This document shows, in pieces, positions 1 through 64,000 of a stretch of DNA of 64,000 nucleotides. The DNA comes from Meiothermus ruber DSM 1279 (GTDB taxonomy: Bacteria > Deinococcota > Deinococci > Deinococcales > Thermaceae), in assembly GCF_000024425.1 (NCBI RefSeq), contig NC_013946.1, positions 744,001 through 808,000 on the forward strand, in the 5' to 3' direction. The notes beneath the pieces were generated by a model. That model worked only from the letters and a program-made list of their open reading frames with translations, ran no database searches and was not told the origin of the DNA. The position numbers and the translations under genes are program-made. Within the stretch, counting starts at the first letter, position 1, and every line of letters begins with the position of its first letter.

Positions 1-1044
<1,044 letters not shown>

Positions 1045-1124
1045 CTTGTAGGGGCAGCCCTGGTGGCTGTTTGCTCGCAGCCAGGGTGCAGAAGCTAAGA
1101 GTTTTTGCACGATATGGAGGAGAG

Positions 1125-1871
1125 ATGAAGTTCATTGCGGTTATTCGACAGGTTCCAGACGGTGAGTCCCGCCTCAAGATCGAGGGGGGTAAGGTAGACC
1201 TGGGCGGGGTCACCATGATCCTCGATCAGATGGACGAGTGGGCGGTGGAGGAGGTCATCCGGCTACAGGAGAAGCACGGGGGCGAGAGCGTGGTGGTGGC
1301 CCTGGGCCCCGAGCGCTTTGAGGAGGCCATCCGCACCGCACTGGCCATGGGCATTGACCGGGCCATCCACCTGGTGGCCGAGGGCTACCTTGATCCCATC
1401 TCGCAGGCCGAGGCCCTGGCCGAGGTCATCCGGGCCGAGGCCCCCACCCTGGTCTTTACCGGCGGGCAGCAGGCCGACTGGGACTCGCAGGCCCTGGGGC
1501 CGGCCCTGGCCGAGGCCCTCTCGTGGCCGGTGGTGAGCTGGACGACCCAGATCGAGCTGGAAGGCGAGACCCAGGCCAGAGCCAGGCACGACCTTGACGA
1601 GGGCGCCGAGGTGGTGCGGGTGGCCTTGCCGGCGGTATTTACCAGCCAGCAGGGTCTGAACGAGCCGCGCTACCCCACCCTGCCCGGCATCATGAAGGCC
1701 AAACGCAAGGAGCTGAAAAAGGTTCCGGTGAGCGCTGGCAGCAAGGTGGAGATTCTGGAGCAGGCCATCCAGGAGAAAAGCCGCCTGAACAGGATGATCG
1801 ACGGCAAAGACCCGGTGGCCGCTGCCCACGAGCTGGTGCGGCTTTTGCACGAAGAGGCCAAGGTTATTTAA
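1125..1871 (+). CDS. etfB: Electron transfer flavoprotein beta subunit
   Basis: Beta subunit of the soluble ETF heterodimer, which accepts electrons from acyl-CoA dehydrogenases and hands them to the quinone pool. The protein is 248 residues, normal for EtfB, and begins MKFIAVIRQVPDGESRL, the usual N-terminal strand. It carries the nucleotide-binding region with LVFTGGQQADWDSQALGPALA and the LPAVFTSQQGLNEPRYPTLP segment typical of the family. The ATG at 1125 is chosen over an upstream in-frame start because GGAGGA lies 3-8 bases before it and the family N-terminus matches. It lies 81 bp after the acyl-CoA dehydrogenase and 22 bp before etfA, so the three probably form one transcript. Confidence 0.95.
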   Translation: MKFIAVIRQVPDGESRLKIEGGKVDLGGVTMILDQMDEWAVEEVIRLQEKHGGESVVVALGPERFEEAIRTALAMGIDRAIHLVAEGYLDPISQAEALAEVIRAEAPTLVFTGGQQADWDSQALGPALAEALSWPVVSWTTQIELEGETQARARHDLDEGAEVVRVALPAVFTSQQGLNEPRYPTLPGIMKAKRKELKKVPVSAGSKVEILEQAIQEKSRLNRMIDGKDPVAAAHELVRLLHEEAKVI

Positions 1872-1893
1872 ATCGAGCCAATTGGAGGAGCGC

Positions 1894-2835
1894 ATGATTC
1901 TAGTTGTCCTGGAACACGACGGCCAGCGCCTGCGCAAAGGCGCTCTGGAAGCCATCAGCCGGGCCCGGCAGCTCAGCGCTTTGGGCCCCGCCGCAGGGGT
2001 GGTGATCGGCGAGAACACCCAGGCGGTGGCCCAGGAGGCCGCCCAGTACCTGCCCACGGTGTATGCCGCCGAGGTAGGCCCCTACACGCCCGAGAAATGG
2101 GCCGAGGCGGCCTACGCCGCCGCCCAGAAAAGCGGGGCCAAGGTGGTGGTGGCCAGCGGAGGCCGCCAAAGCCGCACCTGGACAGCCCGCCTGGCCTACA
2201 AGATGAAGGCCGGCCTGCTGGAAGACACCCTCGAGACCAGCGCCGACGGCCAGCACATCATCGGCGTGCGCTACAGCTTTTTGAACCGCGTCACCGAGAA
2301 GCAAAAAGCGGCGCTGCCGGTGGTCTTCACCGCCAAGGCCAACACTACCCCCCTGGCCGAGCCGGCCGGCAGCAGCGGGGTGGTGGAGGCCCTCGAGGTC
2401 AGCCTGCCCCCTACGGTAGAGGTGCTCGAGCGCCTGACCGAACAGAAGAAGGGTGTCTCGCTCAGCGAGGCCACCGTGGTGGTGACCGGCGGGCGCGGGT
2501 TGGGCAGCCCCGAGGCTTTTGCGGGGGTGGAGGAGTTGGCAAGCACCCTCGGCGCCGCCGTGGGCGCGACCCGCGCGGTGGTGGACGCGGGCTGGCGGCC
2601 CTACAGCGAGCAGGTGGGCCAGACCGGCAAAACCGTCCAGCCCAACCTCTACATCGCCCTGGCGGTTTCCGGTGCGGTGCAGCACCAGGCCGGCATGAAC
2701 AAGAGCAAATACATCGTGGCGGTCAACAAAGACGCCGAGGCTCCCATCTTCAAAATTGCCGACTACGGCATTGTGGGCGACGTGCACCAGGTGCTACCCG
2801 CGCTGATTGATGCGGCCAAGAAGCTGAAGGACTGA
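1894..2835 (+). CDS. etfA: Electron transfer flavoprotein alpha subunit
   Basis: Alpha subunit of ETF; binds FAD and partners EtfB. 313 residues, normal length. N-terminal half is the MILVVLEHDGQRLRKGALEAI strand-helix fold; the C-terminal FAD domain shows the signature VVVTGGRGLGSPEAF, then GATRAVVDAGWRPYSEQVGQTG, the segment PNLYIALAVSGAVQHQAGM, and IVAVNKDAEAPIFKIADYGIVGD. The ATG at 1894 follows GGAGG at 1883-1887. A TTG at 1882 in the same frame would include the ribosome site itself and is rejected. A clear intrinsic terminator follows, closing the dehydrogenase-etfBA unit. Confidence 0.96.
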   Translation: MILVVLEHDGQRLRKGALEAISRARQLSALGPAAGVVIGENTQAVAQEAAQYLPTVYAAEVGPYTPEKWAEAAYAAAQKSGAKVVVASGGRQSRTWTARLAYKMKAGLLEDTLETSADGQHIIGVRYSFLNRVTEKQKAALPVVFTAKANTTPLAEPAGSSGVVEALEVSLPPTVEVLERLTEQKKGVSLSEATVVVTGGRGLGSPEAFAGVEELASTLGAAVGATRAVVDAGWRPYSEQVGQTGKTVQPNLYIALAVSGAVQHQAGMNKSKYIVAVNKDAEAPIFKIADYGIVGDVHQVLPALIDAAKKLKD

Positions 2836-2852
2836 AGCAAAGTGCAACCCTA

Positions 2853-2877
2853 GGGCAGGCGCAGGCCTGCCCTTTTT
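2853..2877 (+). terminator. Intrinsic terminator after etfA
   Basis: Perfect 8-bp stem GGGCAGGC/GCCTGCCC with a four-base loop, followed directly by TTTTT. It lies 17 bases after the etfA stop on the same strand. Confidence 0.85.
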
Positions 2878-3002
2878 CGTGGTCACCGACCAAAGCGCCT
2901 CGAGGTGCAAATCACCCAGGAAAGGCCTGGGGCCTGGAGTACACTGGCAGCGTACAACCAACCCCACGCGGCCGCACGTGCTGGCGTGAGCCCAGGAGTC
3001 CT

Positions 3003-3626
3003 ATGGTCGCCACACCAACAGAAGAATCCAACAAGATGCGGGAAGTAACCGCCCTTTTAGAAGAGGGCCGGCGCTTGCAAGGCCGCCTGGCCGATCTGGG
3101 GGCCGCTTTGCGGCAGGCTGCTGCTGAGCTGGACAGGGGCCATCCACCCTCCCCAGAGCTTGCTGCCGGCTTGGTTGAGGCTTCGCAGGCCTTCGATGGG
3201 CTGCACGAACGGGCGCAGCGCTTGCTGGGGGGCGTGCCGATCGAACCGCTCTTACCTCAGGTACTGGAAGCCCTCGAGGTCTATCGCAAGGCGCTGGAAG
3301 CAGCCGCCTTGCGCCAAAAAGCTCTGAACGTGCTGGAGCAGGTGAGCAGCCTGATCTACCGGGGCGGTGAGGAGTTTCTGCCGCTGTCTGCGGTGCAGTT
3401 CGATGCCCTGGGACTGATGCGCCAGCAAAAGGAAAACACGGAACTCAACGCGACGGTGCTGGCCTTGGCCAACGGCAGCCACGCCTACAACCTGCTGCTC
3501 AAGCTGGTAACCGATAAAGGCATGAGCAACGACGAATGGGTCAGGGTGTACCAACAAGTAGCCCAGGAGATTGGCCAGGATCTCGCCGTGGCGGCTGCCC
3601 GCGGCCAGATCTACCTGCCCGAGTAA
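3003..3626 (+). CDS. Small helical protein of unknown function
   Basis: Not recognised. 207 residues, rich in Leu, Ala, Glu, Gln and Arg with almost no strand-forming segments. It is likely all-helical with coiled-coil character in residues about 10-45 and 80-125 (many Leu at heptad spacing, e.g. TALLEEGRRLQGRLADLGAAL). No signal peptide or membrane segment, so probably cytoplasmic. AGGAG sits 5 bases before the ATG. It is preceded by the etfA terminator and a 125-bp spacer, so it is probably transcribed alone, and it converges with hisD with only 5 bp between the stops. Codon use is like its neighbours. No function is proposed. Confidence 0.75.
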   Translation: MVATPTEESNKMREVTALLEEGRRLQGRLADLGAALRQAAAELDRGHPPSPELAAGLVEASQAFDGLHERAQRLLGGVPIEPLLPQVLEALEVYRKALEAAALRQKALNVLEQVSSLIYRGGEEFLPLSAVQFDALGLMRQQKENTELNATVLALANGSHAYNLLLKLVTDKGMSNDEWVRVYQQVAQEIGQDLAVAAARGQIYLPE

Positions 3627-3631
3627 GCCAT

Positions 3632-4879
3632 CTACCCCTTGGCCCTGCGATCCAGGGCCCGGGCGTGGGCCTCCAGGCCCTCTTCGCGGGCCATGCGGGC
3701 CCCGAGCGCGGCCAGCTTGCCGGCTGCCGCCTGGTTGAGACCCACCACCGGGATGACCTTGAGAAAGTCCCGCAGGGCCAGCCCACCGCCAAAGCGGGCG
3801 GTGCCGGCTGTGGGCATGACGTGGCTGGGGCCGGCGATATAGTCGCCCAGGGCCTCGCAGGAATGTTCACCCAGAAAAATTCCTCCCGCGTTGCGCACCT
3901 GCCCCAGCACGGCCAGCGGGTCGTTCACGGAAAGGCACAGGTGTTCGGGGGCGTAGAGGTTGGCGAGCTCGAGGGCCTGTTCGATGCTTTCTACCTGCAC
4001 CAGACCGCTTCGCTGCAGGGCCTGGCGGGCGATGCTGGCCCGTGGCAGGTCGGCTAGCTGGCGCTGGAGCTCTTCCTCCACACGTTCCAGCAGCTCCCGG
4101 TAGGACGAAAGCAGCCAGGCTTCGGAGTCTGGGCCGTGTTCGGCCTGGGCCAGCAGGTCGGCGGCCAGCAGCTTGGGATCGGCGGAGGCATCGGCGATGA
4201 TCAGGGTTTCGGTCGGCCCCGGCAGGCCTTCCATGCCCACCGACCCGTATACCTCGCGTTTAGCCAGCACCACATAGCGGTTGCCCGGGCCCACGATCTT
4301 GTCGACCCGGGGTATGGTCTCGGTGCCGTAGGCCAGCGCTGCGATGGCCTGGGCGCCCCCCATGGCAAACAGCCGGTCGGCCCCGGCCACCCAGGCTGCG
4401 GCCAGAATGCCTGGATGAACTCGAGGGGGGGAGGCCAGCACGATCTCGCCCACCCCGGCGACCTTGGCTGGCACCGCGGTCATCAAAACCGTGGAAAGCA
4501 GCGGGGCCGACCCCCCCGGCACATACACCCCCACCCGATCCAGCGGGCGCACCAACTGGCCCAGCACCCCATCGGTGCCGGCCTCCAGGAAGCCGCCCAT
4601 GGGCTCCCGCCGGTAGAAGGCCTCGATGCGTTCTTTGGCGGTCTCGAGGGCGTCCCGTAGGTCGGCATCCAGGTTTTCGTAGGCCTCGCGCCAGACCCGC
4701 TTGGGAATTTCTTCCACGGGATGCCCGTCTATCTCCTGGCTGATGCGTTGCAAGGCCGTGTCGCCCTCGTGCTCGACCTGGTGCAAAATCGACCGCACCG
4801 TCTCCAGCGCATCGCCATACTCTACGGTCAAGCGGCGGTTTTTGAAGTGTTCGTGGATCTGCTCAGGGGTTTTGATCAT
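3632..4879 (-). CDS. hisD: Histidinol dehydrogenase
   Basis: Catalyses the last two steps of histidine synthesis, L-histidinol to L-histidine, with two NAD and a zinc ion. 415 residues, slightly short of the usual 425-435. Key family segments are present: [19 protein letters not shown], the [17 protein letters not shown] region, [19 protein letters not shown], the [13 protein letters not shown] segment, YAPEHLCL, and [20 protein letters not shown], which holds zinc and substrate ligands. The ATG at 4879 is preceded by AGAAGGG. No other his gene is in the window. It lies 106 bp downstream of the DUF3108-like gene on the same strand and may share its transcript. Confidence 0.96.
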
Positions 4880-4985
4880 AAAGGCCCTTCTGTTCAGCGC
4901 ACATAGCGGGGTAAAACACCTCTACCCTAGCGTTGTAGGGTTTGTCCGATTGGCGTTGACTATTGACCTCATGGCTAGCTCTGCC

Positions 4986-5777
4986 TCAGGTATACCGCCG
5001 GCGGCGCCGGCGCCGCCGGGCGGGGGCCCCGTTCTCCCGTTCTTTTGGAGGCTCACCAGACACCACCCGGGCTTTGGGGGGGTCGCTCGAGCCCCCTTTA
5101 GGCCGGCCCTGCTCGCGCTGGCCTTTGGGGCGCGGAGCGGCCTCGGGGTCTTGCTCCAGCGGCTGCGAGCGTCTGCCCGCCTCGAGCTGTTGAATCTGCA
5201 CCAGGTCGGCTTCAAAAACGTGCTCCCCCACCTTCTGCGTAAGGCGCACGGGGTAGCCCTCCCGATTGAAGTACAGCAGGCTAAGCCCTGGACGCAAGCG
5301 GTAGACCCGCACGCTTTGCGCTTCGGCCCCACCCGTCTCCAGGGCTTGGTCGGGCAGGCGCTCCACATAGGCCCGCCCCCCCACCAGGGTAAACCGCTCT
5401 ACCTGGCCTACCGCGATATTGAGCCCGCCCACAGCCAGGATCAGCGAGAGGGGGTCGTGCATTGGGGTGAGGTAGGGGATGGCGAAGTCGTCCTTGCCCT
5501 GGCTGACCGTGACCAGGCCGTCCTCTGTCGAGAATTCCACCTCCATGACCCGGGCTCCGTTGCCCTCGACCCGTTCGCGGTAGCGGCGGGGTAGCCCTTC
5601 GGGGTTTAGCTCGCTCTCCCAGCGCTGGCGGGTTTTGGGTAGGGGCAGTTCTACATTGGCCTCGAGCACCACCCGCAGACCATCCCGGCGGGGCTCGATG
5701 GTAAGGCGTTGCTCGCCGGCCGGGTGCCCGGCATAGCGCAAGGTGTATCGCAGCGCAGTTGGAACCGCCCAGTCCAT
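4986..5777 (-). CDS. DUF3108-like protein with poly-arginine C-terminal tail
   Basis: 263 residues. The first ~200 are beta-rich (LRYTLRYAGHPAGEQRLTIE, then repeated short strands and a DPLSLILAVGG segment), resembling the uncharacterised DUF3108 fold; this is a loose resemblance only. There is no signal peptide, unlike many DUF3108 proteins. Residues about 205-263 are a low-complexity tail of Pro, Arg, Gly, Lys and Glu ending in PARRRRRRRRYT. That tail is encoded by a repetitive run of GCC/GGC triplets at about 4990-5030, which could slip in length. The tail suggests nucleic-acid or acidic-surface binding, but this is inference. Next downstream on the strand is hisD. Confidence 0.75.
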   Translation of the reverse strand: MDWAVPTALRYTLRYAGHPAGEQRLTIEPRRDGLRVVLEANVELPLPKTRQRWESELNPEGLPRRYRERVEGNGARVMEVEFSTEDGLVTVSQGKDDFAIPYLTPMHDPLSLILAVGGLNIAVGQVERFTLVGGRAYVERLPDQALETGGAEAQSVRVYRLRPGLSLLYFNREGYPVRLTQKVGEHVFEADLVQIQQLEAGRRSQPLEQDPEAAPRPKGQREQGRPKGGSSDPPKARVVSGEPPKERENGAPARRRRRRRRYT

Positions 5778-5867
5778 GCCTTACATCCTACCAGGCTCAG
5801 TTTAAACCCAGCTTCCAGCCCTCACCGCCTGGAGTACCCAGGAAGCCACCACACCAAGACCGGGCTA

Positions 5868-5999
5868 GCTACACTTGTGTGTAAAATATTCGTCGTGTAG
5901 ACAATCAAATAGTACACATTTTTGTAAGTGTTTCTCTTTTTGATATACACAGTTGGATTTTGAGGTGTGCAGGTCATACTCAAAGCAGGAGGAAGGGCC
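5868..5999 (+). promoter_or_regulatory. AT-rich leader of isocitrate lyase with short dyads
   Basis: An AT-rich island in GC-rich surroundings between divergent genes. It holds the small dyad ACAC-TT-GTGT at 5871-5880 and several further ACAC/GTGT copies (near 5896, 5913 and 5946), which may be half-sites of a repressor. No -35/-10 pair is convincing. The ribosome site AGGAGGAAG lies just before the ATG at 6000. Glyoxylate-shunt genes are commonly repressed on sugars, so an operator here would be expected. Confidence 0.4.
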
Positions 6000-7295
6000 A
6001 TGTCCAAACTGACCCCCGAGATGAAACTGGAAGCCGAAAAACTCCGCCGTGAGTGGGAGACCAATCCCCGCTGGAAGGGCATCAAGCGCGACTACACCGC
6101 CGAGGATGTGGTGCGCCTGCGCCCCAGCCTGCTGCCCGAGCAGACCTTAGCCAAAGCAGGGGCTGAACGGCTGTGGGAGCTTTTGCACACCCGCCCCTAC
6201 GTGAACACCTTTGGGGCCTACACCGGGGCCCAGGCGGTGCAGATGGTTAAGGCCGGCCTCGAGGCCATCTACCTCTCGGGCTGGCAGGTGGCCGCCGACG
6301 CCAACCTGGCCTGGCAGACCTACCCCGACCAGTCGCTCTACCCGGCCAACTCGGTGCCGCAGGTGGTGCGCCGCATTAACAACGCCCTGCAACGGGCCGA
6401 CCAGATCGAGCGCGCCGAGGGTAAAACCGACCGCTACTGGTACGCCCCCATCGTGGCCGATGCCGAGGCCGGGTTTGGTGGGCCCCTGAACGCTTTCGAG
6501 TTGATGAAGGCCATGATCGAAGCGGGCGCGGCCGGGGTGCACTGGGAAGACCAGCTCAGCAGCGAGAAGAAGTGCGGACACCTGGGCGGCAAGGTGCTGA
6601 TTCCCACCTCGCAGCACATCCGCACCCTGAACGCCGCCCGGCTGGCCGCCGACGTGATGAACGTGCCCAGCATCATCATCTGCCGCACCGATGCCGAGGC
6701 CGCGACCCTGCTCACCAGCGACATTGACGAGCGCGACAAGCCCTTTGTGAAGGAAGGCGAGCGCACCCCCGAGGGCTTCTACCGGATTCGCAACGGCCTC
6801 GAGGCCTGCATTACCCGCTCGCTGGCCTACGCCCCCTACGCCGATTTGTTGTGGATGGAGACCAGCACCCCCGACCTGGAGGTAGCCCGCAAGTTTGCCG
6901 AGGCCATCCATGCGGTCTACCCCGGTAAGATGCTGGCCTACAACTGCTCTCCCAGCTTCAACTGGAAAAAGAACCTCGACGACGAGACCATCGCCAAGTT
7001 CCAGCGCGAGCTGGGGGCCATGGGCTACAAGTTCCAGTTCATCACCCTGGCCGGCTGGCACAACCTCAACTACCGCACCTTCGAGCTGGCCCGGAACTAC
7101 AAAGAGCGCGGCATGAGCGCCTTCGTGGAGCTGCAGCAGCTCGAGTTCGCCGCCGAAAAGGACGGCTTTACCGCGGTCAAGCACCAGCGCGAGGTGGGTG
7201 CGGGCTACTTCGACGAGGTGCTCATGGCTATTACCGCCGGACAGGCCTCTACGGCGGCCCTGGTGGGCTCGACCGAGGAAGCCCAGTTCCATTGA
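6000..7295 (+). CDS. aceA: Isocitrate lyase
   Basis: First enzyme of the glyoxylate shunt: isocitrate to succinate plus glyoxylate, allowing growth on acetate or fatty acids. 431 residues, typical of the shorter bacterial form. The catalytic signature [13 protein letters not shown] is present with Cys at about residue 202; also [13 protein letters not shown], the metal-binding [16 protein letters not shown] segment, [13 protein letters not shown] and [13 protein letters not shown]. The ATG at 6000 with AGGAGG upstream is preferred to a GTG at 5967. It stands alone on the plus strand between an AT-rich leader and a strong terminator; no malate synthase is in the window. It goes with the fatty-acid genes at the left edge. 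Confidence 0.97.
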
Positions 7296-7316
7296 TTTGA
7301 GTCAGGAGCCAGCAGG

Positions 7317-7347
7317 CCGATAGCGGGCAACCGCTATCGGTTTTTTT
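7317..7347 (+). terminator. Intrinsic terminator after aceA
   Basis: Perfect 10-bp stem CCGATAGCGG/CCGCTATCGG with a GCAA tetraloop and seven T. It lies 21 bases beyond the aceA stop. Confidence 0.92.
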
Positions 7348-7405
7348 GCTGCGGCCTGCTTCGGAACGGCATCAGCGACAAAGCCCAACCATCGTGGCCT
7401 TCATT

Positions 7406-9208
7406 CTAAAGCACCTGCAACCTGAAGCGCGCCGCCAGGGTCTGCTGGGCCTGGCGAATCCGCAAAAAAACCTGGCGCAGCATCTGCAGTTCGCGGGGGG
7501 TGAGGGCAGCCTGGGCCACCCGGTTGGTGGGGGGCTGGCCCTGGGACAGGGCCTGGAGCTGGTGGCGCAGGCGCAGGTGGGACAGGAACAAAAAGGCCTC
7601 GCTGAGGTCTTCCGCTTCTTCTTTGGAGATTACCCTGGCCAGCGCGGCGGCCCGCAGGCGCTCGAGGGTGGGGCGGGTCAGGCTCTGGGCCTCGAGGCCA
7701 TACACCCGCGCCAGCGCCACAATAGCGGCCAGGCCCCCTTTCTTGAGGTTGATGGTGCCCTCCTCGAAGCGGAGGCGGCCCAGCAAGCCCAGAGGCGGGG
7801 TGAAGACCAGGGCCGAGCGGGCCAGCGCGGTAAGGAAGGGCCGGTTTTGCGAGGCCCGGCGCAGGCGGTCTGTGAGGGGCTCGAGGGAAAGCCCCCCGGC
7901 TATGCTGCGAAAGTCGAGGAAGATCTGGGCTTCCAGCAGGTTCTCGCCTTCGGGGTTGGTCAGCCAATGGTCGAAGCGGGCTTCCCACTCGGCCAGGGGA
8001 AAACCCCAGCGGTCGGCCATAAAACCCCCGGGGCAGGGGGGGAGCCCCGCTTGCAACAGCCCGTCCAGCACCTGCCGGGCCAGGGCCTGAAAGTAGCCAG
8101 CGGCGCTTTGCTCCTGGTAGGCCAGGGCGTTGTCCTGGTCGGTGAGCAGGGCCTGCTCGGCGCGGCCCTCGGAGCCCAGGGCCAGCCAGGCGTAGGGGCA
8201 GGGCGGGGGGCCCAGGGCTTGCTCGGCCCGGCGGAGGAGGCTGCGGGTGAGGGCGTCGGTGAGGAGGCTCACCTGCCGGGTGATGGCCTGTACCGCGAAC
8301 CCTGCCGCCAACATCTGCTGCACGATGGCCTCGAGCTGCGGGCGGTAATCCGAAAGCGCGTGGGGGTCGTCGGCTTGCGAAAGCCGGCGCAGCAGGGCCA
8401 AAGGGGTCTGGAGCCAGCGCCGCAGGAAGGCCCGGTCGGTCAGCAGGCCCACCACCTGCTGGCCCTGGGTGAGCGGCAGGTGGTGGATGCCCTGTTGCTC
8501 CATGTAGGCCAGGGCTTCGTAGAGGGGGGTGCTGGCAGGCAGGGTTTTGGCCGGGGCGCTGGCTACGCGGGCCGCGGGGGTGCTGTAGGCGAGTTCCTCG
8601 GCCAGCACCCGGTTGCGCAGATCGCGGTCGGTAAGGATAGAGAGCCCCTGGGGCTGCTGGAGGAGCAACGCGCTCACCCCCCGCTCGCGCATGAGCCGGG
8701 CGGCCTGGGCGACGGTGGCGCCGGCCTCGAGCCAGACCGGGGCTTCGGCGGCCTCGCCGGCCGGCTGCCCCAGGTCGGGCAGGTGGAGGGCCACCGGCTG
8801 CAACAGCCGCAGCCGCTCGGCCAGCCGGGCGCTAAAGAACAGGGCAAAGCCGGGTTTTTGCAGCAGTTGGCGGAAGGCCCCTTTGCTCAGGCGCAAACAG
8901 GTGGCCTCGCCTTCGGCCCGCACCGTCAGGCTGGGGGGTTGCTGGCCCAGCAGGGAGGGGTAGCCAAAGGCCTCGCCGGGCTCGAGCCAGGCCACGGCCT
9001 GCCCGTCCTGCTCCAGCCGCACCGTGCCCTGGTAAACCACGTACAGGCCCTCGGCCTCCTTCCCGGTGGGCTCGAGGATCACTGCCCCTGGGGTAAAGCG
9101 ATGGAGGGTAAGGGCCCCCTCGAGCCCCACCCAGTCGGCCTCGGTGAGCTGATCGAAGGGGGGATACTGCCTTAAGAAGGCCCGGTAGCGAGAAAATTCC
9201 GAATCCAG
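7406..9208 (-). CDS. cNMP-binding, CBS-pair, DUF294 nucleotidyltransferase
   Basis: Predicted signalling nucleotidyltransferase of about 600 residues. Order: cyclic-nucleotide-binding domain (residues about 15-120, with GLYVVYQGTVRL and EPGEAFGYPSLLG), two CBS repeats (about 150-290, each with a LTDRDLRNR- or LTDRAFLRR-like end), then DUF294, a GlnD-like nucleotidyltransferase core with LALGSEGRAEQALLTDQDNA (metal-binding Asp residues) and a helical C-terminal domain. The first ordinary start is GTG at 9130, but the frame continues upstream with a family-like N-terminus (LDSEFSRYRAFLRQYPPFDQL). A perfect GGAGGT at 9215-9220 stands six bases before CTG at 9208-9206, so I place the start there. 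The 5' end overlaps the amidotransferase gene by 37 bp, so translation is probably coupled. Last gene of the catabolic cluster; substrate unknown. Confidence 0.85.
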   Translation of the reverse strand: MDSEFSRYRAFLRQYPPFDQLTEADWVGLEGALTLHRFTPGAVILEPTGKEAEGLYVVYQGTVRLEQDGQAVAWLEPGEAFGYPSLLGQQPPSLTVRAEGEATCLRLSKGAFRQLLQKPGFALFFSARLAERLRLLQPVALHLPDLGQPAGEAAEAPVWLEAGATVAQAARLMRERGVSALLLQQPQGLSILTDRDLRNRVLAEELAYSTPAARVASAPAKTLPASTPLYEALAYMEQQGIHHLPLTQGQQVVGLLTDRAFLRRWLQTPLALLRRLSQADDPHALSDYRPQLEAIVQQMLAAGFAVQAITRQVSLLTDALTRSLLRRAEQALGPPPCPYAWLALGSEGRAEQALLTDQDNALAYQEQSAAGYFQALARQVLDGLLQAGLPPCPGGFMADRWGFPLAEWEARFDHWLTNPEGENLLEAQIFLDFRSIAGGLSLEPLTDRLRRASQNRPFLTALARSALVFTPPLGLLGRLRFEEGTINLKKGGLAAIVALARVYGLEAQSLTRPTLERLRAAALARVISKEEAEDLSEAFLFLSHLRLRHQLQALSQGQPPTNRVAQAALTPRELQMLRQVFLRIRQAQQTLAARFRLQVL

Positions 9209-9867
9209 CCGGCCACCTCCTTGGCGCTGGGCTCCAGGGCCAAGCTGGCCCTGGCCTCGGCGTAGCGTTCCTCCCCTACCAGGTGACGCCGCTGCTCCAG
9301 GAGGGCCTCGGCGAAGGCTTTGGGGAACTCCGGGTGGGGCTGCATACCCAGCACGTTGGGGCCTATCTGGATCAGGGCATGGGGGCTGAACGCGCTCCCG
9401 CCCAGCACCACCGCCCCTGGCGGCAGCTCGGTAATCTGATCCTGGCAGGAGAGGATGAGCCGAAACTCCTCCAGGAATGGTTCCATCCAGGGGGCCCGCC
9501 GGTAGACCGAAAAACGGTGGATTCCCACCCCCCAGCCCAGGGGCCAGCGCTCCACCCGCCCGCCCAGGGCCTGCCCAATCATCTGATGGCCGAAGCAGAT
9601 CCCCACCAGCTTGCTGGGCGAGGCGGCCACGGCCCGCACGAAATCTTCCAGCGGGGGGATCCAGGGCAGGGGGTCGTAGACTGAGGCCCGCGAGCCTGTA
9701 ATCAGATAGCCCTGAAAATCCTCTACCTGGGCCGGGTACTGCCCCGCCCGCACGTCGAAGGGGGTGAGGGCCTGGCCCAGCAGCCGCTCGAACATGGCGG
9801 GGTAATCGCCGGCAATCCCGCTCAAGCCCGGCGGGGGTTCGTCGCAGACCAGTACGGCGAGTTTCAT
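9172..9867 (-). CDS. Class I glutamine amidotransferase-like hydrolase
   Basis: 231 residues with the GuaA-like amidotransferase fold as a free-standing protein. Catalytic triad visible: Cys about 91 in GICFGHQMIGQ, and His178/Glu180 in GMQPHPEFP. There is no synthetase domain, so it is not GMP synthase. Stand-alone members act on small glutamyl compounds; in the isopropylamine and polyamine gamma-glutamylation routes such a hydrolase releases glutamate from the gamma-glutamyl product. Next to a GS-like ligase, SDR and ALDH, that is the likely job here (inference). Its ATG at 9867 overlaps the ALDH stop as ATGA, and its 3' end overlaps the next gene, so it is tightly coupled on both sides. 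Confidence 0.85.
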   Translation of the reverse strand: MKLAVLVCDEPPPGLSGIAGDYPAMFERLLGQALTPFDVRAGQYPAQVEDFQGYLITGSRASVYDPLPWIPPLEDFVRAVAASPSKLVGICFGHQMIGQALGGRVERWPLGWGVGIHRFSVYRRAPWMEPFLEEFRLILSCQDQITELPPGAVVLGGSAFSPHALIQIGPNVLGMQPHPEFPKAFAEALLEQRRHLVGEERYAEARASLALEPSAKEVAGWIRNFLATGPS

Positions 9868-11252
9868 GGTTTGCGCAGGTGGTACGACTTGGGCCGGGTG
9901 AGCTGCTCGTAGCCCAGCACCGAGAGCGAGCAGCCCCGCCCGGACTCCTTGACCCCAGTCCAGGCCAGCGCCGGATCGAGGTAGTCGCAGCGGTTGAGGA
10001 AGACCGTGCCGGTCTCGAGGCCTGCCCCGAGTCGCAGGGCTGCGTCCTCGTCCTGGCTCCAGATGGAGGCGGTGAGGCCGTAGGGGGAGTCGTTCATCAG
10101 CAACAGGGCTTCTTCGTCGTTTTTGACCGGCATAATGCCCACCACCGGGCCAAAGCTCTCCTCCACCATCACCCGCATCCGGTGGTTCACGTTGACCAGC
10201 ACCTGGGGGGCCAGGTAGGGCGTGCCGGGGGCGTCGGCGGGGAAGTCCTTGGGGTTGATGAGGGCCTGGGCTCCCTGGGCGATGGCCTCGGCAATCTGGG
10301 CCCGCACGAACTCGGCGGCCTCGGTGCGCACCATGGGGCCCAGGGTGGTCTCGGGCTCGAGGGGGTTGCCCAGCCGAAGCCGCAGGGTCTCGGCCACGAA
10401 GGCCTCCACGAAAGGCTGGTAGATGGACTCGTGCACGTAGATGCGCTCCACCCCGCAGCACGACTGGCCCGAGTTGAACATGGCCCCATCCACCAGGTTG
10501 ACCGCGCTGTACTCGAGGTCGGCGTCGGGCCGCACATAGGCCGGGTCTTTGCCGCCAAGCTCGAGGGCCACCCCCTTGAAATGCCCCGCGGCGGCCCGCT
10601 CCACCGCCCGCCCCCCCGCCACCGAGCCGGTAAAGGCCACGAAGGCCACCCGCGGGTCGGCGATGGCCTGGGCGGTGAGGTCGTGGTCCATGTGCAGGTA
10701 CTGGAAGACCCCCTCCGGCAGCCCGGCCTCCTGGAAGGCCCAGGCGTAGCGCTCGGCCACCAGGGGGGTCTGGGCGGAGTGCTTGAGCAGCACCGCATTC
10801 CCGGCCAGGATGGCCGGTACGATGGTGTTGACCGAGGTCAGGTAGGGGTAGTTCCAGGGGGCCAGCACCAGCACCACCCCCAAAGGCTCCCGCCGGATGA
10901 AGCGGGTGAAGCCCGGCAGGGCCTCGGCGGGGATATCCTGCAGGGCGGCCGGGGCGATGCGGGCCATGTAGCGGGCCCGCTCGGCAAAGCCCCCCTGAAT
11001 CTCCTTGGGGCTGTAGCGGATGGGCCGGCCCATCTGCCAGGTCAGTTCCTCGGCTATTGCCTCTGTGGCCCCCAGCATGACCTCCACCATGCGGTTCACC
11101 ACGGCCAGCCGCCCGTCCAGCGGGGTCTGGGCCCAGGCTTTCTGGGCCCGGGCGGCCAGGGCCAGGGCGTGCTCGAGCTCCGCTGGCCCGGCCAGGGTTC
11201 GCTCGACGTACACGCGCCCGTCTACGGGGCTGATGGTTTTTTGAATCTGCAT
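9864..11252 (-). CDS. NAD(P)-dependent aldehyde dehydrogenase
   Basis: Oxidises an aldehyde to the acid with NAD(P). 462 residues, at the short end of the superfamily. Conserved pieces: LAPWNYPYLTS (cofactor and active-site Asn), FTGSVAGGRAV, ELGGKDP with the general-base Glu at about residue 231, SGQSCCG with the catalytic Cys at about 265, and EESFGPVVGIMPV. The ATG at 11252 with GAGTGAGG upstream is preferred to a start at 11294 that would run into the SDR gene. It lies four bases after the SDR stop and ends in an ATGA overlap with the amidotransferase. In the cluster it most likely takes the aldehyde made by the SDR; the substrate is inferred from context. Confidence 0.93.
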   Translation of the reverse strand: MQIQKTISPVDGRVYVERTLAGPAELEHALALAARAQKAWAQTPLDGRLAVVNRMVEVMLGATEAIAEELTWQMGRPIRYSPKEIQGGFAERARYMARIAPAALQDIPAEALPGFTRFIRREPLGVVLVLAPWNYPYLTSVNTIVPAILAGNAVLLKHSAQTPLVAERYAWAFQEAGLPEGVFQYLHMDHDLTAQAIADPRVAFVAFTGSVAGGRAVERAAAGHFKGVALELGGKDPAYVRPDADLEYSAVNLVDGAMFNSGQSCCGVERIYVHESIYQPFVEAFVAETLRLRLGNPLEPETTLGPMVRTEAAEFVRAQIAEAIAQGAQALINPKDFPADAPGTPYLAPQVLVNVNHRMRVMVEESFGPVVGIMPVKNDEEALLLMNDSPYGLTASIWSQDEDAALRLGAGLETGTVFLNRCDYLDPALAWTGVKESGRGCSLSVLGYEQLTRPKSYHLRKP

Positions 11253-11256
11253 GGCC

Positions 11257-12027
11257 TCACTCCGGGGTGACGTAGGCGGCGGTGATACCCCCATCCACCA
11301 GCAAAGCCGCCCCGGTCATGAACGAAGAGGCCGGGCTCGCCAGGTACAAAGCGGCCTGGGCAATCTCGGCGGCCTGGCCGAAGCGGCCCATGGGGATGTG
11401 CACCAGCCGGCGCTGGCGCTTCTCGGGGGTGTCCAGGTATTTCATCAAGAGCTCGGTCTGCAAGGGGCCCGGGCAGAGCGCATTCACCCGGATGCCCTGC
11501 CGGGCGTGGATGACCGCCAGCTCGCGGGTCATGGAGAGCACCGCCCCCTTGCTGGCGGTGTAGGCCAGTTGGGGGGTGGCGGCCCCCATAAAGGCCACAA
11601 AGGAAGCGGTGTTGATGATGCTGCCGCCCCCGGCCCGCTGCAAAGCCGGGATGCCGTACTTGCAGCCCAGGAAGACCCCCTTGACGTTGACCGCGAAGGT
11701 CAGATCCCAGACCGCCTCGCTGGTGTGGATGGCGTCGTCGTCCTCGGCGTGGGAGATGCCCGCGTTGTTAAAGAGGATCTCCAGCCGCCCAAAGACCCGT
11801 TCGGCCTCCGACACCATCCGCTGGGCATCCTCGGCCTTCGAGACATCGGCCTGCACGAAGTGGGCCTGGCCCCCCGCGCTTCGAATGGCCTCCACGGTCT
11901 CGAGGCCTTTTTCCGAGAGATCCACCGCCACCACCCTGGCCCCCTCGCGGGCAAAAAGCAGCGCGGCCTCGCGGCCAATCCCGCTGGCGGCTCCGGTAAT
12001 CAGGGCTACTTTGTCGGCTAGTTGCAT
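11257..12027 (-). CDS. Short-chain dehydrogenase/reductase (classical SDR)
   Basis: 256 residues, classical SDR. Visible: the nucleotide-binding TGAASGIG at residues 11-18 with an acidic Asp at about 36 (VVAVDLSE), suggesting NAD preference; NNAG at 87-90; catalytic Ser142, Tyr156 and Lys160 (YTASK); and a C-terminal LLVDGGITAAY. SDRs of this type commonly oxidise secondary or primary alcohols. Between a GS-like amide ligase and an aldehyde dehydrogenase it would suit oxidation of a gamma-glutamyl amino alcohol, which is inference. It begins 12 bp after the ligase stop and ends four bases before the ALDH start. Confidence 0.93.
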   Translation of the reverse strand: MQLADKVALITGAASGIGREAALLFAREGARVVAVDLSEKGLETVEAIRSAGGQAHFVQADVSKAEDAQRMVSEAERVFGRLEILFNNAGISHAEDDDAIHTSEAVWDLTFAVNVKGVFLGCKYGIPALQRAGGGSIINTASFVAFMGAATPQLAYTASKGAVLSMTRELAVIHARQGIRVNALCPGPLQTELLMKYLDTPEKRQRRLVHIPMGRFGQAAEIAQAALYLASPASSFMTGAALLVDGGITAAYVTPE

Positions 12028-12039
12028 GCAAGACCTCCC

Positions 12040-13416
12040 TCAAATCCGCTCATAATACCGCTTGCGCTCCCAGTCGGTGACGGCCCGGTTGAAGGCCTGC
12101 CACTCGCTCTTGAAAAAGTGAGTGTAGTGCTCGTGGGCCGCTTCGCCCAGGGTGGCTTTGGCAAAGGTACTCCGGGCAAACCCCTCGGCGGCCTCGCCCA
12201 GGGTGTAGGGTACTCGCGGCAGGTGGCGGGCCTGGTAGATGTCGCCCTGGAAGATGGGGGGCGGGGTGAGGCCCTGCTCCAGCCCATCGAGCCCCGAGGC
12301 CAGCGCGGCGGCCAGGGCCAGGTAGGGGTTCAGGTCGGCCCCCCCAATCCGGCACTCGATGCGCAGCGAGGCCCCCCGCCCCACCACGCGGAACCCGGCG
12401 GTGCGGTTGTCGTAGCTCCAGGCCAGCCGGGTGGGGGCCCAGGAGCCGTCCTCGTAGCGTTTGTAGCTGTTGACGGTGGGGGCGTAGAAGGGCATGAAGT
12501 CGGGGATGTGGGCAATCCAGCCAGCCAGAAACTGCCCGAAGACCTTCGAGCCCTGCACCGGTCCAAAGGCCTCCTCGCCGGCGAAGGCGTTCTGGCCGTC
12601 CTTCCAGAGCGAGAGGTGGATGTGGCAGGAAGAACCGGCCTGGCCGTGGTGGGGCTTGGCCATAAAGGTCACGGAAAGGCCCATGGACTCGGCCACCTCT
12701 TTCAGACACTGCTTGAAGAGGACGTGCCGGTCGGCCATCTCCAGGGCCTCGGCGTAGCGCAGGTTCACCTCGTGCTGGCCCAGGCCCCACTCCCCTTTGG
12801 AGTTCTCCACCGGGATGCCGGAAGCCTTCAGGTGCTGGCGCACCGCGCGGGTAAAGGGTTCCTCGCGGGTGCCTTGGAGCAGGTGGTAGTCCTCGAGGTA
12901 GTACCCGGCGGGCTCGAGCCCGGCGTACCCCTGCTGGTGGGCCTGGCGGTAGGAGACCCGGTAAAGGTAGTACTCCAGCTCCGAGGCCGCCATCACGGTG
13001 TAGCCCATGGCCCTGGCCCGCTCGAGCTGTTGTTTTAGAAGGGTGCGGGGGGCCACCCCAACCAGGCGGTGGGTGCGCTCGTCCTCGAGGTCGCACAGCA
13101 CGATGGCGCTCTTCTCGAGCCAGGTCGCAGGCCGCAGGGTGGCAAGGTCGGGCACTAAGTGAAAGTCGCCGTAGCCCAGCTCCCAGTTGGCAAAGCGGTA
13201 GCCCTGCACTGGCTCCATCTCCATGTCGGTGGTGAGCAGGTAGTCGCAGCCGTGGGTGCCGCGCTCTGCCACCTCTTCCAGAAAGTACTCAGCCTCGAAG
13301 CGCTTGCCCATCAGCCGCCCGTAGTGGTCGGGGAAGCCCACCAAAACTGTGTCAATCTCGCCGGTGCCAACCTTGGCGGCCAGCCAACTGAGATTTCTTG
13401 CGGCGTTTTCCGTCAT
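12040..13416 (-). CDS. Glutamine synthetase-like gamma-glutamylamide ligase
   Basis: 458 residues of the glutamine synthetase superfamily. Metal and substrate motifs are visible: ASELEYYLY, GEWGLGQHEVNLRYAEAL, FMAKPHHGQAGSSCHIHLS, SYKRYEDGSWAPTRLAWS and IGGADLNPYLALAA. The spacing and the HIHLS/NSYKR segments resemble the PuuA, IpuC and GlnA4 group, which join glutamate to amines (putrescine, isopropylamine, ethanolamine) with ATP, rather than housekeeping GlnA. The neighbours (amine/amino-acid permease, SDR, ALDH, hydrolase) support catabolic use. Which amine is made into a gamma-glutamylamide cannot be told from sequence; ethanolamine is favoured because of the permease type. ATG at 13416; 101 bp separate it from the permease. 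Confidence 0.88.
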   Translation of the reverse strand: MTENAARNLSWLAAKVGTGEIDTVLVGFPDHYGRLMGKRFEAEYFLEEVAERGTHGCDYLLTTDMEMEPVQGYRFANWELGYGDFHLVPDLATLRPATWLEKSAIVLCDLEDERTHRLVGVAPRTLLKQQLERARAMGYTVMAASELEYYLYRVSYRQAHQQGYAGLEPAGYYLEDYHLLQGTREEPFTRAVRQHLKASGIPVENSKGEWGLGQHEVNLRYAEALEMADRHVLFKQCLKEVAESMGLSVTFMAKPHHGQAGSSCHIHLSLWKDGQNAFAGEEAFGPVQGSKVFGQFLAGWIAHIPDFMPFYAPTVNSYKRYEDGSWAPTRLAWSYDNRTAGFRVVGRGASLRIECRIGGADLNPYLALAAALASGLDGLEQGLTPPPIFQGDIYQARHLPRVPYTLGEAAEGFARSTFAKATLGEAAHEHYTHFFKSEWQAFNRAVTDWERKRYYERI

Positions 13417-13498
13417 CTATTACCACCTCTGCGCCTGGAGGGCGCACATTTGCTGCGCTCGAGGGTCTCTTCCCACACCTTTTGGGTCATACGACAGA

Positions 13499-13515
13499 CC
13501 CGGCATCGGGCCGGG
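13499..13515 (-). other. Short hairpin between permease and ligase genes
   Basis: Dyad CCCGGC/GCCGGG with a 5-base loop, two bases beyond the permease stop codon. There is no T-run after it on the minus strand, so it is more likely an mRNA-stability or partial-attenuation hairpin than a true terminator. The 101-bp spacer shows no other clear signal. Confidence 0.35.
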
Positions 13516-13517
13516 CC

Positions 13518-14975
13518 TTAGCGAATCTCCCGCTGGGCCTCGGCAATCAGGGCGGCTTCCTCCTCGGGGGCCTGGGCCACCAGGCGGAAGCGGCTATAGA
13601 ACCAGTAGTAGGCCATCATCAGCACCACAAACACCGCCGTGCCCACCACCCCCGGCCGGTAGCTTTCCACCGCGAAGGTGGCGGCCAGGCAGACCAGGGC
13701 CAGAATGGCCCCCACCCAGGCCCCCGGCACGCCCAGCGGGCTTTTGTAGGGGCGGGGCAGGTCGGGGCGGGTGCGGGCCAGGCGGATGTAGGCAAACATC
13801 ACCATGGCGTAGGAGATCACCGCGCCGAAGACCGCCATGTTGAGCAGGGCCGCGCCCACGCTGTCCGAGAAGGTGCTGATCAGCACGCACATCAAAAAGC
13901 CCACCACCGCACCCAGAATCAGGGCGAAGTGCGGGGTGTGGTAGCGGCTCACGATGGAAAGCCCGGTCGGCAGGTAGCCGGCCCGCGAGAGGGCGAAGAT
14001 GAGCCGCCCGTAGGCGTAGATGATGGCGTGGAAGCTGGCCACCAGGCCGGTAATGGCAATCAGGGTCAGGAAGGTGCTGGTAGCGGCGTCGCCGAAGACC
14101 GCCTTGAAGCCCAGTTCCAGCGGCGCGCCCGACTCACCCACCTCCTTGGCCCCGGCCACCCCGGTGTTGAGGATGAGGGTCAGCACCGAGAGCACCAGCA
14201 GGGTGATAATGCCCAGGATGAGGGCCCGCGGCATGTCCCGCACCACGTCGTGGGACTCCTCGGCGGCCAGGGGGAGCTGCTCGATGGCCAGATAAAACCA
14301 GATGGCAAACGGCAGCGCCGCAAAGACCCCATACCAGCCAAAGGGGAGGAAGCTCGAGCCCCCTTCCTGCGGGGCGATGTTGAAGACCTTATCCCAGCTA
14401 AAGGCACCGGAGAACCCTGCCGCTACGTAAAAGACCACCAGCACCGCCAGCGCCAGCAGGGTTACGATCAGCGAGACCCGCAGGGTAAGGGCCGTACCCC
14501 GGATGTTGATGCCCACAAAGAGGGCGTAGAAGGCCGCCCACCAGATCCAGGCCGGCACGCCGGGGATCAGCGCGTTCATATATCCGGCGATGCCCACCAC
14601 GATTACTGCCGGGGTAATCACGTACTCGATCAGGTCGGTGACCCCGTTCAGGAAGGCCCAGTTGGGACCAAAGGCGCTGCGGGTAAACGAATAAAAGCCC
14701 CCCGCGTGGGGCAGTGCGGTGGAAAGCTCGGCGATGGAGAGCACCATGGTGACGTATAACACGGCCACCACCAGCGTGGCTAGCAGTAACCCGCCAAAAC
14801 CCCCGGCGGCCAGTCCGAAGTTCCAGCCGAAGAAGTCGCCCGAGATGACCGCGCCGACCCCCAGGCCCCACAAAAGCACCCAGCCCGCGCTCTTGCGCAA
14901 GCGCCGCTTCTCCAGATAGGTGTTGTCCACATCTATGTAGTGCGCCCCGCGCACCGCTTTGGGTTTGTTTTCCAT
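13518..14975 (-). CDS. Ethanolamine/amino-acid permease (APC superfamily)
   Basis: Integral membrane importer of 485 residues with about 12 hydrophobic helices. The N-terminal VISGDFFGWNFGLAAGGFGG is characteristic of the EAT (ethanolamine transporter) branch of the amino acid-polyamine-organocation superfamily. Later helices include AELSTALPHAGGFYSF and FSLAIEQLPLA-type segments with the order normal for the family. The ATG at 14975 has AGGAGG upstream; a TTG at 15023 would overlap the regulator gene. It starts 28 bp after the MocR-type regulator on the same strand and most likely brings in the amine used by the downstream ligase. Ethanolamine as substrate is a family-based inference. Confidence 0.87.
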   Translation of the reverse strand: MENKPKAVRGAHYIDVDNTYLEKRRLRKSAGWVLLWGLGVGAVISGDFFGWNFGLAAGGFGGLLLATLVVAVLYVTMVLSIAELSTALPHAGGFYSFTRSAFGPNWAFLNGVTDLIEYVITPAVIVVGIAGYMNALIPGVPAWIWWAAFYALFVGINIRGTALTLRVSLIVTLLALAVLVVFYVAAGFSGAFSWDKVFNIAPQEGGSSFLPFGWYGVFAALPFAIWFYLAIEQLPLAAEESHDVVRDMPRALILGIITLLVLSVLTLILNTGVAGAKEVGESGAPLELGFKAVFGDAATSTFLTLIAITGLVASFHAIIYAYGRLIFALSRAGYLPTGLSIVSRYHTPHFALILGAVVGFLMCVLISTFSDSVGAALLNMAVFGAVISYAMVMFAYIRLARTRPDLPRPYKSPLGVPGAWVGAILALVCLAATFAVESYRPGVVGTAVFVVLMMAYYWFYSRFRLVAQAPEEEAALIAEAQREIR

Positions 14976-15003
14976 AACAGAGCTACCTCCTAGTTCGCTT
15001 GTG

Positions 15004-16458
15004 TCAAGCCGGCTCTTGTGCAACCCGTGCCCGGATCAGTTTGGCCAGTTCTTTCACCCCCTCCTCCAGGCCCTCGGCGCTCTGAGCCCCAAAGCACAGC
15101 CGGAAGTGCATGGTCTCGTCGGTCTGCACTAAAAAAGCCTCGCCGGGGGTGATGGCCACCCCCTGGGCCAGGGCCTGATGGTGCAGCTCCAGATTGGAGA
15201 AAAGTCGGGGCAGGCTCACCCAGCAGGAGAAGCCCCCCTCTGGATGGCTCCACTCCACCCCTTTGGGCATGTAGCGGCGCAGGGATTGCAAGAGGGTATC
15301 CCGCCGCTTCTGATACAGGGGCAGTACCTGCTTGAGGTGCTGTTTCAGGCCGCCCTGGCGGATGAACCGGGCGGTGGCCCGCTGCAGGAGGGGGGGCGGG
15401 CCGGTGATGTCGGAGACGTTGTGCAGGGGAAGAAAGCGCTCGAGCAAAGCCGGCGCGGCGACCAGATAACCGATGCGCAGGCCCGGCATCAGCACCTTGG
15501 AGAGGCTGGCCAGGTGCACCACCTGGGCCTCCAGGCCCATCCGCTGGGCCAGGGCCAGGAGCGGGGTGGGCGGGGTTTTCTCGTAGGACAAGAGGCCCAG
15601 GGTGTCGTCTTCGACCAGGGTGAAGCCGTAGGTGCGGGCCAGCTCGAGCAAACCCTGTAGCCGCCCCTCCTGGAAGCGCAGCCCGGTGGGGTTGTGGTAG
15701 CTGGGGATGGTGTAGTAAAAGCGCGGGCGGTGGCGCTTGAGCAGGGCCTCGAGCACCTCGAGCCGGGGGCCTTCGGGGTTCAGGGGCACCGGCAGGGGCT
15801 TGAGGCGAAACTGCTTGAGGATGCCCAGCAGGCCCAGGTAGGTGGGCTCTTCCAGCAGCACCTCCTCGCCCGGTTCGGCCAGGGCCCGGCAGACCAGGGC
15901 CAGTCCCTGCAGACCCCCTACTGTGACCAGCACCTCCTTGGGGTCGGCCCCGATGCCCCGCTGCTCCAGCAGCTCGCTAATAGCCACCCGGAGTTCGGGC
16001 TCGCCCATCAGGGAGCCGTAGCCAAAAACCTCCTGGGCCAGGGGTTTCAGGCTATCCAGGCAGGCCCAGAACGCCGCATACGGGAACAAAGCAGGGTCGG
16101 CGGTGGCTAAGGCCAGGTTGTGCAACACCCGGGCGTGTTGCAGGCGGTGCAGGTCGGAGAGCACCGAGTCGGGCTCCAGCCGCTCGCCGAAGCTGAGCGG
16201 GACGGCAGGCCGGGCTTGCGGGCTCACAAAGGTGCCCCGCCCCACCACCGACTCGATCAGCCCGTCGGACTGTAGCTCGCGGTAGGCGTTGTGCACGGTA
16301 AGGCGGGTGGTGCCTACCTCACGGGCCAGGGCCCGCACCGTGGGCAGCCGGGTGCCGGGGGGTAGCTCGCCCTTGGCGATGCGGGTGCGGAACTCCTCGG
16401 CAATATGGCGGTACAAAGCCATATGTTTGTCATGCCGCAGCTTGACCCGCACCCCCAT
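15004..16458 (-). CDS. MocR-type (GntR-aminotransferase) transcription regulator
   Basis: 484 residues. Residues about 10-80 are a GntR winged helix (YRHIAEEFRTRIAKGELPPG, then TTRLTVHNAYRELQSDGLIE). Residues about 110-480 are a class I aminotransferase fold with the PLP lysine in HLASLSKVLMPGLRIGY, so PLP is probably bound as Schiff base. Regulators of this build (GabR, PdxR, TauR) sense amines or PLP adducts and often act on neighbouring catabolic genes. It heads the amine cluster and is followed 28 bp later by the permease. AAGGAGG precedes the ATG; a TATAAT and a dyad lie upstream. It probably regulates itself and the cluster. Confidence 0.92.
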   Translation of the reverse strand: MGVRVKLRHDKHMALYRHIAEEFRTRIAKGELPPGTRLPTVRALAREVGTTRLTVHNAYRELQSDGLIESVVGRGTFVSPQARPAVPLSFGERLEPDSVLSDLHRLQHARVLHNLALATADPALFPYAAFWACLDSLKPLAQEVFGYGSLMGEPELRVAISELLEQRGIGADPKEVLVTVGGLQGLALVCRALAEPGEEVLLEEPTYLGLLGILKQFRLKPLPVPLNPEGPRLEVLEALLKRHRPRFYYTIPSYHNPTGLRFQEGRLQGLLELARTYGFTLVEDDTLGLLSYEKTPPTPLLALAQRMGLEAQVVHLASLSKVLMPGLRIGYLVAAPALLERFLPLHNVSDITGPPPLLQRATARFIRQGGLKQHLKQVLPLYQKRRDTLLQSLRRYMPKGVEWSHPEGGFSCWVSLPRLFSNLELHHQALAQGVAITPGEAFLVQTDETMHFRLCFGAQSAEGLEEGVKELAKLIRARVAQEPA

Positions 16459-16492
16459 GCAACCTCCTTGGTGATGGAGGGCATTATATGCA

Positions 16493-16544
16493 CAGGGCTC
16501 CAGCCGGGAAAAGGTACAAGTTGCCGGATTGTGCTAGGACAATC
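16493..16544 (-). promoter_or_regulatory. Promoter and dyad upstream of the MocR-type regulator
   Basis: On the minus strand a perfect -10 TATAAT lies at 16498-16493, 34 bases before the ATG. No good -35 is seen, which suits an activated promoter. A dyad GATTGT-N6-ACAATC at 16527-16544 sits about 29-46 bases upstream of the -10 and would be a fitting operator for the regulator itself. Confidence 0.55.
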
Positions 16545-16565
16545 GGGTGGGGGGTGACGGCGCCC

Positions 16566-18446
16566 TTACAGGGCTTCCAGTCGCTCTGAGAGCTCGGCCC
16601 AGCGGGCGAAGGCCTGCTCGAGCAGGGCTTGCAGCCGGTGCTGTTCCTCGGCAATCCGGGCGTACTCGAGGTGGTGCAGGCCGGGCTGGTTGGCCTGGGC
16701 CAGCACGGCTTGAAGCTGGGCCTCGAGCCCGGCTATCTCGGCTTCCAGCCGTTCTTTCTCGCGCTCGAGGTGCCAGCGGCCCTTAACCCTGCCAGGCCTG
16801 GCGGTGGGGTTCTGGGGCTTGGGGTCGGGGCTTTTCTCGGGCGCTATGCGCACATTCCGGCGTTCCAGATACTCGCCGGGCGGGGCCGGGTAGTCGGCGA
16901 ACTGCCCGTTATGGACGTGCCAGGTGCGGGTAGCCAGTCGGTCGAGGAAGGCCAGGTCGTGCGAGACCAGCAGCAGCGTGCCGGGGTAGTCCAGCAGGGC
17001 CTGCTCGAGGGCCTCCACGGTCTCGAGGTCGAGGTGGTTGGTGGGCTCGTCCAGAACCAGCAGACTGGCCTGCTGCAACGAAAGCGAGAGCAGGGCCAGC
17101 CGGGCCCGCTCCCCACCCGAAAGGTGCTTGACCTGCTTGAACTGGGCCTCGTAGGGAAACATCCAGGCCCCCAGCGCGGCATGGGCCTTCTCGCCCAGCA
17201 TCCGGTAAAGGGTCTCGAACAGGGTGAGCTCGGGGTCGAAGCCGGAGAGCTTCTGGTCGTAGTAGCCCACCCGCACCCCCGGCCCGGTTCTGACCCGCCC
17301 CGCCGGATGATCGGAGGGCAGCAGGCCCAGCAGCACCTTGAGCAGGGTGGTCTTGCCGGCCCCGTTGGGGCCGATCAGGGCGATGCGCTCGCCCTTGCGC
17401 ACCAGCAGGTGGGGTATGTAAAACAGCGGGCGGCCCCCCAGGGTTTTCTGAAGCTCCCAGCCCTCCAGCACCCGCTCGGCGGTGGCTTCCTTCTCCAGGG
17501 GGAAGCGAATCCGCAGGCTGGGGTCGCCGGCCTCGGGGGCCTGTACCGCCTCTTCCATGAACTGGGCCATGCGGGCTTCCAGGCTGTGCAGGCGCCGGGC
17601 GTGCTTGGCGCTGCTGTGGGCCCAGCGCTGGGCCTGCTCCAGAATGCCCTCGCGCCGCTCCTTCTCCTTGAGCCAGTTGGCGTATTCGCGGGCTTCCTGC
17701 TCCTCCTGGAGGGCTCGCTCACGGCGAAAAGCCGAGTAGTTGCCCTCGTAGAGCCGAATCTGTCCCCGGCGCAGCCAGGCCACCCGCTGGGTTACCTGGT
17801 CGAGGAAGCGCCGGTCGTGCGAGACGGTCAGAATGGCACCGCCGTAGGATTGCAAGAAACCCACCAGCCAGGCCGTCATCTCGAGGTCGAGGTGGTTGGT
17901 CGGCTCGTCCAGCAAAAGCGCATCCGCCCCCGAGAGCAGCAGGGCCCCCAGGGCCAGGCGCCGGGCCTCACCCCCCGAGAGCACGCTGGCCTTCTCCTGC
18001 TCGCGCCCCGCGAAGCGCAAACCCTTGAGCACCGCCTCGTAACGGGCCCGCTGCTGGTAGCCGCCAATGGCCTGATAACGTTCGTGCAGCGCTTCCCAGC
18101 GCTGGTAGACCTCGAGGTCGGCCAGGTGGGCCTCGAGCCGGGCCAGCTCGGCCTCCATGGCCCTGACCCTGGCAAACCCCCGTTTGAGCACCGATTCCAC
18201 GGTGTCGTTGGGGTCGTACAGGGGGTCTTGGGCCAGAAGCTCCAGGTGCACCCCTTCGCTTCGGTGAATCCGGCCCGCGGTGGGCTCCAGCGCCCCCACC
18301 AGCAGGCGCATCAGGGTGGTCTTGCCCGAGCCGTTGGCCCCCACCAGGGCCAGCCGGTCGCCGTGGCGCAATTCCAGGTTTACCCCCGCCAGCAGGTCGC
18401 GGGCCCCCAGGGTGTACTCGAGGTTCTCAGCCAGTACAATCCGCAC
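16566..18446 (-). CDS. ABC-F family ATPase
   Basis: 626 residues with two ABC ATPase domains and no membrane part, the ABC-F layout. Domain 1 has Walker A GANGSGKTT, signature LSGGEARRLALG and LLLDEPTNHLDLEMT; domain 2 has GPNGAGKTTL, LSGGERARLALLSL and LVLDEPTNHLDLETV. A charged linker rich in Arg/Glu lies between (about 245-320), and a coiled coil forms the C-terminus (about 560-626, Uup-like). ABC-F proteins bind the ribosomal E site and aid translation or antibiotic protection. Start GTG at 18446 lacks a ribosome site, but TAAACT stands 7 bases before it, suggesting a leaderless message. Divergence from a true resistance factor cannot be judged. Confidence 0.92.
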   Translation of the reverse strand: MRIVLAENLEYTLGARDLLAGVNLELRHGDRLALVGANGSGKTTLMRLLVGALEPTAGRIHRSEGVHLELLAQDPLYDPNDTVESVLKRGFARVRAMEAELARLEAHLADLEVYQRWEALHERYQAIGGYQQRARYEAVLKGLRFAGREQEKASVLSGGEARRLALGALLLSGADALLLDEPTNHLDLEMTAWLVGFLQSYGGAILTVSHDRRFLDQVTQRVAWLRRGQIRLYEGNYSAFRRERALQEEQEAREYANWLKEKERREGILEQAQRWAHSSAKHARRLHSLEARMAQFMEEAVQAPEAGDPSLRIRFPLEKEATAERVLEGWELQKTLGGRPLFYIPHLLVRKGERIALIGPNGAGKTTLLKVLLGLLPSDHPAGRVRTGPGVRVGYYDQKLSGFDPELTLFETLYRMLGEKAHAALGAWMFPYEAQFKQVKHLSGGERARLALLSLSLQQASLLVLDEPTNHLDLETVEALEQALLDYPGTLLLVSHDLAFLDRLATRTWHVHNGQFADYPAPPGEYLERRNVRIAPEKSPDPKPQNPTARPGRVKGRWHLEREKERLEAEIAGLEAQLQAVLAQANQPGLHHLEYARIAEEQHRLQALLEQAFARWAELSERLEAL

Positions 18447-18537
18447 AAAGGCCAGTTTAGCAAGCGAGCCATCTTCGGGCGGCAGTTTTTTTGATCAAAG
18501 GGTGTGCGCCATGCAGCCGATGCGCATGCGTGTGCGT

Positions 18538-19107
18538 TCACGGCCTGCTTGTAGCCAGGCGCAGGCCCCGCAAGGCCACCGTGAGACTAACCAACAAAAG
18601 AGCCCAGAACCCCATCCCGGTGGGCCAGAATGCGATAAGCGCATATGTGTAGCCCACCACAGCCCCTACCGGAATGGGGTACCAGCTCTGCCGGTGGCTT
18701 TTCCAGTACAACTGCCAGTAAAGGCCTGCCACCGCCAGGCCAATAACCACCGCTGTCAGGGTGATGCCGGGGTACAGGTAAACGAAAAACCCCAGGGTAG
18801 GGGCGATGCCGCCCCCCCCGCGAAAGCCAAAGAAAAGCGGCCAGTTATGCCCGGAGACCACCGCCACCCCCATTAAGGGCAGAGCCCAGGAAGTCTGGAG
18901 AAGCCCGCTCAAGTAAGCGGCCAGGCACCCTTTGGCGATATCAGCCAGGGCCACCAGCACCCCCCAACCCGGCCCAAACTGCCGCCAGGTGCCGCTGGCA
19001 CCGGGGGTATCGCGCTCGGCCAGGTTGACACCCTGGATGGCCCCCACAATGCGTCCAAAGCTCAGCGAACCCAGCAGATAGGCCAGCGCCACCCATAGCA
19101 GATCCAT
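18538..19107 (-). CDS. Divergent PlsY-like glycerol-3-phosphate acyltransferase
   Basis: 189-residue membrane protein with five or six hydrophobic helices, like PlsY, which transfers acyl groups from acyl-phosphate to glycerol-3-phosphate. Motif 1 is kept (YLLGSLSFGRIVG). Motif 2, normally G-GN-GATN-R, reads TPGASGTWRQFGPGWG, and motif 3, normally GH-FP-FKGGKG, reads GHNWPLFFGFRGGGGI, so the usual Lys is missing. It is therefore probably a paralogue with altered substrate or activity, not the housekeeping enzyme. No ribosome site precedes the ATG, but TATAAG lies 5 bases upstream, suggesting a leaderless transcript. Neighbours give no further hint. Confidence 0.75.
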   Translation of the reverse strand: MDLLWVALAYLLGSLSFGRIVGAIQGVNLAERDTPGASGTWRQFGPGWGVLVALADIAKGCLAAYLSGLLQTSWALPLMGVAVVSGHNWPLFFGFRGGGGIAPTLGFFVYLYPGITLTAVVIGLAVAGLYWQLYWKSHRQSWYPIPVGAVVGYTYALIAFWPTGMGFWALLLVSLTVALRGLRLATSRP

Positions 19108-19169
19108 AGCTGCTTATATGGTATCCCGGCGGGCTTTGAGCAAGCCTGCTTTCGGGGTTCTGGTACAGA

Positions 19170-19199
19170 TTGTCTGATAGACTATATTTGGCTTATAAA
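19170..19199 (+). promoter_or_regulatory. Promoter of the LacI-type regulator with overlapping dyad
   Basis: -35 TTGTCT at 19170-19175 and -10 TATAAA at 19194-19199, spacer 18. A dyad GTCT-GAT-AGAC at 19172-19182 overlaps the -35, a fitting place for autorepression. The predicted start of transcription is about 20 bases before the GTG. Confidence 0.55.
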
Positions 19200-19227
19200 A
19201 GGCTTCCATGCAGAAGAGGAAACTTAC

Positions 19228-20241
19228 GTGGCCAAACGCAAACCCACCATTCACGAAGTCGCGCACCTAGCCAAAGTTGGAATCGGAACAGTCAGTCGAG
19301 TACTCAACAACCATCCCTCGGTTCGCTCGGAGACCCGCGAGCGGGTGCTGGCGGCTATGTCCAGCCTGGGTTACAGCCCCAACCCGCACGCCCGGCGGGT
19401 GGCCGGTGGACGCAGCTACACTGTCTCGCTCATCCTGCCGGTGATCTCCACCGAGTTTTACAACCGGCTGCTCGAGGGCATCGAGCAGGTGCTGAGCGAG
19501 GAGCGCTACGAGATTGCGCTTTTCCCCATTTTCTCACCCCAGCGTTTGCAGCGTTACCTGGAAAGCCGCTCGCTGGCGTATCAAACCGATGGGCTGCTGG
19601 TGGCTTCGCAAGGCCTGGCGCATCTCCTACCCGACCAGAAATTCCCCACCGAGCGCCCTGTGGTGCTGGTGGACGCGCACAGCACCCGCTACGACTCGGC
19701 CTATGTGGACAACTACCTGGGCGGGCGCATGGCCGCGGCCCACCTGGCCCAGTTCCCCGGTGCGTATTTTGCCATCCAGATGGAAGAAGAGCTGGATGAG
19801 GTTATGCGCAATACCGTAGGGCAGGAGCGGGTGGCCGGGTTCCGGGATGGGCTCGAGCAGGCTGGGCGCAGGCTGCCCAGGGCCCACGTCTTCAAATCGC
19901 GCTTCTCTGCCGAAGGCGGGCGGCTGGCCTTGCAACACTTCATGCGGCAGTCCAAACCGCCCTACAACATCTTCGCCGGGGCTGACCTACTGGCTTTGGG
20001 GGTGCTGGAAGAGGCCGAGCGGCAGGGGCTCGAGGTCGGTGAGGAGGTGCTCTTGCTAGGCTTTGATGGGCACCCCTGGACTGAAGCCCGGGGCCTCTCG
20101 ACCCTTGCCCAGCCCATTGAGGCCATGGGGGCCGAGGCGGCCCGCCTGTTGCTCGATCGCATCCGGGGCTACAAAGGCAGTCCTCGAGCCCGGCGCTTTG
20201 AGCCCACCCTCATCGTCCGACGCTCGACCCAGGCCTCTTGA
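19228..20241 (+). CDS. LacI-family transcription regulator
   Basis: 337 residues. N-terminal HTH with the LacI hinge pattern: TIHEVAHLAKVGIGTVSRVLNNHPSVRSETRERVL, then the hinge helix region, then a periplasmic-binding-protein-like effector domain from about residue 60 (VSLILPVISTEFYNRLLEGIEQVL), ending with a GFDGHPWTEARGLSTLAQP segment. The usual third position Tyr-Val-SxxTV is changed to HLAKVGIGTVSRV, still a good recognition helix. GTG start at 19228. No sugar genes flank it, so the regulon is elsewhere, possibly including the orphan solute-binding protein at 33 kb (speculative). It is divergent from the PlsY-like gene. Confidence 0.93.
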   Translation: MAKRKPTIHEVAHLAKVGIGTVSRVLNNHPSVRSETRERVLAAMSSLGYSPNPHARRVAGGRSYTVSLILPVISTEFYNRLLEGIEQVLSEERYEIALFPIFSPQRLQRYLESRSLAYQTDGLLVASQGLAHLLPDQKFPTERPVVLVDAHSTRYDSAYVDNYLGGRMAAAHLAQFPGAYFAIQMEEELDEVMRNTVGQERVAGFRDGLEQAGRRLPRAHVFKSRFSAEGGRLALQHFMRQSKPPYNIFAGADLLALGVLEEAERQGLEVGEEVLLLGFDGHPWTEARGLSTLAQPIEAMGAEAARLLLDRIRGYKGSPRARRFEPTLIVRRSTQAS

Positions 20242-20319
20242 AAGGGGGGTTGGGTTGTACGCCAGCACACCGCCTGGAACCGAGAATCGAAGTTCTATAA
20301 ATACCCGGCGGCCGGGCCG

Positions 20320-20688
20320 CTACACATCCAGCCCAGGCACCCAGAAGGTCTCGTTTTCCAGTGTGAGTTCAAGCTCGAGCCCGCCCTTGCCTGGGATCTG
20401 TATCCGGAAGTTTCCGTATTCATTAATTGGGCTGCTGCGGCTATAGCCGGGCGCGTGCAGGGTGACGCGCCACGCCGCTGGTTTTTGCGCCGCACTGATC
20501 ACCTGCCCTACCAGGAAGGCTCCGCTTTCGTTGCGCTTGAGCGACAGATCGAGGTAGAGGCTGCCCATTTTGTAGAGCCTGTTCCACACCGTCAGAAGGC
20601 CCTGATGCTGCTGCGGGGCGCCAATCGCATGGCGCGAATCCATGATCAGGATTCCATCTTTGCGTGTTACAGGCGGACTTGAAAGCAT
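20320..20688 (-). CDS. Small protein with carboxypeptidase-regulatory-like beta domain
   Basis: 122 residues. Residues about 45-122 look like a small beta sandwich (LDLSLKRNESGAFLVGQVIS, then AAWRVTLHAPG, INEYGNFRIQIPG, LELELTLENETFWVPG). This resembles a carboxypeptidase-regulatory or anti-sigma tail domain often seen in bacterial proteins of unknown role near CHAT or sigma-factor genes; I hold this loosely. Basic start and no signal peptide, so probably cytoplasmic. ATG at 20688 is the first; ATG at 20643 is an alternative that leaves the beta domain whole. It converges with the LacI-type regulator. The gene may be the remains of a longer protein. Confidence 0.55.
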   Translation of the reverse strand: MLSSPPVTRKDGILIMDSRHAIGAPQQHQGLLTVWNRLYKMGSLYLDLSLKRNESGAFLVGQVISAAQKPAAWRVTLHAPGYSRSSPINEYGNFRIQIPGKGGLELELTLENETFWVPGLDV

Positions 20689-20911
20689 TTTATGGACTCC
20701 TGTCTGGTGCTTGGGGGGTTACCTCCCCAGCATTCAGCAGACTTAAGGATAGCGCCCCTTTCCCAGGAGAAGTTCAAATTTGACCGTTAAGTCAGGCCGG
20801 ATCATCTCAAGCTGCCAGACCCAGCCCAACGCAGCGTTAACTCCAGCACATGCGCACCTTTTCCCCGGGCGGATCTGGTCGTTGCATCGCTTGGGTGGCC
20901 TAATGCAAACA
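20689..20911. other. Spacer with a 10-bp palindrome
   Basis: No gene seen. It holds the palindrome TCAAATTTGA at 20774-20783 and, on the minus strand, TTGAAC and TATCCT separated by 20 bases. That is too wide for an ordinary promoter, but it could serve the 122-residue gene with help from a regulator. Confidence 0.35.
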
Positions 20912-20931
20912 CCCCCTCGAGGCCGAGGGGG
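20912..20931 (-). terminator. Hairpin after the suf operon
   Basis: 8-bp stem CCCCCTCG/CGAGGGGG with a four-base loop, about 20 bases beyond the Rieske gene stop. On the minus strand it is followed only by TGTTTGC, so the T-run is weak; its place at the operon end makes a terminator likely. Confidence 0.55.
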
Positions 20932-20949
20932 CGTCGCCCTACCTGCGGG

Positions 20950-21252
20950 TCAGACCTCGAGCCAGACCTGCCCGTTCTCCAGCCGGGCCTTGTAGGCCTT
21001 GACCGGGCGGGGTGCGGGCAGGGTGGCCTTGCCGGTGCGCAGGTTGAATTTGGCCCCGTGGCGGGTGCAGCGGATGGTCTCGCCTTCTACCGGGCCATCG
21101 GAGAGGGGGTTTTTGTCGTGGGTGCAGATGTCCGAGATGGCGAAAATTTCCTCGCCGGTGTGGATGAGCAGCACCGGGGTTTTCTCGCCCTCCACCCGCA
21201 CCACCAGGCGGCCATTCTGGAACTCCTCGAGCTTGGCGACGGGAATCCACAT
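20950..21252 (-). CDS. Rieske-type [2Fe-2S] ferredoxin of the suf operon
   Basis: 100-residue single-domain Rieske protein. Cluster ligands are visible: Cys43 and His45 in CTHD, Cys62 and His65 in CTRHGAKF. The fold is the small non-haem oxygenase-ferredoxin type (NirD/BphF-like), with no membrane anchor, so it is cytoplasmic. It follows sufD by 72 bp on the same strand and closes the operon; a Rieske ferredoxin behind sufCBD is a known arrangement, and it may supply electrons for cluster building or be a first client. The usual disulphide Cys pair of respiratory Rieske proteins is absent, as expected for this type. Confidence 0.92.
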   Translation of the reverse strand: MWIPVAKLEEFQNGRLVVRVEGEKTPVLLIHTGEEIFAISDICTHDKNPLSDGPVEGETIRCTRHGAKFNLRTGKATLPAPRPVKAYKARLENGQVWLEV

Positions 21253-21289
21253 AAGCTTATTGAGGTCTAAAGACAGCTTCTATCACGGG

Positions 21290-21323
21290 TTTTCCCCACC
21301 CTGGGGCTCCCACGGGAAGCGCA
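21290..21323. repeat. Intergenic repeat, copy A
   Basis: 34 bases between sufD and the Rieske gene that match 49770-49804 at about 30 of 35 positions (one gap). Both copies have the dyad TTCCC...GGGAA around a conserved CCTGGGG core, and both lie between two genes of a minus-strand operon. Confidence 0.6.
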
Positions 21324-21324
21324 C

Positions 21325-22659
21325 TCAGACCCGCACCTTCTCCTCGATGATGCTCTCGATGTACTGCCGCAAGGGCTCGATGGGGATGCGGGTGAGCACA
21401 TCGGTCATGTGGCCCTTGACCAGAATCTGCTGGGCCATGTGGCGCGGCAGGCCCCGGCTCATCAGGTAGAACAGCTCCTCGGGGGCCACCGGCGCGGTGG
21501 AGGAGCCGTGGGAGCACTTCACGTCGTTGGCCCCGATCTCGAGCTGCGGCACGCTGTCGCTGCGGGCGTCCTCCGACAGGAGCAGGTTGCGGTTGGTCTG
21601 GTAGGCGTCGGTTTTCTGGGCTCCCTGCTCCACCTTGATCAGTCCTGCGTATACCGTGCGGCTCTGGTCTTTGGCCGCACCCTTGTAGAGCACATCGGAG
21701 TAGGCGTGGTCGGCCACGTGGTGCTGTAGGGTGTAGTGATCCACGTGCTCCTGGCCGGTGGTGAAGTACAGGCCCAGCATCTCCGAGGACGAGCCCGGCC
21801 CCAGCATCTCCGACTGCACCTCGGCCCGGCTGATGGAGGCCCCCATGTTCACCACCAGGTCGTTGAGGGCGGCGTCGCGCTGGAGGTGGGCCCGCTGGCG
21901 GTGGAAGTGGTAGAAGCCCTGGCCCAGAAGCTGGATGTGGGCGTGGCGCACCTTGGCCCCGGGGCCCACGATAATCTCGGTGGAGGAGGTGTTCACCGAA
22001 GGGGCCACCCTGGCCGGCGAGATGTACTCCTCGATGTAGACGGCCTGGCTGTTTACATCGCCCACAATCAGGGTGCGGGAGCCGGAAAGCCTGCCGCCTT
22101 CCAGGTACTTAAACACGCCGATGGGCTTGCTGAACTCCACGTTCTTGGGGATGTACAGGAACACCCCGTGGGTGAAGAGGGCCGCGTTGAGGGCGGGAAT
22201 TTTGGAGTTCTCGGGGCGGTTCTTCTGGGTGCCCACCAGGTCGTGCCAGTTGACGGCCTTGAAGAGGTTGGCCTCCACCAGCTCGGGGTGCTGGGCGATG
22301 GCCTGGTGCAGGCTGGTGAAGATAACGCCCTGCTGCCGGTACTCCTCCGGTAGCTCCACGTGTACCAGGTCGGCCCCCACGAACACCGCATAGCCCGAGA
22401 GCTGGGCCTGGGCCAGGCGGTCTTGGACGGCCTGGGGAATCTCGCTCGCGCCACCTTTGGGTAGCTCGAGCGGCAGCTCCTCGAAGGGCACCTCGGTGAT
22501 GTCGGTGTACTTCCATTCCTCGGTGCGGGTGGTGGGGTAGGGCAGCTTGACGAAGGTCTCCCAGGCCTCCAGCCGCTTGGTCTGGAGCCACTGGGGCTCG
22601 TTGAGTTTTTTGGAGACCTCTAAAACGAGGTCGCGGGAAAGGCTCGAGGTGAGTTCCAC
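21325..22659 (-). CDS. sufD: Fe-S cluster assembly protein SufD
   Basis: Scaffold partner of SufB in the SufBC2D complex that builds Fe-S clusters. 444 residues, made mostly of a right-handed beta-helix (long run of short strands from about residue 150 to 380). Family segments include YPTTRTEEWKYTDI near the N-terminus, the RSDSVPQLEIGANDVKCSHGSS region and FYLMSRGLPRHMAQQILVKGH at the end. The GTG at 22659 is chosen because AGGAGG stands 8 bases before it. It is separated from sufB by a toxin-antitoxin pair, which is unusual. Confidence 0.95.
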   Translation of the reverse strand: MELTSSLSRDLVLEVSKKLNEPQWLQTKRLEAWETFVKLPYPTTRTEEWKYTDITEVPFEELPLELPKGGASEIPQAVQDRLAQAQLSGYAVFVGADLVHVELPEEYRQQGVIFTSLHQAIAQHPELVEANLFKAVNWHDLVGTQKNRPENSKIPALNAALFTHGVFLYIPKNVEFSKPIGVFKYLEGGRLSGSRTLIVGDVNSQAVYIEEYISPARVAPSVNTSSTEIIVGPGAKVRHAHIQLLGQGFYHFHRQRAHLQRDAALNDLVVNMGASISRAEVQSEMLGPGSSSEMLGLYFTTGQEHVDHYTLQHHVADHAYSDVLYKGAAKDQSRTVYAGLIKVEQGAQKTDAYQTNRNLLLSEDARSDSVPQLEIGANDVKCSHGSSTAPVAPEELFYLMSRGLPRHMAQQILVKGHMTDVLTRIPIEPLRQYIESIIEEKVRV

Positions 22660-22716
22660 TGGTCTTCCTCCTGTTACATTGCGGATTAGGCGCAACCAGA
22701 ACACCCTATTTATGCG

Positions 22717-22974
22717 CTATCGCTTGTAAATGTCTTTGCGATCACCCACAGCCAGCACGGTGATGGTCTGGGTCTTGGTATCCACGTCGAAGACGATTCT
22801 GTAATCGCCCACCCGAACCCGATACGAGGCCTCGCCCTTGAGTTTGATGGTGCCGGGTGCGAAGGGCTCATTGGCCAGCTCCTTCAACTTTTCGATGATG
22901 CGTTCCCTGGCCTCTTTGGGCAAACCGGCCATATCTTTGCCTACGCGCTTGGAAATTGCGAGGGTATAGGCCAC
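22717..22974 (-). CDS. RelE/ParE-family toxin
   Basis: 85-residue basic protein of the RelE/ParE fold: MAYTLAISKRVGKDMAGLP, helix-rich middle, then YRVRVGDYRIVFDVDTKTQTITVLAVGDRKDIYKR. The RVGDYRI and VLAVGDRKDIY segments are typical, including the C-terminal Arg, Lys and Tyr used by RelE-type mRNA interferases. RelE toxins cut mRNA in the ribosome A site, ParE toxins act on gyrase; RelE is favoured. It starts three bases after the antitoxin stop. The pair sits inside the suf operon between sufB and sufD, so it is probably transcribed with it. Confidence 0.9.
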   Translation of the reverse strand: MAYTLAISKRVGKDMAGLPKEARERIIEKLKELANEPFAPGTIKLKGEASYRVRVGDYRIVFDVDTKTQTITVLAVGDRKDIYKR

Positions 22975-22977
22975 GGT

Positions 22978-23166
22978 TCAACGCTCGAGTTCCCTTTGCA
23001 GATCCTCGAGGCTGTAGGTCTCGTCCCCCCGGCGCTCGGCGATAACCTGACGGTGCCAGGCCTCCTCGAGCAGTGCCTCGTACTCCTCGAGGGTCAGCAC
23101 GATGTGGGTTCTGCGGCCCTCGGCATCGGTTAGATAGAGGTGGTTATCGGGTGTCTGGGCGGCCAT
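22978..23166 (-). CDS. Antitoxin of the RelE-like toxin
   Basis: 62 residues, acidic, directly upstream of the toxin gene. The start YLTDAEGRRTHIVLTLEEYEALLEE resembles the Phd/YefM-type N-terminus without a clear full DNA-binding domain, and the C-terminal YSLEDLQRELER is a likely toxin-binding helix. Being only 62 residues it may have lost autorepressor function and rely on the suf promoter. Its start lies 9 bp after the sufB stop, so translation is likely coupled to sufB. Confidence 0.82.
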   Translation of the reverse strand: MAAQTPDNHLYLTDAEGRRTHIVLTLEEYEALLEEAWHRQVIAERRGDETYSLEDLQRELER

Positions 23167-23175
23167 AGTCTTCTT

Positions 23176-24585
23176 TTATCCTACGCTGCCTTCCATCTCG
23201 AGCTCGATCAGCCGGTTCAGCTCGACGGCGTACTCGAGGGGCAGCTCCTTCGCCACCGGCTCGATGAACCCACGCACAATCAGGGCGGCGGCCTCGTCCT
23301 CGGGCAGGCCCCGGCTTTGCAGGTAGAAGATCTGCTCGTCGTTGAGGCGGCTCACGGTGGCCTCGTGGCCCACGGTGGCGGTGTCGTCCTCGATCTCCAT
23401 GTAGGGGTAGGTGTCGGTGCGCGACTCCTCGTTAATCAAGAGCGCGTCGCACTCCACGTTCACCTTAACGTGCTTGGCCCCCTCGTACACCTTGATCAGA
23501 CCCCGGTAGCTGCTGCGCCCCGAGCCTTTGGAGATGCTCTTGGAGACGATGGAGCCGCCGGTGTGGGAGGCCGCGAAAATCAGCTTGCCGCCGGCGTCTT
23601 GGTGCTGGCCGGTGTTGGCAAAGGCGATGGAGAGGATGTCCGAGCGGGCCCCTTCCTCCACCAGGTAGCTGCTGGGGTATTTCATGGTCACCTTGGAGCC
23701 CAGGTTGCCATCCAGCCACATGTGGTAGGCGTCCTTCTTCACCAAAGCCCGCTGGGTGACTAGGTTGTACATGTTGTGCGACCAGTTCTGGATGGTGGTG
23801 TAGCGGCTCTTGGCCCCCTGGTTCACCACAATCTCAATCACACCAGAGTGGAAGGAGTCGGTGGTGTAGGTGGGGGCGGTGCAGCCCTCGATGTAGTGCA
23901 CTTCGGCCCCTTCGTCCACCACGATGATGGTGCGCTCGAACTGGCCCAGCTCGGCGGTGTTGACCCGGAAGTAGGCCTGCAAGGGCAGCTCCACCTTGAC
24001 CCCCTTGGGCACATACACAAAGCTCCCACCCGACCAGACCGCCGAGTTGAGGGCGGCGTACTTGTTGTCTTCGGGTGGAATGACCGTGGCGAAGTACTCC
24101 CGGAAGAGGTCTTCGTGGTGCTTGAGCCCCTCCTCGATGGAGACGAAGATCACGCCCAGGCGCTGGAGCTCCTCTTTGACCTGGTGGTAGACCATCTCTG
24201 AGTCGTACTGCGCGCCCACCCCGGCCAGCACCTTGCGCTCGGCCTCGGGGATGCCCAGCCTTTCGTAGGTGCGGCGGATCTCCTCAGGCACCTCGTCCCA
24301 GCTCCGCGCGTCGCGCTTCTCGGTGGGCTTGGCGTAGAAGTAGATCTCGTCCATGTTGAGGCCCGAGAGGTCGGCGCCCCAGGTGGGAACGGGCTTGGAC
24401 TGGTAGATTTCCAGGGCCCTGAGGCGGAACTCGAGCATCCAGGCCGGCTCGTCCTTGTGGTAGCTGATGGCCTCCACCACCCGCCGGTTGAGGCCTTTTT
24501 CGGCTTTCCAGACCGGCTTTACCTCGTCTACAAAGCCGTACTTGTATTCATTCCCAATGTCTTCGATCAGGATGTTATCGGACAT
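23176..24585 (-). CDS. sufB: Fe-S cluster assembly protein SufB
   Basis: Core scaffold of SufBC2D. 469 residues, standard length. N-terminal NEYKYGFVDEVKPVWKAEKGLN, then GADLSGLNMDEIYFYAKPT, and the conserved C-terminal half with ASYLVEEGARSDILSIAFANTGQHQDAG-like text, SKSISKGSGRSSYRGL and DTYPYMEIEDDTATVGHEATVSRLNDEQIFYLQSRGL (broken here for length). The ATG at 24585 has AAGGAG upstream; the frame is open further but without a family N-terminus. It is 38 bp behind sufC. Confidence 0.96.
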   Translation of the reverse strand: MSDNILIEDIGNEYKYGFVDEVKPVWKAEKGLNRRVVEAISYHKDEPAWMLEFRLRALEIYQSKPVPTWGADLSGLNMDEIYFYAKPTEKRDARSWDEVPEEIRRTYERLGIPEAERKVLAGVGAQYDSEMVYHQVKEELQRLGVIFVSIEEGLKHHEDLFREYFATVIPPEDNKYAALNSAVWSGGSFVYVPKGVKVELPLQAYFRVNTAELGQFERTIIVVDEGAEVHYIEGCTAPTYTTDSFHSGVIEIVVNQGAKSRYTTIQNWSHNMYNLVTQRALVKKDAYHMWLDGNLGSKVTMKYPSSYLVEEGARSDILSIAFANTGQHQDAGGKLIFAASHTGGSIVSKSISKGSGRSSYRGLIKVYEGAKHVKVNVECDALLINEESRTDTYPYMEIEDDTATVGHEATVSRLNDEQIFYLQSRGLPEDEAAALIVRGFIEPVAKELPLEYAVELNRLIELEMEGSVG

Positions 24586-24623
24586 CTTGGCTCCTTCTTG
24601 GTTCTGTCGGGCCAGCGGCGTGC

Positions 24624-25379
24624 TTAGTTGGACACGGCCAGCTCTTTGACCCATTCGTAGCCTTGCTCCTCGAGCTTCATGGCCAGTTCGGGGCCGCCCG
24701 AGGTTACGATGCGGCCATCGATCATCACGTGCACCATATCCGGCACGATGTAGTTGAGCAGGCGCTGGTAGTGGGTGATCAGGAGCGCGCCAAAGTTGGG
24801 GCCGCGCATGGCGTTGACCCCCTTGGCCACCACCTTCAAAGCGTCGATGTCCAGGCCGGAGTCGGTCTCGTCCATGATGGCGTAGGTGGGTTCCAGCACC
24901 ATCATGTGCATGATCTCGTTGCGCTTCTTCTCGCCCCCGGAGAAGCCGTCGTTGAGGTAGCGGGTCAGGATGCTCTCGTCCCACTCGAGGGTTTCCAGGG
25001 CTTTTTGCAGCTTGCTGTAGAACTCCGTCAAGTTAACTTCGCCGCCCTTTTTGGCCTGCAGGGCCAGGCGCAAAAAGTTGGCGTTGGAAACCCCCGGAAC
25101 CTCCACCGGATACTGGAAGGCCAGGAACAGCCCCTTGCGGGCGCGCTCGTCGGCTTCCATCTCCAGGATGCTCTCCCCGTCCATCAGGATGTCGCCTTTG
25201 GTGATCTCGTAGCTGGGGTCGCCGGCGATGATCTTGCCCAGGGTGCTTTTGCCGGCCCCGTTGGGCCCCATGATGGCGTGCACCTGGCCCTTGGGTAGCA
25301 CCAGGTTAACCCCGTTCAGAATGGTCTCGCCGTCTACGATTCTGGCATGCAGGTTGCGGATTTCCAGTTGGTTCACCAT
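24624..25379 (-). CDS. sufC: Fe-S assembly ATPase SufC
   Basis: Soluble ABC-type ATPase that drives SufBD. 251 residues, normal. Walker [17 protein letters not shown], signature [15 protein letters not shown], Walker B and following [17 protein letters not shown]-like segment (here [17 protein letters not shown]), and H-loop [13 protein letters not shown]. The ATG at 25379 follows AGGGGAATAAC. First gene of the suf operon, about 50 bases downstream of the predicted transcription start. Confidence 0.97.
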
Positions 25380-25415
25380 GTTATTCCCCTTGTGTTGGCT
25401 TGCTCGAGTGGGCTC

Positions 25416-25468
25416 TTACTGCGAATCACTCGCAATAAGAGTATAGGCGCTATGGCCCAGAATGTATA
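25416..25468 (-). promoter_or_regulatory. suf operon promoter with 23-bp operator dyad
   Basis: Minus strand: -35 TATACA at 25468-25463, 17-bp spacer, -10 TATACT at 25445-25440. Immediately downstream, 25438-25416, lies the dyad TTATTGCGA-GTGAT-TCGCAGTAA (9-bp arms, one mismatch), covering the start of transcription. That position fits a repressor. A Fur-, DtxR- or IscR-like iron or Fe-S sensor would be expected for suf genes; the protein is not identified. Confidence 0.65.
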
Positions 25469-25528
25469 GTGGTTTAGTCGGGATTCTGCCACCCAGGTTA
25501 CAAAGTCCAGCGTCCGGGGTGGCGGACT

Positions 25529-26341
25529 CTACACATCCCAGTAGTCGTCGGGGTAGGGCAGGCCCACGGCCTTGGCGAAAGTTGCGAGCCCCAACCGGTC
25601 GGGGGCCTCGAGGTGGTAGCGGAAGTTCCACAGGTAGTGCTGCATCAGCCGCTCGGGCACGCCCAGGCGCTGGGCCTCGGTGCCGGCCACAGCGGCCAGG
25701 TTGCCCAGGCCCAGCGAACGAGCGGCCCGCAGCCGGCGGACAATTTCAGGGGGAGGCGGGGCGTTGTGGCGGGTGGCCCAGACCCCGAACACAAAGGGCA
25801 GCCGGGTTCGCTCGAACCATTTCATTGACAGATCGGTGATGCGGATGCCTTCGATCTGGTTGGGAACCTGGTGCACCGACTCGGGGATGATGGAAAGCAG
25901 GCCGTAGTAGGTGGTGATGGCCCGATCGCCAATCAGAAGCACGGCGTCGAAGCGCTCGAGGAGCTCCAGCCCCCCCTGCGCCGGGGTGTACTGGGCCTGA
26001 ATTCCGTCGGCCTCGAGCAGGTACTGCAAAAGCCGCACCGAGGTGGCGCTTTCGGTGGTCAGGGCGATGTTTTTTAGCTTGTGCCAGGGGGCGTGGTGGA
26101 ACAGATTGACCGAGTAGACCGGGCCCAGGTCGGCCACACTAAAGTCGGGTAGGGGGCGCAGTTGGTCTGCGTGCTCGAGGTAAAAGTACGACGAGACCAG
26201 GCTCAGGTCTACCGTACCCTCCAGAAGCCAGCGGTTGAGCTCGGTGGGTACGCCGTAGCGAAAAGCCACCCCATCCCCTTCGTCTAGAAAGTGATAGAGC
26301 GGCGCGGTGTTGGCGTAACGGGGAACACCCAGGATGTACAT
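25529..26341 (-). CDS. mqnA: Chorismate dehydratase, futalosine menaquinone pathway
   Basis: Converts chorismate to 3-enolpyruvyl-benzoate, the entry step of the futalosine route to menaquinone. 270 residues with a periplasmic-binding-protein-like fold but no signal peptide. Family features: N-terminal PRYANTAPLYHFL, substrate loop DLSLVSSYFY, TTESATSVRLLQYLL, DAVLLIGDRA, and a C-terminal LPFVFGVWATR. The ATG at 26341 follows mqnE by 21 bp on the same strand, so the two form an operon. Confidence 0.93.
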   Translation of the reverse strand: MYILGVPRYANTAPLYHFLDEGDGVAFRYGVPTELNRWLLEGTVDLSLVSSYFYLEHADQLRPLPDFSVADLGPVYSVNLFHHAPWHKLKNIALTTESATSVRLLQYLLEADGIQAQYTPAQGGLELLERFDAVLLIGDRAITTYYGLLSIIPESVHQVPNQIEGIRITDLSMKWFERTRLPFVFGVWATRHNAPPPPEIVRRLRAARSLGLGNLAAVAGTEAQRLGVPERLMQHYLWNFRYHLEAPDRLGLATFAKAVGLPYPDDYWDV

Positions 26342-26362
26342 AGCGTCGTTGGGGGTGAAGGC

Positions 26363-27538
26363 CTAGTTGGTGGCGCGGCTTCCGCTGCCAATGGGCGCCT
26401 CGAAGACGCGCAGCTCGTTGTACAGCGCATCCCGTTCTACCGGTATCCGCCCGGCGGCCTGGATGAGCTGCACCATCTTCTGGCGGGAGAGGCCCAGGGG
26501 CGAGGTGGCCCCGGCAGCATGGGCGATGTGTTCTTCGATGATGGTGCCGTCGATGTCCGAGACCCCCCAGTCCAGCGAGACCTGCACCAGGTCGGAGGAG
26601 ATCATCACCCAGTAGCCCTTGATGTGATCGAAGTTGTCCAGGTAAAGCCGGGCCACCGCCAGGTTGCGCAGGTCGTCGAGGCCGGTGGTGAACTCGGTCT
26701 TGCCCAGGTTGAAGGCCAGGGCGTTGGCATCGGGCTGAAAGGCCAGGGGGATGAAGCTATAAAAACCGCCGGTCTCGTCCTGCAGTTGGCGCAACCTGTC
26801 CATATGGTCGAGGCGCTCTTCCAGGGTCTCGATGTGCCCGTAGAGCATGGTGGCGTTGGTGCGCAGGCCCAGGCTGTGGGCTTCCCGGTGGATTTGTAGC
26901 CACTTTTCGGCCTTGACCTTGTTTTTGGCGATCTGCTTGCGCACCCGCTCGGCGAAGATCTCCGCCCCGCCCCCCGGTAGCGCTACCAGGCCGGCCTCCT
27001 TGAGTTCGCGCAGCACCTCGAGGGTGGGCTTCTTGCTGATTTTCGAGAGGTGCTCGATCTCGGCCGCGGTGAAGGCCTTGACCTGAATGCCGGGGAAGTT
27101 TTCGTTCAGGGCCCGCACCATCTGGGGGTAGTAGCTCCAGGGGCGGTTGGGATGGTGGCCGCTGGACATGTGCAGCTCGGTCAGACCGGGCTCCCACTTC
27201 TCCCGTACCTTGTCTACGACTTCCTCTACGCTGTAGTCCCAGGCCCGGGCCTCGCCCTTTCTGGCTGCAAAGGCGCAGAAGGTACAGCCCACATAGCAGA
27301 TGTTGGTGAACTCGAGCCGCAGCGAGTGCACAAAGTAGGTTTTGGAGCCGTGCTTACGCTCGCGCACCCGGTTGGCCAGGCGCATCAGGGTGTTGTAGTC
27401 CGGGGTGTGGTAGAGCGTCAGACCCTCTTCGAAGGTGAGGCGCTCGCCGGCCTCCACTTTTTCCACAATCGGAAGTAGCTTAGGGTCGCGCACAGGGGCG
27501 TATTGCCAGGCCCCGACGAAGGAAGGCGCCGCGTTCAT
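26363..27538 (-). CDS. mqnE: Aminofutalosine synthase, radical SAM
   Basis: Joins 3-enolpyruvyl-benzoate to SAM to give aminofutalosine in menaquinone synthesis. 391 residues. The radical-SAM cluster motif is TNICYVGCTFCAF (CX3CX2C). Other family text: RKGEARAWDYS, ALPGGGAEIFAERVR, TNATMLYGHIET, and GGFYSFIPLAFQP. The usual ELHIVGG reads ELHMSSGHHP, the one departure seen; MqnC is an alternative but the GGGAEIF and length favour MqnE. The ATG at 27538 is chosen; GTG at 27556 is possible. It leads the mqnE-mqnA pair and acts with NDH-2 and ETF in the quinone-linked respiratory chain. Confidence 0.9.
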   Translation of the reverse strand: MNAAPSFVGAWQYAPVRDPKLLPIVEKVEAGERLTFEEGLTLYHTPDYNTLMRLANRVRERKHGSKTYFVHSLRLEFTNICYVGCTFCAFAARKGEARAWDYSVEEVVDKVREKWEPGLTELHMSSGHHPNRPWSYYPQMVRALNENFPGIQVKAFTAAEIEHLSKISKKPTLEVLRELKEAGLVALPGGGAEIFAERVRKQIAKNKVKAEKWLQIHREAHSLGLRTNATMLYGHIETLEERLDHMDRLRQLQDETGGFYSFIPLAFQPDANALAFNLGKTEFTTGLDDLRNLAVARLYLDNFDHIKGYWVMISSDLVQVSLDWGVSDIDGTIIEEHIAHAAGATSPLGLSRQKMVQLIQAAGRIPVERDALYNELRVFEAPIGSGSRATN

Positions 27539-27610
27539 CGAGAACAATCCTAACACCGCCGGCCCAGAAGACCCTGTTGCTTAGCTGACGATTGGCCCGC
27601 CGCGCCGGTG

Positions 27611-27705
27611 CTCGAGGCCCACCCATCCCAAACCAGGTGCCCTGGGCCTCGAGGGCTGGTACGTAACGGTTATGCACACCACCCTACCCAGGGAGGGTTT
27701 TTTTA
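27611..27705 (+). promoter_or_regulatory. Structured leader: 11-bp dyad plus intrinsic terminator
   Basis: Perfect 11-bp inverted repeat CTCGAGGCCCA (27611-27621) / TGGGCCTCGAG (27643-27653) with a 21-base loop. A second hairpin at 27682-27699 (ACCCT/AGGGT outer stem) follows and leads into a run of seven T. No plus-strand gene lies upstream for over 7 kb, so the terminator would act on a short leader ahead of the small ORFs and the GGDEF gene. That is an attenuator or riboswitch-like arrangement, but it matches no class I know. Confidence 0.45.
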
Positions 27706-27734
27706 TTCTGATTCTGAAAACCACCAGAGGTGTT

Positions 27735-27965
27735 ATGGAAGCACAGAGTAAAACCCCTGCCCACCGCGAAGCCGCTCTGATTGCGGACGGGGGTGGTCTG
27801 CCCTTGGCGCTTTACGGCCATAGGGTTGGGGGGGTGGGGGGGAAGGCTCGTAACAGCCATCTTACTGGGTGTTACAGCTCGGATGCCGGTCGGGAGGTGG
27901 TGTATCAGCTCGAGCGGGCGTGGGATGCAGGCGCCTTTGTGGTGCGTTTAGCAGATGTGAGCTGA
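27735..27965 (+). CDS. Possible small protein, 76 residues
   Basis: Weakly supported. ATG at 27735 with AGAGGTG 5 bases upstream; the frame runs 76 codons to TGA. The middle is Gly-rich (ALYGHRVGGVGGKARN) and the end is more protein-like (REVVYQLERAWDAGAFVVRL). Third-position GC is lower than in neighbouring genes. It could be a real small gene of the leader region or chance. It lies between the terminator at 27705 and the Cys-rich micro-ORF. Confidence 0.28.
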   Translation: MEAQSKTPAHREAALIADGGGLPLALYGHRVGGVGGKARNSHLTGCYSSDAGREVVYQLERAWDAGAFVVRLADVS

Positions 27966-28012
27966 TATTGCCTCAATTCCCTCTATTTGTTCCATTTACC
28001 AGGAGGTTTGGT

Positions 28013-28132
28013 ATGCTTTTGACCGATGTTTTTGGCTGGATTGGGGTGTGTTTTAGCGAAATTGGTACATCGTGCTGCCCCTGTCAGGCCGCGTGCTCGT
28101 CCCGGCATTTGAAAGGGTGTCACCATGTCTGA
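28013..28132 (+). CDS. Cys/His-rich 39-residue micro-ORF
   Basis: Too short for normal gene calling. A perfect AGGAGG (28001-28006) stands six bases before the ATG. The peptide has a hydrophobic start (MLLTDVFGWIGVCF) and then a CCPC...C...H...CHH stretch: six Cys and three His in 39 residues, which could bind a metal or thiol ligand. Its TGA (28130-28132) overlaps the ATG of the GGDEF-protein gene at 28125, so translation of that gene, which has only a poor ribosome site, is probably coupled to it. It may be a regulatory leader peptide or a small effector. Confidence 0.55.
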   Translation: MLLTDVFGWIGVCFSEIGTSCCPCQAACSSRHLKGCHHV

Positions 28133-29441
28133 AGGACGCCCTCCCCGCCGCTTGCGCCTGTCTCGAGCCCCCTCGCAGGCGAAAGCCCAGCGAACACCCC
28201 CGGTGGTGCCGGCCTCCCTGATCGAGCGTTTGTTGAAGGGGGATCTATCCTCTGCCCTCGAGCTGACCCTGAACGAGCTGCAGGATGAGCTGCCGGGGGT
28301 GGTGCAGGGCCTGTTTTGGGTGCGCACCGGCCCCAACCACTTTAATCTGGGGGCGGCTCGAGGGGTTCCTGAAGCTGTGCTCGAGGGGCGGGAGGAGGTG
28401 CTGGAGTCGGCGCTCAGGTCGGCCTACCTGGGCCCGCTCGAGGGCTGGCTGGGCGGGGTGGCCCAGGTTGACCACCGGCCCCATCCCCTGACCCGGCTGC
28501 TTGGGGTACAGCCTGCCGAGGCTCAGGAAGCCCCGGCCAACCTGATCCTGCCCCTGGCTGTAGACCGGCAGGTGTGGGCGGTGCTGCATCTCCATGCAAC
28601 GGCCCAGCAGCTAGACCCGGCCGCGGTGGGCTGGGTGGGGCGGTTTGTCTCGAGCATTGCGCCCATCCTGTACGAGGTGTACTTGCGTGAACGGGCTGAG
28701 CGCCAGTCGCTGTGGTTATCGGCCATCAACACCCTGCTGCAGGCCTCCAGCGAGCAGCCGCTGGAGGTGGTTCTGCGGGACGCCCTCGAGGAAGCCTCCC
28801 GGCTTTCTGGAGCCGAGGGGGCCCGGCTGATCGCCTTTGAAGGGCACGCCATCCGCACCATTGCCCAGGCTGGCTGGGGTGCTGGGTTGGCGGTAGAGGC
28901 GGCCATCACCCGTCAACTGGGCCAGCGCGTGCGCAGCGGCCAGCAGGTGGGTATCCCGCGCTACGACCTATACCCAGGCCGGCGCCCCGAGCTGGTCGAG
29001 GCTGGGTTGCGCAGCCTGTTTATCTTCCCGATACAGCGCCATAGCAACGAAGCCAGCGCGCTGCTGCTGTTCAGCACCCAGCGGCACTGGCTGCCCAACA
29101 CCCAGATCCAGGAACTCCTGGGCGATATGGCCGCGGCCATTGGGGTGGTGCGGGTTGAGCGGGCCTTGCGGCGTGAGCTGGCCTGGGCGGCTTACACCGA
29201 CCCCCTGACCGGGTTGGGCAACCGCCGGGCCTTTGAGCGGGATCTAGAACAACTAACCGCCCGAATTAACGGCCGGACGGTGGTGCTGATGCTGCTCGAC
29301 CTGGACGAGTTCAAAGCCATCAACGATAACTACGGTCATGTGCATGCCGACCACCTGCTGGTGCGGCTGGGGGGGTGCTGCGGGCCCGGGCCCGGGCCGG
29401 TGACCGGGCCTACCGCCTGGGCGGGGATGAGTTCGCGCTGA
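28125..29441 (+). CDS. GAF-like/GGDEF protein, N-terminal part before frameshift
   Basis: 438 codons. Two GAF-like sensor regions (residues about 30-175 and 190-340) are followed by the start of a GGDEF diguanylate cyclase: YTDPLTGLGNRRAFERDL and LMLLDLDEFKAINDNYGH, which hold the first metal and substrate residues. The frame is lost at a run of seven G (29369-29375); an eighth G would join it to the next frame, which carries the GGDEF motif itself. After the run, the translation continues for about 20 meaningless residues. No signal peptide. The ATG overlaps the upstream micro-ORF. Intact protein would be about 669 residues. Confidence 0.8.
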   Translation: MSEGRPPRRLRLSRAPSQAKAQRTPPVVPASLIERLLKGDLSSALELTLNELQDELPGVVQGLFWVRTGPNHFNLGAARGVPEAVLEGREEVLESALRSAYLGPLEGWLGGVAQVDHRPHPLTRLLGVQPAEAQEAPANLILPLAVDRQVWAVLHLHATAQQLDPAAVGWVGRFVSSIAPILYEVYLRERAERQSLWLSAINTLLQASSEQPLEVVLRDALEEASRLSGAEGARLIAFEGHAIRTIAQAGWGAGLAVEAAITRQLGQRVRSGQQVGIPRYDLYPGRRPELVEAGLRSLFIFPIQRHSNEASALLLFSTQRHWLPNTQIQELLGDMAAAIGVVRVERALRRELAWAAYTDPLTGLGNRRAFERDLEQLTARINGRTVVLMLLDLDEFKAINDNYGHVHADHLLVRLGGCCGPGPGPVTGPTAWAGMSSR

Positions 29442-30133
29442 TTATCGAGGGCTCGAGCACCCTGAATCCACAGCGCGTGGCCGAGCGCTACCGGGCTTTA
29501 CTGGAAGATATTCGGGTCTCCGATAGCACCCACCTGAGGGTGAGCCTTGGCTATGCCACCTACCCGAGCGAGGCCGCCGATGCCCAGAGCCTGTGGCGGC
29601 TGGCCGACGACCAGATGTACCGGGACAAAGCGCGGCGCAAAGGCCGTACCCCGCTGTTCGCGCCCTCGGACGACCCGACCCAGTGGAGGTTGCAGCTCGA
29701 GACCCCCTTGTTTCGGCTGGCGGCCCGGCTGGCCCAGATTTTACAGATGGCCCCAGAGGAACAGCAAGTGTTGCAGGCCAGTTGCTACCTGCTCGAGCTG
29801 GCCCTGGGTCGTATTAAGCCCTCGCAGGATGTGCCAATCCCCGACAACCTTTTGTACGAAGCCGCGCGGGTGCTGATGCGCCTGCCAACCCTCTGGGAAG
29901 AAGCCCGGCAATCCCAGAATTGGTTGCGCGAACCCGCTCCCCGGGTGGTGCATGTGTTACAGGTGGCCCAGCACTACACCTCCGCTATCCAGGCGGTGGA
30001 AGGCCGGGCTGCTTGCAGCGTAGAAGAAGCTTTAGAGGAAATCGCGGCCCTGGCCCACCAGCGCTTTGATCCTGCAGTGGTAGAGGCTTTATACTCTTTG
30101 CGGGTGTGGCTAAATAGCGAGTCGGCGGCCTGA
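29375..30133 (+). CDS. GGDEF protein, C-terminal part with degenerate HD-GYP-like tail
   Basis: Continuation of the diguanylate cyclase in another frame. It begins just past the G run with AYRLGGDEFALII, the catalytic GGDEF loop, then the LRVSLGYATYPSEA and LADDQMYRDKARRKGR end of the domain. Residues about 105-252 are helical and end VEEALEEIAALAHQRFDPAVVEAL, like the close of an HD-GYP phosphodiesterase, but the HD and GYP motifs are missing, so this part is probably a regulatory or dead domain. A GTG at 29375 could start it separately, but no ribosome site is seen. More likely it is reached by slippage, or the gene is broken, or a base was missed in sequencing. Confidence 0.75.
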   Translation: MLRARARAGDRAYRLGGDEFALIIEGSSTLNPQRVAERYRALLEDIRVSDSTHLRVSLGYATYPSEAADAQSLWRLADDQMYRDKARRKGRTPLFAPSDDPTQWRLQLETPLFRLAARLAQILQMAPEEQQVLQASCYLLELALGRIKPSQDVPIPDNLLYEAARVLMRLPTLWEEARQSQNWLREPAPRVVHVLQVAQHYTSAIQAVEGRAACSVEEALEEIAALAHQRFDPAVVEALYSLRVWLNSESAA

Positions 30134-30217
30134 TCGCAGGCTCTGAATTGCAACGAATATACGATCCGGCGTGGCCGGTGCTGTTTGTGCAATCCAAACC
30201 CATTCTTCCGTAGATTC

Positions 30218-32968
30218 ATGAACCGTAACGAGCTGCTCCGCTGCCTGATGGACGAGTCCGCCCCAGTCCGCAGGCGAGCGGCCCATGAGGCCGAAGCAAA
30301 CGGCCTGATTGAGCGCCTAAAAGCGGAAGTGGGTGCGGACGCCGCCGGGGAGCGGGCGCTGGAAGCGGCGGCCTATGCGCTGGGGCTGACGGCGCGCGGC
30401 CGCTGCGCCGAGGCCCTGCCCTTCTATGAGGAAGCCCGTCGGGGTCTGGAGGGTTTGGGCTGCACGGAGGGGGCGGTGCGTGTGGGTATGCAGCAAATAC
30501 AAGCCCTGGCTACAACCGGCGAGATGGCGCGGGCCTGGGCCTTGGCCGAGCAGACCCGCGCGCTGTGTGTGGGGTTGGGTTTGTGGCGCGAGGCGGCGCT
30601 GGTTAATATCCACATCGGCGCCATCCACCAGCGATGGGGGCGCGTGCACGAGGCCGAGGTGGTGCTTGGGTCTGCATTGGAGCAGCTCGAGCGCCTGGGG
30701 GATAGGGTGGGCCAGGGCAGGGCCCATGGGAACCTGGCCCTGGTTTACGAAGCCCAGGATCGCTACCACGAAGCCATGCGCCACTGCCAGCGGGCCCTGC
30801 AAATTTTCAGGGCCCACAACCAGCTCGAAGACTTTATCGGCTGCGGCGTTAACCTTGCCCTGCTCCACCGCAAGCAGGGCCGCCTGGGCCGGGCCCTCGA
30901 GCTGTTGAGCCGGGTTCGAGGGATATATGACAGGCTCGAGGACAGCCCCAATCCGGCCCTGGCCCGGCTCGAGGAAGCCCGCCTTTACCTCGACCTCAAC
31001 CTTTTGCCCGAGGCCATCCAGCTTTCCCAGGAGCTGGTGGAGGTTTTTGCCGAGCGGGGTATGCAGATGGAGCTGGCTGAAGCCCTGACCACCCTGGGCA
31101 GCGCCCTGGCTAAGCAGGGCCGGCTCGAGGAGGCCCATCAGACCCTCGAGCGTGCGCGGTCGGGCTGGTTGGCGCAGCACAACGCTGTCCAGGCCGCACG
31201 GGTGGAGGTTTTGCTGGCCTCTTTGTATGTGCAGTCGGGGCGTAACGGGCAGGCGGTTGTGCGGGTGGAGCAGGCCCTCGAGGTACTAAGCGGGCTGCCC
31301 TCGGCCAGAGCCCTGGGCCTCAGCGTGATGGCCGAGGCTTTGTTGTACCAGGGCCACCATTCCAAAGCCAGGCGGCTTCTGGAAGAAGCGGCTTCGTTGG
31401 CGCTGGGGCTGGGGAGGCCCGACCTCATCGTTCGCATTGAGCGCCTGCGGGGCCAGACGGCCCTGCTGGAAAACCGTACACATGCTGCTGAACTACACTT
31501 TAAGCGGGCCATCGAGCGCCTCGAGAAGGTGTGGGTTCACCTCGGGGTTGACGAGTTTAAGCTGGCCTACCTGGGGGATAAGCTCGAGGTTTACCGCGAC
31601 TTGGTCGACTTGCTGCTGGATAAGCAACGGCTGCACGAGGCCTTTGAGTACGCCGAGCGGGCCAGGTCGCGGGCCCTGGTAGACCGGCTGGCCCAGCGGG
31701 GCGGGCCGCCTCAAGGCCGCACCGACCCTGAAGTGGGGCGCTTACGGCAGGAGCTGGCCGGGGTGCGCCGCGAGCTGAACCAACACCTGGTGGCCCTGGA
31801 GATGCAGGGACAGGGAACCCGCGGCCACCACCGGGAGCAATTGGCAGCCCTCGAGCAGCGGGTCACGCGGCTCGTCCGCGAGATTGAGCGCCTGCAGCCC
31901 GATACAGCCATCATCGAACAGGCCCAGAACCGGCGCCTCTCCGATGTGCAACAGGCCCTCCAACCCGGCGCGGTTCTGCTGGAGTACTACCACACGCGCC
32001 GTGGGCTTGTGGCTTTTTTGATAGAAGGAACCCGCGTGGAAGTGGTGCGCAACCTGGGCTCTTTGGAGCAGGTTCAGCGGCATATCGAGCAGCTCGAGTT
32101 CTTCCTGAGCCGTGTGGCTCAGGGTGGCATCATGCTCAAAATTTACGGTGAGGAGACCCTCAAGCGCCTGGTGGATGAGCAGCTCCAGGCCCTGTATCGT
32201 CTGCTCATCGAACCCTTGCCGCTACGCTTCTCCGGCCAACCCCTCGTTGTTGTTCCCCATGGGGTGCTGCACGCCGTGCCGTTCGCGGCTTTGTTTGATG
32301 GTGAGCGCTACCTGCTGGATCGTGCGGAAGTCTCCTTTACGCCCAGTGCGGCTGTGTACGCTTTGTGCCGTAAGCGCAAGCGCCTCGAGGCCGCTCCGCT
32401 GGTGGCTTTTGGCGTTTCCCTCGAGCACATTCCCCAGACCCTTGAAGAGGTCGAACAGATCGGCCGAATCTTCCAGAACGCCCACACCTTTATGGGAGAA
32501 AGGGCCACCCTGGAGAATTTCTTTATGGCTGCACCCCAGGCCGGGGTTCTCCACATCGCGACCCACGGGGCTTTCCGCCCCGATAACCCCATGTTCTCGG
32601 GCCTGCGCCTGGCCGATGGCTGGCTGGCGGCCCGCGACCTGCACGATATGCGCCTGAAGGCCGAACTGGTGGTGCTTTCGGCTTGCGAGACGGGGCTGGC
32701 GAAACAGGTCGGTGGTGACGAGCTGGTGGGCCTGGCACGGGGCTTTTTATGCGCCGGTGCTACCAGCTTAATTACCAGCCTGTGGCCGGTGCGCGACGAT
32801 GCCACAGCCCAGTTCATGGTCACCCTCTACACCCATCTACGGGCCGGTAAACCCATTGCCACAGCGCTGCGCGAGGCCCAGCTCGCCACACGCAGGGCTT
32901 TCCCCAACCCCTATTTCTGGTCGGCCTTTGCCGTTACGGGCGACCCGCACCGCACCCTTCGCTTGTAG
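30218..32968 (+). CDS. TPR-CHAT (caspase-like) protein
   Basis: 916 residues from the ATG at 30218 (a TTG at 30185 is also possible; neither has a good ribosome site). Residues about 60-500 are tandem TPR-like helices (e.g. GRAHGNLALVYEAQDRYHEA, ALTTLGSALAKQGRLEEAHQ). Then comes a coiled coil (about 505-575), then a CHAT protease domain of the caspase/separase clan to the end. The catalytic pair is visible: His783 in HIATHGAFRPDNP and Cys823 in VLSACETG, followed by GDELVGLARGFLCAGATSLI and SLWPVRDDAT. No signal peptide; cytoplasmic. CHAT proteases are known in bacterial defence and signalling, cutting a partner when triggered. No gasdermin-like or Cas partner is seen here. It lies 84 bp after the GGDEF gene. 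Confidence 0.92.
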   Translation: MNRNELLRCLMDESAPVRRRAAHEAEANGLIERLKAEVGADAAGERALEAAAYALGLTARGRCAEALPFYEEARRGLEGLGCTEGAVRVGMQQIQALATTGEMARAWALAEQTRALCVGLGLWREAALVNIHIGAIHQRWGRVHEAEVVLGSALEQLERLGDRVGQGRAHGNLALVYEAQDRYHEAMRHCQRALQIFRAHNQLEDFIGCGVNLALLHRKQGRLGRALELLSRVRGIYDRLEDSPNPALARLEEARLYLDLNLLPEAIQLSQELVEVFAERGMQMELAEALTTLGSALAKQGRLEEAHQTLERARSGWLAQHNAVQAARVEVLLASLYVQSGRNGQAVVRVEQALEVLSGLPSARALGLSVMAEALLYQGHHSKARRLLEEAASLALGLGRPDLIVRIERLRGQTALLENRTHAAELHFKRAIERLEKVWVHLGVDEFKLAYLGDKLEVYRDLVDLLLDKQRLHEAFEYAERARSRALVDRLAQRGGPPQGRTDPEVGRLRQELAGVRRELNQHLVALEMQGQGTRGHHREQLAALEQRVTRLVREIERLQPDTAIIEQAQNRRLSDVQQALQPGAVLLEYYHTRRGLVAFLIEGTRVEVVRNLGSLEQVQRHIEQLEFFLSRVAQGGIMLKIYGEETLKRLVDEQLQALYRLLIEPLPLRFSGQPLVVVPHGVLHAVPFAALFDGERYLLDRAEVSFTPSAAVYALCRKRKRLEAAPLVAFGVSLEHIPQTLEEVEQIGRIFQNAHTFMGERATLENFFMAAPQAGVLHIATHGAFRPDNPMFSGLRLADGWLAARDLHDMRLKAELVVLSACETGLAKQVGGDELVGLARGFLCAGATSLITSLWPVRDDATAQFMVTLYTHLRAGKPIATALREAQLATRRAFPNPYFWSAFAVTGDPHRTLRL

Positions 32969-33064
32969 GCAGGCCAATTTGCGGCGGAAGCTGGGAACCT
33001 GCCTGGGCATTGCGGCCGGTTGCTGTCAGCCAAGCCATCCGCTTTATTGCGCCCTCGAGCTGCC

Positions 33065-33091
33065 TTGACAATCTGGCTACGAGCATAGAAT
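33065..33091 (+). promoter_or_regulatory. Promoter of the solute-binding protein gene
   Basis: Consensus -35 TTGACA at 33065-33070 and TAGAAT at 33086-33091, a somewhat short 15-bp spacer. TAGGAGG follows just before the GTG at 33116. Confidence 0.5.
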
Positions 33092-33115
33092 AGGGTGAAA
33101 CCTTAGGAGGAAGAC

Positions 33116-34315
33116 GTGAAGCAATGGCTGGCTTCGTTGATCTTGCTGGTTGGAATGGCCTCGGCTCAGACGGAGATCTCGTTTTGGCACAGCATGGACG
33201 GCCCCGCCGAGCGGGTGATCGCCCAGTTTGCCAGCGCGTTTAATGCTTCGCAGCGCAACTACCGGGTCACCCCCCGCCTGATTGGCGATTACCGCGAAGG
33301 GGAGACCCGCCTGCTGGCGGCGCTGCGGGCCGGTGGTGCGCCGGTGCTGTTCCAGGCTGAGATTCTGCTCTTCCCGCGCCTGGTGGCCGAGGGGGTGGTG
33401 CTGCCGCTGGATGAGCTGACCAATACCCTGCCCAAGGCCTTTACCGACGATTTATTCGAGGCGGCCTGGGATTACGGCCTGATTAACAACCGGCGCTACG
33501 GGCTGCCTTTCAATACCTCCACCCCGGTGCTTTTCTTCAACGAAAACCAACTGCGGGCCAAAGGGCTCAAGGTGCCCACCAACTGGCGGGAGTTTGAACA
33601 GGCGGCCAAGGGCCTGACCAGCCGCACCTCCAAGGGTTTTATCGCCCTTTCGGAGTCCTGGACCTTCGAGGCTCAGGTGACCAGCCGGGGCGGCAACCTG
33701 GTCACGGCCGACGGGCGGCCCAATTTTACCTCCCGTGAGGTGGTGGAGGCGCTCGAGTTCCTGCAGCGCCTGGGGCGCGAGGGCAGTACCAGCGTGCGCA
33801 ACCTCTCGGAGAGCTTTTTTGCCCAGACCGACTTCATCCGCACCAAGGGCATGATGGTGATGGCCTCGATTGCCAACTGGCCGGCTGCCGAGAACGCCTC
33901 TTTTGCCTTCAAGCTGGGGGTGGCCCCCATTCCACGCGAATCCAACGGAAAAGTGCCGCTGGGTGGGGCGCAACTGGTGGTGCTGCGTGGGGCCAGCGCC
34001 GAACAGCAGCGTGGGGCCTTTGAGTTCTGGCGCTTCCTGATGGAGCCGCAAAACATCAAGACCTGGGTGGAGGCCAGCTACTACGTGCCGCTGCGCAAAT
34101 CGGCCACGCCGCTGCTGGAAGCTTTCTACCGCGAAAACCCTTACCGCAAGGTGGCTTTCGAGCAGGTTGCGGTGGCCCAACCGCGCCCTCGAGTGCCACA
34201 GTTTGCCATCTGGCGCAACTTCCTGGAAGAAGCCCTGGAAAAAGCCCTCAAGGGCAACGTACCGGCTCGCCAGGCCCTGGAAGAGGCCCAGCGCAAAGCC
34301 GAAGCGGCGCGCTAA
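33116..34315 (+). CDS. Extracellular solute-binding protein, UgpB-like
   Basis: 399 residues, family 1 solute-binding protein of an ABC importer for sugars or glycerol-3-phosphate. Signal peptide of about 17-18 residues (MKQWLASLILLVGMASA) with cleavage before Gln-Thr; no lipobox Cys. Mature text starts EISFWHSMDGPAERVIAQF and contains YGLPFNTSTPVLFFNENQLRAKGL and GVAPIPRESNGKVPLGGAQLVVLRG-type segments typical of UgpB. The membrane permeases and ATPase are not adjacent, so this is an orphan component. GTG start with TAGGAGG upstream and a near-consensus promoter. It is followed by a 327-bp spacer with a large hairpin. Confidence 0.93.
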   Translation: MKQWLASLILLVGMASAQTEISFWHSMDGPAERVIAQFASAFNASQRNYRVTPRLIGDYREGETRLLAALRAGGAPVLFQAEILLFPRLVAEGVVLPLDELTNTLPKAFTDDLFEAAWDYGLINNRRYGLPFNTSTPVLFFNENQLRAKGLKVPTNWREFEQAAKGLTSRTSKGFIALSESWTFEAQVTSRGGNLVTADGRPNFTSREVVEALEFLQRLGREGSTSVRNLSESFFAQTDFIRTKGMMVMASIANWPAAENASFAFKLGVAPIPRESNGKVPLGGAQLVVLRGASAEQQRGAFEFWRFLMEPQNIKTWVEASYYVPLRKSATPLLEAFYRENPYRKVAFEQVAVAQPRPRVPQFAIWRNFLEEALEKALKGNVPARQALEEAQRKAEAAR

Positions 34316-34642
34316 GCTTTGACTGTAATTGCCTTGGTAGGGCGGGTTATCTGCCCAATGGTGGTGCTTTATGCCCATTCTGGTATGGTTCGCTCTGGAA
34401 AGCGATACTGCCGCAGAGGTAAGGGTTCAAGCCGACCGAAGGGAGTAGAAAAGCATTTCGGTAGTATCGTTTAGGCTTGTCAAAGCGAGCGATGCTACCG
34501 AAATGCGTATTATTTCTGCCAGAATAGCCCCTGACGCTAGAAGGTGAGGTAAGCCCCTGAACTTCTTGTGAAAAGAAGTACAATCAAACAAGGGGACAAA
34601 AGTCCTCAGCGGGTTGAGGCGGAGTTCCCAGGGAGGCATTGG
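34316..34642. other. 327-bp spacer before NDH-2
   Basis: No convincing gene. Main content is the large hairpin at 34453-34506. A related motif, GCGATACTGCC near 34402, resembles GCGATGCTACC in the hairpin's second arm. NDH-2 ribosome site at its right end. Confidence 0.5.
34453..34506. repeat. Inverted repeat with 17-bp arms
   Basis: Arms 34453-34469 and 34490-34506 pair over 17 bases, the one non-Watson-Crick pair being a G-U in RNA; the loop is 20 bases. On the minus strand the stem is followed by CTTTTCTAC, a weak T-run; on the plus strand there is none. It could be a terminator for the solute-binding gene, a small RNA, or a trace of a palindromic mobile element. Confidence 0.7.
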
Positions 34643-35926
34643 ATGGCGAATAAACACGTGGTGGTGCTGGGGGCTGGCTTTGCTGGCTTACACGCGGTGC
34701 GCGAGCTTTCCCGCGAACCAGGGGTGCGGGTCACGCTGGTAGACCGTAATAACTATCATCTGTTCCAGCCGCTCTTGTACCAGGTAGCCACCGCTGGCCT
34801 CGAGGCCCCCCAGATAGCTTTTCCCATACGAGCCTTCCTCCGCAAACACAAGAACGCCCGCTTTTTACTGGGCTCGGCCGAGGGTGTAGATCCCCGGGCC
34901 AGGGTCTTGTGGGTGGAAGGCCGGCCCATCACCTACGACTATCTGATTGTGGGCACCGGCGCCCGCACCAACGACTTTGGCCTGCCGGGCGTGGCCCGGT
35001 ATGGCTACGGCCTTAAAAACCTCGACGACGCCATGAAGATCCGTGATCGGATTCTCTCGGCCTGCGAGGAGGCGGTGCGCACCCCCGACCCCGCACGGCG
35101 CAAGGCGCTACTGACCTTTGTGGTGGTGGGGGGTGGGCCCACCGGGGTGGAGCTGGCGGGGGCGCTGGGGGAACTGCGCCGCCACGTGGCCTCGAGGGAC
35201 TACCCCGACCTCGACCTGTCGGAGTTTCGGGTTGTGCTGATCGAGGCCGGCCCCCGCCTGCTGGAGGCTTTTGCGCCTTCGTCGGCCCAGTACGCGCAGC
35301 GCTTCCTGGAAAAGCTGGGGGTGGAGCTGATGCTGGGCGAGCAGGTGGTGGAAGTGACCCCCAATGCCGTCCGGCTGCGAAGCGGCCTTAACCTGCCCTG
35401 CTTTACCGTGGTCTGGAGCGCTGGGGTGACGGGGCAGGTGCTGCCTGGGCTAACCCCGGCTCGAGGAAACCGCATAGCCACCACCCCGGAGCTTTATGTG
35501 CCCGATTACCCCTCGATTTATGTGGTGGGAGACTTGAATTATCTGGAATACCGCGATGGCCGCCCCCATCCCCAGGTGGCTCCTGCGGCCATGCAGCAAG
35601 GGGCGCTGGCTGCTCGCAATATCCTGCGTGAGTTGCATGGTCAGGAGAAACGACCTTTCAAATACAAGGAAAAAGGCAGCATGGCTACCCTGGGGCGCAG
35701 CCACGCCATCGCCGAGATCGGCAACCTGAAGATGCGCGGCTTCCCGGCCTGGGGGGCCTGGCTGGCGGTGCACCTTTACTACCTGATCGGTTTCCGTAAC
35801 CGCATGATGGTGCTTTCCAACTGGGCTTATAGCTACTTCACCTACGACTATGCGGTGCGGATTATGCACAACCGCCACAGCTTTGCAGAGCAAGGTGAGC
35901 CGGTGGGGGATTCGGTGCGGCTATAA
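34643..35926 (+). CDS. ndh: Type II NADH dehydrogenase (NDH-2)
   Basis: Single-subunit flavoprotein that passes electrons from NADH to menaquinone without pumping protons; held at the membrane face. 427 residues. FAD site VVVLGAGFAGLHAVREL at the N-terminus, then NNYHLFQPLLYQVATAGL, NADH site TFVVVGGGPTGVELAGAL, VVWSAGVTGQ, and YVVGDLNYLE near the second FAD segment. An amphipathic C-terminal stretch (AWLAVHLYYLIGFRNRMMVL) probably anchors it. The ATG at 34643 with GGGAGG upstream is chosen over the earlier start at 34568, whose added residues do not look like the family. It fits with the menaquinone genes nearby. Confidence 0.93.
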   Translation: MANKHVVVLGAGFAGLHAVRELSREPGVRVTLVDRNNYHLFQPLLYQVATAGLEAPQIAFPIRAFLRKHKNARFLLGSAEGVDPRARVLWVEGRPITYDYLIVGTGARTNDFGLPGVARYGYGLKNLDDAMKIRDRILSACEEAVRTPDPARRKALLTFVVVGGGPTGVELAGALGELRRHVASRDYPDLDLSEFRVVLIEAGPRLLEAFAPSSAQYAQRFLEKLGVELMLGEQVVEVTPNAVRLRSGLNLPCFTVVWSAGVTGQVLPGLTPARGNRIATTPELYVPDYPSIYVVGDLNYLEYRDGRPHPQVAPAAMQQGALAARNILRELHGQEKRPFKYKEKGSMATLGRSHAIAEIGNLKMRGFPAWGAWLAVHLYYLIGFRNRMMVLSNWAYSYFTYDYAVRIMHNRHSFAEQGEPVGDSVRL

Positions 35927-36095
35927 ATATAGACTGGCACGGTTGTATTAGGGTTAGGATGGTGCCTGCAACAACCCCTTAGCCCTGGCCCTTTACTTGA
36001 GGAGCGAGGTCGGCCAGTTCGAATATGATCTTGCTTCAATAAGCTCAGCGACGTGCTACGAGGTTGTTTACAAACCGATATTGAGAAACAACAAG

Positions 36096-36125
36096 AAAGG
36101 CCCACTGGCTGAGGGTGGGCCTTTT
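36096..36125. terminator. Bidirectional terminator between NDH-2 and LamG gene
   Basis: Perfect 10-bp stem AAAGGCCCAC/GTGGGCCTTT with a 9-base loop. A-run on one side and T-run on the other, so it can stop transcripts from both the plus-strand ndh and the minus-strand lipoprotein genes that converge here. Confidence 0.85.
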
Positions 36126-36154
36126 GCTGAGATTTGCAGGCTGTTGGTGCTGCG

Positions 36155-36922
36155 TTACTGTCCGCTGAATCCGGCGGGGATCTCGCTCAGGCGCACCTCG
36201 TCCAGAGCGATCTCGCAATGGAACAGCCCGCTTGGAGCCTGGTGCATAGCCCCCATCCAGAGGGCGATGGCGTTGGTCAGGCCGGTGGGGGCGGTAAAGG
36301 TGCCCGCGGGCGTTCCGTTTACGAAGAAGGCCCCCAGGCTGCCGTCCACCCTGACCTTTAGCTCCGTCCAGGTGCCGGTGTTATTGTTGGGGTCATAGTT
36401 GGCGGGGAAGGGTGTTGTTCCGGTGAAGGTCATGCCATTCAAACGCACCACCGGGCGCACCTGGCCTAGGCCCACGCCCTCTAGGTAAAGGGCGTAGCCC
36501 GTCCCCGTGTTTGGATCCCACTTGTCCACCACCGGGTAGTAGGCCCCCACCCCGCACTGCACCGGGGCTACCCAGGCTTCCATAACGAATCGGGCCGGGG
36601 TGAGGTCAGGGGTGCTGGGCACCTCCACATAGCTATCCCCGTTCCCTGGGAAGTACAGCGCGCCACCGGAATGCCCAGGCACCCTCCAGGGGCCGCCTGG
36701 GTTGAAGGGGTTTTGCACAGCCCCGGGTTTGGGGAGGCCTGTGTTGTAGATGGGGTTCTGCACGGCGTCGGCCACGCTTGTAGCCCCTGGGAGCTCATCC
36801 AGGGGCCAATGGGCCACGGGGCAGGTAGGGCCAGTGCAGACCTGGGAGGGGCCGGTGCAGGCCACCAGAGCAGCGAGCAAGAGCAAGGCTCCGTGAACTT
36901 TGATCCAGGTGTGGATGAACAT
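36155..36922 (-). CDS. LamG-like domain lipoprotein
   Basis: 255 residues. Signal peptide with lipobox LLAALVACTG, so probably a lipid-anchored envelope protein. After a Cys-containing linker (CTGPTCPVAHWPLDE) a concanavalin-like LamG fold covers most of the rest: GGALYFPGNGDSYVEVP, FVMEAWVAPV, YALYLEGV, TWTELKVRVDG and a final EIALDEVRLSEI. Such domains bind sugars or proteins. GGAGG stands before the ATG at 36922. It begins two bases after the stop of the next lipoprotein gene, so the two are co-translated. Base use is slightly less GC-rich than in central genes. Confidence 0.85.
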   Translation of the reverse strand: MFIHTWIKVHGALLLLAALVACTGPSQVCTGPTCPVAHWPLDELPGATSVADAVQNPIYNTGLPKPGAVQNPFNPGGPWRVPGHSGGALYFPGNGDSYVEVPSTPDLTPARFVMEAWVAPVQCGVGAYYPVVDKWDPNTGTGYALYLEGVGLGQVRPVVRLNGMTFTGTTPFPANYDPNNNTGTWTELKVRVDGSLGAFFVNGTPAGTFTAPTGLTNAIALWMGAMHQAPSGLFHCEIALDEVRLSEIPAGFSGQ

Positions 36923-36923
36923 A

Positions 36924-38039
36924 CTACCTCCGGATATCCTTTTTCTCAATGCCCCTAAGAGCTAACCCGCGAAAGGTGAGCCCCAGCATGGCATCGCCGT
37001 CCACTCGGTCTTCGATGATGAAGGAGACGGGAAGGGTTCCGCACGGGGGGCACTCGATGCTACTGGGTTCGCCCACCCGGTGGCGGGCTATTGTCTCTCC
37101 GGTTGTAAGATTCTGGAGCACCAAGTAGTACTCGGGCTCTTCCCGCACTAGCTTTGCTTCAGCAAGCAAGGAGGTATTCCCTTCTTCCCGCCAGTAGAGG
37201 ATTCCTAAGGGTTGGCCCAGGTAGTCCTCGAGGGAGGAACTGCTCGGGACATTCGTGTAGGGAACCAGAGCTACTTGAATATCCCGGCGGAACAGGAGGG
37301 CCATTTCGCCGTTATTGATAAGGCCCTTCTTGGGGCCGACTTCAATAAGGGCCTTCAGACGATCCTTGAAGTTATCCAACGCAGGTAGGTTCAGGTTCAT
37401 CGGTTGGAGGGGCAGGTCGCTGGGCAGCTCGCCTTCAACATGGGCAATGACCCGCGCGGGGTTGAAGTACTGGCACCCATCGAAGACATAGGTGTTGCCC
37501 CACTTTCTCCAGCTCACCAGAGGCCCGGTGAAACAAGGGTGGATTTGGGGCCCAGCCGTGGGCACTCCCGCGGTCAGGCCGAGGGGTAGGGTTTGCACGG
37601 CCCGACCCCCTTGGCCTTGGGCACCGTACCAGTTCATTACCCGTTGGCCGTTCGTGCTCGAGGGTTTGCCGATTGCCGAGCCCGGGCTGCTGCACTTACC
37701 GGTGCTTGAACACTTGATGGTGATGGTTACGATACCTCCCAGACCGTAGCCGTTGGCGTCCGAGTCGTTGGGCCCCAGGTGTGCTAAGACCTGAGTTTCC
37801 TCGCTATCGGAAACCACGGTGGCGACGGTGGAGTAGTTCGAGGCTTGGGGGTGGAGGCTGACAGGTACCACATCCGAGAACGCGGTAAGCGCCTGCCCGA
37901 CGAGGGTTCCGGCCTCCTCTAAAGTTGCTTGGGCATTACGTTGGACATCCTCAATAGAGCTTGAGCCGGCGGGGTTTGAGCAGCCTCCCAGGACGAGGGC
38001 CGCGGGTAACGCGAGGGCTATAGCTATTTTTCTAAGCAT
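36924..38039 (-). CDS. Lipoprotein of unknown function
   Basis: 371 residues. Signal peptide with lipobox (LALPAALVLGGCSN). The mature part is not recognised. It has an N-terminal helix (EDVQRNAQATLEEAGTLVGQAL), a Cys-containing beta-rich middle (TIKCSSTGKCSSPGSAIGKP) that might form a disulphide, and paired Cys near the end (ECPPCG). It reads like a surface protein. First of a two-gene unit with the LamG lipoprotein; the protease gene lies upstream on the same strand beyond a terminator. Confidence 0.72.
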   Translation of the reverse strand: MLRKIAIALALPAALVLGGCSNPAGSSSIEDVQRNAQATLEEAGTLVGQALTAFSDVVPVSLHPQASNYSTVATVVSDSEETQVLAHLGPNDSDANGYGLGGIVTITIKCSSTGKCSSPGSAIGKPSSTNGQRVMNWYGAQGQGGRAVQTLPLGLTAGVPTAGPQIHPCFTGPLVSWRKWGNTYVFDGCQYFNPARVIAHVEGELPSDLPLQPMNLNLPALDNFKDRLKALIEVGPKKGLINNGEMALLFRRDIQVALVPYTNVPSSSSLEDYLGQPLGILYWREEGNTSLLAEAKLVREEPEYYLVLQNLTTGETIARHRVGEPSSIECPPCGTLPVSFIIEDRVDGDAMLGLTFRGLALRGIEKKDIRR

Positions 38040-38133
38040 TCAGGACTCCTTTCTGAAGCTTTTCAAGCCTCGAGCCCGAATGTAGCAACCCCCCTCTTAA
38101 CCAGGTCTGAACCGGTCATGAACTCCCTTCGGC

Positions 38134-38167
38134 AAAAAAGCATCCCGGGGGCTGCGTAGCCCCCGGG
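38134..38167 (-). terminator. Intrinsic terminator after the first subtilase gene
   Basis: 10-bp stem CCCGGGGGCT/AGCCCCCGGG with a four-base loop, then ATGC and TTTTTT on the minus strand, 15 bases past the protease stop. Confidence 0.88.
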
Positions 38168-38182
38168 GCAGAAGGGCTCTGT

Positions 38183-39499
38183 TCAGGGTTTTTGGGAAAG
38201 ATCCACCATCCCCTTGCCCACCTCCTGGGGTGGGTAGGGCAGGGATCTGGCGTGCTGCTCGAGGTTCTGCTGAAGCTGGGCGGGGGAGAGGTTTGGGTCG
38301 GTGGAGAGCCACAGGGCCATGGCCCCGGCCACGATGGGGGTGGCGAAAGAGGTGCCGGTACAGCTTCCCAGCCCCCCGCCCGGGGTCACACACTCGAGGG
38401 CCGTGCCCGGCGCCGCCAGATCCACGTAGGCCCCACGGGTGCTGTAGGGGGCGGGCTTCAAACCCCCCTGGGTGGGGTTTTGCTCCAGCGCTCCCACCGC
38501 TACCAGCCCCGGTAGGTCGAAGGCCGCCGGGTAGTGGGCGGGGCTGCCCTGGTTGCCCTGGTTGCCCGCGGCGGCCGCCACCGGAATCCCCTGGCCCAAA
38601 GCGGCCTGCAGGGCGAGCTTGAGGGCTTCCACCGGGGTGTCGCCCCCCAGGCTCAGGTTCAGCACGGTGGGGCCCTGGCGGTTCTGCACCACCCAGCACA
38701 CCCCCCGCACCACCCGGCTGGCCCGGCAGATCCCATTCTGATCGCAGACCCGCACCGGTATAATCTCCGCTCCAGGGGCGATCTCCCGCACCAGCCCGGC
38801 TGCACCCGTGCCATGACCACCGGGGAAGGCATCCTGTGGCGTGGTATCGCCCTCTACAAAGTCGTAACCGGGGAGCTGGGGGATGGCCCCGTCCACCCCG
38901 GTGTCCAGCACCGCTACCCGCACCCCACGGCCCTGCACCCCCCGGCTATGGGCCAGCGGGGCTCCTACGGCCTCGCCACCCCAACTGCTCAGGCTCCACA
39001 GGCTTTCGGGATCGGCTTTGTAACTGGGATCCTGGGCTTCCAGCTCCTCCAGGGCCTTGCCCAAAGTATCGCCGCTGTAGCCCAGTTCAGCCAGGGCAAA
39101 GCCGCAGTCCTGAAGATCGTCCCTTTGAAGCAGCGTAAAGCCCGTGGGCAGGCGGGGGGTCTGGCCTAAAGGCAGCCGCAGCAGCACCCGATCAGGGGCC
39201 ACCTGGCCCAGCACCCCCAGGGTGGCGCGGGCCTCCTGCGCCCCCCGCACCACCCGCACCTCCTGAGGGCCGCCGGGAAGGTTGGCAGGCACCTGGAAGC
39301 GCAGGGTAGTAGCCTCACGAAGGGTGACCGCGGCCTCGGTCTCGCCCACAAACACCCGCGCCCCCTCCGCACTCATCCCCTCCAGCCGGGCCTCTACCTC
39401 CTCCCCCAGCGCGGCCCGGCTGGGGGAGAGGCTCAGGCTGGGTGGTGTGGGTGTGCAGGCTGGAACCAGCAGCACCAGAAGGTAGAGCCATTGACGCAT
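38183..39499 (-). CDS. Lipoprotein subtilisin-like serine protease (S8)
   Basis: 438 residues. Lipobox LVPACT puts it on the cell surface. Residues about 20-100 form an immunoglobulin-like beta domain, then a linker and the S8 catalytic domain. The triad is visible: Asp199 (VAVLDTGVD), His229 (GGHGTG), Ser384 (GTSFATP), with the oxyanion Asn about 313. It has extra Cys residues for disulphides (CDQNGICRA, CVTPGGGLGSC). The family propeptide is poorly defined. ATG at 39499 (39511 also in frame). It is flanked by lipoproteins of unknown function, so it may process or degrade surface proteins of the cluster. Confidence 0.92.
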   Translation of the reverse strand: MRQWLYLLVLLVPACTPTPPSLSLSPSRAALGEEVEARLEGMSAEGARVFVGETEAAVTLREATTLRFQVPANLPGGPQEVRVVRGAQEARATLGVLGQVAPDRVLLRLPLGQTPRLPTGFTLLQRDDLQDCGFALAELGYSGDTLGKALEELEAQDPSYKADPESLWSLSSWGGEAVGAPLAHSRGVQGRGVRVAVLDTGVDGAIPQLPGYDFVEGDTTPQDAFPGGHGTGAAGLVREIAPGAEIIPVRVCDQNGICRASRVVRGVCWVVQNRQGPTVLNLSLGGDTPVEALKLALQAALGQGIPVAAAAGNQGNQGSPAHYPAAFDLPGLVAVGALEQNPTQGGLKPAPYSTRGAYVDLAAPGTALECVTPGGGLGSCTGTSFATPIVAGAMALWLSTDPNLSPAQLQQNLEQHARSLPYPPQEVGKGMVDLSQKP

Positions 39500-39562
39500 G
39501 AAACACCCCATCGCTGTATAAAATGCTGCACCCGCTCAGATCCAGGATCCAGGTGGGCATGG

Positions 39563-40813
39563 CTAGGGCAGGTTGATGTTACCGCCACCCACAGTGTAGC
39601 TGCTGGTAAAGGCCCGGGCCGACCGCAGATAATCCCCGGCTGCAAAGGAGAGCAGGGCACTTTCATCTGCCACCAGAATAGGTTTGCTGCTCAGCAGGGC
39701 CGTTACCTCAAAAGTACCGCTGCCCGAGGACGGTGCGGTGTAGCCCAGCAGGCCGGAGGCCGAAAGGTCGGGCAGGCTGTAGTTTGTTGTATTTCCCAGC
39801 CAACCATTGCTTAGTGTGGCAGTGTAGTAAATCTGGGCTGGTATTTGAAGACCGATCTGGTAGGCCCGCAGGTCATTACCGGGATAGGAGAGGCCGCTGA
39901 TGCTGGGGTGGGCGGTCTGGTTCACGGCGAGGCTACCGACGGACCATGGCGCGGGGAAGGCCAGGCTGGGTGTGCCGGTGAAAAATTGGAAGCTTTGCAG
40001 CTCGCCGTTGGTCGCTGCAGCTGTAAGAAGGGCCGTGTAGCGATCCCCACCGCCAGATCCGCTCACGGGCCGGTAGCTGGTAGGAGAGGCGTTCACACCA
40101 CCCCCGCCCGTGTTGCTGGCGCTTGCATAAAAGATCAGGGCAGCGGGGAAGCTGCTGTAGCCCGAAGGTGGGGTGGGCAGGGTAAAGCTGACGGGGTTCT
40201 GCTGGTCGGCAGATGCCAGGTCGACGTTGGTGCTGCCGCCCGCACTCACGTTCACGCCCTTGACCACCTTGGCTACCTTGACCATATTGCTACTATCGGC
40301 CAGGACAATCAAAAGATCCCGGGTGCCAGCCTCGAGGTTGAGGGGGATGGAAACAGTATTGCTTGCGCTCTGGCAATTAGTGCTGTTCACGCACACATTG
40401 TCCCCGCTCGCCAAGAGACTTGCATCGATGCTCACGTTTACGGTAAAGGCGACGGTGGAAGGGGTACTACTGCTACTGCTGCATTCCAGCTTGGGGTTGG
40501 GAAGTTCGCTCGCTGTGGCCTGGATGACCTTAACCACCAGGCTGCTGCAGCGCACTGCCACCCCGTACTTGCTCTGCCCGTTCAGGCTGAAGGTGGCGGT
40601 TTTGGTGGTGGTGCCCGTCATGCTGAGGGCCTGCCAGCTCCCCGAGCCCACCTGGTAGGCGGCGGTGTTGAAGTTGCCCAGGGGGTCTTCCACAGTGAGG
40701 GTGATGCTGCTGGGCGGTGGGGTGGAGCTAGAACCACCGCCGCCGCCGCAAGCGGCCAGCAGGGTAACCAGAAGACCTAGAGAGAAAAGGCCTATCACTC
40801 TTGAGGTGTGCAT
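39563..40813 (-). CDS. Ser/Thr-rich lipoprotein of unknown function
   Basis: 416 residues. Signal peptide with lipobox (LGLLVTLLAACGG) then Gly/Ser/Pro linker (GGGSSSTPPPSS). The rest is a chain of short beta strands, rich in Ser, Thr, Asn, Gly, with little helix, like stacked Ig or carboxypeptidase-regulatory repeats. Segments such as NVCVNSTNCQSASNTVSIPL carry possible disulphides. AAAGGAGG precedes the ATG at 40813. Codon use is less biased than central genes, suggesting a variable surface protein. It lies between the protease and the regulator on the same strand. No function proposed. Confidence 0.7.
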   Translation of the reverse strand: MHTSRVIGLFSLGLLVTLLAACGGGGGSSSTPPPSSITLTVEDPLGNFNTAAYQVGSGSWQALSMTGTTTKTATFSLNGQSKYGVAVRCSSLVVKVIQATASELPNPKLECSSSSSTPSTVAFTVNVSIDASLLASGDNVCVNSTNCQSASNTVSIPLNLEAGTRDLLIVLADSSNMVKVAKVVKGVNVSAGGSTNVDLASADQQNPVSFTLPTPPSGYSSFPAALIFYASASNTGGGGVNASPTSYRPVSGSGGGDRYTALLTAAATNGELQSFQFFTGTPSLAFPAPWSVGSLAVNQTAHPSISGLSYPGNDLRAYQIGLQIPAQIYYTATLSNGWLGNTTNYSLPDLSASGLLGYTAPSSGSGTFEVTALLSSKPILVADESALLSFAAGDYLRSARAFTSSYTVGGGNINLP

Positions 40814-40947
40814 CGATATACCTCCTTTCTTTAGTACGTGCCCACGACAAGACCAGGCAATGGACTGTGGAATACAGGGTCGTGCTATGGTTTGGGCCTG
40901 GCCAGGCCTGGCCTGCCGTGGGCAGCGGTAGGTTAGCAAAGGAGGTC

Positions 40948-42645
40948 TTAACTAGGTCTGAATTCCGCCAGCCGGTTCCGGTAACGCTCGGCCAGCACGG
41001 TGTAGCGGGCTTCCTCCAGCAGGGTGATGGCCTCCTCCAGGCTGGCCCGCTCACCGGTGAGTTCGGCCAGGTTGGCCAGCACCGCTGCGGTCAGCACCCA
41101 CTCCTGGCCCGCCCGGGCCAGCCGCAGGGCCTCCTGATAGGCAGTTTTGGCCTCGGCGGCTTTACCCTGGCGGTGGTAGAGCGCTCCCAGGTTGTTCCAG
41201 GCCCGTCCCATGGCCTCGAGGTTGCCCTGGGCCAGGGCCAGCGACTCGCGGTAGAGCTGTTCGGCCTCCTCGAGCCGCCCCTGGCGCTCCCGCACCACCC
41301 CCAGGTTGAGGTAGACCCTAGCCCGCAAGCCCTCCCGCGCTCCAATGGCTGCCAGAACCTCGGCAAAGGCCTCCTCTCCCTGGCCCAGCTCGGCCAGCGC
41401 CACCGCCCGGTTGCTCAGGGCCCCCAGGTGGCGCACCTCCTCCCCAGCCATCAAAAAGCGCACCGCCGCCCGGCTAAAGGCTTCAGCGGCCTCCTGGAAG
41501 CGGCCCTGGCCCAGGAGCATCATCCCCTGCAGGTTGAGCCCCTCGGCCTGGGCGAACAGGCTGCCTTCCGCGGTGGCCTCGGCCTCGGTGCGGGCCTCGG
41601 CTAGGTGTCCTAGCCGTAGCAACACGCTCCCGCGCAGGGCGCTGCGATCGGGGCTGGGTGGCAGTTCGTCCAGAAGTTCCAGGGCTTCGCGGTAGCGCCC
41701 CAGCCGCTCCAGGGCTCGAGCCCGCAAGAAAAGCAGCTCCGCATCGGCGGCTAGATCGGCCAGCAAAGCCAGCGCCTCCTGGGGCCGCTCATCCACCAGG
41801 TTGCGGGCCAGGCGCAAAAGCGCCAGGCGGCCCCTGGCGCGGTCGGCTTCTTCCCAGTGTGCACGGGATGCTTTATATAAAGGTGCGGCCTCGCCCAAAG
41901 GAAGCTGGCGGGCCAGCTCGAGGGCCACCTTGCGGGCCTGCAGATTGGGGGGGGCTGTTACCAAAGGCCGCCCCTGGGCATCCAAAAGCCCCTGGTTGAT
42001 TAGAAAATCCAGCGCTTCCACCGGTATACTCAGGAGTTCTATGGCCTTGCTCAGGCCCACCCACTGCACCGCGAAAAAGGCCCGCTGAACTTCGGGCGGG
42101 AATGCCCTTAGCTGGGGCTTCTCATCCACCACCTCGAGCACACCGGGCAGCTCGAGGGCGCTTTGTAGCAAAGCCTCCCCCTCCTCCGACCAGCCCAGAC
42201 CAGCCAGCGCCTCAGCCTGTCGCTGGTGCGCCTGCCAGAGGGCCAGGGCCAGGGCCTCGCGCTTGCTCCAGACCCACTCCTCGAGCTCAGGGGAAAGCCC
42301 CTCGTCTGCGCCTTCCAGGAAACGGCCTCCATAAAGCTGGCGGGCCTCATCCAGCTTCCCCTGGGCCAGGGCTTTTTGCAGCTCCAGCGCATCGCAAGGT
42401 ACCGCGGTGCTGAGTATCTCCTCGCCGGTTACCGGCAGGCCGGCCGAGCGCAGCCGGCTCAATGCAACCGATAGGCTGTTCAGACCATCGCTGGCCCCCG
42501 GCCAGAATAGCTCGGCCAGGTGGCGGCGCGACCGGGGCCCCTCCAGGCATAGATAAGCCAGCAGCAGCAGGGGTTTCTTTTGAAAAGGATTGCGGTGGTT
42601 GGGCGGGTTGTGCTCGAGCGCTAACTTCCCCAGGGTGCGCAACAT
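40948..42645 (-). CDS. BTAD/TPR transcription regulator (SARP-like)
   Basis: 565 residues. Residues about 1-90 look like the winged-helix end of SARP/AfsR-type regulators (KKPLLLLAYLCLEGPRSRRHLAELFWP, then LSVALSRLRSAG). Residues about 95-180 are the BTAD helical domain (ELEEWVWSKREALALALWQAHQRQAEALA), then TPR repeats to about 565 (GALSNRAVALAELGQGEEAF, AWNNLGALYHRQGKAAEAKTAYQEAL). No ATPase domain is present, unlike large AfsR members. ATG at 42645 with GGAGAGG upstream. It is the first gene of the minus-strand lipoprotein-protease group and may control it. A 417-bp spacer lies upstream. Confidence 0.85.
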   Translation of the reverse strand: MLRTLGKLALEHNPPNHRNPFQKKPLLLLAYLCLEGPRSRRHLAELFWPGASDGLNSLSVALSRLRSAGLPVTGEEILSTAVPCDALELQKALAQGKLDEARQLYGGRFLEGADEGLSPELEEWVWSKREALALALWQAHQRQAEALAGLGWSEEGEALLQSALELPGVLEVVDEKPQLRAFPPEVQRAFFAVQWVGLSKAIELLSIPVEALDFLINQGLLDAQGRPLVTAPPNLQARKVALELARQLPLGEAAPLYKASRAHWEEADRARGRLALLRLARNLVDERPQEALALLADLAADAELLFLRARALERLGRYREALELLDELPPSPDRSALRGSVLLRLGHLAEARTEAEATAEGSLFAQAEGLNLQGMMLLGQGRFQEAAEAFSRAAVRFLMAGEEVRHLGALSNRAVALAELGQGEEAFAEVLAAIGAREGLRARVYLNLGVVRERQGRLEEAEQLYRESLALAQGNLEAMGRAWNNLGALYHRQGKAAEAKTAYQEALRLARAGQEWVLTAAVLANLAELTGERASLEEAITLLEEARYTVLAERYRNRLAEFRPS

Positions 42646-43062
42646 GGCCTCTCCAAACCATTAAAAACTAAAAACGCCAGCCAGGGGTTCGCACCAGCCA
42701 GCGAAAATCCACCCAGACACCCCACCATCCTGCGCCTGAATCCCCGCTGCCAACCCTACCTTGACTCAAAGCAACCACCTCCTTGGGTTTGGTCGGTACT
42801 TTAACGCATTTATTACCATATGCTTTTTGATCCCTCTGCGCTGTTCGTATGCACCATACCTTGGCGGGTCGAACTGCCCCGGCTCGAGCTTTACCCCGAC
42901 TTTGCCGCAGCCCGATGGGGGTGATGGGAACCCACCTTTTCAGCCAGTTCAGCGGGGCTGGAGCTTCCCGGTGCTCCTTTCTTTGCGGGCGCGCTGGCAG
43001 TTGGCGTTGGCCTACCGGGTGCTAAGGCGAACCACCGGTTGAAGGGCCTCCTGCCCGACAGG
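42646..43062. other. 417-bp spacer upstream of the BTAD regulator
   Basis: No supported gene. It holds an AT-rich island at about 42800-42835, which on the minus strand gives TAATAA but no matching -35; a regulated promoter for the BTAD gene is likely here. One open frame of 93 codons on the plus strand has no ribosome site or protein-like composition and is not called. Confidence 0.4.
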
Positions 43063-44244
43063 CTACAGTTCGTCTTCCAGCAGGGCTTCCCAGCTTTGCC
43101 GCCGGCGGATTACCTCCCAGCCCTGGCCCGTCCACAAGAGCTCGAGGGGGCGGGGGGTGTCGAGGTAGTTGCTACTCATGCTACCGGCATAGGCTCCGGC
43201 TTGCAGTATAGCCAGCAGATCGCCCTCCCTGGGTTCGGGCAGGGTGATGTCGCGGGCCAGCACATCGCCCGACTCGCAGGCGGGGCCGGCCAGGTCGTAG
43301 GTGGCTTGGCGGGGGTTGTGGTACAGCGGCTCCACCGGGTGTATTGCACCATAAAGCATAGGCCGGATCAGCTGGCTCATACCGGCGTCTATCAGCAGGT
43401 AGTTGCGCCGGGTGCGCTTGGTGCCCCAGCAGCGCGTGACCAGCACCCCGGCCTCTGCGACCAGGTAGCGGCCCGGCTCGATCCACAGCTCTGCGCCGTG
43501 TTTGTGGGCCAGGGCGGCCGCCTGTGCCCCCAACGCACCCAGGTCGAGGCCCAGCCCAAAGCCCCCGCCCAGGTTCATGACCTCAAAGGGGCCATGGGTG
43601 CGGTAAAGCCCGTCCATCACCCGGTAGCCCGCCTGGTAGTCTTCGGGGTGCTCCAGGGCCGAACCCAGGTGGATGTGCAGGCCCAGCACCTCGAGGCGGC
43701 TCCGGCGGGCCAGTTCCAGGGCCGGCCCCACTTCCTCGGGCAGGATGCCAAACTTGCTCTCGCCACGCCCAGTGGCCAGGTGGTCGTGGGTGACGATGGG
43801 CAGGTCGGGGTTGACCCGTAAGAGGACGCGGGCCCTGGGCAGTAGCCTCGAGGCTCGCTCGAGGTCGGCCAGGGAGTCGAGGCCCAGCATCGGAAGGCCA
43901 ATGCGGTTCAGCGCTTCTAGCATGGCCGGTGTTTTGACCGGCCCATTCAGCAAGACCTCGTTGCGGCGAAAGCCGGCCTGGTAGGCCCGCAACACCTCCC
44001 CCAAGCTGACCGCTTCCACAAAGACGCCCCGCTCCAGGAAGCGCTTGAGGAGGCCCAGGCGGGGGTTGGCCTTGATGGCATAAAAAATTTCGGTTTGTGG
44101 AAAGGCTTTTTGCAGGCGCTCGAGGCGCTCTTGGATGGTGGGCCAGTCGTAGGCGTAAAAAGGCGTCTCAAACTGAGAGGCGGCTTCTAGCAGGGCCTCT
44201 TTAAACTCGGGCCGCAGGGCGGTGTAGGATTGGGACATGCTCAT
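43063..44244 (-). CDS. lysA: Diaminopimelate decarboxylase
   Basis: PLP enzyme for the last step of lysine synthesis from meso-diaminopimelate. 393 residues, slightly short. PLP lysine about 58 in FYAIKAN; then VEAVSLGEVLRA, HIHLGSAL region, NLGGGFGLG, EPGRYLVAEAGVLVT, and GPACESGDVL with the catalytic Cys from the partner subunit. Deinococcus-Thermus bacteria commonly make lysine by the aminoadipate route, so a lysA-like enzyme may serve another substrate or be an alternative. ATG at 44244 with GAGGGG upstream. Its start codon overlaps that of the divergent C26 gene, an unusual arrangement. Confidence 0.9.
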   Translation of the reverse strand: MSMSQSYTALRPEFKEALLEAASQFETPFYAYDWPTIQERLERLQKAFPQTEIFYAIKANPRLGLLKRFLERGVFVEAVSLGEVLRAYQAGFRRNEVLLNGPVKTPAMLEALNRIGLPMLGLDSLADLERASRLLPRARVLLRVNPDLPIVTHDHLATGRGESKFGILPEEVGPALELARRSRLEVLGLHIHLGSALEHPEDYQAGYRVMDGLYRTHGPFEVMNLGGGFGLGLDLGALGAQAAALAHKHGAELWIEPGRYLVAEAGVLVTRCWGTKRTRRNYLLIDAGMSQLIRPMLYGAIHPVEPLYHNPRQATYDLAGPACESGDVLARDITLPEPREGDLLAILQAGAYAGSMSSNYLDTPRPLELLWTGQGWEVIRRRQSWEALLEDEL

Positions 44245-44944
44245 CGGTGTAACCCCTCAGTCGCGCAACACAGAAGGTCTTTTTCGCACCAGAATCTGGG
44301 GCCTGCTCGAGCCCTATGTGCGGGCCCTGGAAAGCCAGGGTGCCAGCATTGTAATCCTACCGCCCCAGGCCGATGACAGGCTGCCCGCTCTGCTACGCCA
44401 ACTGGATGGCGTGCTGCTGCCGGGCGGCGTGGATGTGGATCCGGCCCAGTTTGGCGAAGAACCCATCCCCGAGCTGGGAGAGGTGAGCCTCGAGCGCGAC
44501 GCCATCGAGCTGTTTGTGGCCCGTTATACCGCCCAGCACGGCATCCCCACCCTGGGGATCTGCCGCGGCATCCAGGTGATGAACGTGGCCCTAGGCGGTA
44601 GCCTGTACCAGGATCTGTCTGCGCAAGGCTTTCGCACCGTGCAGCACAGCCAGAAAGCCGAGCCACCGGTGCTGGGGCATAGCCTCGAGCTGGTTGGGCC
44701 CAGCCCCCTGGATAAGCTGTTTGAGGGCCGTTTCCGGGTCAACTCCTACCACCATCAGGCCCTCAGGGATCTGGCCCCCGGTCTGCGGGCGGTGGCCGCT
44801 GCGCCGGATGGCATCGTGGAGGCGGTGCTGCTCGAAGGCCATCCGTTCTACCTGGGGGTGCAGTGGCACCCTGAGCTGCTGCCTGCGCAATGGGGTGTTT
44901 TCCGCCTGCTGGTCGAGGCAGCCGCCAGCCAGCGGGCTCGCTGA
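44237..44944 (+). CDS. Peptidase C26 gamma-glutamyl hydrolase (PuuD-like)
   Basis: 235-residue class I amidotransferase-fold hydrolase that cleaves gamma-glutamyl bonds, as PuuD does on gamma-glutamyl-GABA. Nucleophile Cys in LGICRGIQVMNVALGG, and the His-Glu pair in LGVQWHPELL. N-terminal MLIGVTPQSRN and the LPGGVDVDPAQFGEE segment are typical of C26. This is a second gamma-glutamyl hydrolase in the window, away from the amine cluster. The ATG at 44237 has AGGA seven bases upstream. It is divergent from lysA with overlapping start codons, so both promoters must lie inside the opposite gene. Confidence 0.88.
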   Translation: MLIGVTPQSRNTEGLFRTRIWGLLEPYVRALESQGASIVILPPQADDRLPALLRQLDGVLLPGGVDVDPAQFGEEPIPELGEVSLERDAIELFVARYTAQHGIPTLGICRGIQVMNVALGGSLYQDLSAQGFRTVQHSQKAEPPVLGHSLELVGPSPLDKLFEGRFRVNSYHHQALRDLAPGLRAVAAAPDGIVEAVLLEGHPFYLGVQWHPELLPAQWGVFRLLVEAAASQRAR

Positions 44945-45147
44945 GCAAGAGACGGCGGCCCCGCAATACCCACAGGGAATTGCGCCGGGCGTGTGCTTGC
45001 TGCTGCAGAATGGTGATGGGATGTTTGGGTTTGGTGTAAACCCGCTGCACAGACTGGCCGGGTGGTGTTTTGAACCATCTGGCAACACGATTCACGGTAC
45101 ACTGGGCGGAGAACGGGTATTGTATGGTTTTGACGGGAGGTCAGGGC

Positions 45148-47787
45148 TTGTCGCTGTATCAGACTCTCAGTAAATCCCTCGAGCCGGTGCTGGGGGATCG
45201 GGCCCGGGTGGTGCTGGAAGAGGGGGTTCGTCGGCTGGGCACCAGCCCGGATAAGCTCGACGCATCCGAGGCCGAGACCATTCTCAAGCGCCTGGTGTAT
45301 CGCGAACTTCAGGCCAAAATGAGCCCCAGTGCGGCCCGCAGCCATATCGAGGAGCTGCTTAAAACGCTGGGGCTGAGTGGGGAGAAAACCGCCAAAGCCG
45401 CCACCGGCGGATTGTCGGCGCATGCCCAGGGGGTGCTGGCGGAGCTCGAGGCCGGCCTGAAGCGCTTTAGCCTGTACCTGGACTGGCCCGAGGTTGGACG
45501 CCTGCGCGGTCTGGTCAACGCGATTAGGCAAGACCCTGAGGCTGCCGCGGCGCGCACTTTGTTGCGTGAGGGGCAGGAGGTGCTGGCCCAGCTCGAGGAG
45601 AAGCTCCAGGCGGCTTTGCTGCGCCAGACCCGGGATATTGCCGAGCTGGAGATGAGCTTGTCACGAGTGCAGAGCGTGGGTGGGGCCAAGGTGCGCCGCC
45701 TGGAAAACCTGATCCGGATTATCCAGGAGGCCCACGCCCAGGAAACCCTGGCCACCGCCGAGGTGGAGCGAGCCCGTGCCCTGGCGGCGGATATGCGCAA
45801 GCTGGTGGAGTCCTCGGTGGTGCAAAACCCCACCGGCGAGGCCGCTATTACCCTGGACACCATCGAGGAAATCGTACCGACCGAGCCGCAGGTGGTGCTC
45901 AAAGACCCCACCATCGAGGCGCCGGTGGTGCTGGAGGAGGCCAGCGACGGCTTCGACGATGAAGCCCTGGTGATCGACCTCGACTTTGAGGCCCTGACCT
46001 CCGAGCAGTTGTCGCGCATCCGCGAGATTGACGTGGCCGAGGACGCCCGCCGGCTGGAGTCGCTCAAAGAGCGCTATATGGCTGTGCTGAACCAGCCCAG
46101 TGTGGCCGATGAGCTGGCCGAACTGGAAGCCGAGCTAGCGGCCGGCAATCCTTTGGGCGAGCGTCTGGATGCTTTTGCTGAGCTGCTCAAGGCCGCGCAG
46201 CAGGAGGCTTTAACCGAAGCCCGGGTGCGCTACGAGTGGCTGGCCGACCGCCTGGGCCGCCTCGAGCTGCCCTCCGAGCGAACCGCCCCCCTGCAGGCGC
46301 GCTTGATGGTCGCCCTGGAAACCTTGCAGGCTGGCGGGATTCCCCAGGAGCTGGCCGAACTGGAGCGCAACCTGGAGAGCCTCGAGGCCGAAGAGAAGGC
46401 CAACCGCGAAAACCAGGCCCGCCGGGCCCGCCTCGAGGCCGCGCTGGCTACTTTGCGCACCGAGGCCGAACATGCCCTGTCGCCCTTCCGTGGGCGGGCC
46501 CAGGTGGAGTCTTTCCTGACGGCCCTGGCCGCTCCGGATATCTCCGAGGCGGCCTTGAGCACCCTGCGCCAGGAGCTTTCCGACCTGCTCTCCCAGCTGG
46601 CCCGGGAGCGCGAGGAGGAAAGCCTCAAACGCATGGGTCTGCGGGCGAGCGTGCAGGCTTTGCCCAGCCTCGAGCCCCTCGAAGCCGATAAAAAGCACCT
46701 GTTGCAGCAGCTCGAGCAGGGGTTGGGTAGCCTGGCCGAGCTTGAGGCGGCGGTGCAGGCCCTGGTGGAGCGCGCCCGGGGGCTGGTGCTAAGCCGGCTG
46801 GAGGCCCTCGAGGCCCGTATCCAGCACCTCGAGCGCGTCCTCAAAGAATCCCTGATCGAACTCAAAAAACCCTTGCAGGCCAACCGCGAGGCCCTGGCCC
46901 AGGGGCGTATTGCCGACCCCAGCCCGCTGGAGCAGGCCCTCGACGATCTGGTAGCGGCCCGGCGGGCTTCCATCGCCGAGGAACTCTCGCGCTACGAGGC
47001 CGTGGCCCGCAGCATGAAGGGCCTGGGGGGTGAGGAGCTCGAGGCTAAAGTGGCCCAAGCCCGAACCCACCTCCAGGCCGGCGAACTGCCCGACCTGAGC
47101 GAGATTCACATGCTTCTGGGCCGTCTGCGCCGGGCCCAGGAGACGCTGCGGGCCGACCTGGGCGCGCGCATTGGAGCCTTGCTCGAGGCCTACGCTGTGC
47201 ACAAAGGGGTGGGGGGCGAAACCGCCCTGCGCCTCAAGCCCTTGTGCGACTTCCTGCAGTCGGCGGCTGAGCGCCTACCCCGCCTGGGGGTCAGCGGCTT
47301 GCTCGAGGTGCGACGGGCTTTGGAGGAAGCCGAGCGCCTCGAGGCGCAGCTAGCCCAAGAGTACGAGGCGGCCCAGAGCGTGCTGCAAGAACTCAAAGGG
47401 GCCGACCTCGAGTCCTTGCTGGACGTGTTCGAGGCCCCCAGCCCACCGCCCTCGCCCCAGCCCGCTACCCTCCCCGAGCCCGAGGCGCTGAGGCAGTTCC
47501 GGATACGCGGTGTGGAGGCCGTGGCCCTGGTTGAAGGGGGGCAGGTGGTGGCCGGTGGCCTGCCTTTTGCCCCCAGGAGCGCCCAGGTGGTCTTCGACGA
47601 CCTGATCAACCTGGCCAACGAACTCTCGGGACAACCGGCCCGCCTGTCGGTGATATCCCTCCCCCAGTGGGTGCTGGTGCTGGTGCCCTTGAAGCAAAAA
47701 GGCCTGGTGATCTTGGCAGAAAAAGCCCTTCTATCGCGCCTGCTGGCCCTCATCGAGCGCCAGCGCGATGCGCTGGAGGCGTTGTAG
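45148..47787 (+). CDS. Long coiled-coil protein with roadblock/LC7-like C-terminus
   Basis: 879 residues from TTG at 45148 (GGGAGG at 45135-45140; ATG 45124 is less good). A short globular N-terminus (LYQTLSKSLEPVLGDRARVVLE) is followed by over 650 residues of Leu/Ala/Glu/Arg-rich helix with heptads, probably coiled coils with hinges. An acidic break lies at about residues 230-290 (e.g. EEIVPTEPQVVLKDP). The last 100 residues are a beta-alpha domain (GVEAVALVEGGQVVAGGLPF, VISLPQWVLVLVPLKQKGLVIL) like roadblock/LC7 (MglB-type) proteins that bind small GTPases. No signal or membrane part. It may be a cytoskeletal or polarity factor. CTCGAG occurs 15 times in the region. Confidence 0.82.
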   Translation: MSLYQTLSKSLEPVLGDRARVVLEEGVRRLGTSPDKLDASEAETILKRLVYRELQAKMSPSAARSHIEELLKTLGLSGEKTAKAATGGLSAHAQGVLAELEAGLKRFSLYLDWPEVGRLRGLVNAIRQDPEAAAARTLLREGQEVLAQLEEKLQAALLRQTRDIAELEMSLSRVQSVGGAKVRRLENLIRIIQEAHAQETLATAEVERARALAADMRKLVESSVVQNPTGEAAITLDTIEEIVPTEPQVVLKDPTIEAPVVLEEASDGFDDEALVIDLDFEALTSEQLSRIREIDVAEDARRLESLKERYMAVLNQPSVADELAELEAELAAGNPLGERLDAFAELLKAAQQEALTEARVRYEWLADRLGRLELPSERTAPLQARLMVALETLQAGGIPQELAELERNLESLEAEEKANRENQARRARLEAALATLRTEAEHALSPFRGRAQVESFLTALAAPDISEAALSTLRQELSDLLSQLAREREEESLKRMGLRASVQALPSLEPLEADKKHLLQQLEQGLGSLAELEAAVQALVERARGLVLSRLEALEARIQHLERVLKESLIELKKPLQANREALAQGRIADPSPLEQALDDLVAARRASIAEELSRYEAVARSMKGLGGEELEAKVAQARTHLQAGELPDLSEIHMLLGRLRRAQETLRADLGARIGALLEAYAVHKGVGGETALRLKPLCDFLQSAAERLPRLGVSGLLEVRRALEEAERLEAQLAQEYEAAQSVLQELKGADLESLLDVFEAPSPPPSPQPATLPEPEALRQFRIRGVEAVALVEGGQVVAGGLPFAPRSAQVVFDDLINLANELSGQPARLSVISLPQWVLVLVPLKQKGLVILAEKALLSRLLALIERQRDALEAL

Positions 47788-47797
47788 CCCCGCCCAA

Positions 47798-49705
47798 TCA
47801 ATCAGCGCCGCCGTGCACATACTGAAGCTCGTAGAGCTTGGCGTAGTAGCCGCCCTGTCTCAGCAGTTCGTCGTGGCTGCCCTCTTCCAGCAGCTTGCCC
47901 TTGCGGAAGACCAGAATCCGATCCACGTGGCGAATGGTCGAGAGCCGGTGGGCGATCACAATCGAGGTGCGGCCCTGCATGACCCGCTCGAGCACGGCCT
48001 GGATTTTCTGCTCGGTCTCGGAGTCCACGTTGGCGGTGGCCTCGTCCAGGATCAGCAGGATGTCGGGGTTGTGCAGGATGGCCCGGGCCAGGGCCAGCAA
48101 CTGCTTCTGCCCGGTGGAAAGCCCCCCGCCGCGCTCGTGTAGAACGGTCTGGTAGCCCTGCGGCAGCCGCTGTATAAACTCGTCGGCCCCCACAAAGGCA
48201 CACACTTCCTGGATGCGCTCCGGGGTAATCCGCTCGTCGCCCAGCCGCAGGTTCGACTCGATGGTGCCGCTGAACAAAAAGGGGTCTTGCAGCACGATGC
48301 CAATAGCCCGGCGCAGGTCGCGCTGCCGATAGTCCCGCACATCCAGGCCATCGATCTTGACCGCACCCTGCTGCACGTCGTAGAAGCGGGCGATCAGGCT
48401 GATTACGCTGGTCTTGCCCGCGCCGGTAGCCCCTACCAGGGCCACCTTCTCGCCGGGCCGCACGCGGAAGCTCACCCCCCGCAGCACCCAGTCCCACTCA
48501 CCCTCTTCAGGGGTGGTGGGCTCGAGCACCTCGAGGCTCGAGGCCGAGGGGGGCGTGTCGGCCGCACCCTGCTCTGCTGACTCGCTGGCTTGGGGCTTGC
48601 GCTCCCCCCGCCGGCCATAGGCAAACCAGACGTCCTCAAAGTCAATCTGGCCCCTGAAGCGCTCGACCGGTAGCGCCCCCGGCTTGTCGGCCACCTCTTC
48701 TTTGGTATCCAGCAGGCCAAAAATGCGCTCTGCCGAGGCCATGGCGGCCTGGAAGATGTTGAACTTTTCGGAAAGGTCTTGCAAGGGCTGGAAGAGCTGG
48801 CGCACATAATCGGTGAAAGCCACCAACAAGCCCAGGGTAATGGCCTGCTGTATGACCTGCCCGCCCCCGTACCACAGCACCAGGGCCACCGTGAACTCGC
48901 CCATAAGGCCCACCAAAGGGAAAAACAGGGCAAACCACTTGATGATCTCCACCCAGGCCCTGCGCAAATCGCTGGAGAGCAGGTTGAACTGCGCTTCGTT
49001 CTTGGGCTCCCGGTTGAAAAGCTGGGTGGTCTGGACGCCGGCCAGGTTTTCCTGCAGCGAAGCATTAACCTTGGACAGCCGCAGCCGCATGGCCCGGTAG
49101 GCCTCGCGCATCCCACCCCGGATCCAGGTGGTCACGGCCAGGAAGATGGGCATGATGGCAAAAGCCACCAGGGCCAGGCGCCAGTCCAGCACCAGCATGA
49201 AGACCATCAGGCCGATAATCAGGGCGAAGTCGGCAATCAGCCCCACCAGCCCGCCGGTGATGAACTGGTTGATGGCGTCCACATCGGAGGTGATGCGGGT
49301 CATCAGGCGGCCCACGGGGTTGCGGTCGAAGTATCCCAGGTGCATGCGCTGGAGCTTGGCGAAAATCTCCGAACGCAGGTCAAAGAGGATGTGTTGCCCC
49401 ACCCAGCTAATCAGGTAGGTTTGCGCGTAGTTGGCGATAAAGTCCACCACCCGCACCGCCAGAAAAACAGCGCAGACCAGCAACAGGGTCTCGTAGCGCT
49501 GGGCCAGGGGGAGCGCCTCGCGCGGCACGATGGCGTTGTCAATGGCATACTTGAGGAAAAGTGGGGTCGAGGCAGCGGTAAGGGTGCTCACCACCAGCGC
49601 CAGCAGGGCCAGCCCCACCTGCTTCCAGTAGGGCCGTACGTATTTCAGGATGCGCCGGGCCAGCTTGGCATCAAAACTCTTCTTAAAGGCTTCTTCTTCG
49701 TGCAT
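47798..49705 (-). CDS. Heterodimeric ABC exporter subunit with canonical ATP site (TmrA-like)
   Basis: 635 residues: six-helix membrane domain (about 25-330) then an ATPase. Walker A GATGAGKTS, Walker B with catalytic Glu LLILDEATANVD, signature LSTGQKQLLALARAI, H-loop IVIAHRLST. The signature has Thr where the second subunit has Gly, so the good ATP site forms from this Walker B and the partner's LSGGQ. An insertion of about 40 residues (Ser/Glu/Pro-rich, RKPQASESAEQGAADT onward) sits between the first strands of the ATPase domain. It is the downstream gene of a pair. TmrAB-type exporters move peptides, lipids or drugs. Confidence 0.92.
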   Translation of the reverse strand: MHEEEAFKKSFDAKLARRILKYVRPYWKQVGLALLALVVSTLTAASTPLFLKYAIDNAIVPREALPLAQRYETLLLVCAVFLAVRVVDFIANYAQTYLISWVGQHILFDLRSEIFAKLQRMHLGYFDRNPVGRLMTRITSDVDAINQFITGGLVGLIADFALIIGLMVFMLVLDWRLALVAFAIMPIFLAVTTWIRGGMREAYRAMRLRLSKVNASLQENLAGVQTTQLFNREPKNEAQFNLLSSDLRRAWVEIIKWFALFFPLVGLMGEFTVALVLWYGGGQVIQQAITLGLLVAFTDYVRQLFQPLQDLSEKFNIFQAAMASAERIFGLLDTKEEVADKPGALPVERFRGQIDFEDVWFAYGRRGERKPQASESAEQGAADTPPSASSLEVLEPTTPEEGEWDWVLRGVSFRVRPGEKVALVGATGAGKTSVISLIARFYDVQQGAVKIDGLDVRDYRQRDLRRAIGIVLQDPFLFSGTIESNLRLGDERITPERIQEVCAFVGADEFIQRLPQGYQTVLHERGGGLSTGQKQLLALARAILHNPDILLILDEATANVDSETEQKIQAVLERVMQGRTSIVIAHRLSTIRHVDRILVFRKGKLLEEGSHDELLRQGGYYAKLYELQYVHGGAD

Positions 49706-49769
49706 AAGGCTCCGCTGATAGTTGAGTACAGATGGCCGATTGCAGCTTTGCTAAGTGCTCTACCGCTAA

Positions 49770-49804
49770 TTTTCCCTCATCCTGGGGCCTCCACGGGAAG
49801 TGCA
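49770..49804. repeat. Intergenic repeat, copy B
   Basis: 35 bases between the two exporter genes, about 30 identical to 21290-21323 by the suf operon. Same TTCCC...GGGAA dyad around CCTGGGG. Confidence 0.6.
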
Positions 49805-49857
49805 AGTACGCTGTTTGCTGCCGATGAGTCAGGGGGCTGAAGCTTTCCCATGGGGGT

Positions 49858-51657
49858 TTAGTCCACCTCCGCTTGCAGGCGCTGGATGCGGTCGAGTTCG
49901 GCGTAGATGCCGCCTGCGGCCAGCAGCATCTCGTGGGTGCCTTCCTCTACGATTCTGCCGTGATCCAGCACCACAATCCAGTCGGCGTACTGCAAGGTGG
50001 AGGTGCGGTGGCCGATCAGGAGGGTGGTTTGCTGGCCCAGCACGCTTTTGAGCCCGGAGAGGATGCGCGACTCGGTCTCGGTGTCCACCGCGCTCATGGC
50101 GTCATCGAGGATTAGAATTTTCGGCCTGCGGGCCAGGGCCCGGGCCAGGGCTACCCGCTGGCGCTGCCCGCCCGAAAGGGTGACGCCGCGCTCGCCCAGC
50201 GAGGTTTCGTAGCCCTTAGGAAACCCCACGATGTCGTCGTGCACCCCGGCCAGCTTGGCGGCCCAGACGGCCCGCTCGAGGTCTACCGCCGGCAGCCCGA
50301 AGCAGATGTTCTCGGCCAGAGTTTCGGAGAACAGAAAGGGCTCCTGCGGCACCATGCCGATGGCCGTGCGCAGGGTGGTGAGCGGCAGCTCCTTTACATC
50401 GTAGCCTCCCACCAACACCCGGCCCGAGGTGGGATCCAGGATACGCGGAACCAGGCTCGCCAGCAGGCTTTTGCCGCTTCCGGTACGCCCGGTGATGCCC
50501 AGGGTGGTGCCCTCGGGGATGGTCAGGGTGATGCCGTCCAGCACCTTGCGCCCCCCTAGCTCGAGGCTGACCCCCTCAAACTTGATCTCCCCCGCCAGTT
50601 CCGAACCCTCCGCCACCCCGATCCCTTTAGATGGGGGAGCGGGCTCGGTAATCCGGGCCGGTTCACGCCAGAACTCCTCCAGCCGCTTGTAGCTGGTCGA
50701 GCCCCGCTGGAAGATGGTGAGGGTATAACCCAGGCCGATGATGGGCCAGCCCAGCATCATCAGGTAGGCGTTGAACTGCACGAATTGCCCGGCGGTCATC
50801 TCACCCCGGATGACCATGCCGCCCCCCATCCACAGCACAATGAGCGCGGCAAAGCCCATCATCAGGCCCATCAGGGCCCGCACCGGCCCGTCCACGCGGG
50901 TCAGGGCCAGGCTTTTGGCGATATAGTCCTTGTTGAGGGCCTGGAAGGCCTCGAGCTCGCGGTCTTCCAGGGCAAACCCCTTTACCACCCGGATGCCGGA
51001 GAAGTTTTCCTGTGCGCGGGTGGAAATCCGGTCGAAGGATTCCTGGCTTTCGCGGTAGCGTTGGTCAATCAGGCGCAGCACGTAGTACATCACCGCAAAA
51101 ATGATGGGGAAGACCAGCGAGAGGGCCAGGGCCAGCGGCACGTTCACCAGGTACATGGCCGCAATGGCGAAGACCACAAACATCAGCAAGCGGCTGCCCA
51201 TGTTGATACCGCCGCCCAGCATCTCACGCACCGCGCCCAGGTCGGTGGTGAACTTGTTCATCAGGTCGCCGATGCGGTTTCTGCTGTAAAAATAGCTGTC
51301 CAGCGAGAGGGCCTTTTTGAACAGATCCATGCGCAGGTCGTGCTCGATGTAGCGGCTGGCCACCACCAAAAGCTGCCGGTTGGCCCAGGAGAAAAAGGCC
51401 GAGGCCACCGCCGCGCCCAGAATGGCCCAGACCCAGACCAGGTAGGCCTCCCCAGCCCGGATGGCATCAATGGCGTGGCGCAAAAAGTAGGGCGACAACG
51501 ACGAAGCCCCCACCGAGGCGATGCCGGCCAGCATGCCCCACAGGTACTGGGGGCCGTAGCGCCGCAGGTAGGGCATCAGGGCAATCAGCGGGCCGAAAAC
51601 TGACCGGTCAGTTCTGGAGGATGTCTTAGAATGATCGGATGAGGGCATCTTTACCAC
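49858..51657 (-). CDS. Heterodimeric ABC exporter subunit with degenerate ATP site (TmrB-like)
   Basis: 599 residues with an N-terminal membrane domain of six helices and an ATPase. Walker A GRTGSGKSL, signature LSGGQRQRVALARAL, Walker B ILILDDAMSAVD with Asp in place of the catalytic Glu, H-loop LLIGHRTST. The combination is the complement of the neighbouring subunit, so the two form one heterodimer with one active and one degenerate ATP site. GTG at 51657 is chosen because GGAGG lies exactly six bases before it; TTG at 51672 and ATG at 51648 are alternatives. It is the first gene of the pair, 152 bp before its partner. Confidence 0.92.
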   Translation of the reverse strand: MVKMPSSDHSKTSSRTDRSVFGPLIALMPYLRRYGPQYLWGMLAGIASVGASSLSPYFLRHAIDAIRAGEAYLVWVWAILGAAVASAFFSWANRQLLVVASRYIEHDLRMDLFKKALSLDSYFYSRNRIGDLMNKFTTDLGAVREMLGGGINMGSRLLMFVVFAIAAMYLVNVPLALALSLVFPIIFAVMYYVLRLIDQRYRESQESFDRISTRAQENFSGIRVVKGFALEDRELEAFQALNKDYIAKSLALTRVDGPVRALMGLMMGFAALIVLWMGGGMVIRGEMTAGQFVQFNAYLMMLGWPIIGLGYTLTIFQRGSTSYKRLEEFWREPARITEPAPPSKGIGVAEGSELAGEIKFEGVSLELGGRKVLDGITLTIPEGTTLGITGRTGSGKSLLASLVPRILDPTSGRVLVGGYDVKELPLTTLRTAIGMVPQEPFLFSETLAENICFGLPAVDLERAVWAAKLAGVHDDIVGFPKGYETSLGERGVTLSGGQRQRVALARALARRPKILILDDAMSAVDTETESRILSGLKSVLGQQTTLLIGHRTSTLQYADWIVVLDHGRIVEEGTHEMLLAAGGIYAELDRIQRLQAEVD

Positions 51658-51719
51658 TTTATTCCTCCCCAATAACCTGACTGTAGTTTATTCGACCAAA
51701 GGGCTGGATGGTGTTTTTT

Positions 51720-52559
51720 TCAGGGCTGGAGGCGCTGGGCCAGTTCGGCGGCCACCTGGGGCCAGGGGGCCTCGAGGCCCACCAGGCGCCAGGGCTTGGG
51801 GGGTTCGGATTTTTTCAACAGTTTGCGCAGGGGGTTGGGCAAGGGCAGGTACTCGGGGTCGTGCACATACAACAGCCCCTTGACCTTGCCCAGCCTCGAG
51901 AGGTAGCGGTGCATACCGGCGGCCTCGAGGTCGGTGGGCAGCTCGAGGCCCAGCTCGAGGTGGGCCCCTTCCTGGCGCAGCTCCGCGGGGGCTTTGTCGG
52001 CCAGGAAGAGGCTCAACCCCTGCTCAGCCAACGCGGCCCGCAGGGCGGCCAGCCACCCGGGGTCATCCAGCAGCATGGGCTGGGCCACCAGGCCAATCAG
52101 GTGGGTTCCAGACTGTTTGGGAGGGGTAAAGGTGAAGCCTAGTTGATGTTTGGTGCGTTCCAGAGCCCGCCGGGCCAGCATGGGGTTCTGGGTCAGAAGC
52201 TGCCCAATTTTGGCGGCCAGGCCGGCCACCTCCGGTGAACGCTCGGCAGGAACCACCAGGGCGGGGGGCAGGCCCGGTACCAGCCGTTCCAGGGTGGCCT
52301 GCAAATCGACCAGCCAGGGTGAAGGGCTGCCCCTGTGGGGTTCAACGCCAAGCTGCACGTCCGGTAGCAACAGATAGTCGACCCCTTGGGTCTTGAGGCT
52401 AAAGACCTGACCCAGCACCCGGCGGATGGGCGCGGGAACCGGCAAATTGACCGAGGCCTCCTCAGGCTGGACAACCTCAACCTCCAATGCTTGCAAGTAG
52501 GACTCCCAGAAGGGCAGGTAGCGACTGGACAGCCAGCTATTCAAAACACCCACACGCAC
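51720..52559 (-). CDS. Protein of unknown function, faint DUF2229-like start
   Basis: 279 residues. The N-terminal RVGVLNSWLSSRYLPFWESYLQALEVEV and the QGVDYLLLPDVQ segment faintly resemble DUF2229 (acyl-CoA dehydratase activase-related). The Cys ligands and ATPase part of that family are absent, so the link is weak. A middle helical section (LAAKIGQLLTQNPMLARRALERT) and a C-terminal Rossmann-like part (LIGLVAQPMLLDDPGWLAALRAAL) follow. No signal peptide. The ATG at 52559 has a poor ribosome site. The upstream small gene is 24 bp away and may share the transcript. Confidence 0.6.
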   Translation of the reverse strand: MRVGVLNSWLSSRYLPFWESYLQALEVEVVQPEEASVNLPVPAPIRRVLGQVFSLKTQGVDYLLLPDVQLGVEPHRGSPSPWLVDLQATLERLVPGLPPALVVPAERSPEVAGLAAKIGQLLTQNPMLARRALERTKHQLGFTFTPPKQSGTHLIGLVAQPMLLDDPGWLAALRAALAEQGLSLFLADKAPAELRQEGAHLELGLELPTDLEAAGMHRYLSRLGKVKGLLYVHDPEYLPLPNPLRKLLKKSEPPKPWRLVGLEAPWPQVAAELAQRLQP

Positions 52560-52583
52560 CCGACTATCCTATCGCACTCTTGG

Positions 52584-52796
52584 CTATCGCGGGTTGTTTT
52601 CTCCGACTGCCCCCCGCACGGCCTCCTTTGTTTCGCTGACCGCTGGTGCGAACTCCATAGCCTGGGACAGGAAATGGGCCAGCGCCTCGAGGCTCTCGAA
52701 CTGGTAAAGCAGCCCACAGGCTTCGTCCTTGAGCACCGCCCAGGTGCCTCCCTGGTCTTGCCAGAGCTGCAGCAGGAAAGATCGGTTTTTGTACAT
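52584..52796 (-). CDS. Small conserved-looking protein, 70 residues
   Basis: Not recognised, but the text (FLLQLWQDQGGTWAVLKDEACGLLYQFESLEALAHFL) looks like a real small alpha-beta protein, with Trp and Leu at regular places, as in short Thermus-group proteins. TGGGGGG precedes the ATG. It is 24 bp upstream of the 279-residue gene and 44 bp downstream of the M20 peptidase gene on the same strand. Confidence 0.6.
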   Translation of the reverse strand: MYKNRSFLLQLWQDQGGTWAVLKDEACGLLYQFESLEALAHFLSQAMEFAPAVSETKEAVRGAVGENNPR

Positions 52797-52840
52797 AACC
52801 CCCCAGGCTGGAGGGTAGCAGGATTCACGTTACGAGGCCG

Positions 52841-53875
52841 TTATGTCTGGAGGAGCTGCCGCACAAAGCTGCGCAGCGCGCGCGCTCCCAAGCGCAGGGA
52901 GTCGGGCTCCACCCATTCTTCGGGGGTGTGGGCCCCACCCCCCTGATAAACGCTCAGGGTAATGGCAGGGAGGCCTACCTCCACCCCAGCCGAGGCATCG
53001 GTGGAGCCGGCGGTGAACTGGGCCTCGAGGCCGATTTCCATCAGGGCCTGGCGGGCGGCCTCCAGCATGGCGTGGGTGGCGGTCATGCCTGCTGGGCGCT
53101 CGCCGAGCACCTCGATCTCCATCCGCAGGTTGAACTTACGGGCCGCTTCCATCAGAATTTCGCGCACCTGGGCCACCATCTGGGCTAGTTCTGCTGCGTC
53201 CAGGGCCCGCAGGTCAAGCTCGAAGCCCACTTCCTGAGGAATGGCGTTGATGGCCTCACCCCCCCACAGCCGCCCCACATTCAGGCTGGTGTGGTTGGTG
53301 CGCTCGAGGGCGTACATCTGGGCCAGGGCCTGACCCAGGGCCGGCACCGGCGATGGAGCCCCCCGGTCGCCCCAGGCGTGGCCGCCGGGGCCAATAAAGC
53401 GGGCCCGCAGCCGGTGGGAACCCGCCGAGCGGCTCACGATACCGGGTAAATACCCATCGACCGCCACCACCTGCTGCGGCTGTAGTTGCTTAACCAGGCG
53501 CCGGGCCCCCCGCAGGTTGCCCAACCCTTCCTCGCCCACGCTGAAGGCCACCGTACAGCCCAGGTTCACCAGCTCAGGGGCCAGGGCCAGCAAGACCGCG
53601 ACCCCCGACGAGTTGTCGCCAACCGCCGGGCCATACCAGCGGTTTTGCTCACGCCGCAAGGGGGTAGGGGGCAGCACGGTGTCGATGTGGGCTATTAGCA
53701 AGGTGGGGCCATGGCCGGCCCAGACATTGCCCAGTTCATCGGTCTGGGGACGCAACCCCTGGGCTTGTAATTGCTGGGCGACCCAGGCTGCCCGGGCGGC
53801 ATCACCGCTAATTTCGGCGATTTCCGCCAGCAGCAGGACGGGGTCGCGGGTGGTTTCGGTGGCAAAGTCGCTCAT
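52841..53875 (-). CDS. M20 family zinc aminopeptidase/deacylase
   Basis: 344 residues. Metal and catalytic residues visible: LLIAHIDTV (His, Asp), GPAVGDNSSGVA (bridging Asp), FSVGEEGLGNLRGA (catalytic Glu and metal Glu), GSTDASAG (Asp), and GGGAHTPEEWVEPDSL (His). The lid domain lies between residues about 155 and 265. M20 members include LysK/LysW-acyl-lysine deacetylase, DapE and tripeptidases. In Thermus-type bacteria LysK works in the aminoadipate lysine route; the length (344) and GDNSSGVA suit that group, but LysK is not proven, so no symbol is given. Cytoplasmic. Confidence 0.88.
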   Translation of the reverse strand: MSDFATETTRDPVLLLAEIAEISGDAARAAWVAQQLQAQGLRPQTDELGNVWAGHGPTLLIAHIDTVLPPTPLRREQNRWYGPAVGDNSSGVAVLLALAPELVNLGCTVAFSVGEEGLGNLRGARRLVKQLQPQQVVAVDGYLPGIVSRSAGSHRLRARFIGPGGHAWGDRGAPSPVPALGQALAQMYALERTNHTSLNVGRLWGGEAINAIPQEVGFELDLRALDAAELAQMVAQVREILMEAARKFNLRMEIEVLGERPAGMTATHAMLEAARQALMEIGLEAQFTAGSTDASAGVEVGLPAITLSVYQGGGAHTPEEWVEPDSLRLGARALRSFVRQLLQT

Positions 53876-53903
53876 TCAAACCTGATCATACCGGCCCGGG
53901 GCC

Positions 53904-54554
53904 CTACTCGTCGCTCTTTTCTGCCAGCCCCTCGCGCAGGGCGTAGAGGGCCGCCTGGGTGCGGTTGTTGAGGTGGAGTTTCTGGAAGATGTCCGAAAGC
54001 CGGTTGCGCACGGTTTTTTCCGAGAGCGATAGCTCAGCGGCGATCTCGAGGTTGGTGTAGCCCTGGGCCACCAGGCGTAAAATCTGCACCTCGCGTTCGG
54101 AAAGCTCGGCGTGGGCCTTGGGGGTGGTTTCCTGCTTGGCCTTGAAGTCCTGGATGATCTGCTCGGCCATCTCGGCATCCAGCAAGACCTCGCCCTGGTA
54201 CACCCGGCGGATGGCTTCTAGCAGCTCCTTGGCGTCGGCGTCCTTGAGCATGTAGCCCCGCGCCCCGGCCTTCACCGCCTCGAAGACATAGCCGTCCTGG
54301 CAGTACATGGTGAGCATGATCACCTTGGCCTGGGGCCATTCTTTCAGGATTTCCTGGGTGGCCTGCACGCCGTCGAGGTTGGGCATCTGGATATCCATCA
54401 GGATGATATCGGGGTGGGCCTCGAGGGCGTGACGCAGGGCCTCGCGCCCGTCCTTGGCCTCGCCCATAACCTTAAAGTCGGGCTCGGCTTCCAGCAGGCT
54501 TTTGAGCCCCTGGCGAAAAAGGGCGTGATCGTCGGCGAGCAAGATGCGAATCAT
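53904..54554 (-). CDS. NarL/LuxR-type response regulator, orphan
   Basis: 216 residues. Receiver domain (residues 1-120) with phospho-acceptor Asp54 (ILMDIQMP), acidic DDH at 8-10, and the conserved Lys in MLKDAD; LuxR HTH at about 145-205 ([40 protein letters not shown]). No histidine kinase is adjacent. The ATG at 54554 has no ribosome site, but TACAAT at 54568-54563 stands so close that transcription would begin about two bases before it, suggesting a leaderless mRNA. Divergent from the SMR gene across 41 bp. Confidence 0.93.
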
Positions 54555-54595
54555 TACCAGGTATTGTACATGGCGGCGCGGTGTAGTCTGGAGAA

Positions 54596-54925
54596 ATGAA
54601 CGGATGGCTTTTACTCATGATTGCGATTGTCTCTGAGGTGATTGGCTCCACCGCGCTCAAGGCTTCCCAGGGCTTTAGCAAACTGCTGCCTTCGCTGGTG
54701 GTGGTGCTGGGTTATGGCCTGGCCTTTTATTTTCTGAGCCTCTCCCTCAAAACCATCCCGCTCAATATCGCCTATGCGGTCTGGTCAGGGCTGGGTACGG
54801 CCCTGATTGCGCTGCTGGGCTGGTGGGTGCTTAAGGAGCCTATGAACGGTGCTATTGCCCTGGGCATCCTTCTTATTATTGCAGGGGTGGTGGTGTTGAA
54901 CCTGGCCTCGAGGTTGCACCTCTGA
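54596..54925 (+). CDS. Small multidrug resistance (SMR) transporter
   Basis: 109-residue inner-membrane protein with four helices, forms a dimer that exchanges protons for cationic compounds. The key Glu14 is in helix 1 ([12 protein letters not shown]), and helix 3 has [20 protein letters not shown], as in EmrE-type members (a guanidinium exporter is possible too). GGAGAA precedes the ATG at 54596. Divergent from the orphan response regulator, which may regulate it. A DUF4010 membrane gene follows in the same direction 52 bp on. Confidence 0.93.
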
Positions 54926-54977
54926 GATGACTCTGGGTGCCGAAGGATTTTGTTGGCAGAAGTAGTAGCGTAGAGGA

Positions 54978-56180
54978 ATGCAGGAGTCTTTGTGGCATTT
55001 GCTGGCCGCCACCCTGATTGGTTTTGCGGTGGGCCTCGAGCGCGAGCGCGCTAAAGTTGAGCGCCAGGGGTCGACCGTTGGGGGGGTGCGCACCTTTACC
55101 CTGCTGGGTCTGCTGGGTGGGGTGGGTGCCCTGGGGCCAGAGCCATGGCTGTCGGTGGCAGGGCTGCTGGGAGTAGCCGGCCTGGCGGTGTACACACTGA
55201 AAAACAGCCGCGATGCCACCAGCCAGGTGGCGGCCCTGCTGGTGTATGTGCTGGGGGTGCTTTGTGGCTTGGGGATCGTGCTGCCCGCACTGTTTGCCGG
55301 GGCTTTGCTATTGGGCTTTCTGGCCTTTCACGACGAGCTGCACGCCTTCGCGGGTGGAATAGAGCGAAGCGAGGTGGAAGCGGCGGTGTTGCTGGCCCTG
55401 CTCCTGGGGGTGGTCTATCCTTTGCTGCCCGACGTCAACTATGGCCCCTATGGGGTATGGAACCCCCGCGAAATCTGGCAGGTGGTCTTGCTGGTGGCGG
55501 GGGTTAACTTTGTGGGGTATCTGGCTCTGCGCTTGCTGGGCTCGAAGGGCTTGTGGGCAGCGGCCATACTGGGGGGGCTGGTTTCATCCACCGCCGTCAC
55601 CCTCTCGATGGTGACCCAAAGCCGGGCCAACCCCAGCAAAAACCTGCTCTGGGCCAGTGGGGCGGTGCTGGCCTCCCAGATGATGCTGGGGCGGTTGCTG
55701 GTTTGGAGCGCTACAGCCCCGGCTCTTTTGCAGTTGCTTTGGCTCCCGGTGCTTGTGTGGCTGCTGTGGGGGGTGCTGGTGGCGGCCTGGCTGGCCCGGC
55801 GCGATTCCGGTACCTCCGAAAATGTGCCGGTACAAAATCCATTGCAGCTCCAGAGCGCGCTGATGTTTGCTGGTGTGTATGCCCTGGTCAAACTGCTGGC
55901 CAGGGCGGGCCTCGAGGTCTTTGGCAGCGCCGGGGTGTTTGTGGTGAGCGCTTTTTCGGGGGTGGCCGATGTGGACGCCATCTCGCTCTCGCTGGCCCGG
56001 CTGGCCGCCAATGAACAATTGCTGCTGCCGGTTGCTTCCGTTGCAATCCTGATCGCCGCTTTGAGCAATACCGTCTTCAAAACCGCCCTGGCTTTTGGCG
56101 CCAAGGGACTGGGCTTTTATGTGGCCCTTGGCCTGGTACCGGGGGGTGTGCTGGCCTTGCTTGTTTTGCTGATGTTTTGA
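54978..56180 (+). CDS. MgtC/SapB-DUF4010 membrane protein
   Basis: 400 residues with about 11-12 hydrophobic helices. N-terminal MgtC/SapB-like part (LLAATLIGFAVGLERERAKV, then GGVRTFTLLGLLGG) followed by a DUF4010 region (LGGLVSSTAVTLSMVTQSRANP, then SAFSGVADVDAISLSLARLA). Family function is not settled; MgtC-like proteins affect magnesium and membrane homeostasis. No soluble domains. The gene lies directly after the SMR pump on the same strand, and the uppS gene converges with it with only 6 bp between. Confidence 0.88.
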   Translation: MQESLWHLLAATLIGFAVGLERERAKVERQGSTVGGVRTFTLLGLLGGVGALGPEPWLSVAGLLGVAGLAVYTLKNSRDATSQVAALLVYVLGVLCGLGIVLPALFAGALLLGFLAFHDELHAFAGGIERSEVEAAVLLALLLGVVYPLLPDVNYGPYGVWNPREIWQVVLLVAGVNFVGYLALRLLGSKGLWAAAILGGLVSSTAVTLSMVTQSRANPSKNLLWASGAVLASQMMLGRLLVWSATAPALLQLLWLPVLVWLLWGVLVAAWLARRDSGTSENVPVQNPLQLQSALMFAGVYALVKLLARAGLEVFGSAGVFVVSAFSGVADVDAISLSLARLAANEQLLLPVASVAILIAALSNTVFKTALAFGAKGLGFYVALGLVPGGVLALLVLLMF

Positions 56181-56186
56181 CCCGGG

Positions 56187-57029
56187 CTACCTTCCGAACC
56201 TGCGCTCCCGCTTCTGGTAGTCGCGCACCGCCCGCAGAAAGTCCACCTTGCGGAAGGCGGGCCAGAAGGCATCGAAGAAGTAGTACTCGCTGTAGGCGGC
56301 CTGCCACAGCAAAAAGCCCGAAAGCCGTATCTCGCCCGAGGTGCGGATGATAAAGTCGGGGTCGGGCACGCCGGCGGTGTAGAGCCGCTCGGAGATGTGC
56401 TTCAAGTCCAGCTCGGCGGCTAGTTCTTCCGGCGACTTGCCGGTCTGGGCGGCTTCCAACAGCAGGCTCTTGACGGCATCTACGATTTCTTCCCGTCCGC
56501 CATAGCCCATGGCGATGTTCAGGAGCATGCCGTTGTGGTGCTCGGTGGCTTTTTCCAGCTCTTCCAGGGCCTCGAGCACCTTGGGGGGGAAGCGGTCGTG
56601 CCGCCCGATGACCTTGACCCGCACCTCGTTGGCGTGGATGCGGGGGTCGTGGGCCATGCGCTTGGCTTCCTGCACAAAGAGCTGCATGAGGGTCTCGACC
56701 TCGGTCTGGCTGCGGTTGAAATTGTCGGTGGAGAAGACCCAGATGGTCACGGTGGGAATCCTGAGCTCGAGGCACCACTCGAGCACCTCATAGGCTTTCT
56801 GCACTCCAAACTCGTGACCCTGGTGACTGTCTAGGCCCAGCTCCCTGGCGAAGCGGCGGTTGCCGTCCAGAATCAGACCCAGGTGCTTGGGGGTGTGGCC
56901 TTTTTTTACCTCGGCCTCGATGCGCTTTTCGTACCACCAGTACAGCGGCTTGAGCGCAGCGCTGAATAGCTCGAGCAATTGTTTTCGCAAAGGACGTTTC
57001 GGAATGCGCACAGGAGAAGTCAGGGCCAT
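56187..57029 (-). CDS. uppS: Isoprenyl transferase (cis-prenyl diphosphate synthase)
   Basis: Makes the C55 (or shorter) cis-isoprenoid carrier for cell-wall synthesis from FPP and IPP. 280 residues. Catalytic Asp is in GLILDGNRRFARELGL; then HEFGVQKAYEVLEWC, TIWVFSTDNFNRS, NIAMGYGGREEIVDA, and DPDFIIRTSGEIRLSGFLLWQAAYSEYYF-like end segments (DFIIRTSGEIRLSG, then WQAAYSEYYF). The DGNRRFAR reading instead of DGNGRWA is common in archaea and Deinococcus-Thermus. The ATG at 57029 with GAGG upstream is chosen; the open frame upstream is not family-like. Confidence 0.94.
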   Translation of the reverse strand: MALTSPVRIPKRPLRKQLLELFSAALKPLYWWYEKRIEAEVKKGHTPKHLGLILDGNRRFARELGLDSHQGHEFGVQKAYEVLEWCLELRIPTVTIWVFSTDNFNRSQTEVETLMQLFVQEAKRMAHDPRIHANEVRVKVIGRHDRFPPKVLEALEELEKATEHHNGMLLNIAMGYGGREEIVDAVKSLLLEAAQTGKSPEELAAELDLKHISERLYTAGVPDPDFIIRTSGEIRLSGFLLWQAAYSEYYFFDAFWPAFRKVDFLRAVRDYQKRERRFGR

Positions 57030-57236
57030 GAACCACCTCAACTCGTCTATCTTAGCTAGAAGACTCGCTTGTTCGATGTGCAAATGATTGCAACATCCTA
57101 AACCACGGTTCGCCAGAGGTCGGTTGGGAAAGGTTGGGGCTGTTTCCGCGCAGCAGAAGGGATTTTGTTGCCAAACGGCCCTACCATGGGTGTAGGCCTT
57201 TGCAAGAGCTAAGCCCAGAGCCGGAAAGGAGTTTTT

Positions 57237-57575
57237 GTGAAAAAGAGCCCACCTGAGTTTGTATACCGCGACTGGTGCATCCACGACCCTGTAAGCTGGC
57301 CCCTTTCTCGCCTGCGCAAGCTGGGCCTAGACCCCGCCGACGACCCCGAGCTCTACTACTGGAACGGCTGGCTGTGGGTGCGGGCGTACCCCTCGGGCCA
57401 GTTCCGCGCCCTGACCCCGGTGGACGAGAGCGAGTTGGACAAGGACGTGCGGGAGCGGCTCCAGCGCTGGCGTGAGTACGGGATGCTGCCCCTCGACGAG
57501 AATGACCCTGAGCAGGTGGAGTGGGCCAAGGCCGAGTGGAGAAAGCGGGTATGGGCGGCCCCCAACCCCTGGTGA
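57237..57575 (+). CDS. Unknown protein, Trp-rich, 112 residues
   Basis: Not recognised. Acidic, with 11 Trp and many Arg/Asp/Glu (EFVYRDWCIHDPVSWPLSRL, DPELYYWNGWLWVRAYPSG, VEWAKAEWRKRVWAAPNPW). Compact with no signal. AAAGGA precedes the GTG. It opens a run of small plus-strand genes of unlike composition to their surroundings, which look accessory or phage-like. 12 bp separate it from the next frame. Confidence 0.6.
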   Translation: MKKSPPEFVYRDWCIHDPVSWPLSRLRKLGLDPADDPELYYWNGWLWVRAYPSGQFRALTPVDESELDKDVRERLQRWREYGMLPLDENDPEQVEWAKAEWRKRVWAAPNPW

Positions 57576-57587
57576 TGAGGTGAAACC

Positions 57588-57808
57588 ATGGCTGGATTTC
57601 GACCGATTCGATACGCCCCCGACGGGACGCCCCTGGCTGAAATCCAGTGGCGAGACAAAGGTGACTACACGGTTATCTCTGGCGATCTGGACGAGGATGG
57701 GAGGTACGACGCCGCCTCTACCCCCTGCCCGCCTTTGTGGATGGCTATGTGAATGTGATGAACGCCTACAACGGGGGGCCCTATTGGGGCTGGCCGGAGG
57801 GATATTGA
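57588..57808 (+). pseudogene. Small gene broken by a probable one-base frameshift
   Basis: GAGGTG precedes the ATG at 57588. Frame 1 gives GFRPIRYAPDGTPLAEIQWR, then DYTVISGDLDEDGRYD and reaches a stop at 57752 after Pro/Cys residues that do not look protein-like. One base extra near 57710 would lead instead into LYPLPAFVDGYVNVMNAYNG and PYWGWPEGY, stopping at 57808 just before the next gene. The second half reads far better, so a base has probably been lost. Whole protein would be about 72 residues; family unknown. Confidence 0.5.
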
Positions 57809-57831
57809 GTCTTTGTACATAGGAGGTAGCG

Positions 57832-58032
57832 ATGGCAAAGAAGCGCGAATGGATTGAGGACGGTGTTGATTTTACCCGCCTGGCTAAGGTGCCCGAGGGG
57901 GAGGGCCGCGAGATGGTCACCAGCGAGGGCTATGAGAGCCTCGAGCTCTACGCCAGCATGTTCATGCTGGACGATGAGGAAGTGGAAACCCTCAAGGCGG
58001 TTATCAAGGCCAAGCGGAAGGGAGAGCTGTAA
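57832..58032 (+). CDS. Small acidic protein, 66 residues
   Basis: Not recognised. AGGAGG lies 6 bases before the ATG. Acidic and helical: AKKREWIEDGVDFTRL, LELYASMFMLDDEEVETLKA. Could be a small phage or accessory protein, or part of a regulatory pair. 23 bp after the broken gene. Confidence 0.6.
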   Translation: MAKKREWIEDGVDFTRLAKVPEGEGREMVTSEGYESLELYASMFMLDDEEVETLKAVIKAKRKGEL

Positions 58033-58142
58033 CGGAGACAGGCGGAATATAAGGAACCGCCAGCAGTCTGGAGCCTGAGAAACCAGCAGCGATACTTGAT
58101 ACCTTCCCCACAGCGGAAAAAAGCCCCCCTACCATCTGAAGT

Positions 58143-58718
58143 ATGAGAGACGAGATTGGCTCCATCGAATTCCCCTTTTCGGCTTTTAGCATCAACCGCC
58201 GCATCGCCACGATGGGGTTGCACCCTTACGAGGGCCGCCACCCGGACGTGACTGAGCGAACCTTGAGTGTCGGAGACCTGCCCCCCGACAGGTACACCTT
58301 CGAGGCACCCTTCCGCGTCCCCGACCCCAGCCCCAGGGCGGGGGGCGGCTGGGTGGCGGTGATGGCGACCGAGACCCACGGCTCGCCCTTCGGCGGCCCG
58401 GCGGCCAACATGGGCATCGGCCCCCTGCAAATCCTCTGGGTAAGCGGCAGGGGTGAGTGGGGCTTCTCGGCGCACTGGACTGGCGACTCCAAGACGAGCC
58501 TCTACGCTATGTATTCGAGCCTGGCGAAGCTGCGGGCGCACATCCGCCCGGTGCGGGACATCCCCGGCTTTCGGATGCCCAAAGAGCCCCTGTTTAGCAA
58601 CCTGCTAAAGGCCAACGAAGAGGAGGGCTGGCCCCTGGCCCGTGGGGAGGTAGAGGTGCGCAACGACGCCATGCAGTTCTGGACGGAAGAGGGAGGTGCC
58701 CCTGCCCTGGTGATATAG
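58143..58718 (+). CDS. Unknown protein, 191 residues
   Basis: Not recognised. Beta-rich in the middle (GGWVAVMATETHGSPF, LQILWVSGRGEWGFSAHW), Pro-rich ends, no signal or membrane segment. ATG at 58143 has no strong ribosome site (CTGAAGT). The last gene of the small plus-strand run and followed by a terminator. Codon use is close to the genome but with an excess of Trp and Pro, like its neighbours. Confidence 0.6.
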   Translation: MRDEIGSIEFPFSAFSINRRIATMGLHPYEGRHPDVTERTLSVGDLPPDRYTFEAPFRVPDPSPRAGGGWVAVMATETHGSPFGGPAANMGIGPLQILWVSGRGEWGFSAHWTGDSKTSLYAMYSSLAKLRAHIRPVRDIPGFRMPKEPLFSNLLKANEEEGWPLARGEVEVRNDAMQFWTEEGGAPALVI

Positions 58719-58726
58719 TTATCCAG

Positions 58727-58767
58727 CCCCCCGACTGCTCGCCTGAGGCTTGTGGACGGGGGGTTTT
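58727..58767 (+). terminator. Terminator after the small plus-strand gene run
   Basis: 7-bp stem CCCCCCG/CGGGGGG with a 23-base loop, then TTTTCTTCT, 9 bases past the stop. Confidence 0.65.
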
Positions 58768-58930
58768 CTTCTCAAACTGTGCATCTCCGGCCCGATGGAG
58801 GGCTATCCCGACTACAACTTTCCCGCATTCATGGAGGCGGAGGCCAGGCCGAAAACTCGAGCCGATACATGAACCTTGCTTCTTGAGTCGCTGAATCGAG
58901 AATTTTGTTTGGGTCAAAACGTGGGGTCAA

Positions 58931-58968
58931 ACGCAAACCCGAGGGTGCAAGCCCTCGGGTTTTTGCGT
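58931..58968. terminator. Terminator of the tRNA operon
   Basis: Long stem ACGCAAACCCGAGGG/CCCTCGGGTTTTTGCGT (one bulge) with a 6-base loop, just beyond the 3' end of tRNA-Phe. A/T-rich on both sides, so it can work in both directions. Confidence 0.75.
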
Positions 58969-58975
58969 CCTGAAC

Positions 58976-59051
58976 TGGTGCCAAGGGGCGGAATCGAACC
59001 GCCGACACTGCGATTTTCAGTCGCATGCTCTACCGACTGAGCTACCTTGGC
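58976..59051 (-). tRNA. tRNA-Phe (GAA)
   Basis: 76 bases. Acceptor stem GCCAAGG/CCTTGGC with discriminator A and encoded CCA; D arm with AGCTCAGTCGGTAGAGC; anticodon stem TGCGA/TCGCA around CTGAAAA giving GAA; T arm GGCGGTTCGATTCCGCC. Confidence 0.97.
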
Positions 59052-59096
59052 GTGGTTTACGCCGAGCACAGGTTTTGCTTGCGCTCGGCGTAAATT

Positions 59097-59173
59097 TGGC
59101 GCTCCGGACGGGACTTGAACCCGCGATCTCCCACGTGACAGGCGGGTATGTTAACCAACTACACCACCGGAGC
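59097..59173 (-). tRNA. tRNA-Asp (GTC)
   Basis: 77 bases. Acceptor GCTCCGG/CCGGAGC with discriminator G and encoded CCA; D arm with GTAGTTGGTTAAC; anticodon stem CCCGC/GTGGG (one G-U type pair) around CTGTCAC giving GTC; T arm GCGGGTTCAAGTCCCGT. It is 45 bp upstream of tRNA-Phe. Confidence 0.97.
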
Positions 59174-59216
59174 AGGTTGTGGCACTGCGTCGGAGTCGTC
59201 CGAACAGGCACATAGG

Positions 59217-59245
59217 ATAATAGCGGTTGGCCTGTTGGGTGTCAA
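59217..59245 (-). promoter_or_regulatory. Promoter of the tRNA-Asp/tRNA-Phe operon
   Basis: Minus strand: consensus -35 TTGACA (59245-59240), 17-bp spacer, -10 TATTAT (59222-59217). Start of transcription would be about 35 bases before tRNA-Asp. The -35 ends only two bases from the start codon of the divergent SRA-like gene. Confidence 0.85.
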
Positions 59246-59247
59246 GC

Positions 59248-59601
59248 ATGCTGACCTGGAAAGAAGTACTCGCCAAGCACCAAACCCGGCGGGGGATAGG
59301 TTCACGCAGCCTCCTGGTGGATCGGGGCGAGTCCGGCTACAAAAACCGCTTCCTGCCCGACGGCTCCATCCTGTACCCAGGCGAGGGGCTCTCGGGAAAC
59401 CAGCAGCCAACAGGGGGGAACCGGACTCTGCTTCGGGCCCTGGCTGCCCAGTCTCCTATGCGGGTGTACCTTCGTGAGCGAACCAACTGCTGGCGTGATT
59501 GTGGCTGGTTTCTTGTAGAAAGCGTGGAGTATCGGTGGGAAGAGTCCGAGCGCCGCTATGTGTACTGGTTCCGGTTGGTTCCGTTGACGGCTGCGACCTG
59601 A
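59248..59601 (+). CDS. Possible stand-alone SRA/YDG-like protein
   Basis: 117 residues from ATG at 59248. Text pattern DGSILYPGEGLSGNQQPTGGNRTLLRAL, then MRVYLRE (pieces under the limit), then VESVEYRWEESERRYVYWFRLVP, resembles the SRA/YDG fold of the PUA-like group. Those domains read ...Y.GEG..GDQ...GNRAL...PVRV... and ...YRVVDYWYE......FRLVP in bacterial McrA- or McrBC-related proteins that bind 5-methyl- or 5-hydroxymethyl-cytosine. The usual GD is GN and an HNH nuclease is missing here. It starts next to the tRNA promoter with no ribosome site; its end overlaps trpF by 46 bp (convergent). Moderate confidence. Confidence 0.55.
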   Translation: MLTWKEVLAKHQTRRGIGSRSLLVDRGESGYKNRFLPDGSILYPGEGLSGNQQPTGGNRTLLRALAAQSPMRVYLRERTNCWRDCGWFLVESVEYRWEESERRYVYWFRLVPLTAAT

Positions 59602-60182
59602 GCCAGAAAAGCCCGGAGCTTGTGGGGGTCTTTGAGCCGGGGGGCGGCCTCCACCCCGCTGCTCACGTCCACAGCGTAGGGGGCTAACTCCAGGGCCGCG
59701 GGCAGATTCTCGGGCGTTAGGCCTCCGGCGATAATCAGCCGGGGGTGTTGCTGAAGGGGCGCGATCCAGTCCAGCGGGTAGCCCTGTCCGCTGCCGGGGC
59801 GTGCCCCGTCCACCATGAGGGCATCGGCGGGGTAGCTGAGCCAGTCGGGTTGGGCCGGGCCTTTCAGCTTAAAGGCCTTGATGACCGGGTAGAACTGGCG
59901 GATGTGCTCGGCCCACTCGGGCGGTTCGTGGCCGTGGAGCTGGGCCACCTGGAGCTGGGCCGTCTCCATCTGCTCTAACACCTCTTCGGGAGGTGTGTCC
60001 ACAAAGACCCCGACCCGAACGATAAAAGGCCCCAGGGCCCTGCTGATGGGCCGAATTTGCGCGGGCTCGAGGTAGCGCGGGGTTCCGGGGGCCAGAATAA
60101 AGCCCAGGGCCCAGGCCCCAAGCTGTTCGGCCAGCAGAGCGTCCTCTAGCCGGGTAATCCCACAAATCTTGGCACGCACCAT
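59556..60182 (-). CDS. trpF: Phosphoribosylanthranilate isomerase
   Basis: Isomerises PRA in tryptophan synthesis; TIM barrel. 208 residues, normal. N-terminal VRAKICGITRLEDALLAEQLGA, catalytic Cys in KICGIT, general acid Asp near the end in YAVDVSSGVEAAPRLKD; middle AQLHGHEPPEW and LIIAGGLTPENL. ATG at 60182 matches the family start; GTG at 60221 is possible but its residues are not conserved. No other trp gene is close. The 3' end overlaps the SRA-like gene. Confidence 0.95.
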   Translation of the reverse strand: MVRAKICGITRLEDALLAEQLGAWALGFILAPGTPRYLEPAQIRPISRALGPFIVRVGVFVDTPPEEVLEQMETAQLQVAQLHGHEPPEWAEHIRQFYPVIKAFKLKGPAQPDWLSYPADALMVDGARPGSGQGYPLDWIAPLQQHPRLIIAGGLTPENLPAALELAPYAVDVSSGVEAAPRLKDPHKLRAFLAQVAAVNGTNRNQYT

Positions 60183-60319
60183 GGGTTTTAGTGTCTCATA
60201 CTTTACCTTTGTCTCAATCACATGAGGGGCTCAATGTAACGGTGAAGTAACGGTAGATGTGCAATAAAGCTGTTGTGCAATGTAACTGTTGGGTATAGCC
60301 GCGCTCAGGAGGAGGGCCG

Positions 60320-62485
60320 ATGAGGGTATCGCGTGTGTGGATGCTGCTGGTGGTTGCTCTGTTGGTGGCTTGTGGGGATGGGGGCCCTGCCTCCGGTAGC
60401 ATCTCGGGCCTGGTGGGCTTTATTTCGGGGGGTGGTCAGACCGGGGCCATCCAGGTCTCGCAAAGGCCCTTTGCCCAAACCAGTGAAACCGATTTTGTGC
60501 CCGGAGAGGTGATTGTCAAGTTTCGGCCGGGGGTGAGCCTGCAAACGGTTGGGCGCCTCCAGGTGGCCGGGGTGGAGCTACAGCGGGTAGAAGACCTGGA
60601 CACCCAGGGCATGGCGCTCTTCCGGGGTGTTGCCGGCAAACCTCAGACCCTCGAGGTCGTCCAGGCCCTGTCCCGCCGCGCCGATGTGCTCTACGCCCAG
60701 CCCAACTACATCCGCCAGGCTTTCAAAACCCCCAACGATTCTTTTTATAACCTTCAGTGGCATTATCCGGCCATCAACCTGCCTGCCGCCTGGGATATCG
60801 AAGATGGGGTTGATCCTACCGTGGTGGTAGCGGTCATAGACTCGGGCATCGTGGGAGCCCACCCCGATATCCCCAAACCCATCCTGGGGTACGACTTCAT
60901 CTCCAACCCGCAAATTGCCAACGATGGCGATGGGCGGGACAACAACCCCGAGGATACCGGCAACGTAGCACGCGATGTACCTGAAGAGGCCCTGACCGGC
61001 TATCACGGCACCCACGTGGCCGGAACGGTTGCGGCGGCCACCAACAATAATCTGGGTGTGGCGGGGGTTAGTTGGGGGGCCCGCCTGCTGCACATCCGTG
61101 CCCTGGGCGTGGGTGGGGGCAGCGATGCCGACATTATCGCGGCCCTTCGCTGGGCAGTGGGGCTCTCGGTTTCGGGCGTGCCTGCCAACCCCAATCCGGC
61201 GGCGGTGGTCAATATGAGCCTGGGGGGCCGGGGTACTTGTACACCGGCCTGGCAGGATACCATCAACCAGGCCGCCGCCCAGCCCCAGCGGCCCATCATT
61301 GTGGTGGCGGCTGGCAACAGCGCCGAAAATGCCTCCGGTTTCACCCCGGCCAGCTGCAGCGGGGTCGTTACCGTGGGGGCTACCGAGACCCGGGGTTTTC
61401 GCTCCTACTACTCCAACTATGGCCCACGCATAGACGTTATGGCGCCGGGTGGGGATACATCCACTGACCGTAACGCAGACGGCTACGTAGATGGGGTGCT
61501 AAGCCCGCTCAAGGACGATACGAAAACAGGGGACAACCAATTCGTCTATGGTTTCTACCAGGGTACCTCCATGGCCAGTCCGCATGTGGCGGGCCTGGTA
61601 GCCCTGATGAAAGCGCGCCGCCCCGACCTGACCTATTCGGAGGCGCTGGACATTCTCAAGAGCACGGCGGTGCCGCTGAGCGGGGCCAGTTGCACGGGCC
61701 GCCCATCGGATCAGATCGCCCCCAGCTTCCCCACCCTGACCAGCAGCGACTGTGGTGCGGGCCTGGTTAATGCGCAAGCCGCCGTCAATGCTGTAGGCAA
61801 CGTGACGCCGAGCTTCACCCTGGTGCTGAGCCCCACCTCGGCCACCCTGAGCCCCACCTCGGGCAGCAGCGTGGATATAAGCGTCAGCATCGCACGCATT
61901 GCGGGTTTCACCAATGCCGTCAGCCTGACCCTGAGCGGCGCTCCGAGTGGGGTGAGCGGGCAATTCACCCCCAGCAGTGTCACCGGCAACAGCAGCACCC
62001 TGCGTCTACAGGTGAGCGGTAGCCCGACCCCTGGAACCTACAACCTTACCATCAACGGCAGTGGCGGCAGCATCAACCGCTCGGTGGGGCTTGCCCTGAG
62101 GGTAGGCACGGCTGCGCCCCCGCCCACCGTGCAGGGTACGGCGGTCTTTGCCCTGTATATTGCAGGCAACGACATTGACCTCGAGAAATCGGCGATTGTG
62201 AGTATCAGCCAGACAGGCCTGAGTGCACCCTATCAGTTCAACAACCTGGCGGGTGGCGATTATGTTGTGATTGCCTGGAAAGACCTGGATGGTGACGACG
62301 ACATTACGCCGGGGGATTACCTTGGAGGCTATACCAATGCCGATGGCGATCTGCTCCTGGTACGCCCCACCGCCAACAACATCAACGTACCCCTGTCGGT
62401 GGTGCAGGGTACGCAGAACCTACGGCTGCCCGGCCTGGAGGGGGTTTCCCTGCTGCCCAGTCTGCGACAGCTTTACCGGCGCTAG
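60320..62485 (+). CDS. Lipoprotein subtilase (S8) with C-terminal beta domains
   Basis: 721 residues. Lipobox ALLVACG. Residues about 55-135 are an I9-like or fervidolysin-like propeptide (VPGEVIVKFRPG, VLYAQPNYI); the catalytic domain about 140-480 has Asp174 (VAVIDSGI), His229 (GYHGTHVAGT), Asn333 and Ser417 (GTSMASPHVAG). C-terminal part has an Ig-like domain rich in Ser/Thr (SPTSATLSPTSGSSVDI) and a final beta domain (about 600-700; IAWKDLDGDDDITPGDYLGG). The final domain, with its Asp run, may bind calcium. Gene has AGGAGG before the ATG. It is a second surface protease beside that at 38 kb; different domain layout. Confidence 0.93.
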   Translation: MRVSRVWMLLVVALLVACGDGGPASGSISGLVGFISGGGQTGAIQVSQRPFAQTSETDFVPGEVIVKFRPGVSLQTVGRLQVAGVELQRVEDLDTQGMALFRGVAGKPQTLEVVQALSRRADVLYAQPNYIRQAFKTPNDSFYNLQWHYPAINLPAAWDIEDGVDPTVVVAVIDSGIVGAHPDIPKPILGYDFISNPQIANDGDGRDNNPEDTGNVARDVPEEALTGYHGTHVAGTVAAATNNNLGVAGVSWGARLLHIRALGVGGGSDADIIAALRWAVGLSVSGVPANPNPAAVVNMSLGGRGTCTPAWQDTINQAAAQPQRPIIVVAAGNSAENASGFTPASCSGVVTVGATETRGFRSYYSNYGPRIDVMAPGGDTSTDRNADGYVDGVLSPLKDDTKTGDNQFVYGFYQGTSMASPHVAGLVALMKARRPDLTYSEALDILKSTAVPLSGASCTGRPSDQIAPSFPTLTSSDCGAGLVNAQAAVNAVGNVTPSFTLVLSPTSATLSPTSGSSVDISVSIARIAGFTNAVSLTLSGAPSGVSGQFTPSSVTGNSSTLRLQVSGSPTPGTYNLTINGSGGSINRSVGLALRVGTAAPPPTVQGTAVFALYIAGNDIDLEKSAIVSISQTGLSAPYQFNNLAGGDYVVIAWKDLDGDDDITPGDYLGGYTNADGDLLLVRPTANNINVPLSVVQGTQNLRLPGLEGVSLLPSLRQLYRR

Positions 62486-62503
62486 GGCCAAAACCACGCT
62501 TCG

Positions 62504-62526
62504 CCTCCCCCGATGGGGGAGGTTTT
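62504..62526. terminator. Terminator between the second subtilase and lutB
   Basis: 8-bp stem CCTCCCCC/GGGGGAGG with a 3-base loop then TTTT; an outer pair CCAAAACC/GGTTTTGG (62488-62495, 62521-62528) can extend it and gives T/A runs in both directions for these convergent genes. Confidence 0.8.
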
Positions 62527-62529
62527 GGT

Positions 62530-63924
62530 TCAAACCTCTCCGGCCTCCCACATCTGCTGAAAGCTTTTCGGGCTGGGTTTGAGACCGGCCCGGCCTTCGG
62601 TCCAGGCCTTTATCACCGGCAGGATGCTGTTGTCCAGGGCTTTTTCGGGTAGCAGGCGCAGGGCCTTGCTGGCCAAGCGGTACATCCATGGCTGGGTCAT
62701 GGCCAGGGCAAAGCCTTTGATGGCGGCGGCCTCGAGCCTCGGTGTCAGACCCTCTGCCACCGCGCGGTTGCGCCAGGTGAGCAGCAGCTTGGGGATGGGG
62801 ATGCGCACCGGGCAGGCCTGAAAGCAGGCCCCGCACAGCGAGGAGGCGTAGGGGAGGGGTTTGGTTTCCTCCAGGCCTACGAGCCCCGGCGACAGAATGG
62901 CCCCGATGGGGCCGCTGTACACGTAGCCGTAGGCGTGCCCGCCGGTCTGGCGGTAGACCGGGCAGGCGTTCAGGCAGGCCGCGCAGCGCACGCAGCGCAG
63001 GGTTTCCCAGGCCTCGAGGTCGGCCAGCACGCTGCTGCGCCCATTGTCCACAAACACCACGTGCACCTCTTCGGGGCCGTCGGGCTCATCGGGTTGGCGT
63101 GGCCCCTGGATGAGCGAGACGAAGGTTCCCAGCCGTTGCCCGGTGGCGGCGCGGGCGGTGAGCTGCAAGAAAATCGCAAGGTCGGAGAAGCGGGGCAGGA
63201 GTTTCTCGAGGCCCACCAAAGCCACGTGGATGCGCGGGGCCGAGGTGGAAAGCCTTATGTTGCCCTCGTTTTCGATCAGGGCCAGGGTGCCGGTCTCGGC
63301 CACCACAAAGTTGGCCCCGGAGATGCCCATATCGGCTTTTAGAAAGCCCTCGCGCAGCAGGCTGCGGGCCACGGCGGCCAGTTGCTCGGGGCTGGCCTCG
63401 GGAGGGGTCTGGAAGCGCTGATGGAAGAGCTGGCGAATCTGGGCGAGGTTCAGGTGGATGGCCGGCCCCACGATGTGCGAGGGCGGCTGGTTGAGGAGCT
63501 GGATGATGTACTCGCCGAGGTCGGTCTCGAGCACCTCGAGGCCCATCCCTTCCAGCATGGGGTTGATGCCCAGCTCCTCCGAGACCATGGTCTTGGCCTT
63601 GACCACCTTGCGCACCCCACCCTTGTGGGCGATCTCGGCCACGATGCGCCGGGCGTCGTCGGCGTCCTCGGCCCAGTGCACCTGCACCCCGTTTTGCGTG
63701 AGCCGGGCCTCGGCCTGGAGCAGGTATCTGTCCAGGTGCATCAGCAGGTGGTTCTTGACCCCTTCGGCCCAGTGCCGCCAGGCTTCGGCCTCCACCTCGG
63801 CGTAGGCCTGCCGCCGCTTGCTGTCGAAGTTGAGGGTGGCCCCCGTCACCGACTCGCGCACCTGGGGCTCTTCGCGCAGGACTCGAGCCGCTTCCTGGGG
63901 GTACCGGTTGGCGGCTAGCTTCAT
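62530..63924 (-). CDS. lutB: L-lactate utilisation iron-sulfur protein LutB
   Basis: Part of the LutABC complex that oxidises L-lactate to pyruvate without the FMN dehydrogenase. 464 residues. N-terminal LUD domain (about 60-290, with VVAETGTLALIENEGN), then two [4Fe-4S] ligand groups: CVRCAACLNACPVYR and CGACFQACPVRIP, then a helical C-terminus. ATG at 63924 with GGAGGCGG upstream overlaps the stop of lutA as ATGA. lutC is not found after it; the terminator ends the unit. Confidence 0.93.
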   Translation of the reverse strand: MKLAANRYPQEAARVLREEPQVRESVTGATLNFDSKRRQAYAEVEAEAWRHWAEGVKNHLLMHLDRYLLQAEARLTQNGVQVHWAEDADDARRIVAEIAHKGGVRKVVKAKTMVSEELGINPMLEGMGLEVLETDLGEYIIQLLNQPPSHIVGPAIHLNLAQIRQLFHQRFQTPPEASPEQLAAVARSLLREGFLKADMGISGANFVVAETGTLALIENEGNIRLSTSAPRIHVALVGLEKLLPRFSDLAIFLQLTARAATGQRLGTFVSLIQGPRQPDEPDGPEEVHVVFVDNGRSSVLADLEAWETLRCVRCAACLNACPVYRQTGGHAYGYVYSGPIGAILSPGLVGLEETKPLPYASSLCGACFQACPVRIPIPKLLLTWRNRAVAEGLTPRLEAAAIKGFALAMTQPWMYRLASKALRLLPEKALDNSILPVIKAWTEGRAGLKPSPKSFQQMWEAGEV

Positions 63925-64000
63925 CCCACCGCCTCCCACAAGACCGAGGCCAGCGGGCGCACGGGCAGGTTAAGGTTCTGGTTCTGCACGCGCCCCATCA
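63921..64000 (-). CDS. lutA: Fe-S oxidoreductase LutA, C-terminal end only
   Basis: Last 26 codons or so of a gene that enters from the right edge. Text RVQNQNLNLPVRPLASVLWEAVG fits the closing (L)PVR-LA-VL of LutA-like oxidoreductases; its stop overlaps the lutB start as ATGA. Identity rests mainly on context, lutA-lutB being the usual order. Confidence 0.6.
   Translation of the reverse strand, partial: MGRVQNQNLNLPVRPLASVLWEAVG

Follow-up and report, generated by a model that had tools for sequence, protein, structure and literature searches.

The use of ethanolamine through gamma-glutamylation has been described in Streptomyces, where GlnA4 of S. coelicolor makes gamma-glutamylethanolamide and is required for growth on ethanolamine (PMC6529630). 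The Streptomyces glnA4 cluster, described in 2019 (SCO1610-SCO1615 and relatives), encodes an SDR, an ALDH, GlnA4, a regulator, an ethanolamine transporter, and a glutamine amidotransferase (PMC6529630). The part of the route that follows the ligase step is a prediction from bioinformatic and transcriptional analysis (PMC9397018). In Phaeobacter, the enzymes of an ethanolamine gamma-glutamylation pathway are induced, and the same source cites the route for Chromohalobacter salexigens and Agrobacterium tumefaciens (PMC10132767).

Two further pathways employ related chemistry. The Puu pathway of E. coli, which degrades putrescine, shares the logic of a ligase, an ALDH, and a hydrolase; however, it needs the amine oxidase PuuB and has no SDR. 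In the Ipu pathway of isopropylamine degradation, a glutamylated amino alcohol is oxidised by dehydrogenases and then hydrolysed, as is proposed here for Meiothermus, but the first oxidation of isopropylamine needs an oxygenase.

The window analysed here is a 64,000-nucleotide stretch (positions 744001-808000) of the 3,097,457-base single-contig genome of the hot-spring bacterium Meiothermus ruber DSM 1279. It contains seven minus-strand genes, running from position 16458 down to 7406, with the same list of parts as the Streptomyces glnA4 cluster (ligase, SDR, ALDH, transporter, amidotransferase, and regulator). The original prediction considered the steps of this route to be known separately, and the set to be, as far as it knew, undescribed in a Thermus-group bacterium. 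This argument for novelty fails: the Streptomyces cluster unites the same parts and the activity of GlnA4 has been shown (PMC6529630), and Phaeobacter has the same route, as cited also for Chromohalobacter and Agrobacterium (PMC10132767). Nor is the block special to the Thermus group: genes for the ligase and SDR are neighbours in 12 phyla. The pathway is established in outline elsewhere, and the Meiothermus form differs in having a ligase from a third clade, a dehydrogenase and hydrolase that are swapped between versions, and its own palindrome.

The ligase and ALDH of Meiothermus belong to other clades than those of the Streptomyces glnA4-type, the gene order differs, and the regulator is a MocR-type protein instead of EpuRI. 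The amidotransferase of the glnA4-type clusters of Embleya and Nonomuraea is a C26 protein (PuuD-like), whereas that of Meiothermus is a class I GATase. The eto-type operons of Phaeobacter, Chromohalobacter, and Agrobacterium share the proposed chemistry and an orthologous-looking ALDH. However, the operons of this type examined here encode an Fe-containing alcohol dehydrogenase in place of the SDR, an N-formylglutamate amidohydrolase in place of the GATase, mostly an RpiR regulator, and a TRAP or other APC transporter. None of the seven Meiothermus genes encodes a PuuB-type oxidase or an oxygenase such as that of the Ipu pathway. The Meiothermus ligase is approximately 40% identical to IpuC of plasmid pTC1.

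The first gene of the operon encodes the MocR-type regulator (15004-16458), which combines Pfam GntR HTH and Aminotran_1_2 (PLP aminotransferase-like) domains and retains the PLP lysine, K321, in the motif SLSK. It is followed by the genes of the APC-family ethanolamine permease (13518-14975, TIGR00908) and the GS-like gamma-glutamyl-amine ligase (12040-13416, PF00120, Gln-synt_C), a putative gamma-glutamylethanolamide synthetase. The SDR (11257-12027, PF13561, with S142, Y156, and K160) is proposed to oxidise gamma-glutamylethanolamide, and the ALDH (9864-11252, PF00171, with C265 and E231) to oxidise gamma-glutamyl-aminoacetaldehyde. The class I GATase-like protein (9172-9867, PF00117) has the triad C91, H178, and E180, and is a candidate gamma-glutamylglycine hydrolase. 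The last gene encodes a protein with cNMP-binding, CBS, and DUF294 nucleotidyltransferase-like Pfam domains (7406-9130), which is probably accessory. The catalytic residues of the SDR, ALDH, and GATase are intact, and the folds of the proteins can be assigned from sequence relatives with solved structures. The genes and families are those named in the original prediction, except that its nucleotidyltransferase is a signalling-type DUF294 protein. Its description of the genes as packed with overlaps is correct as to the tight packing, with gaps in operon order of 28, 101, 12, 4, -4, and 41 bases when the permease starts at ATG 14975. The overlap of the MocR and permease genes, however, comes from a longer TTG start. 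The likely start is ATG 14975, which is preceded by the Shine-Dalgarno sequence AGGAGGT, and the TTG start is contradicted by an in-frame stop just upstream of the equivalent ATG in a relative.

The operon was searched for in 18 Meiothermus genomes. The full order MocR-permease-ligase-SDR-ALDH-GATase-DUF294 is present in the window and in nine other genomes (L024, L025, L028-L034), and in three more (G004, G005, and G009) the operon is interrupted by a contig end and the genes that are left keep their order. The genome G002 contains a divergent form, MocR-ligase-SDR-ALDH with another permease, which is also found in Allomeiothermus. No such ligase was found in four of the 18 genomes (G007, G013, G015, and G017). 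In G017, the terminator of the isocitrate lyase gene directly adjoins the ABC-F gene, so that a 9.2 kb block is absent, comprising the seven genes and their promoter and nothing more. Unlinked genes in close relatives, which would have spoken against the original prediction, were not encountered; the linkage is kept or, in G017, the block is lost whole. The recurrence of the order in nine genomes and the loss of the entire block from one relative exceed chance grouping, and the seven genes form one unit. The neighbouring isocitrate lyase gene was dropped as a part of the operon, since it is retained in genomes that lack the operon.

The block of close relatives that corresponds to positions 7344-16563 of the window is cleanly present or absent between the genes of isocitrate lyase and ABC-F. 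A plasmid version is carried by pMESIL01 of Allomeiothermus silvanus (L156 347-12531), in which a branched-chain-type ABC transporter, a cyclase-family hydrolase, and another APC permease accompany the MocR, ligase, SDR, and ALDH genes. The plasmid version is without the GATase, and its substrate may differ.

Upstream of the MocR gene, a conserved palindrome of 18 bases, GATTGTCCTAGCACAATC (16527-16544, minus strand), is followed at fixed spacing by a conserved promoter block (16483-16519, minus strand), which consists of TTGTACCTT (16511-16519) and a -10-like TATAAT (16483-16488). The arrangement is kept in 12 genomes, in which the flanking DNA has diverged. In a genus-wide search with the GATTGTCCTAGCACAATC pattern, every one of the 13 genomes carrying the operon had a single site (12 perfect and one with one mismatch), and the five other Meiothermus genomes had none; the reversed control pattern also gave no sites. 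The conservation of the palindrome suggests that it is a dedicated MocR operator, and its occurrence once per carrier genome would make MocR a local regulator of this operon alone. The distance between the TTGTAC block and TATAAT exceeds that of a normal -35 element, and the block may be a second half-site for the regulator. A simple promoter scan did not give a sigma-70 match, and no clear match to the operator motif was found in Allomeiothermus. MocR probably responds to ethanolamine by way of its PLP domain. A search of the accessible literature identified no paper on Meiothermus and ethanolamine, and none that joins MocR with ethanolamine in its title or abstract.

The ligase does not reach the cut-offs of the models for its characterised relatives. 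It scores 234.6 bits against the GlnA model (cut-off 429.15), 227 bits against the PuuA model (cut-off 650), and also falls under the cut-off of the type III GS model. According to the alignment, the metal and glutamate residues E146, E148, E209, E216, H265, and E354 are kept, D50 is missing, and the GS flap residue E327 is replaced by W326. Both D50 and E327 are GS residues required for ammonia (PMC6529630). With these residues lost, the other outcome that would have spoken against the original prediction, a ligase making only glutamine from ammonia, appears unlikely from the sequence. The flap position is occupied by tryptophan in this ligase as in IpuC, and by phenylalanine in the eto and GlnA4-type clades.

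The ligase was placed in a tree of 115 sequences, where it falls into a clade of its own with 88 rows and a support of 100. This third clade is separate from the eto clade, which contains structure 5dm3 from C. salexigens, and from the GlnA4-like clade, composed of actinobacterial ligases in which the spacing of residues agrees with the published spacing of GlnA4. The GlnA4-type E269-G270 spacing is absent from the Meiothermus ligase, which lies inside neither the GlnA4 nor the eto subfamily. The trees result from a quick search, with SH-aLRT as the sole measure of support, and the deep placement of the ligase with PuuA, IpuC, and GlnA is unreliable owing to long branches. The named genomes in the third clade come from 13 phyla; many of these genomes are metagenome bins, of which single records may be misplaced. 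We know of no assayed member of the clade, which is apparently uncharacterised.

The gene neighbourhoods of ligase relatives were compared in 108 loci centred on the ligase, with gene content determined by homology-based calling and tblastn panels; longest-frame calling hid true genes in GC-rich loci. An SDR at least 50% identical to that of the window is located near the ligase in 76 of the 108 loci, an ALDH in about 60, and an ethanolamine-type permease in 16. Only some of the loci hold a recognisable transporter or hydrolase. The place of the GATase (17 loci) is taken elsewhere by C26 proteins (12), N-formylglutamate amidohydrolases (4), or cyclases (2), and two of these four families never occur at one locus. 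Similarly, an Fe-containing alcohol dehydrogenase is encoded in seven loci and co-occurs with the SDR in only one. Such a pattern of replacement is expected if the swapped parts perform the same steps.

The ALDH of the window belongs to a 34-row clade (support 97) together with ALDHs from operons of Paracoccus, Sinorhizobium, and Ruegeria; E. coli PuuC, the paralogues from the same genome, and the GlnA4-type ALDH fall outside it. Its identity to ALDHs of eto-type operons is 56-59%, compared to 37% for the best paralogue in its own genome. The SDRs encoded beside third-clade ligases group together, and the GlnA4-type SDRs form a separate branch. The genes of the alcohol and aldehyde dehydrogenases are linked to the ligase gene across phyla. 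The GATase, a putative gamma-glutamylglycine hydrolase, has gamma-glutamyl peptidase 1 as its nearest solved relative.

The DUF294 gene is constant in Meiothermus operons, yet among the 108 sampled loci only one, that of Meiothermus, has it at a distance of 6.5 kb or less from the ligase. It was therefore dropped from the core set, among which the original prediction had counted it although nothing supports a role. Behind an eto-type operon on plasmid 1 of Paracoccus denitrificans (L158 13367-19341) lie acs, a DUF4212/sodium symporter pair, and the gene of a DUF294 protein related (31%) to that of the window, a hint that proteins of this kind accompany the catabolism of small acids or amines. 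Plasmid pR1CP1 of Rhodococcus opacus (L165 6679-9359) carries two tandem GS-like ligases, several SDRs, an alpha/beta hydrolase, and a DUF1116 protein, and may encode another amine glutamylation route.

Ethanolamine is the best-supported amine substrate, as judged from family models and gene company. The permease, which is fixed within the operon of the genus, scores 421.5 bits against the curated TIGR00908 model of ethanolamine permeases (cut-off 381.75), an assignment by family model and not by transport assay. The permease of the GlnA4-type cluster of Embleya also belongs to TIGR00908 (481 bits). In Thermomicrobium roseum, a TIGR00908 permease adjoins a ligase and an SDR, and this ligase has the same flap tryptophan. 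The genome of M. ruber contains no match to EutB, in keeping with the suggestion that ethanolamine would be used without EutBC. A strong EutB match was found in only one of 111 Deinococcota genomes, the Meiothermus genome G007, which is without the operon. There, an APC permease gene is followed by EutB and EutC (L190 8000-11796), and this permease shares 62-74% identity with those encoded next to the ligase in Sinorhizobium and in some Deinococcota. Its position beside EutBC ties the permease family, and hence the ligase, to ethanolamine, although a single genome is an anecdote and not a statistic.

We consider it likely that the seven genes constitute a single catabolic operon under its own MocR, which enables ethanolamine to serve as a source of nitrogen, and also of carbon, without an ethanolamine ammonia-lyase or a microcompartment. 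The APC permease would import ethanolamine, and the GS-like ligase would use ATP to join it to the gamma-carboxyl of glutamate, forming gamma-glutamylethanolamide. The SDR would then convert the alcohol to an aldehyde, masked by the glutamyl group, and the ALDH would produce gamma-glutamylglycine. Hydrolysis by the class I GATase-like enzyme would yield glutamate, which may re-enter the ligase step, and glycine, usable by the glycine cleavage system of the genome. MocR would act through the palindrome that precedes the MocR gene, sensing ethanolamine via its PLP domain. This sequence of import, glutamylation, two oxidations, and hydrolysis is the one originally predicted, and it fits everything tested, its claim to novelty apart.

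The same chemistry could instead act on another small amine or amino alcohol (alaninol, isopropanolamine, propanolamine, or isopropylamine), with a shifted specificity of the permease. The ligase falls into neither of the clades whose enzymes have been tied to ethanolamine by experiment, and its flap tryptophan is that of IpuC rather than the phenylalanine of the ethanolamine-linked clades. An atrazine-degrader plasmid with ipuC has SDR, ALDH, and GATase genes nearby, and the partner permease differs between genera; the MocR-ligase-SDR-ALDH core of Allomeiothermus uses a different APC permease and is without the GATase. These observations count against ethanolamine. However, the use of an alkylamine, for instance isopropylamine, would call for a P450 or another oxygenase, which the operon lacks, the permease exceeds the ethanolamine cut-off, the T. 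roseum ligase with the same tryptophan adjoins an ethanolamine permease, and the ALDH groups with those of ethanolamine operons. We regard another substrate as unlikely, though worth keeping in mind.

A main role in amine detoxification or scavenging of glutamyl-amines, and not in growth, is improbable. In actinobacteria, routes of this type have been connected with the tolerance of amines (PMC8998196), but a dedicated permease and complete oxidation to an amino acid fit a role in nutrition, as does the presence of glycine decarboxylase in the genome. It is hardly credible that the ligase, despite its Gln-synt_C domain, is a spare glutamine synthetase with unrelated neighbours: D50 and E327 are absent, the score is below the GlnA cut-off, the genome has a separate GlnA, and the linkage to the SDR extends across 12 phyla.

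Beyond the likely ethanolamine operon of Meiothermus, the third clade could, more tentatively and with somewhat less confidence than an even call, represent an unrecognised, widespread ethanolamine route in 13 phyla, many of them uncultivated. In such a route, the ligase and SDR would be fixed, and the ALDH, hydrolase, and transporter swapped between lineages; the MocR of Meiothermus would be the first to sense ethanolamine by way of PLP, and its regulon would consist of a single site. If this is true, the use of ethanolamine without a microcompartment or a cobalamin-dependent lyase would be far commoner than the Streptomyces and roseobacter cases suggest, and would include thermophiles as well as many phyla that are uncultivated. 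Metagenomes could be screened for the route with the ligase, SDR, and ALDH as simple markers. From the Meiothermus operon, heat-stable enzymes could be obtained for a pathway of which only the first enzyme has been assayed in vitro in the cited literature, and the MocR of the operon, a regulator with one site, allows its ligand and operator to be tested directly. The losses of the operon, together with the EutBC-bearing relative, provide a natural comparison inside one genus.
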